The notes beneath the pieces are model-generated. The model saw nothing but the letters and a program-made list of their open reading frames with translations, was not told the origin of the DNA and searched no databases. Positions 1-38,096 of a stretch of DNA of 38,096 nucleotides are shown here, piece by piece. The translations under genes were made by a program, and so were the position numbers. Source of the DNA: an uncultured Anaerolineaceae bacterium (GTDB taxonomy: Bacteria > Chloroflexota > Anaerolineae > Anaerolineales > Anaerolineaceae); assembly GCA_927443345.1 (NCBI GenBank), contig CAKMKJ010000067.1:1-38096 (forward strand). Direction: 5' to 3'. Each line of letters starts with the position of its first letter. The stretch's first letter is position 1.

Positions 1-389
1 AATATTCAGAAGCCTTACAAAAGTCGATGCCAATCTTCAGCGGACCGGATCGAAACAAACCTTGGGTTAGGTTATTTCACCGGTACATACATGATCGCTA
101 ATCTCTCTTTTCCCTTTCTAGGGGAATTTGATACAGTAACATGAGAGAAGCCCGCTTTTACCCCAAAATGAAGTTCGAGCCGATATTTTTCAGATTCTTT
201 GGTAATTTTTCAATCCGAACGGGTCGCTTCTCTACCTAACGTGCTCAAATTTGTGCTCTGAAAATGGACTGCTTAATTACATGTGATATCAAATAAGCCT
301 TTTCCACGCTTGTTCTTACTAATTATTGAGAAAAGCATAGTGTATTTGTAATTTGCAATCCAATCGTTATTAGCGAAGCGTTGAATACC

Positions 390-405
390 GCGCTGCTTGC
401 AGCGC
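390..405. repeat. Short hairpin, 7-bp stem with core CTGCTTGCAG
   Basis: GCGCTGC-TT-GCAGCGC is a perfect 7-bp inverted repeat with a 2-nt loop. The same core CTGC-TT-GCAG recurs at 480-489 inside another hairpin. A third inverted repeat (ACCGGC / GCCGGT) lies between them at about 407-424. No U-run follows, so a terminator is unlikely; a small REP-like palindrome family is possible. Confidence 0.45.
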
Positions 406-473
406 AACCGGCGTTTGGAGCCGGTGGGTTCATAGCCCTAAGAGGTAACTGATGTTCTTGCGAAGGCGTGATG

Positions 474-494
474 CCCCATCTGCTTGCAGCGGGG
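474..494. repeat. Short nested hairpin sharing the CTGCTTGCAG core
   Basis: CCCC-at-CTGC-tt-GCAG-c-GGGG folds into a nested hairpin with the same 10-nt core as the hairpin at 390-405. Two copies of one palindromic core in about 100 bp suggest a repeat family; its function is unknown. Confidence 0.4.
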
Positions 495-591
495 ATAGCC
501 GAAGCAAGGTTGCCGATACTTTACTAGTGTCCGAAATATTTGACTTTTTGACATTAAAATTTTGATTTTTTTGGGAAAAGTGAGCAAGTCA

Positions 592-1300
592 GGTTTCAAC
601 GATGAAATTTTTAACGGAATCCACGAGCCATTTATTTCCAAGAAAATTTTTGATTCTGCTCAACAAGTAATGAGCAACCGGTGAAAATTGAAACGCCAGC
701 GAAAACACGAATTTGTTTTTTCTGGGCTGATAAAATGCAGGAATTGCAACTGCCTCATAACTGTCGAAAAACAATAAGGAGACCACTATTATCATTGCAC
801 CAAGAAAAAGCAACCTTGTAATGAAAAATATTTGCGGGAAGAAAATCTTGTTGAACAGATGAAGGGGATTATTCAATAAGTTTCATTGCCTTGCGATTGG
901 GTGAAAAACTTGCTTGCCGAGCTAGACAAGGAACGAGAACGGGCAAAAGAAGAAACGTAAGTTTTTGTTCAAAATCTCCAAATTCAAAAGTATAAATAGA
1001 AAGCAAAGCTAAAAACCTGCTTGATTTGTTAATCGGCGGCAAAGGCATTGAGCCTGAAGATTATCAAGCCTAACAAGCAAAACTGCCTAATGAAAAGCAG
1101 GATATTTTTGGGAAGAAAAGAGATTTTGAACAAAAGGGAATTACCTGGCTCGAAACGATGAAAGTAATGATTTTTGCCAGTAGACAAGCTAAAATTCTTT
1201 AGTCGCATGGCTTCAATCAAGAAATCCGAGCATTCCTAAAAAACCGCTCGAATTTCATTTTGAAAGATAAAAAATCCGATTTCGCTAAAAATCGGCTGAC
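592..1300 (+). pseudogene. Decayed large serine recombinase (Recombinase / zinc-ribbon / coiled-coil part)
   Basis: Plus-strand reading across stops and at least one frame change recovers the order of motifs typical of large serine recombinases. From about 601: DEIFNGIHEPFISKKIF (family pattern 'GxHEPIIS..LF'). From about 711: EFVFSGLIKCRNCNCLITV (recombinase zinc ribbon, CxxC), then HYYHCTKKKQPCNEKYLREE (second Cys pair) and LVEQMKGI. Next comes a charged coiled-coil segment with LAELDKERERAKEE, then 'KNLLDLLIGGKGIEPEDY' and, near 1250, a tail resembling the family's 'SNFILKDKK' end. In-frame stops (for example after GIIQ and after VEKQ) show it is dead. The catalytic N-terminal domain is not recognisable. 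Its 3' end lies about 45 bp from the 3' end of tRNA-Ser. Confidence in family is good; exact ends are approximate. Confidence 0.8.
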
Positions 1301-1344
1301 AGGCCCGTGCAGAGGGCGAGCCAATAAAGACATTTCCCGATAGG

Positions 1345-1430
1345 CGGAGAGAGTGGGATTCGAACCCACGATACCTTGCGGTATACCCGCTTTCCAAGCG
1401 GGCGCGTTAGGCCAACTGCGCTACCTCTCC
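1345..1430 (-). tRNA. tRNA-Ser(GGA)
   Basis: The reverse complement begins GGAGAGGTAGCGCAGTTGG and folds into a class II cloverleaf. The 7-bp acceptor pairs GGAGAGG with TCTCTCC. The anticodon stem CCGCT/AGCGG holds a loop with anticodon GGA. A long variable arm (GTATACCGCAAGGTATC) follows, then T-arm GTGGG-TTCGAAT-CCCAC. The discriminator is G, as expected for serine tRNA. The terminal CCA is not fully encoded. Confidence 0.96.
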
Positions 1431-1455
1431 ATGGCTTTTCTTGTGAAGCGCGACT

Positions 1456-1461
1456 ATTATA
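1456..1461 (-). promoter_or_regulatory. Candidate -10 box of tRNA-Ser
   Basis: On the minus strand TATAAT lies 25 bp upstream of the tRNA-Ser 5' end. I do not see a convincing -35 hexamer at the usual distance. Confidence 0.45.
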
Positions 1462-1528
1462 CCATTTCCTTGAAAAATCTCCATCTTTTTGATGAGTTTT
1501 TCGTATTAACTTATAAGTGAATAGTGTT

Positions 1529-1557
1529 TTGACTTCACTGTTTTTTCATTCTATAAT
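1529..1557 (+). promoter_or_regulatory. Sigma-70-type promoter for the 1589 gene
   Basis: TTGACT (1529-1534), a 17-bp spacer and TATAAT (1552-1557) are near consensus. The gene starts 31 bp after the -10 box, with a strong ribosome binding site (AGGAGG at about 1577) before the ATG. Confidence 0.8.
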
Positions 1558-1588
1558 TCTATTGGCAAGATAAACAGGAGGTAACAAG

Positions 1589-2107
1589 ATGGACGAATCT
1601 AAACGTGGAACGATGGCTGCCGGCATTATTCTGGTGGCACTGGGTGCTCTGTTTTTTACTCTTAACCTGATCCCCGGCATTGTGGCTGCCATGACATGGC
1701 CGTTGATATTAGTTGTGATTGGCATCGGTTTTTGTTTGCCAGCACTCATCTGGCCGCAACAAAAAGAGTCGCTGGCCGGATTGCTCATCCCCGGTAGCAT
1801 CTTGATTGTTCTGGGCGGAATCTTTTTGTTCAACACTCTGACTGGCATTTGGTCCGTCTGGGCCATTGCCTGGATGCTCATCCCCGCCAGTGTTGGGCTT
1901 GGGTTGATCCTCGGCGCATGGGTCGGCAAATGGGATAAATCCGTAACGACAGTGGGCTTGTGGATGCTGGTGTTAAGTCTGTCCGTGTTTGCCCTTTTCG
2001 CATCCTTGTTTGGCAACGTAGTGGTGAAATCCATCGGAGCCGGACTGTTGATCGTCACCGGTCTTGTGTTGCTCATCAGATCACTAATGAGAAAGCAGGC
2101 TGACTAA
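1589..2107 (+). CDS. Small integral membrane protein, four to six hydrophobic segments (LiaF-TM/DUF5668-like)
   Basis: A 172-residue, mostly hydrophobic protein. It starts MDESKRGTMAAGIILVALG and shows segments near residues 9-30, 32-50, 60-80, 84-105, 115-138 and 145-165, with charged ends only at the N-terminus and the C-terminal RKQAD. The 'GIILVALGALFFTLNL' opening resembles the LiaF/DUF5668 transmembrane modules found in many bacteria, often linked to envelope-stress regulators. That assignment is by pattern only. Expression is supported by a near-consensus promoter and AGGAGG 7 bp before the ATG. The next gene follows after 4 bp, so the two are probably co-transcribed. No catalytic residues are visible; the cellular role is unknown. 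Confidence 0.75.
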   Translation: MDESKRGTMAAGIILVALGALFFTLNLIPGIVAAMTWPLILVVIGIGFCLPALIWPQQKESLAGLLIPGSILIVLGGIFLFNTLTGIWSVWAIAWMLIPASVGLGLILGAWVGKWDKSVTTVGLWMLVLSLSVFALFASLFGNVVVKSIGAGLLIVTGLVLLIRSLMRKQAD

Positions 2108-2111
2108 ATTT

Positions 2112-2534
2112 ATGTCTTCAATCGTTCCTGACCTCAAACTGCCACTGGTTACAGTGGATGATGCCCATTGGCAAAAGGTGCATGCCGATAAAGTCGAAGC
2201 TTTGGAGTACTCCATTCCCCTGCGCGAGGGTTTCCAACTCTCCACCCAGGGTTTTGAATTCGTGATCCCTGATGGGATGGACTTCAAAGCTCCGAATATC
2301 ATCCAGATCGTAATCGGCAAAGAACAATTGTATGCCATGGCATACGAAAAAGGGCTATCCCTTTATACCCTGGATAAAACCAATCTTGTGCCCATGTATG
2401 GGTCAAGACCTTTTGAGGGTTTTTGGTCAGGAATGAAATTGATTGTGGCCATCGGACATCTTTCTCCGCCGACCTCCGAGCTGCCGCAGCCAAAATTTAC
2501 CGTGTTATGGGCAGGTGTGGTCAATATTCTATAA
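2112..2534 (+). CDS. Hypothetical protein, 140 aa
   Basis: It starts MSSIVPDLKLPLVTVDDAHW four bases after the preceding stop, which suggests translational coupling with the membrane protein gene. The protein is soluble-looking, with no signal peptide or membrane segment except a weakly hydrophobic C-terminus (VLWAGVVNIL). I do not recognise the family. Its alternating beta-like pattern (VEALEYSIPLREGFQLSTQGFEFVIPDG) suggests a small beta-rich domain. Ordinary codon use and the operon position support a real gene. No strong terminator follows; the tRNA-Val promoter begins 20 bp after the stop. Confidence 0.7.
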   Translation: MSSIVPDLKLPLVTVDDAHWQKVHADKVEALEYSIPLREGFQLSTQGFEFVIPDGMDFKAPNIIQIVIGKEQLYAMAYEKGLSLYTLDKTNLVPMYGSRPFEGFWSGMKLIVAIGHLSPPTSELPQPKFTVLWAGVVNIL

Positions 2535-2553
2535 TCTTATGGCCGTCTGACTA

Positions 2554-2582
2554 TTGTCAACTTGAAAAATCGCCGTTATAAT
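2554..2582 (+). promoter_or_regulatory. Promoter of tRNA-Val
   Basis: TTGTCA (2554-2559), a 17-bp spacer and TATAAT (2577-2582), with the tRNA starting 11 bp after the -10 box. Confidence 0.8.
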
Positions 2583-2592
2583 AGGCATCGTT

Positions 2593-2666
2593 GGGCGGTT
2601 AGCTCAGTTGGTTAGAGCGTTGCGTTGACATCGCAAAGGTCGTAGGTTCGAGCCCTATATCGCCCA
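2593..2666 (+). tRNA. tRNA-Val(GAC)
   Basis: It folds as a standard cloverleaf. The acceptor pairs GGGCGGT with ATCGCCC and the discriminator is A. The D-arm is GCTC..GAGC, the anticodon stem is TTGCG/CGCAA with loop TTGACAT (anticodon GAC) and the T-arm is GTAGG-TTCGAGC-CCTAT. CCA is not encoded. The 3' half is duplicated downstream (see 2706-2895). Confidence 0.96.
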
Positions 2667-2676
2667 CTTATTATTT

Positions 2677-2704
2677 AGCTCAGACAAAAGTCTGGGCTAT
2701 TTAT
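2677..2704 (+). terminator. Rho-independent terminator of tRNA-Val
   Basis: AGCTCAGAC-aaaa-GTCTGGGCT forms a 9-bp stem with one G-U pair, followed by ATTTAT. The same hairpin recurs at about 2772-2793 and 2867-2888; the last copy is followed by a longer T-run (ATTTTTA). A diverged version lies at 2945-2972. Confidence 0.75.
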
Positions 2705-2705
2705 A

Positions 2706-2895
2706 TCGCAAAGGCCGTACCCCCTGAAGGGGGTTATAAGGGTCGAGCCCTATATCGCCCACTCATTATTTAGCTCAGACAAAAGTCTGGGCTATTTATA
2801 TCGCAAAGGTCGTACCCCCTGAAGGGGGTTATAAGGTTCGAGCCCTATATCGCCCACTCATTATTTAGCTCAGACAAAAGTCTGGGCTATTTTTA
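2706..2895 (+). repeat. Two tandem 95-bp units: tRNA-Val 3' half with hairpin insert plus terminator
   Basis: Units span 2706-2800 and 2801-2895. Each begins with TCGCAAAGG(T/C)CGTA, the tRNA-Val sequence from the 3' side of the anticodon stem. A 20-nt insert (CCCCCTGAAGGGGGTTATAA) then interrupts the T-stem. The rest of the T-arm and acceptor follows (GGTTCGAGCCCTATATCGCCCA), then the same terminator hairpin as the real tRNA. The parent segment from 2631 has a 75-bp spacing to the first unit; 75 plus the 20-nt insert gives the 95-bp period. The units differ at very few positions and cannot encode a functional tRNA because the 5' half is missing. Confidence 0.9.
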
Positions 2896-2932
2896 GATCC
2901 AAAGACTACCATTTCTTCCTGATTTATCGCCC

Positions 2933-2974
2933 AATTCGATATAAGCCTGGACTCTTGTCTAGGCTTATTACAAC
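2933..2974 (+). repeat. Degenerate fourth copy: acceptor 3' end plus terminator-like hairpin
   Basis: TTATCGCCCA is followed by a hairpin ATAAGCCTGGAC-tctt-GTCTAGGCTTAT (12 bp, one G-U). It matches the end of the 95-bp units, but with base changes on both arms that keep the pairing. It looks like an older copy of the same tRNA 3'-end/terminator module. Confidence 0.55.
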
Positions 2975-2989
2975 AGTATTATTATTTAC

Positions 2990-3018
2990 TTGTATATTCT
3001 TGAAACCAAAGTTATAAT
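2990..3018 (+). promoter_or_regulatory. Promoter of the thrS T-box leader
   Basis: TTGTAT (2990-2995), a 17-bp spacer and TATAAT (3013-3018), placed just upstream of the T-box leader. Confidence 0.75.
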
Positions 3019-3024
3019 CCTGTA

Positions 3025-3276
3025 AATAAACTAGGCAATGACCGGGACGAGTATTTGGTCCAACACAGAAAGTGGAGATCATCGGCTGAAAGTCTCTACA
3101 CACCGCCAGAGAAAACCACCCGCGAGCTTTTTCCTGAACAATCCATAAATGGATCTAACTAAGGAAAACGGATGACCCCGATAAAGGTTAAACGAGATCA
3201 CGGCGCGCAAGCGTCCGCGAATCTGGGTGGAACCGCGAGAGTCTAATCTCCCGCCCCAGTGCTGGGGCGGGTTTTT
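3025..3276 (+). ncRNA. T-box riboswitch (tRNA-Thr-sensing leader of thrS)
   Basis: The leader begins with a Stem I-like ACCGGGACGAGTA segment (AGTA S-turn motif). It carries the conserved T-box GGGTGGAACCGCG at 3225-3237 and ends in a strong intrinsic terminator at 3250-3276 (CCCGCCCCA-gtgc-TGGGGCGGG-TTTTT). The UGGA of the T-box would pair with a tRNA 3' UCCA end, implying a U discriminator. By family knowledge, uncharged tRNA-Thr stabilises the antiterminator and permits thrS transcription. The specifier codon is most likely ACC at 3175-3177, just before the CCCCG that could close the base of Stem I, but I could not fold the RNA, so this is tentative. Confidence 0.92.
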
Positions 3277-3341
3277 GTTTTAATCCTTCCCAAACTCAAC
3301 CCACTGCCGGGTCTGACCGGCGCTATTGAACGGAGGCAAAA

Positions 3342-5126
3342 ATGGCAACAAAGAATAGTGAACAATATGAAGCAAGTATGCTCTACAAGGTGAGGCATTC
3401 TACCGCCCACGTGATGGCTCAGGCTGTGCTCGAGAAATTCCCCACCGCCAAAATCGCCATCGGTCCCGCCATTGAAGAAGGTTTTTATTATGATTTTGAT
3501 CTTCCCAGACCGCTAACCCCTGAAGATCTTGAAAATCTTGAAAAACGGATGCGTGAAATCATCAAGTCTGATGAACGATTCGAACGACGTGAAGTGAGTG
3601 CCGATGAAGCACGCAAGATTTTCCATGACCAATCATACAAAATTGAATTGATTGATGGTCTTGAATCTGGAAATTTAGATGAGGATGGAAACCCGACCGA
3701 CGAAAAAACTGTCATTTCCACCTACACTCAGGGTATTTTCACCGATCTTTGCCGCGGACCTCATGTTGAATCTACTGCTCAAATTGATCCTCAAGCTTTG
3801 AAACTGCTGAATGTCGCCGGTGCTTATTGGCGTGGAGATGAAAAACGACCCATGCTGCAGCGCATCTACGGCACAGTCTGGAATAACGCAGAAGAACTCA
3901 AAGACTACCTGTGGCGAATTGAAGAAGCCAAAAAACGCGACCATCGCAAAATCGGCCAGGAATTGGACTTGTTTAGTTCCAATGATGAAATCGGCGCCGG
4001 ATTAATTCTGTGGCATCCCAAAGGTGCAAAAATCCGCAAGTTGATTGAAAACTTCTGGTCTGAAGAACATGAAGCCAATGATTATGACTTTGTTTATACG
4101 CCACACATCGGCAAGGCTCAACTTTGGGAAACCAGCGGCCATCTCGGCTTTTATAAAGAGAACATGTATTCACCCGTTGAGATTGACGGACAGCAGTACT
4201 TCTTAAAACCGATGAACTGCCCCTTCCATCTGCATATTTATAAAACCTCGCTTCGTTCTTATCGCGACCTTCCGCTCAGGTATGCTGAAGAGGGCACTGT
4301 CTATCGATATGAGCGCAGCGGTGTGATGCACGGTTTGATGCGAGTGCGCGGTTTTACCCAGGATGACGCCCACCATTTCTGCCGTCCTGACCAGATGCCT
4401 GGTGAAATCGATTTTGTGCTGAGTTTCAGTTTGCATATTCTCAGAAGTTTTGGCTTTACCGAAATCAACGCCTATCTCAGCACCAAACCCGAGAAATCGG
4501 TTGGCAATCAAGAACAGTGGACTGCAGCCGAAGATGCTTTGGAAGCGTCATTAAAACGTGCTGGCGTTGTCTATCAGGTGGATGAAGGCGGCGGTGCATT
4601 TTACGGCCCCAAGATTGACCTGAAGGTGAAAGATGCGATTGGCCGTGAATGGCAATTATCGACTATCCAATTTGATTTCAATTTGCCAGAACGGTTTGAC
4701 CTCACCTATATTGGTGAAGATGGTCAACCTCACCGTCCGTATATGGTACATCGTGCATTACTGGGCAGCCTCGAAAGGTTCTTTGGCGTTTTGATCGAGC
4801 ATTATGCCGGAGCATTTCCGGTATGGTTGTCACCCGTTCAGGCTGTGCTCATCCCGATCTCTGACAGGCATAACGACTATGCCAATTCGGTTGCCAAGAA
4901 GCTCAAAGAGAAGGGCATCCGTGTGACCGTGGACGAGCGCAGTGAACGCATGAACGCCAAAATCCGCGACGCGCAAAACCAGAAGATCCCTTACATGCTG
5001 GTGGTGGGTGACAAAGAAATGGAAAACGGTCAGGTTGCTCTACGCATGCGCAACGGTGAAAACCCGGGAGCGATCGACCTTGAAGCTTTCATCCAACAAG
5101 CACTTTCTGATATCGAAAAGAAATAG
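3342..5126 (+). CDS. thrS: Threonyl-tRNA synthetase, form lacking the N-terminal TGS domain
   Basis: Class II aminoacyl-tRNA synthetase that charges tRNA-Thr in the cytoplasm. The 594-residue protein opens almost directly with the editing domain: HSTAH (the HxxxH site) near residue 20, and CRGPH further on. The catalytic core follows with MNCPFH (zinc-binding Cys), motif 2 region RYERSGVMHGLMRVRGFTQ, a DEGGGAFYGPKIDL segment, and motif 3 HRALLGSLERFFGVLIEHY. The anticodon-binding domain is C-terminal (PVQAVLIPISDRHNDYA onward). Typical bacterial ThrRS is about 640 residues with an N-terminal TGS domain; here TGS is absent. The ATG is preceded by GGAGG at 3331-3335. Expression is controlled by the T-box leader upstream. 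Confidence 0.97.
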   Translation: MATKNSEQYEASMLYKVRHSTAHVMAQAVLEKFPTAKIAIGPAIEEGFYYDFDLPRPLTPEDLENLEKRMREIIKSDERFERREVSADEARKIFHDQSYKIELIDGLESGNLDEDGNPTDEKTVISTYTQGIFTDLCRGPHVESTAQIDPQALKLLNVAGAYWRGDEKRPMLQRIYGTVWNNAEELKDYLWRIEEAKKRDHRKIGQELDLFSSNDEIGAGLILWHPKGAKIRKLIENFWSEEHEANDYDFVYTPHIGKAQLWETSGHLGFYKENMYSPVEIDGQQYFLKPMNCPFHLHIYKTSLRSYRDLPLRYAEEGTVYRYERSGVMHGLMRVRGFTQDDAHHFCRPDQMPGEIDFVLSFSLHILRSFGFTEINAYLSTKPEKSVGNQEQWTAAEDALEASLKRAGVVYQVDEGGGAFYGPKIDLKVKDAIGREWQLSTIQFDFNLPERFDLTYIGEDGQPHRPYMVHRALLGSLERFFGVLIEHYAGAFPVWLSPVQAVLIPISDRHNDYANSVAKKLKEKGIRVTVDERSERMNAKIRDAQNQKIPYMLVVGDKEMENGQVALRMRNGENPGAIDLEAFIQQALSDIEKK

Positions 5127-5137
5127 CCCTTTCTATC

Positions 5138-5163
5138 AACCGGCCGGTGTATATCGGCCGGTT
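5138..5163 (+). terminator. Hairpin after thrS, possible terminator
   Basis: AACCGGCCG and CGGCCGGTT form a 9-bp stem a few bases after the thrS stop. The expected T-run is missing (ATCGTACC follows), so termination is only plausible. Confidence 0.4.
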
Positions 5164-5222
5164 ATCGTACCATATGGCTGAGTTGGGGGTTCCAATATCT
5201 ACATAAACATTTCTTTAGTCAC

Positions 5223-5252
5223 TTGACCTTAATAAGGTCTTGCTACTACAAT
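5223..5252 (+). promoter_or_regulatory. Promoter of the lipid kinase-acyltransferase operon
   Basis: TTGACC (5223-5228), an 18-bp spacer and TACAAT (5247-5252). The coding start at 5305 has AGAGGTG about 7 bp upstream. Confidence 0.65.
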
Positions 5253-5304
5253 CTGTTTTTCAACGACAAAATACTGAAAATAAATCTGAAAGAGGTGTAC
5301 CGAA

Positions 5305-6234
5305 ATGACTCGATACAAAATCATCCTCAATCCTACAGCAGGCAAAGGCAACGGGCTGAAAGTGCGGCCCGACATTGAAGCGGCTCTGAAGAAATACAAC
5401 CTGGATTTCGATGTGGATCTTACGGGTTACCCTGAACATGCGACAGAATTGGCAATTAAGGCTGCTGAAGAGGGATTTGATGTGGTGGTGGCTGCAGGCG
5501 GTGATGGCACCGCCAACGAAGTCATAAACGGTTTGATGAAATACAAGCAAACGCATAAAAAGTACCCCACGCTGGCAGTCATCCCGGTAGGCAGGGGCAA
5601 CGATTTTGCTTTTGGCATGGGTGTTCCCACTGGTGTACAAGAAAGCTGCGATCTTTTGGCTGCCGGACCTAAAACCAGAATTGATATCGGTAGAATCACT
5701 GGCGGAGCGTATCCGCAGGGGCTTTACTTTGGCAACGGTGTTGGGGTTGGGTTTGATGCCGTGGTCGGATTCGTTGCTGCCAAGAGCAGTCTTTCTGGAA
5801 TTGTCTCTTATCTTGTTGCAGCGCTGAAGACAATTTTTATCTTTTACAAAGCGCCTTTGGTTGATATCGTTACTGACAACAAGACCTTTCAAATTTCAAG
5901 TTTGCTGATCTCGACCATGAATGGCACCCGCATGGGCGGCAGTTTCATGTTTGCCCCGGATGCCAAACCAAATGATGGTGTTTTTGATCTTTGTATCGTG
6001 CGTTCTGTACCCCAGAGCAAGATTCTGGGGCTTATCATGAAAGTGATGAAAGGCACCCAGGCTGCAGATGCAGCAGTTTCTTCCGTACAGAGTACCAAGG
6101 TGGTTGTCAGAGCCATTCAAGGCACACTCCCGGTTCATGCAGATGGCGTGACCATTTGTGAAGAAGGCACCGGAGAAGTTGCTATCGAAATATTGCCAAA
6201 AGAGCTCGAAATTATCACAAGGTTGAGCGAATGA
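5305..6234 (+). CDS. Diacylglycerol kinase / YegS-type lipid kinase
   Basis: A 309-residue member of the DAGK catalytic family, which phosphorylates diacylglycerol or a related lipid with ATP on the inner face of the membrane. The start MTRYKIILNPTAGKGNG carries the N-terminal NPxAGKG motif. GGDGTANEVINGL near residues 68-80 is the diagnostic nucleotide-binding GGDGT. VIPVGRGNDFAFGMG is the family's 'GxGNDFA' segment. The C-terminal half is the usual beta-sandwich (FAPDAKPNDGVFDLCIVRSV). The stop overlaps the start of the downstream acyltransferase by four bases (ATGA), so the two are coupled. Together they suggest phosphatidate production or glycolipid remodelling. The exact lipid substrate cannot be read from sequence. 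Confidence 0.9.
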   Translation: MTRYKIILNPTAGKGNGLKVRPDIEAALKKYNLDFDVDLTGYPEHATELAIKAAEEGFDVVVAAGGDGTANEVINGLMKYKQTHKKYPTLAVIPVGRGNDFAFGMGVPTGVQESCDLLAAGPKTRIDIGRITGGAYPQGLYFGNGVGVGFDAVVGFVAAKSSLSGIVSYLVAALKTIFIFYKAPLVDIVTDNKTFQISSLLISTMNGTRMGGSFMFAPDAKPNDGVFDLCIVRSVPQSKILGLIMKVMKGTQAADAAVSSVQSTKVVVRAIQGTLPVHADGVTICEEGTGEVAIEILPKELEIITRLSE

Positions 6235-6899
6235 CCCTGGCTTCAACGATCATCAACCCTCCCATTAAAGCGATCTTATCCACAATTATAAAAGTGGATG
6301 ACAGCGAAGTGGGGCGCATTCCAATGCAGGGCCCATTGATCCTCGCCACCAATCACATCAACTCACTGGATGCCCCTGTTGGGTTTAGTTATCTGCATCC
6401 ACGGCCAGTGACCGCTTTCGTCAAGGTGGAAACATGGAACAATTTCTTGATGAAATGGTTGTTTAACGCCTGGGAGGCCATCCCCATCAAACGCGGTGAA
6501 GTGGATTTTGAAGCTTTCCGTCTGGCGGATGAAGCGCTCAAGCAGAAAAAGATTATCATCGTAGCGCCAGAAGGCACCCGTTCTTATCATGGCCGCTTGA
6601 ACAAAGGCTATCCCGGCATTGTCATGCTGGCCATCCGTTCAGGCGTGCCCATATTGCCAGTGGTCTTTTTTGGCAATGAAAACATGAAGATCAAACTAGC
6701 CAAACGCATCCACATGACCATCAAGGTCGGTGAGCCTTTTACGATTGACACCAAAGGATCCGCATTCTCTAAAGAAGTGCGCACCCAGGTGACCGATGAG
6801 ATCATGTATGAGATAGCAGCCTTACTGCCCGAAAAGAACCGCGGCGTCTATTCTGATCTGTCGCAAAATAAGCGGGAATATCTTTCGTTCAAAAAATAA
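6231..6899 (+). CDS. plsC: 1-acyl-glycerol-3-phosphate acyltransferase family protein (PlsC-like)
   Basis: A 222-residue membrane-associated acyltransferase of the LPLAT family, which transfers an acyl chain to lysophosphatidate. The catalytic NHx4D motif appears as NHINSLD near residues 42-48. EGTRS near residue 115 is the phosphate-binding motif, followed by PILPVVFFG. The ATG overlaps the lipid kinase stop by 4 bp. The paired genes make sense as kinase plus acyltransferase acting on glycerolipids. Specificity for lysophosphatidate rather than another lysolipid is inferred. Confidence 0.87.
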   Translation: MTLASTIINPPIKAILSTIIKVDDSEVGRIPMQGPLILATNHINSLDAPVGFSYLHPRPVTAFVKVETWNNFLMKWLFNAWEAIPIKRGEVDFEAFRLADEALKQKKIIIVAPEGTRSYHGRLNKGYPGIVMLAIRSGVPILPVVFFGNENMKIKLAKRIHMTIKVGEPFTIDTKGSAFSKEVRTQVTDEIMYEIAALLPEKNRGVYSDLSQNKREYLSFKK

Positions 6900-6910
6900 C
6901 TATTTATGAT

Positions 6911-6969
6911 CAAATCAAGACCACCTGGACAAGGGTTACAAAAAACCTTGTCCAGGTGGTCTTGATTTG
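6911..6969. terminator. Perfect 24-bp inverted repeat after plsC, possible terminator
   Basis: The left arm (6911-6934) and right arm (6946-6969) are exact reverse complements, 24 bp each, around an 11-nt loop (GTTACAAAAAA). The arms contain CCACCTGGACAAGG and its complement. It lies 11 bp past the plsC stop. There is no T-run, and the stem is longer than a usual terminator. It may stop transcription from either side or be a small palindromic repeat. Confidence 0.6.
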
Positions 6970-7028
6970 TGACGGAATTTTATTATCATAATTATTGGAG
7001 TCGAAAATGACTTTTTATAAAATTATTG

Positions 7029-7058
7029 TTGACGCAAGAGAATTGGTTGTGGTATTAT
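7029..7058 (+). promoter_or_regulatory. Promoter of infC-rpmI-rplT
   Basis: TTGACG (7029-7034), an 18-bp spacer and TATTAT (7053-7058). The leader from about 7065 to 7122 contains a hairpin (7070-7088). Confidence 0.7.
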
Positions 7059-7069
7059 TTATACAGTGG

Positions 7070-7088
7070 GCCCGTTCACTGAACGGGC
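7070..7088 (+). promoter_or_regulatory. Leader hairpin before infC
   Basis: GCCCGTTC-act-GAACGGGC is an 8-bp perfect stem at the very start of the infC transcript, followed by TTCTGTT. It resembles a weak attenuator. infC operons in many bacteria are controlled by IF3 or L20 through leader structures; whether this one is cannot be told from sequence alone. Confidence 0.5.
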
Positions 7089-7122
7089 TTCTGTTAAATA
7101 GTTAAAATCAGGAGAAAAAACT

Positions 7123-7704
7123 ATCAGTACTCAAACTTTTCGTGTTAATGAATTGATCCGGGTAAACGAAGTCCGCCTAATCGGACCGGAAAACGAAAAC
7201 ATCGGGGTGGTTCCGATTCAAAAGGCAATGCAAATCGCCCGCGATGCCGAACTTGATCTCGTTGAGGTCGCCCCCAATTCTGAACCCCCTGTCTGCAGAG
7301 TGATGGATTTTGGTAAGTTCCTATATGAACGAACCAAAAAAGACAAAGAAGCCCGCAAAGCCCAGACCAAAATTGAGGTCAAAGAAATTCGGCTGCGCCC
7401 AAAAACCAACGAACATCACCGCGGATTCAAGACCCGTGATGCCCGTAAATGGTTATTGGAAGGCAACAAAGTCAAAGTCACCATCCGCTTCAGAGGACGC
7501 GAAATTACGTATCCTGAGATTGCACTTGAAGACTTGCGAGAAATTTCACAGGAACTGGCCGATGTGGGTATCATTGAACAATCCCCTAACATTGAAGGCC
7601 GCACCATGGGCATGGTACTTGGCCCATTAAAGTCGGCAGCCAAGAAAAAGACAGCCGAATCACCAGAATCTGAAACTCAAGAATCTGAAACGCAAGAAGC
7701 CTAA
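7123..7704 (+). CDS. infC: Translation initiation factor IF-3, probable ATC start
   Basis: IF-3 binds the 30S subunit, prevents premature 50S joining and checks initiator tRNA and start codon. The family-typical N-terminus, STQTFRVNELIRVNEVRLIG, can be read only if translation begins at ATC (7123-7125). That codon has AGGAG at 7110-7114 in correct spacing, and no ATG, GTG or TTG lies in frame between this RBS and the first conserved residues. The alternative TTG at 7153 would remove the conserved RVNE segment and has no RBS. Further motifs are VAPNSEPPVCRVMDFGKF, the linker, and KEIRLRPKTNEHHRGFKTRDARKWL in the C-domain. After the normal end there is an acidic tail with repeated ESETQES. Length from ATC is 193 aa. 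Confidence 0.95.
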   Translation: MSTQTFRVNELIRVNEVRLIGPENENIGVVPIQKAMQIARDAELDLVEVAPNSEPPVCRVMDFGKFLYERTKKDKEARKAQTKIEVKEIRLRPKTNEHHRGFKTRDARKWLLEGNKVKVTIRFRGREITYPEIALEDLREISQELADVGIIEQSPNIEGRTMGMVLGPLKSAAKKKTAESPESETQESETQEA

Positions 7705-7729
7705 ACGAAAATCATATCTTCTGGTATAA

Positions 7730-7759
7730 TGTGCGATTGCGCAAGCAATCGCACATTTT
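7730..7759 (+). terminator. Hairpin with GCAA tetraloop between infC and rpmI
   Basis: TGTGCGATTGC-GCAA-GCAATCGCACA is an 11-bp perfect stem capped by a GNRA tetraloop and followed by TTTTG, in the 72-bp gap between infC and rpmI. It could be a partial intrinsic terminator that lowers L35/L20 output, or an RNA-binding site for autoregulation. Confidence 0.65.
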
Positions 7760-7776
7760 GTTGAGAGGAGTTCGCT

Positions 7777-8004
7777 GTGACAGCAAAGGTAAAAACACCC
7801 AAGTACAAACTCAAGACCCACAAAGCCACTTCCAAGCGCTTTCGTTTGACCGGGTCTGGCATCCTTGTACGCACGAAGGGCGGCAAAAGCCATTTACGGC
7901 GCCGCACCCCGTCACGCACAAAGGCATTGTTCGCTGAAATGGTCAAAGTCAAAGGTACCAAGGTTATTAAGCGCGTCAATCGTCTCGCCCCCAATATGGA
8001 ATAG
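7777..8004 (+). CDS. rpmI: Ribosomal protein L35
   Basis: A 75-residue basic protein of the large subunit. KLKTHKATSKRFRLTGSG, then KSHLRRRTPSRTKAL and the end IKRVNRLAPN match the L35 pattern. It starts at GTG (7777) with GAGAGGAG immediately upstream. The first ten residues (MTAKVKTPKY) extend the usual MPKxKTHK start slightly. It lies between infC and rplT in the widely conserved order. Confidence 0.96.
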   Translation: MTAKVKTPKYKLKTHKATSKRFRLTGSGILVRTKGGKSHLRRRTPSRTKALFAEMVKVKGTKVIKRVNRLAPNME

Positions 8005-8048
8005 GCGTCAAAGACTGACAAGGTCGTATCCGAATTAGTGCGTCTGTT

Positions 8049-8081
8049 GGGTGCATGCAACGGGTTGAAAAACCGGCGCCC
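8049..8081 (+). promoter_or_regulatory. Structured spacer between rpmI and rplT
   Basis: The outer helix GGGTGC/GCGCCC (one G-U) encloses an inner GGTT-GAAA-AACC hairpin with a GNRA loop, about 20 nt before the rplT RBS (AAAGGAGC). The 100-bp gap is unusually long for this ribosomal protein pair, so a regulatory RNA structure such as an L20-binding site is possible. Confidence 0.45.
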
Positions 8082-8104
8082 AGGGGTTCGCAAAGGAGCT
8101 TAAC

Positions 8105-8458
8105 ATGGCACGTGTAAAAGGTGGTCCGCACGGACATCTTCGTCACAAGAAAGTTTTAAAGTTTACCAAAGGTCAATTTGGCAGCCGGCATTTACTCATC
8201 CGACGCGCCAATGAAGCCCGTTTAAAAAGCATGTGGTATTCAACCCGCGATCGCAAGAATCGCAAACGCGATCTGCGCCGTTTGTGGATCACCCGCATCA
8301 ATGCTGGCGCCCGCCAGAACGGTTTGTCATACAGTCAGTTGATCTTCGCTTTACGCAAATCCAACATTCTGTTGAACCGTAAGATGCTTGCTGATCTTGC
8401 CGCACGCGAACCGAAAGCGTTCACCGCTATCGTCGAACAAGCCAAAGCAGCGAAATAA
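8105..8458 (+). CDS. rplT: Ribosomal protein L20
   Basis: A 117-residue, highly basic large-subunit protein needed for 50S assembly. It reads MARVKGGPHGHLRHKKVLK, then GQFGSRHLLIRRANEARLKS, YSTRDRKNRKRDLRRLWITRINAGAR and YSQLIFALRKSNILLNRKMLADLA, which covers the family from end to end. Normal length is about 117. AAAGGAGC lies 6 bp before the ATG. An intrinsic terminator follows about 20 bp after the stop. In other bacteria L20 represses this operon by binding its mRNA. Confidence 0.98.
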   Translation: MARVKGGPHGHLRHKKVLKFTKGQFGSRHLLIRRANEARLKSMWYSTRDRKNRKRDLRRLWITRINAGARQNGLSYSQLIFALRKSNILLNRKMLADLAAREPKAFTAIVEQAKAAK

Positions 8459-8480
8459 TTACAAACCTCAACAACAAATC

Positions 8481-8513
8481 ACGGGATGGCTTTAAAAAGG
8501 TCATCCCGTTTTC
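8481..8513 (+). terminator. Terminator of the infC-rpmI-rplT operon
   Basis: ACGGGATG and CATCCCGT form the stem around a loop, followed by TTTTCGTTT. Confidence 0.85.
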
Positions 8514-8539
8514 GTTTCTCACTTTTTGTTCAAAATATA

Positions 8540-8568
8540 TTGAAAAAAGTTTACATATATGTTAACAT
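8540..8568 (+). promoter_or_regulatory. Promoter and operator of the toxin-antitoxin pair
   Basis: TTGAAA (8540-8545), a 17-bp spacer and TAACAT (8563-8568). A perfect palindrome, ATGTTAACAT (8559-8568), overlaps the -10 box, with TACAT/ATGTA half-sites around it, as expected for an autorepressing HTH antitoxin. The predicted transcription start falls at about 8575, on the toxin ATG, so the mRNA is probably leaderless. Confidence 0.65.
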
Positions 8569-8574
8569 GTATTT

Positions 8575-8919
8575 ATGCGGTCAATAAACTTCTATCACTT
8601 TTCAAATGGGCAAAGTCCAATTGAAGTTTTTCTGGATTCGTTATCTGGAAAGCAAGCGCAGAAGGTTGTCTGGGTATTAAAATTGATAGAGGAAATGGAA
8701 ATAGTTCCAATTCAGTACTTCAAGAAACTGGTAAATCAGGATGATATTTGGGAAGTGCGGATTCAGATGGGTAGTGATGATTTTAGATTGTTGGGATTCT
8801 TTGATGGTGGAACTTTAATAGTATTGACCAATGGATTTGTAAAGAAAAAGCAAAAAACACCAGTTCAAGAAATTGAGTTGGCAGTTCGCCGTAAAAAAGA
8901 GTATTTAGCAAGGAGATAA
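8575..8919 (+). CDS. HigB/RelE-type toxin (phage-derived Gp49-like family)
   Basis: A 114-residue protein with the order of the Gp49-like HigB toxins. It opens with INFYHFSNGQSPIEVFLDSL, then a helix KQAQKVVWVLKLIEEM, then the beta core IWEVRIQMGSDDFRLLGFFDGGTLIVLTNGFVKKKQKTP, and ends in a basic helix with REKK-like residues (ELAVRRKKEYLARR). Family members are mRNA interferases that cut on the ribosome. The toxin-first order with an HTH gene 4 bp downstream is the HigBA arrangement. No RBS is seen; the ATG coincides with the predicted transcription start. AT-rich codons suggest acquisition. Confidence 0.88.
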   Translation: MRSINFYHFSNGQSPIEVFLDSLSGKQAQKVVWVLKLIEEMEIVPIQYFKKLVNQDDIWEVRIQMGSDDFRLLGFFDGGTLIVLTNGFVKKKQKTPVQEIELAVRRKKEYLARR

Positions 8920-8923
8920 GAAA

Positions 8924-9205
8924 ATGAGCGATTTACAAAAGTATGTTATGGGTCGTGCAGAACGTGATCCAGAATTCGCAGAAAACTTTGAAGTGGGTTA
9001 CGCCGATTTTCGGATTGGCATCATCCTTCGTCAGGCAAGAGAAGCTGCCGGGCTTACTCAAGATGATGTTGCAAAGAGATTACAAACGAATAAATCAGCT
9101 ATCTCGCGCATTGAAAACCATGCGGATGATGTCAGACTTTCTACAATTCGAAAATACGCTGAAGCAGTAGGCGCTAATCTTCAAATTCGTTTAGCAGCTT
9201 CGTGA
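8924..9205 (+). CDS. HigA-type antitoxin with XRE helix-turn-helix
   Basis: A 93-residue protein. The C-terminal two-thirds is a canonical XRE/Cro HTH: GIILRQAREAAGLTQDDVAKRLQTNKSAISRIENHADDVRLSTIRKYAEAVGANL. The N-terminal region (MSDLQKYVMGRAERDPEFAENFEVGYADFR) is the part that usually contacts the toxin. It follows the toxin gene by 4 bp, with AAGGAGA just before the toxin stop acting as its RBS. It presumably neutralises the toxin and represses the palindromic operator at 8559-8568. Confidence 0.9.
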   Translation: MSDLQKYVMGRAERDPEFAENFEVGYADFRIGIILRQAREAAGLTQDDVAKRLQTNKSAISRIENHADDVRLSTIRKYAEAVGANLQIRLAAS

Positions 9206-9244
9206 CACCATTTATTTGGATCCTTTTGTGTGTATTAATTTTTG

Positions 9245-9277
9245 AAATTACCTGATTATGTCAGGTAATTTTTTTTC
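9245..9277 (+). terminator. Terminator of the toxin-antitoxin operon
   Basis: AAATTACCTGA and TCAGGTAATTT form an 11-bp stem with a 5-nt loop, followed by a long T-run. Confidence 0.88.
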
Positions 9278-9338
9278 TTTAGTAATACTTGCAAAATTAA
9301 TTCATCATCCGTTTCTTTTTTACAGGTAGAATTAACCC

Positions 9339-10142
9339 ATGCCAAACATAGACCCCGAAATGATCACCTCCTCAAAAAATCAACATGTTCAACATATCCG
9401 CGAACTGCTGGCAAAAAAAGCTGCTCGTGAAGAACACGGCTCCTTTGTTGTTGAAGGCGTGCGCCTGTGCGAAGAAGCCATAAAATCTGGTAGTCCCCCC
9501 AGAATGGTACTATATGCGGATGCCTGTTCTGCCAGAGGATTGGAGCTGGTGCAACAGGCTGGCACAGTGGGCAGCAAGGTGTTTTTTGTCAAACATGATA
9601 TTCTGGACGCAATATCCGACACAGAGACCACTCAGGGGCTCCTGATGGTCATGCAGACCCATCCACTACGCCTGCCTGATCAAATGGATTTCGTGTTGGT
9701 GATTGACCAGGTACGTGATCCCGGCAACATGGGTACGATTTTGCGCACGGCAGTGGCTGCTGGTGTGCAGGCTGTATTTTGCACGCCCGGCAGTGTGGAT
9801 GTCTGGTCGCCAAAAGTGGTGCGTTCTGCCATGGGCGCACATTTTTATGTGCCTATCGTTTTGAAGAACTGGAATGAGATTTCTGATCTCTGCAAAAATC
9901 AACAGCAACCGCTAACTACTTACCTTGCCGAATCCGCTGACGGCCAAGCCCATTGGAAGGCTGACCTGAAGAGCCCGGTCGCTCTGGTGATTGGCGGCGA
10001 GGCGGAAGGCGCCAGCGCTGAAGTCAAAGCTGGTGTGGATGCCTTTATCAACATCCCCATGCCTGGCGGATTTGAATCTTTAAATGCAGCCGTCGCGGCA
10101 TCTATTATCCTATTCGAAGTGGTCAGGCAGAGAAGCGTATGA
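9339..10142 (+). CDS. SpoU/TrmH-family RNA 2'-O-ribose methyltransferase
   Basis: A 267-residue SPOUT enzyme that methylates a ribose 2'-OH in rRNA or tRNA using S-adenosylmethionine. The N-terminal substrate-binding domain (MITSSKNQHVQHIRELLAKKAAREEHGSFVVEGVRL) is followed by the trefoil-knot domain. That domain has VLVIDQVRDPGNMGTILRTA (motif 1), LVIGGEAEGAS (motif 2) and IPMPGGFESLNAAVAASIILFE (motif 3). The ATG at 9339 lies 7 bp after a TAGAAT -10-like box with no clear RBS, so a leaderless start is possible; the internal ATG at 9360 is an alternative. The stop overlaps the next start (ATGA). The exact RNA target is unknown. Confidence 0.92.
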   Translation: MPNIDPEMITSSKNQHVQHIRELLAKKAAREEHGSFVVEGVRLCEEAIKSGSPPRMVLYADACSARGLELVQQAGTVGSKVFFVKHDILDAISDTETTQGLLMVMQTHPLRLPDQMDFVLVIDQVRDPGNMGTILRTAVAAGVQAVFCTPGSVDVWSPKVVRSAMGAHFYVPIVLKNWNEISDLCKNQQQPLTTYLAESADGQAHWKADLKSPVALVIGGEAEGASAEVKAGVDAFINIPMPGGFESLNAAVAASIILFEVVRQRSV

Positions 10143-11356
10143 AAATCCGATCCATCACCAGTTTTGTTGACCCAAAAATCGACTGTCTTGACACTCAATT
10201 TGAACCATTAGCCATTTTCAACCGTGAGTTGCGCTCAGCAATTGAAGCCGATGGTTTTGAGGTTGAATCCACGCGTCTGGCAACTTCACCCTTCCCAGGC
10301 TGGTTGAGCGGATCGCTTGAGGCACAAACTCGCCAACTTCAGAAAATCGAAGCGGTTGTCAAGACTTTTGGCTGGGATTATCTCTCGGTAGGGCCGGCAA
10401 GTCCAGACAGCCATGATGCTTATCCATTGATTCCTGATTTTTTGGCTGCCACACAAATTGTATTTTTTGGCGGTATCATTTCTGATCAACGCGCGGTTTA
10501 CCCCTCTGCGGTCAAGTCTTGCGCGAAGATCATCCAGCAAGCATCGACCCTCTCACCGGATGGTTTTGCCAATCTGCGCTTTGCGGCCCTGGCGAACGTG
10601 CCTCCGCATGCGCCGTTCTTTCCGGCGGCATACCACGCTGCTGGTGAACCTCAGGCTTTTTCGCTGGCCATGGAGTGCGCTGATGTGGCGGTCAAGGCTT
10701 TTTCATCTGGCACTACGCTTGAACAGGCGCGCAGTCAATTCTTGTTATCGCTAGAATCGGCCGCGGATCGACTGGCTCCCATTTGTGCGCAAATATCCCA
10801 GGATCATCAGGTCAATTTCAAAGGTTTTGATTTCTCACCTGCGCCTTTCCCAGAGGATTGGTGTTCGTTGGGCAAGGCATTTGAATTGCTCGGTCTGGAG
10901 CGCATCGGCAGCGCCGGTTCGCTGGCCGCGGCTGCATTTATCGCTGACGGGCTGGATGACGGCAAGTGGCAAAAGGTTGGTTTTAACGGGCTGATGCTGG
11001 CGGTGATGGAAGATTCTGTGCTGGCCAGGCGTGCTGCGGATGGAGAACTATCAGTCAAAGACTTGCTGCTCTATTCCGCGGTCTGCGGCACCGGTTTGGA
11101 TACCATCCCTCTGCCTGGTGATGCGTCTGTCGATGAGCTTGCTGCAATTTTGTTGGATCTGGCCAGCCTTGCCACCCGTCTGGGCAAACCGCTCACCGGC
11201 AGGTTGATGCCAATCCCGGGCAAAAAAGTGGGCGATGTGACTGAATTTGAGTTTGGTTATTTTGCCAACAGCCGCGTAATGAAAACGGATGGGCAGAATG
11301 TATCATCCCCTTTGATGTCCGCAGCCGAGATTCCGCTGAAACCGAGAAATATATAG
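10139..11356 (+). CDS. DUF711 family (UPF0210-like) protein
   Basis: A 405-residue protein beginning MKIRSITSFVDPKIDCLDTQ. The pattern fits the DUF711/UPF0210 family by its N-terminal 'RSIT' opening and by segments such as FRFAALANVPPHAPFFPAAYH and, later, GLNGLMLAVMEDSVLARRA and CGTGLDTIPLPGD. These proteins are conserved across bacteria and archaea and have no settled function. The start overlaps the stop of the SpoU gene by 4 bp, so they are co-translated. The 3' end runs into a palindromic repeat (11358-11409) that separates it from the convergent PBP gene. Confidence 0.8.
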   Translation: MKIRSITSFVDPKIDCLDTQFEPLAIFNRELRSAIEADGFEVESTRLATSPFPGWLSGSLEAQTRQLQKIEAVVKTFGWDYLSVGPASPDSHDAYPLIPDFLAATQIVFFGGIISDQRAVYPSAVKSCAKIIQQASTLSPDGFANLRFAALANVPPHAPFFPAAYHAAGEPQAFSLAMECADVAVKAFSSGTTLEQARSQFLLSLESAADRLAPICAQISQDHQVNFKGFDFSPAPFPEDWCSLGKAFELLGLERIGSAGSLAAAAFIADGLDDGKWQKVGFNGLMLAVMEDSVLARRAADGELSVKDLLLYSAVCGTGLDTIPLPGDASVDELAAILLDLASLATRLGKPLTGRLMPIPGKKVGDVTEFEFGYFANSRVMKTDGQNVSSPLMSAAEIPLKPRNI

Positions 11357-11357
11357 T

Positions 11358-11409
11358 TGTAGGGGCGGTTCATCCTGAAAGTGGACGCTTCGCGTGAACC
11401 GCCCTTACA
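11358..11409. repeat. REP-like palindrome between convergent genes
   Basis: TGTAGGGGCGGTTCA (11358-11372) pairs with TGAACCGCCCTTACA (11395-11409) over 15 positions with one G-U, around a 22-nt loop. It fills the whole gap between the DUF711 stop and the PBP stop, and may terminate both transcripts. A half-related sequence (GGGGGCGAACCGCC) lies at about 18832-18845, so it is probably a dispersed repeat. Confidence 0.7.
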
Positions 11410-14400
11410 TTACGGCGTCGCTGTTGGCGTTGGCGTTTCAGTCGAAGTTGCAGTAGGTGTTGGCGTCCCTGTCACCGTGGGGGTGATTGTCACCGTTGGT
11501 GTTATGGTGAGGGTTGGTGTTGCCGTAATCGTCGGGGTTTGCGTGACGGTTGGGGTTGGCAATTGCATGTTCAAGCGCAAGACTTTTTCAGCGTAACCAT
11601 TGTTGTTGGATTTCACATGCAAGCGCAGGGTGAGGATGCCGTTTTGTACGCCGGTGAGGTCCCAAGAGAGCAGTTTTTGTGGAGAGGCTGAAGCGTTGCT
11701 TGATTCGGCCAAACGCATCCAGGTAGACGGGTTGTCACCATATCCATACTCAAGATAATAGCTTTCAAAATTCGCAGTCGCATTTACGACGGCATACACA
11801 TCCAGCAGGCTGGCGGTAATCGTTTGCCGGTCTTCCAGTCCAACAAAGACCAGGGTCGGGCGCGGATCATCCCCCTTGCAGGCTCTTGAAGGTATGAATA
11901 TCACAGGAGATGAAAATCCGTTTTTCTCTGCCCAGTCCTTGCCGGCATCTTTTTCATTGATCCATTTTATTGCCCAAGTGTCAGTCACGTTGAGCACATA
12001 TTTCTCGGCAGTAAATTCCTGGCAGGCCGGAGACGCGCTCAAATTCGTCCAGGTATCCACCTGGGCGTTTTTCCATAAGTCTTCTTCTTTTGGCAAGGGC
12101 GGTTGATCCTGAGCGAAGATCTCTCCGCGTTGGTCAGGGCACCACTGAGAGGGTTCTGTACCAGATACTGAGCAAATGACCTTATCCACGATGCCGTTGG
12201 GGCGGGTGAATGAAGCTGGGTTACCGCTGGTTAGATAGGGCAAGGCATAGGTCATGAACTGCGCCCAGATGGGGGCAGCGCCTGAAATACCGGTGGTATT
12301 AATCATCGGGGAATTATCCGCGTTGCCGACCCACACACCTACGGCCAAATCTGGCGTATAGCCGAGCGTCCAGTTGTCTTTGTAATCATTGGTGGTACCG
12401 GTTTTGGCTGCAGCCTGAAAAGGCAGGTTGAGGATCGAGTTGGCGCCAAACATGGGGGCGCGCGCTTTGGCGTCAGAAAGGATGGAATTGATCAGGTAGG
12501 CATGTTCCTGGCTTATCACCTGTGTACCGTTTTCGATTGGCGCTTCGAAAATCAAGTTGCCCTGGTAATCTTCCATGCGGGTGATAGCCACCGGATTGAT
12601 CTTCAATCCGTTGTTGGCAAAGGTAGAAAAGGCAGAGGTCATTTCGAACAAAGTGACTTCACCGCCGCCCAGGGTGAGCGCCATGCCGTAATCGTTGCGG
12701 GTGAAGGTGGTAATGCCGAGGCGTTTTGCAAAGGCGATCACGCCGTCTTCACCAGCCACGTTGGGATCGTCATAAATACCCACAAATTCCAGTGCTTTAA
12801 CAGCCGGGATGTTGTAGCTATTGGCTAATGCAGAACGAACTGTCACCGGTCCGTGGAATCTGCTGTCATAGTTGACCGGGATATAAGGCTCGCGGGTATC
12901 ATCCGGGTTACCAGAGGGGGTAAATTCACTGGGCACATCCCAGATCAGGGTGGAGGCCGTCCAGCCTTTTTCAAAGGCAGCAGCGTAAGTCAGCGGTTTG
13001 AATGATGACCCTGGCTGCCGCGGAGAGAGGGCCATATTAATTTGCCCGGCAATTTCGTCGTTGTAAAAATCTGCAGAACCGGTCATGGCCAGCACTTCGC
13101 CTGTCGAAGGGCGGATGGCCACCAGCGCACCGTCGGTGGCATTATTGTCGGCCATGCTGGCGACCTGTTCTGCTACGATGCGGTCCGCTTCGATTTGAAG
13201 TTGTGGATCAAGTGTGGTGTAAACTTTGAACCCGGAACGATAGATGGTTTGGTCATCATATTTTTCTTCAAGCAGAGTGATGATGTAGTTCACCCAATGC
13301 GGATAAACCATCGGGTTGGCACGTTGTACGAAATTATAGTTATCAATATAGGCATAAGCGTCTGCGGCGGTTTGTGCATCGACACAAATCCGTTCTTCAA
13401 AGTTATCAATGCGAATGCAGTTTTTCTCGGTTGATAATTCATACATGGCAGTAAGGGTCTGTTTATTGCGGATCAGGGTGTCTTCACGGGCGGTAAAAAT
13501 ATCATATACGCTGGGTGCCTGGGGCAAGCCGGCCAGAAACGCAGATTGCTCCAGAGTAAGTTCGCTAGCCGTGGTATTGAAGTATGTTTCTGAAGCAGCT
13601 TCGATGCCGTATGCCATATTGCCGTAGCTTATCTCGTTGAGATAGAGTTCGAGAATTTCGTCTTTAGAGTAGCGCCTTGTCAATTCTGAAGCCAGAATGA
13701 TCTCGCGTGCTTTGCGGCGCACTGAAATTTCCACTCGCTCCTGCGGGCTGAAGAACAGGGTGCGCGCCAATTGCTGTGTGATGGTTGAAGCGCCAGAAAC
13801 CACTTCGCCGCTTGTGTAGTTTTGGATCAATGCTCGCACTAATGCAAAGGCATCGAACCCGGGATGGTTGTAGTATTCCTTGTCTTCAATGGCGATAGTG
13901 GCCGCAATCAACGCAGGAGATATCTGTTCAATTGGGATATAGGTTCTGCGGCCGGCATTAGGGTCGATCATTTCATAAAGCAGTTGACCATTTCGGTCAT
14001 AAAAGCGAGTGGTTTCAAATTGCGAGGCTCTCTGCTTAATGTCTTCAATACCCGGCAAGCTGGCAGCGATGGTGAAATACTGATAAACCAGAAATGCACC
14101 GGCGATGACCAGACCAAGTACGATTGAAAAAAGCAAAATCACAACGCCTTTTACCAGGCAGCCATTGAGATTTAATCCTTTTTTGGGTTGAGCAGGCATT
14201 TTGCGTGGTTTGCGTTTTAATATGGCTGGCAGCGCTGATTTATTGGTTAAGACAGGAGGTGTCGTGGATTGGGCAAATGCCGTTGGAATGACCATGGTGG
14301 CGCCAATGTCTGTTTCGTCCACGTGGTGGGGTAAGGCATCTGAAGCACCTGGTGGTGGAGCGCTTAGGTCGTCAGTAACCATGGTTTTCTCATCGTCACT

Positions 14401-14619
14401 GGTGTTTGGGTCTACGATCATCGTTGGTAAATCATTAATTTCGCTCATATCGCGGGTGGTGTCAAACTGCAAAGTGAAAAACGGATCAGTTGATTCGTCT
14501 TTGGGGGTTAATGGTGCAGTTGCATCCCCGGAATCAGCATCCGCATTTGGTAATGTGATTTTCCGCTTATGGGTTGTATCTTCGTTTTCATCTGACGTTT
14601 TATTGGTCAAGTTATCCAT
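11410..14619 (-). CDS. Class A penicillin-binding protein (PBP1A family)
   Basis: Bifunctional peptidoglycan glycosyltransferase and D,D-transpeptidase anchored in the cytoplasmic membrane, 1069 aa. The first ~145 residues are a long acidic Asp/Thr-rich cytoplasmic region with repeated T-M-(I/V) motifs. One membrane helix follows (VVILLFSIVLGLVIAGAFLV). Next is the GT51 domain with EDKEYYNHPGFD (catalytic Glu) and ASTITQQLARTLFF, then the transpeptidase domain with RQPGSSFKP (SxxK), NSYN (SxN) and AAKTGTTNDYKDNW (KTG). After the catalytic part come an Ig-like extracellular segment (VFVGLEDRQTITASLLDVYAVV) and a C-terminal tail of alternating Thr-Pro (TPTVTITPTVTGTPTPTATS). The TP-tail is typical of surface proteins in this lineage. 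The gene runs convergent to DUF711 and divergent from the 14701 gene. Confidence 0.96.
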   Translation of the reverse strand: MDNLTNKTSDENEDTTHKRKITLPNADADSGDATAPLTPKDESTDPFFTLQFDTTRDMSEINDLPTMIVDPNTSDDEKTMVTDDLSAPPPGASDALPHHVDETDIGATMVIPTAFAQSTTPPVLTNKSALPAILKRKPRKMPAQPKKGLNLNGCLVKGVVILLFSIVLGLVIAGAFLVYQYFTIAASLPGIEDIKQRASQFETTRFYDRNGQLLYEMIDPNAGRRTYIPIEQISPALIAATIAIEDKEYYNHPGFDAFALVRALIQNYTSGEVVSGASTITQQLARTLFFSPQERVEISVRRKAREIILASELTRRYSKDEILELYLNEISYGNMAYGIEAASETYFNTTASELTLEQSAFLAGLPQAPSVYDIFTAREDTLIRNKQTLTAMYELSTEKNCIRIDNFEERICVDAQTAADAYAYIDNYNFVQRANPMVYPHWVNYIITLLEEKYDDQTIYRSGFKVYTTLDPQLQIEADRIVAEQVASMADNNATDGALVAIRPSTGEVLAMTGSADFYNDEIAGQINMALSPRQPGSSFKPLTYAAAFEKGWTASTLIWDVPSEFTPSGNPDDTREPYIPVNYDSRFHGPVTVRSALANSYNIPAVKALEFVGIYDDPNVAGEDGVIAFAKRLGITTFTRNDYGMALTLGGGEVTLFEMTSAFSTFANNGLKINPVAITRMEDYQGNLIFEAPIENGTQVISQEHAYLINSILSDAKARAPMFGANSILNLPFQAAAKTGTTNDYKDNWTLGYTPDLAVGVWVGNADNSPMINTTGISGAAPIWAQFMTYALPYLTSGNPASFTRPNGIVDKVICSVSGTEPSQWCPDQRGEIFAQDQPPLPKEEDLWKNAQVDTWTNLSASPACQEFTAEKYVLNVTDTWAIKWINEKDAGKDWAEKNGFSSPVIFIPSRACKGDDPRPTLVFVGLEDRQTITASLLDVYAVVNATANFESYYLEYGYGDNPSTWMRLAESSNASASPQKLLSWDLTGVQNGILTLRLHVKSNNNGYAEKVLRLNMQLPTPTVTQTPTITATPTLTITPTVTITPTVTGTPTPTATSTETPTPTATP

Positions 14620-14665
14620 CTCGTTTCACTAATTGGCAGGTTTTGTTCATTCTAGCATAATTCGA

Positions 14666-14694
14666 TTGACCCTGAAGGGTTATTCTCTTAAAAT
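14666..14694 (+). promoter_or_regulatory. Promoter of the 14701 gene, leaderless start
   Basis: TTGACC (14666-14671), a 17-bp spacer and TAAAAT (14689-14694). The gene's ATG begins 7 bp after the -10 box, so transcription and translation probably start at the same base. Confidence 0.65.
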
Positions 14695-14700
14695 GCAAGC

Positions 14701-16998
14701 ATGAATGTTAATGTGACTTCCTTCAAGGACCTGCGGCAGATTATTGCCGCCGATCAACGTTGCTCAACAATCACCCCGGAGGATGACCAAATTTGGGAGC
14801 TTGAAAGTTCAAAGGGTGAACCACCAGGATTGGCTTTTCAGACAACCTATGGGTTGAGAGCTTACGGCATACGGGTTTTTCCAAGGTTCAGCATCAAAAA
14901 AGTGCCAGTCTCTGACCCGCGGTCGTTTTCCACAAAACCGCAGATCCAATACGGTGCGCCAAATTTCATTGAACTTCAATATTCACCTTTCTCTAATTTA
15001 GACGTCATTCAAAAGACCTGGGTTCCTGACAGTCATACTTTGACTGCCCAGGTTGCGCTTACCAATGCCAGTTCTGGGCTCATTCAAGTGTGGATGGAGT
15101 GGATTGTTCAACTTAATCCACTGCTCACGGGCTCACCCATGTCGGCTGCCCAGATTAGCGTCAATACGGTCTTGCAAGGCCAAACGGGAAATTTGTTTCC
15201 CGTTTTTCTTCTGACCGGCGGACCCCGCGGCGATCTTTCGGCATTTCCAAGTCTTGGCATTGAAGTTACATTGCAGCCGAACACCAGCCGTCAGTTTTCG
15301 TGGGCATTGGCTACCCTTGGTTCAATAGAAGATTCGTTTTATGCGGCGCGTAAAGCCACTGCGTATACCCTTGATATTGAACAGATTAAGATTCAGATGC
15401 TGAAAAAAGGCCAAAGTGTAAGTTTCAGTTTTCCAGACCCGAATCTCAACCAAACCCTTGAGCAGAGCCAGCAAAGAGTTTATCAACTGTTACTCCCGCC
15501 GTACCGTTCGCTCGAGAATCCCTGGTATGTCACAAAACGCGATTCTGAACACGGCAATCTGCCCTCTGAAAACAGCAGTGGATTTTCAGCCGATTGGGGT
15601 ATTCAAAAAATGACCGATCTCTGGGCGCTCAGCCGTATGCTGCTGCCGCTCAGACCTGACTTGGTGAAAGGCATGCTTCAAAATCTGCTTAATCAGCAAG
15701 GCGTGGATGGCACCCTGTATGCTCAATCTAACTGGAATGGCAAGGTGACCAATCTGGTGGCTGCACCACTTGCGGCAGCGCTGGCGGTCGAAGTTTATGA
15801 ATCCACTGGGGATAAAGAATGGCTGGCGCAAAACTATGGCGCCCTCATTCGCGCGACAAAAATCTGGTTTCAACCTGAGAACGATCGAGATCAAGACGGC
15901 TGGCCTGAGTGGCAGCACATCTTGCAAACCGGGTTGGCTGAAGACGCACCACCTGATCAAAAAAACAAACTTGAAGCCCTCATCCAAACGGCTGAATGGC
16001 CTTCACTGGCTGCATTGCTGCTGAATGAATGCCGTGCATTAATAAAGCTGGCTAATGAGTTGAACGACACCATTGATGTAGAGTGGCTTGAAAGCCAGAT
16101 CTTGCAGCTCGACAAAGCACTTCAAGTGTGTTGGGATCAAAAACACGGCATGTATGCTTTTCGCGATCAGATTGGACACTTTTCGATGCAGTCTAAAGCT
16201 TTGCACACCTTTAGGCAAAACGGTGTCGCCGAAACGATCAGCACTTTGCCCCATCCGAGCAGGTTGGTGGTGCACCTCAAAACCAAAGATGTGGAAAATC
16301 GCACCGTCAATTGCCAGGTGAAGGGCGTTGTTAATCATCATGAAAAGACGGTTTCTCTTACTGCAAAAGATTTTCGTTGGGAGGATGAAGACGGTCTGGC
16401 GGTGAGCGACGAGGTTTTTTCTGTAGTAAAGAAAATCACGGTGACTGGCCTAAAAAAAGGTGAACGTTTGGTCATTGAAACCCCCGATCATTATCTTCCA
16501 TCCGCAGACTTGATCATCCCCTTATGGGTGGACACGGCCTCAAAGACTCAGACCGATGTACTGATTAACAGCGGAATTCGATATTTAGATGCGGCTGGCA
16601 GCGGAATCCCCGTCTATTTGAAAATTATGTGGCTTGAGGCCTTAACCAATGCAGGCCGCAAAGAATTGGCCAGCCGATATTTCAAGCAGTGGTATTTGGG
16701 CTTTGCACCACAGACCATAGGGGAGGGTGCACAAACTATCTTCGGTGCCTATCGTTCGAAGACAGGCGGGCTTGAGCAATTGATTCCGTTGAAAACGCTG
16801 CTGCAACTGCTGGGAATCGAACGAATTTCCGATGAGGAGTTGATTCTCGGCAGTTTTAATGAATTTTTCCCCCAGGTTAATGTACAATATAAGAAGTTCA
16901 AGCTTGATCTTGAGTCTGGTCAGGCAAAGATTGAAAATCTGAATGGAGAAAGCGTTTTAATCACGGAACCCGGTCCACACCGGATCAAGCTCTCCTGA
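14701..16998 (+). CDS. Six-hairpin glycosidase-like protein
   Basis: A 765-residue protein without a signal peptide. The N-terminal half is beta-rich. The central part (from about residue 290) has the repeated helical pairs of an (alpha/alpha)6 toroid, with WGIQKMTDLWALSRMLL, WNGKVTNLVAAPLAAALAVEVY and NDRDQDGWPEWQH. The last resembles the acidic loop of glycoside hydrolases in the six-hairpin superfamily. The C-terminal segment repeats the helical pattern (YLDAAGSGIPVYLKIMWLEALTNAG). The catalytic acid and the substrate cannot be fixed from sequence. It heads an operon with two DarA-type genes; a ribosome binding site for the next gene overlaps its stop. Confidence 0.65.
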   Translation: MNVNVTSFKDLRQIIAADQRCSTITPEDDQIWELESSKGEPPGLAFQTTYGLRAYGIRVFPRFSIKKVPVSDPRSFSTKPQIQYGAPNFIELQYSPFSNLDVIQKTWVPDSHTLTAQVALTNASSGLIQVWMEWIVQLNPLLTGSPMSAAQISVNTVLQGQTGNLFPVFLLTGGPRGDLSAFPSLGIEVTLQPNTSRQFSWALATLGSIEDSFYAARKATAYTLDIEQIKIQMLKKGQSVSFSFPDPNLNQTLEQSQQRVYQLLLPPYRSLENPWYVTKRDSEHGNLPSENSSGFSADWGIQKMTDLWALSRMLLPLRPDLVKGMLQNLLNQQGVDGTLYAQSNWNGKVTNLVAAPLAAALAVEVYESTGDKEWLAQNYGALIRATKIWFQPENDRDQDGWPEWQHILQTGLAEDAPPDQKNKLEALIQTAEWPSLAALLLNECRALIKLANELNDTIDVEWLESQILQLDKALQVCWDQKHGMYAFRDQIGHFSMQSKALHTFRQNGVAETISTLPHPSRLVVHLKTKDVENRTVNCQVKGVVNHHEKTVSLTAKDFRWEDEDGLAVSDEVFSVVKKITVTGLKKGERLVIETPDHYLPSADLIIPLWVDTASKTQTDVLINSGIRYLDAAGSGIPVYLKIMWLEALTNAGRKELASRYFKQWYLGFAPQTIGEGAQTIFGAYRSKTGGLEQLIPLKTLLQLLGIERISDEELILGSFNEFFPQVNVQYKKFKLDLESGQAKIENLNGESVLITEPGPHRIKLS

Positions 16999-17009
16999 GG
17001 AGGTGAAAG

Positions 17010-17363
17010 ATGGAAAAAGAAGATCATCAAGGCAAAATTCCAAGAATACTCTGCATGGCTGTGGTTCAATCGCAGGATGCTGACATCGCTCAGGATGCCC
17101 TCCGCGATATGGGAATGTTTGTCACGCGCCTGCCAAGCCAGGGTGCTTTTTTGGGGCGCCGAAACGCCACCCTTCTTATTTGTTCACCAAAAATTAAACT
17201 GCCAGAAATATTGCAGTCTTTGAAAGAAAACTGCAGACAGCGCATTGAATACATATCCGTTCCGCTTGAAAGCGCACCACTGCCCATGCCCTCTCCGACC
17301 CCCATTACTGTAGGCGGGGCAACCGTGTTCACATTGGATATTGAATATTTTGAGGAGTTGTAG
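17010..17363 (+). CDS. DarA/PstA-like PII-type protein (cyclic-di-AMP receptor family), copy 1
   Basis: A 117-residue protein. VVQSQDADIAQDALRDMGMFVTRLPSQGAFLGRRNATLLICSP follows the family pattern 'Q-D-x-D...L...F-x-V-T-x-L-x-S-x-G-x-F-L-x-x-G-N-x-T-L-L-I-G'. The C-terminal VGGATVFTLDIEYFEEL is the family's closing strand. Members bind c-di-AMP in a trimeric PII-like fold. Here GG is replaced by GA-x-LGRR in the ligand loop, so binding may be altered. AGGAGGTG precedes the ATG at 17010. It is followed after 2 bp by a second, shorter paralogue. Confidence 0.8.
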   Translation: MEKEDHQGKIPRILCMAVVQSQDADIAQDALRDMGMFVTRLPSQGAFLGRRNATLLICSPKIKLPEILQSLKENCRQRIEYISVPLESAPLPMPSPTPITVGGATVFTLDIEYFEEL

Positions 17364-17365
17364 AC

Positions 17366-17632
17366 ATGAAAATGATCATTACGATAATTAAAGATAATGA
17401 TACAGATGCCTTAACCAAGGCACTGACCTCTGATGGTTTTCGCGTCACAACCATTGCTTCAACCGGCGGATTTCTGCGCAGCGGGGTGAGCACCCTCTTG
17501 TGCGGTGTTGACGACGACCAGGTTAAAAAAGCACTTGAGGTCATTCATAAAGTTTTTCCGCCTCACCCTGAAACACCCGAAAATCGCTGTACCTTGTTTG
17601 TGATGGATGTGGCTGATTCTCAGCATTTTTAG
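17366..17632 (+). CDS. DarA/PstA-like PII-type protein, copy 2, compact
   Basis: An 88-residue protein beginning MKMIITIIKDNDTDALTKAL, with the strongest family signature, RVTTIASTGGFLRSGVSTLLCGV. This STGGFL-x-x-G element is the ligand-contacting loop in c-di-AMP-binding relatives. Compared with copy 1 and with the usual ~109-residue family, the later long beta-hairpin is shortened (HPETPENRCTLFVMDV). The start is 2 bp after the copy 1 stop, with GAGGAG in the end of copy 1. The two may form a heteromer; this is inference. Confidence 0.85.
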   Translation: MKMIITIIKDNDTDALTKALTSDGFRVTTIASTGGFLRSGVSTLLCGVDDDQVKKALEVIHKVFPPHPETPENRCTLFVMDVADSQHF

Positions 17633-17672
17633 AAGATTTTCACGTAACTAGAACTATCGCATAACCAAGATA

Positions 17673-17706
17673 AAAACAACCATTCTGAAAAAGGTGGTTG
17701 TTTTTT
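17673..17706 (+). terminator. Terminator of the glycosidase-DarA operon
   Basis: AAAACAACCA and TGGTTGTTTT form a 10-bp stem and the T-run continues to 17706. It can also act on the opposite strand because the left arm begins with an A-run. Confidence 0.85.
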
Positions 17707-17793
17707 ACCTTCCAATAGGGGGTTGTTTTGGCTGACGATCTCCCATAATCGGTATTTAGACAATTAAAAATTATAAAGGTTTAGCTTACTCTT

Positions 17794-18330
17794 TTATTGA
17801 ATTATTCTTACCTGTTGAATTTGGATCGGTTGTGGATACATTTCTCCAAGTTTACTTTCACTAAGTGTTATAACTTGTTTTCCTGTTTCATCGGTATCGG
17901 GCATCAAACAATTGATCCAATAATCATAAATAATTTGTATTAGTGAGCGAAGACCACCAAAGTTATCAGGTTTAACATGAAAAGAACTCGCACCAAGCAT
18001 ATAAGCAGTTCGCACATCATCAGGGTCTGAGGAACCTGAAAGAATTATTGTCGGTATGACCGCCCAAGCGGGATTGGCTTTGAGGTGGTCAAGGACACTA
18101 AAACCACTTCCATTAGACATTTTTAAATCAGAAATAATAAATGATGGGTAAGGAAAAATTTTCCGATCTGAATACTTTCCCTCACCCATTAAGTAATCTA
18201 TCGTTTCTAATCCACTATTGACTGAATCAATGCGTTCGCCCACTCCACATGAACGAAAAGCTCTAATTATCAGTTCAATATCACTTTGACTGTCATCAAC
18301 AATTAAGATGTTTGCTTTAAACTTCCGCAT
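17794..18330 (-). CDS. Single-domain response regulator (CheY/Rcp1-like receiver)
   Basis: A 178-residue receiver domain with no output domain. The acidic pair is in ILIVDDSQSD. The phosphoacceptor Asp lies in SFIISDLKMSNGSGF. Further switch residues are IILSGSSDPDD and the lysine in SFHVKPDN. The longer loop with 'EGKYSDRKIFPYPSFIISD' is typical of Rcp1-like regulators paired with phytochrome or hybrid histidine kinases. A C-terminal 40-residue extension has no recognisable domain. No kinase gene is near, so it is an orphan. The gene has no close neighbour in the same direction. Confidence 0.9.
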   Translation of the reverse strand: MRKFKANILIVDDSQSDIELIIRAFRSCGVGERIDSVNSGLETIDYLMGEGKYSDRKIFPYPSFIISDLKMSNGSGFSVLDHLKANPAWAVIPTIILSGSSDPDDVRTAYMLGASSFHVKPDNFGGLRSLIQIIYDYWINCLMPDTDETGKQVITLSESKLGEMYPQPIQIQQVRIIQ

Positions 18331-18657
18331 TTTTTCCTTCAGAAGACTACTAATCTTGATCTATATAATTAATCAAGTCGAAATTAATGGAGGTTTCTAT
18401 CAGTCTCTTGATAGATTTTTCCTTCAATCAATTATCATTAAAACTTCTACTAAAAAATGACCCTGATTTGATCTAATCCAGAACGATGAAATCTTCAAAT
18501 CCCCCGATTTATTTTTTGGTTAACAATAAACCTTTTTCCATTATACACAATAAAACATCGATTTCGATGTTTTATAAAATATAAGTCCTCTTTTTGGATT
18601 TAAATTTATCCAAGGGTAATGTTGATTCACCGTGGTTGTTTCGATAAATCTTCATTC
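18331..18657. other. AT-rich intergenic stretch without a gene
   Basis: No convincing reading frame is seen. A 12-bp perfect inverted repeat with a 2-nt loop (ATAAAACATCGA-TT-TCGATGTTTTAT) lies at 18550-18575 and may be a terminator or a binding site. The region borders the AMMECR1 3'-end remnant. Confidence 0.5.
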
Positions 18658-18726
18658 TTCAAACTCTTCCACATGATAGGTGGATACTTCGAGCACTTTG
18701 CGCTTCCAAAGGTCATAAGCGGCAGC
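18658..18726 (-). pseudogene. 3'-end remnant of an AMMECR1-type gene
   Basis: The reverse complement reads AAAYDLWKRKVLEVSTYHVE followed by EFEE and a stop. It matches the C-terminus of the intact AMMECR1-type protein encoded at 22444-23031 (ASDLWKRKVLEVSIYHVEEF). At DNA level 18658-18726 aligns with 22465-22533 with about 10 mismatches in 69 positions and no gaps. Nothing upstream of it on the minus strand continues the gene, so it is a displaced tail. The R-M genes lie between the tail and the intact gene. Confidence 0.85.
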
Positions 18727-18880
18727 ATTATTTAATCTACTTTGACATATAACAGATTTTGTTGGGTTGGTTCGATTTCGGAATCTTCGCGTCTGTCATG
18801 ACCCTCGTTCCTTTGGTGCGAGCGAAGCGAGAGGGGGCGAACCGCCTATACTATTAAAAAATATATAATTGCTGATTTTA
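18727..18880. other. Intergenic stretch with a partial REP-like sequence
   Basis: Between the remnant and the R-M genes lies a G-rich segment (GCGAGAGGGGGCGAACCGCC, about 18826-18845) whose last part resembles one arm of the palindrome at 11358-11409. No gene is visible. Confidence 0.4.
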
Positions 18881-19624
18881 TTAAATTTCTTTTTCTTTGC
18901 CGCTATTAAACTTAACCAGTTTTTCCCAATTGATTGAACCGTTTGCAGAGCAAAATTGAGTTGAGAACTCGGTGGTAAACCGATTAATCAGGTTTGAATA
19001 AAGTTCCAGATATTCATCGTTCTTTAGTTTGGCATTGAAACCAAGGGGTTCAATGAGTTCGGTGTACAAATTCTCATCGCCAGATATAAAAGTCCAGAAA
19101 ACTTGACCACAATATTTATAGTAATCCCCTCTATCTGGGTTGTTTTCTCTTCCATAACAGCAACCGTTTACCGCTATGATATTAACCTTTGAGTTACTTG
19201 TTCGAAGGGTGCGTTTTGCTGAAATAAAATCCGTCTTCATTTTCTCGAGTTGAGAACGATTCGCCCAATTTGGACCCGATTTTATTGCGACAATATATCT
19301 GCATCCATCTTTATCAAATTCCAAATCAATACCTTGAATGCCAGATTTCCAACCGCCATAAACTTTTCTGTTTGTAAAAATTGCCAAATCCATCATTAAA
19401 TGTTCAAATAAGTGTTTTTCACATAAATAGATTCGATGCTCAATACATCGGTTGATGATTTGTTCAGAAGTTTTCAAATTAATGGATTGGAAGAATTCAA
19501 AATCTTTATTTCTGAGAATATCAATAAGAACCAATTTGTTGATGTTATCCACTTTTGATTGATGATATTCAGCCATGGATATTTCAATATAAGTGTGTAA
19601 TTCCTTAACAAGGAAATTGTCCAT
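18881..19624 (-). CDS. Putative type II restriction endonuclease (PmeII-like)
   Basis: A 247-residue protein. The core GGWKSGIQGIDLEFDKDGCRYIVAIKSGPNWANRSQ fits a PD-(D/E)xK nuclease: an Asp in GIDLEF, then a beta-strand with AIKSGPNW carrying the catalytic Lys. The segment AIKSGPNWxNxSQ and the following KTDFISAKRTL are typical of PmeII-like endonucleases. The second acidic position, normally E or D before xK, is Ala here (A-I-K), as in some relatives. It is the last gene of the island, 226 bp downstream of the TdeIII-like gene, with a separate AT-rich gap that may hold its own promoter. Base composition is clearly more AT-rich than the flanking genes. Confidence 0.72.
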   Translation of the reverse strand: MDNFLVKELHTYIEISMAEYHQSKVDNINKLVLIDILRNKDFEFFQSINLKTSEQIINRCIEHRIYLCEKHLFEHLMMDLAIFTNRKVYGGWKSGIQGIDLEFDKDGCRYIVAIKSGPNWANRSQLEKMKTDFISAKRTLRTSNSKVNIIAVNGCCYGRENNPDRGDYYKYCGQVFWTFISGDENLYTELIEPLGFNAKLKNDEYLELYSNLINRFTTEFSTQFCSANGSINWEKLVKFNSGKEKEI

Positions 19625-19850
19625 ATCTTAACCTCTTTATGAAATTGCACATTGATTTGAAAGAAATTTATAGGGACTTATGACACTAACACTAATGACA
19701 CAAAAATTGGAAAAATATAGGAAAACTGTTTTACTTGTTCTTCAAGATTATTACCTCAGTTGAATTTCATATGTGTATTTATGGTACTACCAGAAATAAT
19801 TTTCGTGAAACGAGTAACAAATTATCGAAAGTATTAAGCAAATCATCAAT
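19625..19850. other. AT-rich gap between the two nuclease genes
   Basis: No gene is visible. The sequence is AT-rich and could carry a promoter for the downstream PmeII-like gene on the minus strand, but I see no clear hexamer pair. Confidence 0.4.
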
Positions 19851-20627
19851 TCATTTGAAGCGACCAAAATATTGGTCAATTATTGGACGAAGTTCTGTAC
19901 CGGCAATTTCAAAGCAATCTAAAAGATCGGTATAAGATCCAGGACCTCCAATAAAATCCCACATTTCTGCTGCCACAAGAACTTCATTATGAAGATCAAA
20001 TATTCCACGCATAGTCCAACGATTGTAATCTTTTGGCTCATAAGGGTTATATGGGATTGCTATATAAGGGTGAACAGTAATGTTCGGATTTCGATGAAAT
20101 TCCGATGCAGCCCATGTTAGTAGCATTCGTTTATAGTCTTCAAATCCTCCAATATTTGGTTTTACTGTTTTAATATCCATGAAGTGCAATGATTCATCAA
20201 AACTCTCAAGATAGAGATCGAAATTTCTTAATTTTACAGAATTTGCTTTCCCATCTTGACTGACTTCTCTGATTTCAGCAAGCTCTTGCATTGAGTTTGG
20301 TACTCTTTTTGCTGTTGTTATTTCATCCATGATTTCTTGTATTTTTCTTTGAGCTCCATAACTAATCAAATTATTTGGTTTGACCTGCATTTTAGCGTGT
20401 TTAAATCTACCTTCCGCCAGTTCTAGAGCAATGGGTTCATAAATAGATGAACCAAAAGTGGTATTTAATGATTGGATGAAAGAAAAGAGAGCCATTCTAT
20501 CTTTCCCCAATAATCGATAGTGAAAAGGCATATTTTCAGTTTCAGGTCGATAGTTACAAAATTTATTTTGTAGGCATAATTTTAAACGATTAATTACTGC
20601 CATTTTTCGATCTTGTGATAATGCCAT
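19851..20627 (-). CDS. Putative type II restriction endonuclease, TdeIII family
   Basis: A 258-residue protein. RNFDLYLESFDESLHFMDIKTVKPNIGGFEDYKRMLLTWAA contains the family-type nuclease core: Asp in FDLYLES and D-I-K in FMDIKTVKPN, a PD-(D/E)xK signature. It is followed by the conserved GGF-x-x-K-R-x-L-L-x-W. Length agrees with the TdeIII family, whose prototype recognises GGNCC; the target here is unknown. The gene starts 3 bp after the methyltransferase stop, so methylation and cleavage genes form one transcript in the order M-R. Codon use is AT-rich like its neighbours. Confidence 0.8.
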   Translation of the reverse strand: MALSQDRKMAVINRLKLCLQNKFCNYRPETENMPFHYRLLGKDRMALFSFIQSLNTTFGSSIYEPIALELAEGRFKHAKMQVKPNNLISYGAQRKIQEIMDEITTAKRVPNSMQELAEIREVSQDGKANSVKLRNFDLYLESFDESLHFMDIKTVKPNIGGFEDYKRMLLTWAASEFHRNPNITVHPYIAIPYNPYEPKDYNRWTMRGIFDLHNEVLVAAEMWDFIGGPGSYTDLLDCFEIAGTELRPIIDQYFGRFK

Positions 20628-20630
20628 TAT

Positions 20631-22214
20631 TTACCCCTTATTTCGAAGATGAATTACTTTCTCTGAATAGGTTGATTTATCTTTTTCTGTTCGATATAAA
20701 ACAGGTCTTTTAAATTCCTCAACGATAACCAAGTTACTTTTTTCAGCAATTTTTGGGTAAAGGTTATAGTTATCGTTTGCCACAATAAATATCTCAAATT
20801 CTTCTTGTAAGTATTTCTTTGTATTTATCAATACACTAGAAATATCATCAATATATTTTTCTCGAGATTGAATACTTTTTCCTTTTGATTGTGGTCCAAT
20901 TTCGAATTCATCACGCCGTGTAATATTAAAAAGCTCATAAGCATAAGCATGTTGTTCATGATAGTCTATTAGGCCTACATAGGGAGGACTTGTAAATATT
21001 CCTTTTGCTTTCTGCGCCTTCAGTTTAAAATAATAAGTAGGATTAATTTTTGATAATTCCTCTAATAAATTGATGGATTTTGAATCTCCAGTTATACAAA
21101 TTTGAGTAGTAGAGGTTTTGATTTTTGCAAATTGAGCTAATCTTTTTACAGTATCATTGGCATAAAACTCCCACCAATATGATAGCGAGAAAAGGGGTTT
21201 GCAAATTTTATTATGCTTAAAACAATAGTACGGTTCAAGAATCGGTTCGAGTAAAGTTGCTAAATCTGAATGCGTTGTAGCTCTGCAAGACCGTGCTGTT
21301 CTACTTAGTATTAATCGAAGGACATTTTTAATTTCAATATCATTAACTTTATTTATTTGATCAAGAAGAAATATAATCTCGCTTTTTATTGGCGGGGTAA
21401 ACCATTTGTTTATGAAGCTTTTATTAGAATTTACCTCTTTTACATTCAGGCCGTGCTTTTTTTGTAAATCTAAGAAGGAAATATTGATCTCTTGAATTTT
21501 GGTTTTCGAATATTCAGGAAGGTTTATTTCACCGTTTCTAATTCGATATAATATCTCTGGCGTTGGAAAATATTTCTTATTATATTCTGAAACTAATTTT
21601 GCCAATTCAACATCGAAGGTTTGCCAAGGATCAGATTCAATATTTATTTTAAGGTTTTTTGTGATTTGATTAATTGTAGTTTGAAGTAATACTAGATCGT
21701 AAGTTCCAATTTTAATATTACTCATAAGTGTATTAAATTCTGATATGTCTATACCAATTGAATTTATACCTAACTCATTTGCCTGAACGAGTGTTGTACC
21801 ACTCCCACAAAATGGATCAATAACAATATCACCAGGGTGAAAATAAACTTCTTTTTTTAAACCATTTGTTTGTTCATTAAGAAAATATTCAACTAACTGA
21901 GGAATAAATTTTCCTTTATAAGGGTGTAATCGGTGAACATGTTTTGTTCTTTCAAATTCTTTGAGCTCATTAAATGCAAGTTCCCAATTTAAATCATTAC
22001 CCACTTTAGATTTCCAATGATCTTCTTCTTTTTGATTTTTTTCATAATAATTCTGGATTTCGATCTTCTTAATTAAAGCCTGTCCAGCACTTGAATGTTT
22101 CTTAATCTGACCGTATTTAATTAAGTAAGTAATATTACCCTGCGAAATATTCTTATTAAAAGTCTGATTAACATAGTCAACCGCATTTTCTATTGAGAAA
22201 TATATTTCGTCCAT
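20631..22214 (-). CDS. Site-specific DNA methyltransferase of the R-M island
   Basis: A 527-residue amino-methyltransferase. Motif I is DIVIDPFCGSGTTLVQANELG near residue 134, followed by GIDISEFN. Motif IV is FTSPPYVGLIDYHEQ near residue 405; the SPPY form is typical of N4-cytosine enzymes, although N6-adenine cannot be excluded. The ~270 residues between these motifs are an unusually large insertion, probably carrying target recognition (it includes SRTARSCRATTHSDL). The first ~55 residues look like a helix-turn-helix (AVDYVNQTFNKNISQGNITY, LIKYGQIKKH). Upstream lies a 24-bp palindrome (22264-22287), so self-regulation of the operon is likely. The gene protects host DNA from the TdeIII-like nuclease downstream. 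Confidence 0.88.
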   Translation of the reverse strand: MDEIYFSIENAVDYVNQTFNKNISQGNITYLIKYGQIKKHSSAGQALIKKIEIQNYYEKNQKEEDHWKSKVGNDLNWELAFNELKEFERTKHVHRLHPYKGKFIPQLVEYFLNEQTNGLKKEVYFHPGDIVIDPFCGSGTTLVQANELGINSIGIDISEFNTLMSNIKIGTYDLVLLQTTINQITKNLKINIESDPWQTFDVELAKLVSEYNKKYFPTPEILYRIRNGEINLPEYSKTKIQEINISFLDLQKKHGLNVKEVNSNKSFINKWFTPPIKSEIIFLLDQINKVNDIEIKNVLRLILSRTARSCRATTHSDLATLLEPILEPYYCFKHNKICKPLFSLSYWWEFYANDTVKRLAQFAKIKTSTTQICITGDSKSINLLEELSKINPTYYFKLKAQKAKGIFTSPPYVGLIDYHEQHAYAYELFNITRRDEFEIGPQSKGKSIQSREKYIDDISSVLINTKKYLQEEFEIFIVANDNYNLYPKIAEKSNLVIVEEFKRPVLYRTEKDKSTYSEKVIHLRNKG

Positions 22215-22263
22215 GTTTTCCTTACACTCATTATTGATTTCAATAAAATCTTACAATGAATTA

Positions 22264-22287
22264 ATAATAGAATAATTATTCTATTAT
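22264..22287. promoter_or_regulatory. 24-bp perfect palindrome upstream of the methyltransferase, candidate operator
   Basis: The sequence is ATAATAGAATAA followed by its exact reverse complement TTATTCTATTAT, with no spacer. It lies about 50 bp upstream of the R-M operon start. A dyad of this kind fits binding by a dimeric HTH protein, such as the HTH-like N-terminus of the methyltransferase itself. Confidence 0.6.
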
Positions 22288-22443
22288 GTCAATGAGATTT
22301 TGAATTTCTAGTTGTATTATATCCTTACTAGGTATTTTTTAATAAAGAGTAAATCTTCGTGATAATCTTCAGAAGTTGTGTAATACTTGGCTTTATCAAA
22401 TTTCAATTTTGTTGTTGAAGTTTACATAATTCAATAGAATCTG

Positions 22444-23031
22444 TCAGAACATTTTCTTTATCTCTTCAAACTCTTCCACATGATAGATGGATACTTCCAA
22501 TACTTTGCGCTTCCAAAGGTCTGAGGCTGCCCCCATTTTCGTACACAAATGCGATAAAAATTCTTCTTCATTCGGCAATTGCTGCCACACCTGTGGAAGA
22601 AAGGTCGCACGCCTGAATCCGTCTTTGAGAATCACGCCATCCACATTGGGGTTCAGCAGCCCGGGCAGGTCAGCGGGGTTTTGATAGCCGAGCGGCACGG
22701 AGGGTGTCAATCTTGAGATTTCGATATGCAGTCTGGATATTTCAGCATTGGTTACCGGTGGAAAGCGGTGATCTTCAAGCGCAGCCTGTCTGGCGTGCTC
22801 GCGCACATCTTCTACCAGACTTTGGTAGGCTTCCAGAGATCCGATACAGCCGCGCAAGTCGCCATCCATGGTCAAGGTCACAAAGGAGGCTCCTTTTTGG
22901 CTCAATGCATCCGTGAGGTCGGCATCCTGCCATGTGGGAAGGGGGTGTTGGTTGACGGCCTTCAAAATTGTCTGACGCGCCAAGGTCAAAAGAAAATCTT
23001 TCTCGTGGTCTGAAAGCGGAATATCCATCAC
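22444..23031 (-). CDS. amrA: AMMECR1-domain protein (AmmeMemoRadiSam system protein A)
   Basis: A 195-residue protein of the AMMECR1 family. GASFVTLTMDGDLRGCIGSLEA contains the hallmark LRGCIGS. RFPPVTNAEISRLHIEISRLTP and the end FLSHLCTKMGAASDLWKRKV complete the domain. In other genomes AMMECR1 occurs with MEMO1-like and radical SAM proteins; neither partner is in this window. It overlaps the upstream flavin reductase gene by 4 bp (ATGA), so they are co-translated. Its 3' end is duplicated as a remnant at 18658-18726, beyond the R-M genes. Confidence 0.93.
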   Translation of the reverse strand: MMDIPLSDHEKDFLLTLARQTILKAVNQHPLPTWQDADLTDALSQKGASFVTLTMDGDLRGCIGSLEAYQSLVEDVREHARQAALEDHRFPPVTNAEISRLHIEISRLTPSVPLGYQNPADLPGLLNPNVDGVILKDGFRRATFLPQVWQQLPNEEEFLSHLCTKMGAASDLWKRKVLEVSIYHVEEFEEIKKMF

Positions 23032-23501
23032 AACTCCAGGGGGTGGTAATCGCGGTTGCCATAGACCAGGGCAGTGCTTTTGTCTTCCTTTCGTGCTTCA
23101 AGCACTTCACCAATAAACAAAGTGGAAGTCGGCATTTCGTATCGATGGATCACTCTGCATGCCATTTCGCCCAACCCCTCCGCGATCACCGGGATGTTCT
23201 GCGACAAACGAAGGATGGTGAGACCGGCCATGCGATCACCATCGTCGGGGATTACGCCTGCAAAACGATCTGCAATGGATTGCTGGTCGTATGCCAGTAG
23301 GGTTACACCAAATAAACCGGTTTGTGTAACCATCTTGTGCGTGCGAGTTTGGTTGGCCAGGGTCATGCAGATACGCGGCGGATCAATGGATATTGAGACC
23401 AGTGAACCAACCGTCATACCGTGGATTTTGCCATCCAGTTCGGCGGTGACAATCGAAACCCCGGTCACCCAATGTCGCATCATTTCTCGTAATTCTTTCA
23501 T
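23028..23501 (-). CDS. Flavin reductase-like domain protein
   Basis: A 157-residue FMN-binding split-barrel protein. LREMMRHWVTGVSIVTAELDG is the family N-terminus (usually 'xxFxTGVxVVT'). MTVGSLVSISIDPPRICMTL and THKMVTQTGLFGVTLLAYDQQ follow, then the C-terminal HRYEMPTSTLFIGEVLEA. Such enzymes supply reduced flavin or bind it as oxidoreductases; partner oxygenases are not encoded nearby. The stop overlaps the AMMECR1 start. The gene is divergent from the amidase operon, with about 140 bp between starts. Confidence 0.92.
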   Translation of the reverse strand: MKELREMMRHWVTGVSIVTAELDGKIHGMTVGSLVSISIDPPRICMTLANQTRTHKMVTQTGLFGVTLLAYDQQSIADRFAGVIPDDGDRMAGLTILRLSQNIPVIAEGLGEMACRVIHRYEMPTSTLFIGEVLEARKEDKSTALVYGNRDYHPLEL

Positions 23502-23603
23502 ATATGTCTCATCAGTCGTGTATTTCCAACTTTTTAAAGGTCCCTTATGAACAGGTTATACTTTGTCAGCCTACCGAAGTCAAGCACAAATGGCCCCAAC
23601 TAT

Positions 23604-23632
23604 TTGGGTTTTGGCACAAACCTTGCTATAAT
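23604..23632 (+). promoter_or_regulatory. Promoter of the amidase-transpeptidase operon
   Basis: TTGGGT (23604-23609), a 17-bp spacer and TATAAT (23627-23632). The first ATG is at 23644, leaving a leader of only about five bases and no RBS. Confidence 0.55.
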
Positions 23633-23643
23633 TCTTAAAGATT

Positions 23644-24528
23644 ATGTCTATTATTGATTCTTCCAGTCAATACCGTGATGGTGAAGAACAGGAAGTCGAA
23701 TCGACAACTTCCAGTTCAGGCTCTTCAACCACGCCAAAACCTGCTTTAACTCCCAGAGGGAAGTTCAGCATGTTTTCAGGTATTCAATCTATTATTACCT
23801 ACGCATTTTTATTTGCCACGCTTTTTACCTTGTTTACTCCGGATAATCTCTTTTCGGGTCAAATGCTGACCCGAGTATTTGAAGCATGGCAGGCTAGCCC
23901 TGACACTATGACACCACTTGTCACTGAAGTGGCCAGCACGGATATAAACCGAATTGGCATCGTTTCAGGCCACTGGAAGAATGATTCTGGTGCCGTCTGT
24001 TCGAACGGACTCACTGAAGAACAGGTTAATCTCAGAATAGCCAGTTTGGTGCAGTCAAAATTGACGGCTGAAGGGTTCCAGGTCGATCTGTTGGAAGAAT
24101 TCGATTCCCGTTTATCGCAATACAAAGCCATCGCACTGGTTTCGATCCATGCTGACACGTGTGATTTCCTTAATGATTCTGCCACTGGCTATAAAGTGGC
24201 TGCCGCGCTTGACAGCGCTTACCCTGAAAAAGCGTCGCGCTTGACCATGTGCATGGTGGACCGTTACGGCAAGACCACCGGGATGCAATTTAAAACCAAT
24301 ACGACCATTGATATGACTTCTTATCATGCTTTTAGCGAAATAAATACTGAAACGACGGCTGCCATCATTGAAGCAGGCTATTTGAACCTTGACCAACAAA
24401 TACTGACACAAAATCCTGATTTGATTGCACAAGGTATAGTGGATGGATTATTGTGCTTTATTCGTAATGAGAATGTGACACCCACACAGACAAGCCAGAC
24501 GGCCGTTCCAACCCTGACAAGCCCATGA
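23644..24528 (+). CDS. N-acetylmuramoyl-L-alanine amidase (Amidase_3 family)
   Basis: A zinc hydrolase that removes stem peptides from peptidoglycan, 294 aa. A Ser/Thr-rich N-terminus is followed by one membrane segment (ITYAFLFATLFTLFTP, about residues 50-66). The catalytic domain starts IGIVSGHWKNDSGAVCSNGL with the first zinc His. GLTEEQVNLRIASLVQSKLTAEGFQVDLLEEFDSRL carries the Glu. VSIHADTC has the second His and AAIIEAGYLNLDQQIL the catalytic Glu near the end. The tail is Thr-rich. The stop overlaps the next gene by 4 bp. Enzyme anchored outside the membrane by its N-terminal helix. Confidence 0.92.
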   Translation: MSIIDSSSQYRDGEEQEVESTTSSSGSSTTPKPALTPRGKFSMFSGIQSIITYAFLFATLFTLFTPDNLFSGQMLTRVFEAWQASPDTMTPLVTEVASTDINRIGIVSGHWKNDSGAVCSNGLTEEQVNLRIASLVQSKLTAEGFQVDLLEEFDSRLSQYKAIALVSIHADTCDFLNDSATGYKVAAALDSAYPEKASRLTMCMVDRYGKTTGMQFKTNTTIDMTSYHAFSEINTETTAAIIEAGYLNLDQQILTQNPDLIAQGIVDGLLCFIRNENVTPTQTSQTAVPTLTSP

Positions 24529-26315
24529 GCGATCAATCAGCCTATCAACTAAGACTTGCACTGGTTAATGCCCAAATCGCGCTCCAGCAAAAGAACAAAA
24601 TGGAAGCGAGACGCTGGGCATCCATTGCGATAAAAATTGCGCCTGAGAATGAAGAAGCCTGGATGATTCTTGGGGCTATTTCAAGCCCATCAGCCAGTGT
24701 GGATTATCTAAATAAAGTCCTTCAAATCAATCCCAATAACGAAAGGGCGGCTAAAGGCTTAAAATGGGCCGAATCTCGCCTGGATGAATTCCGGGCGACG
24801 ACTCCCGTAATTCAAGTTGTCGCTCTACCATCAAAAAAACCTGAAGCAGCGCCAGTAGAAATCCCTGCCGTAGATCGAGAGTATATCGCCGAGCCAATTG
24901 TGGTTGAGTCGGTGGAAGAGGTTGAACTACAAAACCTTGAACCGGAAATCACCTATGAGACACCAGCAAAAGAACCCGAATTGGCGGTTGAAACGCCAAT
25001 TGTGGAAGAACCTATTGCACCTGCACCAGAACTTGTCATTGAACCTGCAATTGAACCGGATGTGAGTTTTGAACCCTCCCCACTTGAACCAGATTGGGAA
25101 GCCCTTGATTCACTTGGCACAGAGCCCGATTGGGGTTCAATTGAACCTGCCATTCCACCCCTTGGGAAGGTTGAACAGCCTGCGCAAGAGCCTGATTGGA
25201 CGGCGCTTGAATCCTTGGCGTCAGAGCTTGATCAGAACAAGAGTGACCCTCCGCCGCTGCCAATAGAGAAGGATGAAGACAATTTAACGCAAGAACCAGA
25301 TTGGACTGCCTTGGCAGCTTTGATATCTGAGCCTGAACAAGCTCCGGCAGAAGCGCCGGTGATGCCATTTATCTCAGATGAAGAATCATCCGCGCAATAC
25401 TCAGATTGGAAACCCATTGCTTTTGATGCTGATCAACCTGAAGAGGTTAATCAGGCAACCTTTGCTGAAGATTTTTCTGAGCCAATTGATATAATGGCTC
25501 GCCTCAATGAAGATAAAGCAGATCGCCAACAAGAATTGATTTCTGAATTCCGACCCGAAAATCAACCAGCGCAAGTTGAAGAGCTGATAACTCAAACACC
25601 AAAAACACAAACTAAGACCAAAAAATCCTCTGGTTTATCATGGGCAGCAGTATTGATCATCTTCTTAACGCTTGCATGTTCAGCAGGGGTCGTTTGGGCC
25701 GCGATACCTGGTTTGACCGCGCTTTCACGCAGTTCGGCCGCCCCCATCCCTGGCGGGTATTTGAACAAACCTTCTTTGACACCGACACTCACTGCCACAC
25801 CTACGGCGACGTTTACGCCTACGCCGACTGAAACCCCTACGCCCACCGCCACCGAAACCCCGCTGCCGACAGAGACACCTACAGAAACCCCCTGGCCTTC
25901 AAACACGCCAAAGCCTTATGCAGCAGAGCAGCAAAAAATTCCTCAGACTTCGTCAGATTTATCAGGTCGCTGGATTGATATTGACCTCAGTGAACAGCGC
26001 CTTTATGCCTACGACGGCGACACTCTGGTTTCATCCTTTTTGGTTTCAACAGGTACCTCCGCCCATCCGACTGTAAAGGGTAAATTTGCCGTTTATGTGA
26101 AATATGTTTATGCAGATATGCGCGGCCCTGGTTACAATCTGCCGGATGTTCCCTATACCATGTATTTTTATCAGGGTTATGGCATCCACGGCACGTATTG
26201 GCATAATAATTTTGGCACCCCCATGAGCCACGGATGTATCAATATGCTCACCAGTGAAGCAGAATGGGTGTTCAATTTTTCAAAAGTTGGAACTCCTGTA
26301 ATTGTTCATGACTAA
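24525..26315 (+). CDS. TPR and L,D-transpeptidase (YkuD) membrane protein with EPDW repeats
   Basis: A 596-residue protein. The N-terminal cytoplasmic part has TPR-like helices (LALVNAQIALQQKNKMEARR, EEAWMILGAISS). A Glu/Pro-rich stretch follows with five spaced EPDWxxLxxL-type repeats (for example EPDWEALDSL, EPDWTALESL, EPDWTALAAL). One membrane helix (WAAVLIIFLTLACSAGVVWA) leads to a Thr-Pro linker. The C-terminal YkuD domain carries HGTYWHNNFGTPMSHGCIN with the catalytic Cys. These enzymes form 3-3 crosslinks in peptidoglycan or attach proteins to it. The start overlaps the amidase stop by 4 bp. The cytoplasmic repeats may recruit partners inside the cell; that is inference. Confidence 0.92.
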   Translation: MSDQSAYQLRLALVNAQIALQQKNKMEARRWASIAIKIAPENEEAWMILGAISSPSASVDYLNKVLQINPNNERAAKGLKWAESRLDEFRATTPVIQVVALPSKKPEAAPVEIPAVDREYIAEPIVVESVEEVELQNLEPEITYETPAKEPELAVETPIVEEPIAPAPELVIEPAIEPDVSFEPSPLEPDWEALDSLGTEPDWGSIEPAIPPLGKVEQPAQEPDWTALESLASELDQNKSDPPPLPIEKDEDNLTQEPDWTALAALISEPEQAPAEAPVMPFISDEESSAQYSDWKPIAFDADQPEEVNQATFAEDFSEPIDIMARLNEDKADRQQELISEFRPENQPAQVEELITQTPKTQTKTKKSSGLSWAAVLIIFLTLACSAGVVWAAIPGLTALSRSSAAPIPGGYLNKPSLTPTLTATPTATFTPTPTETPTPTATETPLPTETPTETPWPSNTPKPYAAEQQKIPQTSSDLSGRWIDIDLSEQRLYAYDGDTLVSSFLVSTGTSAHPTVKGKFAVYVKYVYADMRGPGYNLPDVPYTMYFYQGYGIHGTYWHNNFGTPMSHGCINMLTSEAEWVFNFSKVGTPVIVHD

Positions 26316-26320
26316 TCCTC

Positions 26321-27373
26321 ATGTCTGATTCTCTCGACCTCACTCAATTCTCAAGACGTGAATTTCTACGCTTAAGCAGTGCGGCTTTGATCTCTATGCT
26401 GGTGCTGAGCCGCACCTCCTTTGCTTATGCGGATTCAGGCATCCAGCAAAATGCAACCACACCTCTGGGTCGTCTCACCATGAATCGTTTGAATTTGTTT
26501 GACATTCCTAATGTGAAGAGTAAGGTGATCCGTAAACTGACCCTCGATGAAGTTTTACCCATCACCAACACGGCCATATCCAGCGATAATTCAACCAACA
26601 ACCGTATCTGGTATGAGTTAAACGGCGAAGGGTTTATCCATTCTGGCGACGTTCAGCCAGTAGCGAACATACTGAATGAAATGGTTACCAACATCCCGTC
26701 GGCCGGGCTGCTGGCTGAAGTAAGTGTCCCTTTTACGGATGCGGTCTATGACCTTCAGAATCCCGAAGAATCAATTCGGCTTTATTATGCCACCACGCAT
26801 TGGATTCTTGGACTCATCCAAGACAGTGCCGGAAAATGGTGGTATGAAGTTCTTGAAGATTTTTATCAAAAGCGTTACTTTGTCAATCCAAAACATTTAC
26901 GCGTTATTCCACTTGATGAGTTAACCCCATTGTCACCCAGCGTGCCCACGAACGAAAAACGAATCGAGGTGCGTCTGGCGGATCAATTGGTGATCGCTTA
27001 CGAGGGTGATACCCAGGTGCAGTTGTTCCGCTGTTCGGCTGGAGAAAACAAAAATGGTGTTTCTTTGACACCCATCGGCAATTTCACCACGGATTACAAA
27101 CGCCCTTCAAGGCACATGATCGACGGCAACGATCATCACATGAACACTTTCAATTTACCCGGTGTTCCGTGGATTTCTTACATCGATGTTAATGGAATTT
27201 CTTTCCACGGAACTTATTGGCATAACAATTTTGGCGTTCCTATGAGCCACGGCTGCATCAACCTGCCTCCAGACTCCGCCAAATGGCTCTACCGCTGGAC
27301 GAATCCGGTGGTGGGTGTTGGAGAGCAGCGCGCATATAAAATGTTGGGTGGCACACAAGTTTTCATTAGGTAA
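26321..27373 (+). CDS. L,D-transpeptidase (YkuD) with Tat-type signal
   Basis: A 350-residue secreted enzyme. FSRREFLRLSSAALISMLVL is a twin-arginine signal, so it is probably exported folded. The middle part (residues ~45-200) has SH3-like strands (RLTMNRLNLFDIPNVKSKV). The YkuD domain begins KRIEVRLADQLVIAYEGDTQ and ends with HGTYWHNNFGVPMSHGCIN (His and catalytic Cys). It follows the first transpeptidase by 5 bp in the same operon. The two active-site motifs differ by a single residue (T/V), so the pair probably arose by duplication of the catalytic domain. Confidence 0.94.
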   Translation: MSDSLDLTQFSRREFLRLSSAALISMLVLSRTSFAYADSGIQQNATTPLGRLTMNRLNLFDIPNVKSKVIRKLTLDEVLPITNTAISSDNSTNNRIWYELNGEGFIHSGDVQPVANILNEMVTNIPSAGLLAEVSVPFTDAVYDLQNPEESIRLYYATTHWILGLIQDSAGKWWYEVLEDFYQKRYFVNPKHLRVIPLDELTPLSPSVPTNEKRIEVRLADQLVIAYEGDTQVQLFRCSAGENKNGVSLTPIGNFTTDYKRPSRHMIDGNDHHMNTFNLPGVPWISYIDVNGISFHGTYWHNNFGVPMSHGCINLPPDSAKWLYRWTNPVVGVGEQRAYKMLGGTQVFIR

Positions 27374-27394
27374 TAATTAATAAACTTCTAACAA

Positions 27395-27420
27395 GAATCC
27401 AATCCACAGGGGTTGGATTC
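27395..27420 (+). terminator. Hairpin after the transpeptidase pair
   Basis: GAATCCAA and TTGGATTC form an 8-bp stem with a 10-nt loop, followed by GCTTTAT. The T-run is weak, so partial termination is likely. Confidence 0.55.
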
Positions 27421-27448
27421 GCTTTATAATTATTACAAGGTGAATAAT

Positions 27449-27892
27449 ATGAGTAGAGAACCACTATTTAAAGGTTTGATAATTGATGAATACGATCACC
27501 CTGTTTCAACAGGAAGTATTGGCGAAGAACCCTGTTACATCGTAAACGATGACGGGTTCATGCGCCACATTCCTTCAGACCCGGTGGATATGGAAATACT
27601 AAAATCTTTTGGTGAGCAGATCAGCGGCAATGAAGAATTAATCGCCGAACAGGCCACCAAAATGATAGGTCAAGATGACCTTTTTACGCATGCGATCATT
27701 GAAAACCAGTTGAAGAACATTGATCAGCAATTTACCCAGGTATTGAAAATGGGGCTGCCCGAAGAGACGCGTGTTTATTTAGGAATGATGGGCTTCAAGG
27801 TAGTAGTCAATATCCACGGTGATGTGATGCGCATTGATCAACCTGCCGCCAGGTCTGATGAAAATGGAAATGGTGACGATAATGGAGATTAA
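27449..27892 (+). CDS. Hypothetical protein, 147 aa, between transpeptidase and thioredoxin-like genes
   Basis: The start chosen is ATG at 27449 (MSREPLFKGLIIDEYDHPV), preceded by AAGGTGA 5 bp upstream; a longer frame would cross the hairpin at 27395. The N-terminal 60 residues contain short beta-like strands (YDHPVSTGSIGEEPCYIVND and GFMRHIPSDPVD). A helical segment follows (EQISGNEELIAEQATKMIGQ) and then a strand-like VVVNIHGDVMRIDQ. The tail is acidic. I do not recognise the family. It precedes a thioredoxin-TPR gene by 30 bp. Confidence 0.75.
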   Translation: MSREPLFKGLIIDEYDHPVSTGSIGEEPCYIVNDDGFMRHIPSDPVDMEILKSFGEQISGNEELIAEQATKMIGQDDLFTHAIIENQLKNIDQQFTQVLKMGLPEETRVYLGMMGFKVVVNIHGDVMRIDQPAARSDENGNGDDNGD

Positions 27893-27922
27893 CCCATTGC
27901 GCCTTGTTCAGGAGAGTCCTCA

Positions 27923-28756
27923 ATGATGTCCGAGCATATAAAGTCGGTCACCGAAAGTGATTTTGAATATGAAGTGCTTGCTTATTCGCAGAATACCCCG
28001 GTTATTGTGGATTTCTGGGCGGAATGGTGTAAGCCATGCAAGATGCTTTCACCCATCCTAGAGAAATTAGTAGGTGAGGCAGGCGGTTCATTCCGGCTTG
28101 CCAAGGTGGATGCAGATGTCAACCCCAACCTGGTGTTGAAATACAGCGTCCGCAGCATCCCGACGGTGTTGGCATTCAGTCAAGGCAGCCGCATCAGTGA
28201 TTTTGCCGGTCTGCAGCCTGAACCCCGAGTGAGAGAGTTTATCAATCAAATTTTACCTCCCAGCCCTGCCAGTTTACTGGTGCAAAAAGGCGACAGTTTG
28301 TTGGCAATGGGCGATCTCGAAGGCTCTCGAGAGGCTTATGATGAAGCCCTCAAAATTACTGAGGGTACACCTGGAGCGCTGCTTGGTTTGATAAAGATCA
28401 ATTTGCTTGAAGGCAACGCGCCTGCAGCCAGAGCCAGCTTGCGGGTCTTTCCGGCCTGTAAAGAATATAACGAAGCGGAACGTCTGCTGCCTTTGATGAA
28501 AGCCATGCAAGATGCAGTCAGCGGCACGCTGTATAACGAAACCGATCTTGATCTGGCATTTCAAAATTCCATGCGTCTAGCGCTTCGCGGAAATATGTTC
28601 GCCAGCGTGGATGGTATGATGGATATTCTGCGTGCTGATAAACATTTCAGGCGCGAACGCGGCAAAGAAGTGGTACTCGCCATCCTTGACCTGTTGGACC
28701 AGGAAAGCGAACTGACGCGTCAATATCGCAAAGAACTGACCAACATCTTGTTCTAA
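27923..28756 (+). CDS. Thioredoxin-domain protein with TPR-like C-terminus (CnoX/YbbN-like)
   Basis: A 277-residue protein. The first 110 residues are a thioredoxin fold with active site WAEWCKPCKM (CKPC instead of CGPC) and the cis-proline in SIPTVLAF. The rest is helical with TPR-like pairs (LQKGDSLLAMGDLEGSREAY) and ends LLDQESELTRQYRKELTN. This matches YbbN/CnoX, which in E. coli is a redox chaperone holdase associated with GroEL. A cytoplasmic role is likely, as no signal peptide is seen. It is the last gene of the run and is followed by a strong terminator. Confidence 0.92.
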   Translation: MMSEHIKSVTESDFEYEVLAYSQNTPVIVDFWAEWCKPCKMLSPILEKLVGEAGGSFRLAKVDADVNPNLVLKYSVRSIPTVLAFSQGSRISDFAGLQPEPRVREFINQILPPSPASLLVQKGDSLLAMGDLEGSREAYDEALKITEGTPGALLGLIKINLLEGNAPAARASLRVFPACKEYNEAERLLPLMKAMQDAVSGTLYNETDLDLAFQNSMRLALRGNMFASVDGMMDILRADKHFRRERGKEVVLAILDLLDQESELTRQYRKELTNILF

Positions 28757-28760
28757 TGTA

Positions 28761-28788
28761 AAGGCTGCCTCATCGGCAGCCTTTTTTT
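28761..28788 (+). terminator. Terminator after the thioredoxin-TPR gene
   Basis: AAGGCTGCC and GGCAGCCTT form a 9-bp stem with a short loop and a following run of seven T. Confidence 0.9.
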
Positions 28789-28813
28789 ATGCTCAGATTC
28801 GATTAAGAAAGCT

Positions 28814-29788
28814 CTACTTCACCAACACCAATTCACCCCAGGTGGTGGGATTGAACACCGACAACCCGGCGGCGCTTGAAAGCATGGTTACCTTTTTGTA
28901 AGAATCAACATTATCATTGTCATTAACATTGACGGCAAAGCCCAACCGCATGCCTGCAGTTGGAGTTATGCCGTATATTGACCAGGGGATGGCAGCTTCA
29001 ATTCGGTATACCGTTGCAGACTCAAACTGTTTCGAGAAGATCACCTGACTGCGCTTGCCAGCCAGGCTGGAGGGATAAAACAGATAGGCACCAGGCTCAA
29101 TATCACCTGATTTGCTGCCGGCAGAAATGCCGAGTTGATAATCATCAGAACTCAGACTGGTGGTGTAAAAGTCTCCCAACAGGTTGGTATCAAGCAATAC
29201 TTCAACCGAGTCGCCATTGTAAATATTGCCTCCGGCATAGGGTTGGTGGTAAATATCATCTGTAATTTTGTAACCAAGATAGAGATAATTATTATCCCAG
29301 GCAACTGCAAAAGCGCCTTCAAGATCTGCATGATTAACCCAATTGGCTTTACCCCAGGCGAAGTTCGGCATCGTGTATTTGTTGGTTTTATCCACCCATT
29401 CTGCATAAGTGCCATCTTGCACAGGCGCGGTGCCAAGGTAGTTCGCATAAAGCTGCGCGTTGGATCTAACTGCAGGGGCGGATTGCGGTGCCGTTGTGGC
29501 TGTGACCACAATCACTACTGGTGCCAGAGTTGCTGTTTCAGTGAGTGTTGGTTCAGGCGTGGCAGTTGCAAGTTCCATGGTTGGCAGAAATGCAGTGCTG
29601 GTGGCGATCAAGGGTGGGGTGATGGTCGCCGGGATGTTATGACTGGTATCAAAGAGAGCGGTTAATGTGGCGTTGGGTGTTCCATCCACAGCGGGGCGAC
29701 TGATGGTGTATCCAAAAGGTAAATTGCAGGCGGTTAGAAACAGCATGCAGATCAATAAACTGGATATTAGAATTGTGTTCTTTTTCAT
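28814..29788 (-). CDS. Lipoprotein with CBM9/DOMON-like domain
   Basis: The start is set at MKKNTILISSLLICMLFLTAC, where GGAGGAAGT lies directly upstream; a longer frame exists but has no RBS. The lipobox is LTAC, so the mature protein is anchored by its Cys. A Thr/Ala/Pro-rich linker follows (TATPEPTLTETATLAP). The C-terminal ~200 residues begin YLGTAPVQDGTYAEW and contain VAWDNNYLYLGYKITDD and YNGDSVEVLLDT, the pattern of carbohydrate-binding family 9-like domains. The ligand may be a sugar; not determined. Convergent with the thioredoxin-TPR gene. Confidence 0.85.
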   Translation of the reverse strand: MKKNTILISSLLICMLFLTACNLPFGYTISRPAVDGTPNATLTALFDTSHNIPATITPPLIATSTAFLPTMELATATPEPTLTETATLAPVVIVVTATTAPQSAPAVRSNAQLYANYLGTAPVQDGTYAEWVDKTNKYTMPNFAWGKANWVNHADLEGAFAVAWDNNYLYLGYKITDDIYHQPYAGGNIYNGDSVEVLLDTNLLGDFYTTSLSSDDYQLGISAGSKSGDIEPGAYLFYPSSLAGKRSQVIFSKQFESATVYRIEAAIPWSIYGITPTAGMRLGFAVNVNDNDNVDSYKKVTMLSSAAGLSVFNPTTWGELVLVK

Positions 29789-29895
29789 ACTTCCTCCACT
29801 TAAGGCATGAACCATTTATATCTGAATACATAAGAAGCATGTAATTGCGTTGCAAGGTTCATACGAGAATTATAGTCGGATTCTTGCGATCATAA

Positions 29896-30774
29896 TCAGA
29901 CGGTTTTCCAAAACAGGTTGTTATTAAAAAAGGTCGTCTCAAGCTTACCTTCATCATGCAGATAAGCCAGATAAGAACGGATGGTACTGCCGACCAGCAC
30001 GTATTGGTTCCAATCCATGATGAGCCCGTAATAATCGAATGTCACTTTTAAGACGTCTTCAAACGTGACAGGTTCCCGGCACCAGTTGAGCAAGTTTCCG
30101 CTGATTTCTACAACTTTTTGACGGTTGGCCGCCACCAGCGGTTTGATATCCTGGCAGGCTGTGGCATGCGCCGGGATGAACCAATTGCCCTCAAGCTTTT
30201 CCACTTTATCCAGGGTCGTCAGGTAGGCCGCCACATCATAGATAAACGAAACATGATATTTTTGCAGGATGTTTTCACCCATCATGCAATCTGCGAGGAA
30301 CCAGACGCCATCATCCGTTTTAACGCCGAACATACCAAAGTAATGCCCCTCAAGTGGCAAGATTTCCAAGCCTGGCGGAAGTGAAACCTTGGTTAGATCG
30401 TCTGCTTCAGAAGGCTGCGCCATCAAGAACTTGTTGCGAAGTTCCTTAACCGGGTAACCGCCATAAAGGAAAGAAGATTCCAGAATTGGAAAGCGGTTGA
30501 AGCAGGCTTCAATACCGCTGGTGTAGACCGGCACATTCAGGCGCTGCTGTAAAACGGCATTGCCGCCCACATGGTCTGCGTTGGAGTGCGTGTTGAGGAT
30601 GAGTTTCAAGTCCCAGCCTTGTTCAGCGAGGATGCTCTGCACCTTGCGGCCAGCATCTTTGTCGTTGCCGCTGTCAATCAGACAGACTTCTGAATCACTC
30701 AGTTTGTAGACGCCTATCTTGGCAGGGGATTCGATGTAATATGTTTTTTCACCAACTTGATTTAGTTCATACAT
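29896..30774 (-). CDS. Metallo-beta-lactamase fold hydrolase
   Basis: A protein of about 292 residues when started at MYELNQVGEKTYYIESPAKI. The 20-residue upward extension belongs to the decayed GNAT gene next to it. The metal site region reads LNTHSNADHVGGN, with Asn where the usual HxHxDH motif has its second His. GHYFGMFGV gives a further His, LADCMMGE the Asp and PAHATAC the last His. The missing His is kept in some relatives, so activity is possible. A role as glyoxalase II- or thioesterase-like enzyme cannot be told. The GAGG before the ATG at 30774 is 5 bp away. Confidence 0.87.
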   Translation of the reverse strand: MYELNQVGEKTYYIESPAKIGVYKLSDSEVCLIDSGNDKDAGRKVQSILAEQGWDLKLILNTHSNADHVGGNAVLQQRLNVPVYTSGIEACFNRFPILESSFLYGGYPVKELRNKFLMAQPSEADDLTKVSLPPGLEILPLEGHYFGMFGVKTDDGVWFLADCMMGENILQKYHVSFIYDVAAYLTTLDKVEKLEGNWFIPAHATACQDIKPLVAANRQKVVEISGNLLNWCREPVTFEDVLKVTFDYYGLIMDWNQYVLVGSTIRSYLAYLHDEGKLETTFFNNNLFWKTV

Positions 30775-31265
30775 GGTTGCCTCAATGATTTCCACTCTTC
30801 GTCCAGCATGGCAAAGATCATATCGCCGTACCACTCGCCGCGGATGAGCACACTCTTTTAATGTGCGCTTCCAGGCAGAAACCGAGCTCTTTGTTTACCT
30901 TGAAAAACACATAGTCCAGGTCGGCTTTAACGACTTCAGAAACATAGCCTTGGCTTGATGCTCAGGTGCGAGCGTATAGCCGATTTCCACTTTGCATCAT
31001 CCTCCAGAGAATGGATGCCTATGTCCCCTATCAACGAATTGTTTATCAGGTTAAGACCTATTTGCAACCAGGTGTTTTTGGTATTTGAAAGGATTGCCAG
31101 GTTTGTGTTTATGAATTCTTCCAAGTCATTACTGCTGTATAGCTTCCATAATTGATAGAGGTAAACTTCAGGAAGACAACGATAGGCATAATAAGTATCT
31201 TTATCTTGCGGTTCCAATATGTTGATGATTAATCGATAAGTATAAATTTGTGGAAAATTACCAAG
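30775..31265 (-). pseudogene. Decayed GNAT acetyltransferase
   Basis: The minus-strand frame around 31217-30990 reads EPQDKDTYYAYRCLPEVYLY followed by WKLYSSNDLEEFINTNL and NNSLIGDIGIHSLEDDAKW, a typical N-terminal half of a GNAT enzyme. After frameshifts near 30990 the remaining family motifs continue in other frames: EIGYTLAPEHQAKAM, LGFCLEAH, then SGEWYGDMIFAMLDEEWKSL near 30785. The reading is broken by at least two frame changes, so no full-length protein is made. The piece downstream of the last shift lies just upstream of the MBL start and misleadingly extends that frame. Confidence 0.85.
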
Positions 31266-31278
31266 AATTGTTATAACT

Positions 31279-32157
31279 TTAAACTGCCTGGCTTAAATAC
31301 TTTGCAAGCAAATAGCTGACCCATTCTCCTCTTTTTCCGCGTTTGTCAAAACTGACAAATCCATCTGCTTTGTAGATGTAATTGATCTTCCAGCCATCAT
31401 CCTTTATTTTCATGCCCATAATATATACAACAGCATCTTTTACTCCTGCATCATTCATGCGTTTTGCCATGAAGGCGATATCCAGCAATTCGATTATGTT
31501 TAATTGATAAGACTGTGGATATGCAATATCAAGGATATGGTTATTGATCGGCTCTTTATTGGATAGCCGCTGAAACAGGTTGTGCTGCAAAAGGTATTCA
31601 GTTCCTTTATTAATGGCATCTATTACCCTCACATCTTTGGTTGTCGAAGCGGAAGCGTAATAGATAAGCGCTTTGACCGTTTTTGCGATACCAATAAAAC
31701 AGGGTGTGGATTTCATACAGCCGCCATACTTTTTGATGCCCTTCCCTTGCCAGGAAGTCTGTTCATTTCTTCCAAACACCTGATAATTCAAAATCCAATC
31801 CACTGCAGTTTTTACTAGGGGAAGATCCGCTTGCCCCAACTTCGAAAAAGCCTCAATCAGCATGGCGTTATAACACGGCAGCAGGTCTTCACTTTTTCCG
31901 GTAATTGAAAACCCAACTGCCGTGGCATATGTTTTTTGAATATAGTCAAGCAGGTTTTGAGTGTAGTTAAGTCTTTCAATGAATGGAATTTCGGCGAGGG
32001 CTAAAATTCTCCAGATGTGGAACAATGAGCTCTTTGAAAAATCTTGTGTGAGTGATTGGACTAATTCAGAAGTTGATAATAATTGAAGAATTGTCTCATC
32101 TGACATTTCTTCGCCATTGTCAACATTCATTTTTATTGTTAACCCGGCATCTACCAT
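31279..32157 (-). CDS. Terpenoid-cyclase-toroid-like hypothetical protein
   Basis: About 292 residues if started at MVDAGLTIKMNVDN (32157). The frame upstream runs into the nitroreductase gene in another frame and is not real; the internal ATGs at 32130 and 32103 are alternatives. The chosen start overlaps the nitroreductase stop by 7 bp. The protein is almost all alpha-helical with repeats such as VKTAVDWILNYQ, IDAINKGTEYLLQHN and GVKDAVVYIMGM. The central GKGIKKYGGCMKSTPCFIGIAK and last DDGWKINYIYKADGF match prenyltransferase/squalene-type toroid repeats. A catalytic function is not visible. Confidence 0.62.
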   Translation of the reverse strand: MVDAGLTIKMNVDNGEEMSDETILQLLSTSELVQSLTQDFSKSSLFHIWRILALAEIPFIERLNYTQNLLDYIQKTYATAVGFSITGKSEDLLPCYNAMLIEAFSKLGQADLPLVKTAVDWILNYQVFGRNEQTSWQGKGIKKYGGCMKSTPCFIGIAKTVKALIYYASASTTKDVRVIDAINKGTEYLLQHNLFQRLSNKEPINNHILDIAYPQSYQLNIIELLDIAFMAKRMNDAGVKDAVVYIMGMKIKDDGWKINYIYKADGFVSFDKRGKRGEWVSYLLAKYLSQAV

Positions 32158-32651
32158 TTGTTGGTATGGATCCTTGCCTTGTTGAAACGGTCTACCGGGC
32201 TTTTGCTGTCTGTTGGATAACCCAAGGCGATAATGCACAGCGGAACCACAGTTTCTGGCAGGCCTAATAAGGATTGGACTGGTTTTACCCTGTCTTTGTC
32301 TGGGTGTACCCCCAGCCATACGGAACCGAGGCCGAGGTCGGTGGCTTCAATGAGAATATTTTCTGTGGCGGCTGAACAATCTTGTACCCAAAACCCTTTA
32401 TTTGTTTCAAGAACCAGATCGCCGCATACCACGATGGCGCAGGCGGCATCCCTGAGCATTTGCGAATAAGGGTGAAACTTTGGAATTTCATACAGGATTT
32501 CTTCATCTTTAATTACAATGAAGTGCCAGGGCTGCTGATTGCCAGCAGAGGGTGCTGCCATGGCTGCTCTCAAGAGTGTTTCAATTGTCTCGTCTGAAAT
32601 TTCTTGTTTGGTGAATTTTCGTATGCTTCGGCGGTTGAAAATGGCATTCAT
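32151..32651 (-). CDS. Nitroreductase family protein
   Basis: A 166-residue FMN-dependent oxidoreductase. It starts MNAIFNRRSIRKFTKQEISDE, where RRSIR is the FMN-binding N-terminal motif. RAAMAAPSAGNQQPWHFIVI is the second FMN-binding segment. LGLGSVWLGVHP and LGLPETVVPLCIIALGYP close the fold. The start is unambiguous because the family begins with xxIxxRRSxR. The substrate cannot be predicted. The 3' end overlaps the toroid-like gene by 7 bp. Confidence 0.94.
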   Translation of the reverse strand: MNAIFNRRSIRKFTKQEISDETIETLLRAAMAAPSAGNQQPWHFIVIKDEEILYEIPKFHPYSQMLRDAACAIVVCGDLVLETNKGFWVQDCSAATENILIEATDLGLGSVWLGVHPDKDRVKPVQSLLGLPETVVPLCIIALGYPTDSKSPVDRFNKARIHTNKW

Positions 32652-32825
32652 CTCGGGTCCTTTTTTCTTTTATCAAGAGACTGTGTAGCTAATTACTCAA
32701 TGATCAAAAAGAGTTGATGATTGTGAATAGGGCTAAAGTATACAGATTGATTTTTCTGATGAAAACCGGACCGATAGTTGTCGAATAGTGATTCTTATTA
32801 GTATACAGAATGAATTGCAAAAAAG
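32652..32825. other. Intergenic stretch, no feature seen
   Basis: No gene or clear hairpin is visible between the nitroreductase start and the cyclase-family stop. Confidence 0.4.
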
Positions 32826-33389
32826 CTAGATTTCAGCCACAACCCTGCACGGAAGACCGGTCATGTCGGCGTATTTGATGGGGTAAGTGTTCGCCGTAAA
32901 CCGCGCAAAGGGTTTACCCTGCAAGACTTCGTTTAAATTGCACAGATTTTCAACAATAAAAACACCGCAATCTGCGCAGTATTGATCCTTGGGGGTGTGT
33001 TCAGATCCTCTTCGAACACCGGCAAAATCGACGCCGATGATCGAGACATGACGTTCTAGCAAAGCATCGATCAATGTATCTGAAAGTTGGGGATGTTCTG
33101 AAAAATAAACCTTGCCGCCGTAGCCAACCTTTTCGATAAATCCAGAGTAAAAAGCGACAAACATGCCGCTTTCGATAAGGTTGAGGTCAACATCTTCAAG
33201 GCTGATTTCTCGATCTTCAATCTTGCTAACATTAAAAACCACAGCGCTTCGTTTCAGGTTTTCCAACGGGAATACCTTATTCATCACATCAAAATGGGTT
33301 CCCATATGCCCGGAAAAGCTTTTTTGTTCGTTTCCGTGGGCGGCTTCAATCATTTCAGGGGTGACGAGTAAGGTGATGTCGATCAACAT
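32826..33389 (-). CDS. Cyclase family protein (kynurenine formamidase-like)
   Basis: A 187-residue metal-dependent hydrolase-like protein. SFSGHMGTHFDVMNKVFP contains the family HxGTHxD motif near residues 28-34. SIIGVDFAGVRRGSEHTPKDQYCADCGVFIVENLCNL is the family's second conserved block, with Glu in VENLCNL. Kynurenine formamidases and related cyclases share these, but the substrate here is open. The N-terminal MLIDITLLVTPEM is typical ('xxDIT' start). It lies 20 bp downstream of the alpha/beta hydrolase gene on the same strand and is likely co-transcribed with it. Confidence 0.9.
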   Translation of the reverse strand: MLIDITLLVTPEMIEAAHGNEQKSFSGHMGTHFDVMNKVFPLENLKRSAVVFNVSKIEDREISLEDVDLNLIESGMFVAFYSGFIEKVGYGGKVYFSEHPQLSDTLIDALLERHVSIIGVDFAGVRRGSEHTPKDQYCADCGVFIVENLCNLNEVLQGKPFARFTANTYPIKYADMTGLPCRVVAEI

Positions 33390-33409
33390 GAAAGCTTTTC
33401 CTTATTTTT

Positions 33410-34336
33410 CTAAGATTGGAAGGCTTTTTTCAAGATGTCAATACGTTTGGCAATGATCTGCTGCACCAATTCACTTGATTCTGCTATTTCAAATCCGTGG
33501 ATGGTGCCGGTTGTTTTGTTGAGCTCAACCTGTACGCCGTTTTTCTGCAGCGCTTCTGCAAAATTGATCCCTTCATCACGCAGACAATCAAATTCAGCCA
33601 CTTCAATATAGGTGGCAGGCATTTTATCCAATGAAGTGGCTTCAACTGGCGATACGTATTCTTTTTTGTCAGGCATTCCGTCGCTGAGATACAACTTCCA
33701 CATTTTTGCAGTTTGTTTTGAGTTCCATAAGGGTGTGTCTATGAAATTTTTTATGGAATCAGTTTGCTGTCTGGCATCTGTGACCGGGTAAATCAACATT
33801 TGAAAACATGCGGTCGAAGTGTTTCTATCCATAGCCATCAGATTGACTGCAGCAGCCAGATTGCCGCCAGCGCTGTCGCCGCCAATTGCGATTTTGTTTT
33901 TATCTATGCCAAGTTCTTTTGAATTGTGATGAACCCATTCGAAAGCAGCATAGCAATCTTCAAGACCGACCGGAAAGGCATGCTTGGGGGCCAATCGGTA
34001 ATCCACATAGACGACTTTACAGGGTGTTTTTAGCGCATAATTACAGACCAACGTTTTTAGATAAGGGGAGGCTTTCAGGACAAAGGCACCGCCGTGTAAA
34101 TAAACCAGACAAGGGGCGTCATTTTGAATATCAACAGGTTCAAAAATTGATACTTCTATCTGACCGCCTAGATAACCCGGGATGCTTTGTTTGGTTACCT
34201 TCACCCCTTCTGCAAGTTTTACCATATTGAATCCGGTTGAAATAACACCATTCAATAGCGGTAATACCCACGGAGACAAGGGTAATTGGATTTTTTCGTA
34301 TTTTCTAAAATCGGCGTGGATGTTGTATTTACTCAT
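33410..34336 (-). CDS. Alpha/beta hydrolase, hormone-sensitive lipase (HSL) family
   Basis: A 308-residue carboxylesterase-like protein. CLVYLHGGAFVLKA contains the oxyanion-hole HGGA. IAIGGDSAGGNLAAAVNLMA has the nucleophile in GDSAGG. EVAEFDCLRDEGINFAEAL holds the Asp and GTIHGFEIA the His, completing the triad. No signal peptide is present. Ester substrates of such enzymes are short acyl chains; specificity is unknown. It starts MSKYNIHADFRKYEKIQLPL. Confidence 0.93.
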   Translation of the reverse strand: MSKYNIHADFRKYEKIQLPLSPWVLPLLNGVISTGFNMVKLAEGVKVTKQSIPGYLGGQIEVSIFEPVDIQNDAPCLVYLHGGAFVLKASPYLKTLVCNYALKTPCKVVYVDYRLAPKHAFPVGLEDCYAAFEWVHHNSKELGIDKNKIAIGGDSAGGNLAAAVNLMAMDRNTSTACFQMLIYPVTDARQQTDSIKNFIDTPLWNSKQTAKMWKLYLSDGMPDKKEYVSPVEATSLDKMPATYIEVAEFDCLRDEGINFAEALQKNGVQVELNKTTGTIHGFEIAESSELVQQIIAKRIDILKKAFQS

Positions 34337-34707
34337 TTTTTCTCATTTGATTAAATTGTTTGAATTTTTCTTTTGACTATTTTCTATTTCTTAAGTAAAA
34401 CCTTGAATTCAACAACCCCTCAACTTGATGATATTGATTATTATTTTTCACGATGTATTCACGGAATTTTATCTACTAATTCTACCCGTTTATGAACATA
34501 TATCGACGTAATTCTGTGATTATTATAATGTTCGACAAATCGGAATTTGGGGGGGTCAAACTAAGCCCAGCCGGATTGAACCATTAGAACTCTTTCAGGT
34601 TGCTCAGAAAAGTATTTTTTGAGCGATTCTCAACTAAGAATAACGAGACAGCGGATAAACCTTTCTTAGTGGTACAACTGTGTGGTTTACACTGATAATC
34701 GAGATTT
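34337..34707. other. Intergenic stretch without a recognisable gene
   Basis: AT-rich, with no convincing frame; a minus-strand frame reads into the GNAT gene out of register and is a shadow. A homopolymer G-run (GGGGGG) lies at 34551-34556. No promoter for the hydrolase is clear. Confidence 0.4.
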
Positions 34708-35169
34708 TTATCCAATATATTTAACATATACCTGACATGGATTGCTTTCATCCCATAGCGTTGGAAAGACCTCCAGTTTCTTAAAACCGATTTTTTCATA
34801 AAAATGATTTGTAATATCATATTCCTTGCACACACCGCTTTGAAGGGTTTTCACCTGAACATATTCGTACCCATTCTTTTTAGCATAATCTAAAAAATGA
34901 TACCAAAGTTCAGTTCCTATTCCTTGATGATGATACTTTTTAACGATGCCCATGACATATATTTCACACGTACAGCTACTTGTTTCTTTGAGCACTATGA
35001 AACCATTTGGTGTTCCATATTTGTCATAAGACGCCCAAAATGGCATGTCTTTACTATCTGCAATATACTTCTGAATGCTGTCTTGCAATCCAAACCATTC
35101 TGGTAATTCATACAAGATGCTTGATGATATATTTTCCTTTTTTTCAACATCAGTAACACATATCACCAT
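34708..35169 (-). CDS. GNAT family N-acetyltransferase
   Basis: About 153 residues when started at MVICVTDVEKKEN, because GGAGG lies 6 bp upstream of that ATG (35169); a frame 6 codons longer has no RBS. The acetyl-CoA-binding motif is VMGIVKKYHHQGIGTELWYHF (Q-x-x-G-x-G/A pattern). The following DYAKKNGYEYVQVKTL and NHFYEKIGFKKLEVF are the family's later strand and helix. The acceptor is unknown. Slightly AT-rich compared with its neighbours. Confidence 0.9.
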   Translation of the reverse strand: MVICVTDVEKKENISSSILYELPEWFGLQDSIQKYIADSKDMPFWASYDKYGTPNGFIVLKETSSCTCEIYVMGIVKKYHHQGIGTELWYHFLDYAKKNGYEYVQVKTLQSGVCKEYDITNHFYEKIGFKKLEVFPTLWDESNPCQVYVKYIG

Positions 35170-35243
35170 GAGGAACCTCCACACCAATCTCCGATTTACA
35201 GTTTAGTTGATGATAAATATACCACCGCCTCATCATGGCGCAT

Positions 35244-35380
35244 CTATGGAAAGCGAACAATCTGAGTAGCGTCAATAAGATCATTTCCTGCTTTCACTAA
35301 TAATTGAACAACTCCTGCCAGGGTGGCGGGGTCGCATGAAATATAGACGACTTTCTGCATATCAGTTTCAAACTGCCTGC
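35244..35380 (-). pseudogene. 3'-end remnant of an RlmD/TrmA-type RNA methyltransferase gene
   Basis: The reverse complement reads MQKVVYISCDPATLAGVVQL, then LVKAGNDLIDATQIVRFP and a stop. VYISCDPATLA is the catalytic motif of uracil-5-methyltransferases, and the intact RlmD-type gene at 36406-37638 has VYVSCDPATLARDIQKLVAA at the same place. The DNA is clearly alignable around GCCAGGGTGGCGGG (35318-35331 and 36525-36538). Only the C-terminal stretch remains, and no start or upstream domain is present. An EamA gene lies between it and the intact gene. Confidence 0.82.
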
Positions 35381-35452
35381 AAATTTCCTTGCATCAATGG
35401 ATGTAACCAAATTTCTGCAACACTTGTAAGGTGGTATTTTAAGTGCCACTGC

Positions 35453-36349
35453 CTACGATGTTGTTGCCATATTCACCACATCAGGTTTCACTCTTTGAAA
35501 CAGGAACAACCCAGCCAGTATAATTAACCCACCAACAATTGTGGCTGTGGATGGAACTTCTTTGATCAAAATGAAACCAAGAAATGTAGCCAAAAAGGGT
35601 GTCACAAACATAAAATTGGTCACATCGCTGGTTTTTTCAGCCGTTACAAGTGCCTTACTCCACCACAAATAGGCAATCGCGCTGGGGAAGACTCCCATAA
35701 ACACAATGGCAAACAAATGACGACCAGGCGCTGATATTAGTTGTGGGGTTGCGTGAGGAAGGTTAAAAAGCAGCAAGATGGTTCCCGCAAAGACGCTATA
35801 GGCTGTCGCTTGCAGGGCTGTATATTTTTTAATGGTGTGTCTTTGAAGCAGGTTGTAGATGCTGATGCAGATTGCCGAACCTAACATCCATAGTATTCCA
35901 ATATTGATGGTAAAAACGCCATCCCATAGCGTCAAGACCAAAATGCCACAAAATTCAATGGCGATGGCAATCCATCCGAGTAACCGTATTTTCTCTTTGA
36001 AGACGATGAGTGAAAATACCGCTGTGAAAATCGGCGCAGTTGAAATAATTATGCTGGCCGTGGCAGGGGATATCGTGTCGGCGCCTATGTTAAAAAAGGT
36101 CATATAGATTGAAAAACCGGCTGCGCCTGATGCAAGGAACAAAGGGATATCTCTGAGCTCTGGTAATCCTATCCGTTTAATAAATGCAAGAAATAGGAAG
36201 AATAAGGAGGCGCAAAGATATCTGAGAACCCCAATGGATGAAGGTGAGAAATATTCAAGTGCAATTTTTGTAAAAACAAAAGCCGATGACCAGAGCAATA
36301 TAGTTCCAACAGCATAGAGTCTTGAACGATTTTGATTTGATAAATTCAT
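35453..36349 (-). CDS. EamA/DMT-family transporter
   Basis: A 298-residue inner-membrane protein with about ten hydrophobic helices arranged as two EamA repeats. The N-terminal repeat starts YAVGTILLWSSAFVFTKIAL, a typical DMT opening. The second repeat begins near GILWMLGSAICISIYNLLQR and ends VGGLIILAGLFLFQR. ISTAPIFTAVFSLIVFKEKI is the conserved 'PxxxxxxxxxxxxE' helix seen in this family. Exports or imports small metabolites; substrate unknown. It is 56 bp downstream of the RlmD-type gene on the same strand and sits between that gene and its 3' remnant, so it may be inserted cargo. Confidence 0.93.
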   Translation of the reverse strand: MNLSNQNRSRLYAVGTILLWSSAFVFTKIALEYFSPSSIGVLRYLCASLFFLFLAFIKRIGLPELRDIPLFLASGAAGFSIYMTFFNIGADTISPATASIIISTAPIFTAVFSLIVFKEKIRLLGWIAIAIEFCGILVLTLWDGVFTINIGILWMLGSAICISIYNLLQRHTIKKYTALQATAYSVFAGTILLLFNLPHATPQLISAPGRHLFAIVFMGVFPSAIAYLWWSKALVTAEKTSDVTNFMFVTPFLATFLGFILIKEVPSTATIVGGLIILAGLFLFQRVKPDVVNMATTS

Positions 36350-36405
36350 TCTGGTTCATCCATGAAATTTTTTATGCTGCAAAGGCAGGGCAAAACTGCC
36401 AAGAA

Positions 36406-37638
36406 TTATTTATTGTTTACGAGAACTGCGACACATTCCACGTGATAGGTCTGCGGAAAGAGATCAAAGGGTTTGACGCTTTCGAGTGAATAACCTGCTG
36501 CCACCAATTTTTGAATGTCTCTTGCCAGGGTGGCGGGATCGCATGAAACATAGACAACCTGCCGGGGGGCAGCTTCAATGAGCGCTGCCATGGCCGTCGG
36601 GTCAAGCCCCGCGCGTGGTGGATCGAGCAGCACGGCTTGAGGTTTCAGCTTCAATTCAGGCAGTATCTCTTCAACAGCACCAATATAGAGTGATACATTG
36701 TCGAACTCATCCAGGTTGACGGCAAAATCATTGCAAGAGGATTCAGCTAGTTCAATGCCAATCAGGCTCTTGACCTTCGGCGCAAGAAAAGCGGAAAACA
36801 ATCCGGCCCCACAGTAGGCATCTATAACCGTCGATTTTTTATCAACTTTTAATAGCTCAAGCACATATTTGACCATGGCTTCAGCCTGGGGCAGGTTGAC
36901 TTGAAAGAAGGAAGCCGCTGAAACCCTGAAGGTGCGTCCCATTACTTGCATGAGTGAATAGTCTTCACCCGCCAGCAGCAGGTCTTCCTCCGGGCCGAGC
37001 AAGACCACCGACAGCGGAATATCCACTGAAAATTCGGGTGGCTGTGGAGTGTTGCTTTCAAGCCCCACCAGCAGTTCTTCATCCGAGCCGCAGCGGATCG
37101 AGACGCGCTGAATGCCGGCATCCGCTTCCAGTTCCAACTGAGGCCACAAGGCGTTGATCTCCGGCAGCGGCAGGTGGCACTCGCGGATCTCCACCACGCC
37201 GTTGGCGCCAGCGCGTTGGTAGCCGGGCTTGCCAGTCGGAGAGAGATGAAATTGCACTGTGTTGCGGTAGTTCCATTCCAGCAGCGAACCGACAATCTCT
37301 TTCACTGGCGGCGCCTCAATCTTGCCGATGCGTTTCAACAGATCGGTCACAATTTCTTGTTTCAGCGTCAATTGGTCTGCATAGCCCAGGTGTTGATAAT
37401 GGCAGCCGCCGCACTCCATAAAATGCGGGCAGCGCGCTTTGATTCGTTTTGGCGATTCACGTAGTACACGCTTGATTCGTCCACGCGCGAAGCTTTTCTT
37501 GCTGTCAACAATTTCCGCTTCCACACGTTCGCCGGCAATCCCGAATGGAATGAAGATGGTTTTGCCGTCGGGTAACTTTCCGATGGTGTCTCCTCCAAAG
37601 GAGTGAGTTGTCAGTTCAATTTCGTAAGTAGGGTTCAT
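36406..37638 (-). CDS. rlmD: 23S rRNA (uracil-5-)-methyltransferase, RlmD/TrmA family
   Basis: A 410-residue enzyme that adds a methyl group to C5 of a specific uracil in RNA. An N-terminal TRAM domain (ELTTHSFGGDTIGKLPDGKT) is followed by the iron-sulfur cluster cysteines in RCPHFMECGGCHYQHLGYA. The SAM-binding motif is STVIDAYCGAGLFSAFLA; the active site has LLDPPRAGLDP and VYVSCDPATLARD (catalytic Cys). The end is FDLFPQTYHVECVAVLV (catalytic Glu in HVE). The specific target (U1939, U747 or tRNA U54) cannot be fixed from sequence. The start MNPTYEIELTTHSFGGD fits family ends. Its 3' end is copied at 35244-35380. Confidence 0.93.
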   Translation of the reverse strand: MNPTYEIELTTHSFGGDTIGKLPDGKTIFIPFGIAGERVEAEIVDSKKSFARGRIKRVLRESPKRIKARCPHFMECGGCHYQHLGYADQLTLKQEIVTDLLKRIGKIEAPPVKEIVGSLLEWNYRNTVQFHLSPTGKPGYQRAGANGVVEIRECHLPLPEINALWPQLELEADAGIQRVSIRCGSDEELLVGLESNTPQPPEFSVDIPLSVVLLGPEEDLLLAGEDYSLMQVMGRTFRVSAASFFQVNLPQAEAMVKYVLELLKVDKKSTVIDAYCGAGLFSAFLAPKVKSLIGIELAESSCNDFAVNLDEFDNVSLYIGAVEEILPELKLKPQAVLLDPPRAGLDPTAMAALIEAAPRQVVYVSCDPATLARDIQKLVAAGYSLESVKPFDLFPQTYHVECVAVLVNNK

Positions 37639-37706
37639 ATCAGCACCTGTATTTTTTGTCGAAAGGAACTATACCTTAAAAGCCAAAAAAAAGTGGACGA
37701 AAAGCA

Positions 37707-37735
37707 TTGACTTACCTCGCAAGGTCGGGTAAAAT
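37707..37735 (+). promoter_or_regulatory. Promoter of tRNA-Gly
   Basis: TTGACT (37707-37712), a 17-bp spacer and TAAAAT (37730-37735), 22 bp before the tRNA start. Confidence 0.8.
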
Positions 37736-37757
37736 TTTGCTCACATTCAGGAACAAC

Positions 37758-37830
37758 GCGGGCGTGGTTCAGTTGGTAGAATGTCTCCTTGCCAAGGAGA
37801 AGGTCGTGGGTTCGAATCCCATCGCCCGCT
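37758..37830 (+). tRNA. tRNA-Gly(GCC)
   Basis: 73 nt. The acceptor pairs GCGGGCG with CGCCCGC and the discriminator is T. The anticodon stem TCTCC/GGAGA holds loop TTGCCAA (anticodon GCC). The T-arm is GTGGG-TTCGAAT-CCCAT. CCA is not encoded. A partial copy of its 3' half lies downstream. Confidence 0.96.
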
Positions 37831-37836
37831 CTAACT

Positions 37837-37859
37837 AAAAGACTCGTAAGGGTCTTTTT
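37837..37859 (+). terminator. Terminator of tRNA-Gly
   Basis: AAAAGAC and GTCTTTT form a 7-bp stem with an 8-nt loop, directly followed by T. Confidence 0.7.
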
Positions 37860-37863
37860 GTTT

Positions 37864-37951
37864 TAACCCTGTGGGTTTGAACACCCCTGCGGGGTACAGT
37901 TGTCTCATCGCCTGCTCAACCAAAAATAACTTGTAAAAGTCTTTTTTGTTT
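37864..37951 (+). repeat. Degenerate copy of the tRNA-Gly 3' half plus terminator, with hairpin insert
   Basis: ACCCTGTGGGTTTGAA matches tRNA-Gly GGTCGTGGGTTCGAA (37802-37816). A hairpin (ACCCCTGCGGGGT) is inserted in the T-arm. TCTCATCGCCTGCTCAACC then resembles TCCCATCGCCCGCTCTAAC of the tRNA end, and AAAAATAACTTGTAAAAGTC resembles the tRNA's terminator. It has the same architecture as the units downstream of tRNA-Val at 2706-2895. Confidence 0.7.
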
Positions 37952-37972
37952 CCCAACCTGTTACCAAAAGTT

Positions 37973-38045
37973 CAAAAGTGGACACGTTTAAAGATGAAAA
38001 GTGGACACTCTGGTAAGAAAGCGAATTAACGATCAAAAGTGGACT
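37973..38045 (+). repeat. Three AAAAGTGGAC repeats, probable end of an IS21-like element
   Basis: CAAAAGTGGACACG (37973), GAAAAGTGGACACT (about 37996) and CAAAAGTGGACTCC (about 38034) are spaced 23 and 38 bp apart. Multiple AAAAGTGGAC boxes upstream of istA are typical of the left end of IS21-family elements, where the transposase binds. The element itself would continue beyond the window. The gene is not visible here, so this is a pattern-based call. Confidence 0.5.
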
Positions 38046-38096
38046 CCACGGAATTTTGAGGATGGCATTGTAAACGAATAAACCATCTTGCGATCA

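Follow-up and report, generated by a model that had tools for sequence, protein, structure and literature searches.

Behind an intact tRNA-Val(GAC) gene of an uncultured Anaerolineaceae bacterium, the 3′ half of the same tRNA recurs in tandem, each recurrence being split by a short hairpin. What are these units, and are they more than one local accident? We analyzed the locus in a window of 38,096 nt, the whole stretch of DNA under study (contig CAKMKJ010000067.1), and compared it with the rest of the genome, its relatives and other Chloroflexota.

The tRNA-Val(GAC) gene is followed by its terminator and then by two 95-bp units, each consisting of tRNA positions 37–76 plus a terminator (Table 1). 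As stated in the original prediction, made from the sequence alone, the two units are nearly identical, differing at 2 of 95 positions when compared in one phase (2695–2789 versus 2790–2884), and both lack the 5′ half of the tRNA, starting at position 37, in the anticodon loop. Both also carry the 20-nt insert CCCCCTGAAGGGGGTTATAA, which splits the T-stem between positions 51 and 52; the small palindrome ACCCCCTGAAGGGGGT is at 2719–2734 and 2814–2829. Palindromes of this class are in weak excess in the window, with eight found against 4.2 expected and three of 100 shuffles reaching eight. The left arm of the window units, here termed X, is 15 nt long, versus the usual length of about 11.

The predicted fourth, decayed copy had a more complicated fate. 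Within the window alone it is not significant, its score being matched by 124 of 1,000 shuffles (53 of 1,000 with milder scoring), but it is supported through genome G001, whose most distal Val copy matches both the fourth-copy stretch and a unit of the window (0 of 1,000 shuffles in each comparison). The Val array is common to genomes G000 and G001, with two and four units, respectively, as read by eye from the alignment. On the 3′ side of the array, positions 3029–3261 resemble a T-box leader (83.6 bits, just below the gathering score of 93), and the ORF downstream of it (3342–5126) perhaps encodes a threonyl-tRNA synthetase, judging from its position and the T-box.

Table 1. Coordinates of the two tRNA-tail loci in the window
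Feature	Position	Strand	Basis
Intact tRNA-Val(GAC), parent of the array	2593..2667	+	ARAGORN; Rfam RF00005, 68.3 bits
Terminator hairpin no. 1 (AGCTCAGAC-AAAA-GTCTGGGCT)	2677..2698	+	Sequence; same hairpin in last unit z −6.6
Unit 1, left arm X (tRNA positions 37–51)	2705..2719	+	Sequence; repeat family D2
Unit 1, hairpin insert H (CCCCC TGAA GGGGG TTATAA), between T-stem positions 51 and 52	2720..2739	+	Sequence
Unit 1, right part Y (T-stem position 52 to discriminator)	2740..2761	+	Sequence, repeat
Terminator of unit 1	2772..2797	+	Sequence, repeat
Unit 2, left arm X	2800..2814	+	Sequence, repeat
Unit 2, hairpin insert H	2815..2834	+	Sequence
Unit 2, right part Y	2835..2856	+	Sequence, repeat
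Last terminator	2867..2894	+	Folding z −6.6 versus shuffles
Fourth 3′-end-plus-terminator copy, decayed, no insert seen	2925..2969	+	Via G001 orthologue
tRNA-Gly(GCC), parent of the second case	37758..37831	+	ARAGORN
tRNA-Gly T-arm copy, left part, decayed (edge by eye)	37868..37882	+	Whole copy scores 25.0 versus shuffle maximum 20.7
Hairpin insert (ACCCCTGCGGGGT + ACAGTTGT) before position 61 (class 2)	37883..37903	+	Sequence
tRNA-Gly 3′ end copy and decayed terminator	37904..37951	+	0/1000 shuffles

A second case in the window, behind tRNA-Gly(GCC), had also been proposed and proved genuine: no shuffle in 1,000 equaled the tRNA-Gly copy, which carries ACCCCTGCGGGGT at 37883–37895, with its insert at the opposite end of the T-loop from that of Val. 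The window closes with an IS-end-like sequence, TGTTACCAAAAGTTCAAAAGTGGACACG (37955–38096), which occurs at nine places in the genome (including L342 and L345); at eight of them the fetched stretch ends no more than 170 bases away, and three come directly after the tRNA-Gly, tRNA-Cys and tRNA-Asn flanks.

Reading the 3′ flanks of tRNA genes by eye, we found 3′-end copies with inserts behind at least about 10 tRNA genes of this genome (Val-GAC, Lys-TTT, Lys-CTT, Gly-TCC, Gly-GCC, Cys, two Met, Arg-CCT and Ser-CGA), some of them decayed; behind Pro-GGG, the copy carries an insert of another kind. For Lys-CTT, three units lie at a contig end, with further units at the end of a second contig. At one contig end (G000 contig C19, 8639–9078), the Lys-CTT units switch strand, an inverted junction that is either real or an artefact of assembly. 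When the 3′ ends of 126 tRNA genes from six genomes were compared with their own flanks, 27 rows scored at least 24, against a shuffle maximum of 20.7 (one shuffle per gene, with G015, G003 and G007 sampled in part); at least one of the 27 rows (Ala, L148) is a neighboring tRNA and is not counted as a copy. The occurrence of insert-bearing copies behind so many tRNA genes here, and in relatives, indicates that the Val array is not one local accident. Units similar to those bearing CCCCCTGAAGGGGG, the motif originally suggested as a search key, do exist elsewhere, but CCCCCTGAAGGGGG itself is only the local version, the hairpins varying by tRNA and by species.

In the commonest type of unit, the insert lies between positions 53 and 54 and consists of a hairpin with a five-base tail, mostly TGATA. 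From 15 aligned sequences of this type we built a covariance model, R1, whose matches show the insert position and tail consensus partly by construction and which says nothing on the frequency of other insertion points. Over 79 loci of 30 genomes, R1 gave 148 matches, 103 of which have a tRNA on the same strand within 1 kb upstream, representing 18 tRNA species; several of the other 45 lie at contig ends. The copies have a sharp left edge about 11 nt before the insert. When first copies were compared with their parents at 54 loci, mismatches occurred at position 42 in 48 loci, at 43 in eight, at 44 in four, at 53 in none and at 54 in one. This edge lies outside R1, so its sharpness is not built into the model, whereas the insert position is. 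Other insertion points are 51|52 (the window Val units), 55|56 and 56|57 (Pro) and 60|61 (Cys and Gly-GCC), a variability that weakens the idea of a fixed cleavage in the T-loop (an 11-7-11 recombinase core).

Arrays contain from one to at least six units of approximately 54–110 bp, which directly adjoin and, within one array, are often almost identical. The terminal partial unit ends inside the hairpin insert, H, in six of 43 arrays. Among the 28 loci with a well-kept last copy, a shuffle-based test found the trailer repeated after that copy in 18 and absent in 10, indicating that the duplicated tract is not uniform; it also overturned our initial impression, based on 26 of 43 loci without a trailer match, that the units are always inserted cassettes. 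A different structure was seen by eye at L306 (G066:C190, about 293–327), where a tRNA-like sequence of full length, probably a pseudogene, carries a hairpin insert in its T-loop.

Among the genomes searched, these units have a narrow distribution. R1 matched 40 of 121 relatives (E 0.05, strict filters), with 36 in the same family, three in family f12 and one, weak, in f7 (E 0.043). Across 301 Chloroflexota genomes (E 0.001, strict filters), the 17 positives all belong to two families of the same order. A strict pattern returned seven stretches from a public genome collection; four are Anaerolineaceae, Anaerolinea sp. or Chloroflexi records with tRNA-tail copies, and the other three (Bacillota, Terriglobia and Acidimicrobiia), with no tRNA in the fetched stretch, look like chance, so that a wide spread beyond the lineage was rejected. 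A contig end truncates the sequence at 13 of the 56 array loci with a parent tRNA, and arrays thus coincide with assembly breaks; they are not merely assembly artefacts, because the single-contig genomes G047 and G256 also contain R1 matches.

The same insert can be found behind different tRNAs and in different genera. The 20-mer TCCCCATTGAGGGGATGATA is present at six loci, in two genomes of two genera, and the 20-mer TCCCATCGAGGGATGATA at four loci in four genomes. For Arg-CCT and Lys-CTT, the hairpins of G000 and G001 differ, and the insertion point is the same or within one base. A pattern for H yielded 53 matches in 13 array-bearing genomes and none with the reversed control; 46 of them are in tRNA-tail copies, six are not (L261, L265, L273, L288, L291 and L292, some of which are perhaps chance matches) and L289 is doubtful. 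A second pattern, covering the right junction, matched in 20 of 151 genomes, with no match for its control. Of its 30 loci we read eight, seven of which contain a hairpin copy, in some cases with a longer interior, and L324 has neither hairpin nor tRNA; in none of these eight did we see a full-length element with H as its ends. Long H interiors holding further hairpins occur in G076 and at L323. At a tRNA-Met locus, a 66-bp unit of G000 is exactly absent from G013, with a far-side flank 95% identical, which represents the gain or loss of one unit, in either polarity.

The origin of the arrays can be read in several ways. Plain replication slippage, in which tRNA tails duplicate by chance and the hairpins come from template switching at T-arm palindromes, would agree with the near identity of units within arrays, with the repeated trailer in 18 of the 28 testable loci and with the six arrays that end inside H. 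It does not, however, predict a single left edge, one insert behind different tRNAs and across genera, or limitation to one order. Because the copies have inserts in common, begin sharply some 11 nt ahead of them and are confined to one lineage, the data point to a specific process, and we consider slippage very improbable. A functional RNA is also unlikely, though much less so: on this view, transcription of the units behind the tRNA would yield T-arm RNAs carrying an additional hairpin, which might serve, for instance, as a processing signal, a decoy for a tRNA enzyme or a small RNA. The tail and T-loop are conserved, and hairpin and T-stem pairing holds in 88.9% of the cells of 125 distinct sequences, a level reached by none of 500 shuffles, although these counts partly reflect the differing parent tRNAs and an alignment fitted by the model. 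In the T-stem itself, position 52 is altered in 18 of 54 first copies (other positions in 0 to 8), and the 52–62 pair is newly broken in 21 of 56. The T-arm-plus-insert segments of the window, unlike the terminator hairpin (z −6.6), are no more stable in folding than their shuffles (z 0.03 for Val and 0.40 for Gly), decay is evident in several copies and 81 of the 121 relatives have no R1 match under strict filters, all of which argues against an RNA role. The only Rfam match to unit 2 is SpF41 (RF02435), at chance level (22.2 bits versus a gathering score of 52, E 0.75). This family resembles the units in its hairpin near the acceptor strand and T-arm and in the terminator that comes after them, but differs in possessing its own acceptor stem and in the location of the hairpin, before the T-stem. 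Pneumococcal F41, a tRNA-like sRNA of Streptococcus, is expressed and pulls down RNase Z, according to the available parts of two reports (PMC7196914, PMC3395615).

The copies might otherwise be attachment sites left by integrative elements that use the tRNA 3′ end, with H as the left arm of the element, and in Dehalococcoides, of the same phylum, the ssrA 3′ end recurs as numerous direct repeats, with an adjoining conserved 15-bp motif and T-loop insertion (PMC3146451, in the part available). A tyrosine integrase (PF00589, 7e-21) adjoins the copies at L111, in the same region as L092; at L108, an Anaerolinea sp. record, hairpin copies of the Arg-CCT type are beside ORFs that by eye are phage-tail-like, with no tRNA found in 8 kb; and at L095 and L219 the anticodon loop is where the hairpin copy itself sets in, as would be the case for an att core, H being within the att-like half. 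In most copies, nevertheless, H is flanked by tRNA sequence to its left and right, and the short units adjoin with nothing between. Pure att remnants fit less well for this reason, and we regard this explanation as quite unlikely. Four loci (L092, L095, L181 and L219) are remote from tRNA genes and adjoin att-like halves, and three of them (L092, L095 and L219) are accompanied by repeated GTGCAATTT-like motifs; no integrase was recognized by eye in the ORF lists of L181, L194 and L219. At L181 and L092, the hairpin copies are preceded by an att-like tRNA 3′ half that starts in the anticodon loop and carries no H, a layout suggesting old arrays that were moved off their tRNA by integrative elements using an anticodon-loop site. 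A phage attP carrying H was a further candidate; in viral contigs, one H pattern gave no stretches and another gave two, which are one identical sequence without a tRNA, and the candidate was rejected.

We favor, with a probability of roughly 0.47, the interpretation that the tRNA-tail hairpin repeats come from a small palindrome, H, that spreads among T-arms in a manner tied to duplication of the tRNA tail, the gene remaining intact upstream, and that they are selfish or by-product DNA. Among the readings offered in the original prediction, a small palindromic element that targets tRNA ends indeed fits best, given that inserts of shared sequence occupy T-arms downstream of many tRNAs and across numerous genomes, and integration or excision fits less well. 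H is a hairpin with a stem of a C-run and a G-run and a short tail, usually TGATA, residing in the T-arm of downstream 3′-end copies, and each unit has the form X-H-Y, where X usually comprises the 11 or so nt of tRNA that precede the insertion point and Y the remaining tRNA, often with part of the trailer or terminator copied as well. H would pass from tRNA gene to tRNA gene, its arrival being coupled to a tail duplication that starts about 11 nt upstream. An insert in the T-arm would destroy a tRNA, so only events leaving an intact tail upstream would survive; duplication of the tail does this, which favors a spreading palindrome combined with duplication. The working tRNA would then stay upstream and the tagged copy drift, and arrays would lengthen or shorten by recombination or slippage between units, which would be selfish or by-product DNA rather than working tRNAs.

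That H is mobile between tRNA genes, and that an enzyme is responsible, we infer from sequence comparison; the most natural guess for such an enzyme would be a site-specific recombinase cutting at the insertion point. A RAYT/HUH transposase was rejected as the mover, since Y1_Tnp, present in 50 of 61 genomes with or without arrays, does not track them, and G018 has arrays and no Y1_Tnp at E 1e-5. A bolder form of the palindrome reading, unlikely in our opinion, is that H constitutes a class of minimal mobile element, of about 20 nt and parasitic on tRNA genes, that inserts in T-arms by a reaction that also copies the tail and so spares the host gene, repeated rounds giving rise to CRISPR-like arrays in two families of the order. 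If the palindrome interpretation is right, the tRNA 3′ flanks have been littered across a lineage by something that is neither an ordinary att scar nor a REP, pointing to a new recombination or retro-copying activity on T-arms or, alternatively, to a novel group of tRNA-derived RNAs. The biology of the arrays is directly testable in cultured Anaerolineaceae.

We found no description of these arrays in the literature searched (open-access PMC), and the known systems each share only some of their properties. The att sites of tRNA-targeting elements are 3′-end repeats that flank an element, whereas the units here directly adjoin within arrays. In REP/RAYT systems, short palindromes with a conserved short flank are dispersed between genes; H with its TGATA-like tail is likewise a palindrome with a conserved short flank (the tail partly by model construction), but 46 of its 53 matches sit in tRNA copies instead of being dispersed intergenically. 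The tyrT tandem repeats of Escherichia coli (rtT RNA) lie behind a tRNA gene and each contain a tRNA 3′ end, and, unlike the present arrays, they occupy one locus, have longer units and are not known to carry a T-arm hairpin. Among organelle mobile palindromes, we know of none with tRNA-tail duplication. The repetitive hairpin elements of sponge mitochondria are also small hairpins that invade genomes, although, in the available part of the source, those of organelles (PMC2800124). Partial copies of tRNA 3′ ends are likewise known as tRNA fragments that result from the integration of mobile elements (PMC9897764), for which the available part of the source describes no hairpin insert, sharp pre-insert edge or tandem arrays. 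Among the literature found, the nearest published case appears to be the ssrA repeat system of Dehalococcoides, as presented in the available part of PMC3146451. It belongs to the same phylum and shows many 3′-end copies downstream of an RNA gene, a conserved non-RNA motif just upstream of each, and T-loop insertion; there, islands lie between the repeats, many of them with a serine integrase, whereas the Anaerolineaceae arrays consist of units of approximately 54–110 bp, behind many tRNAs, with tRNA sequence flanking the motif on both sides.
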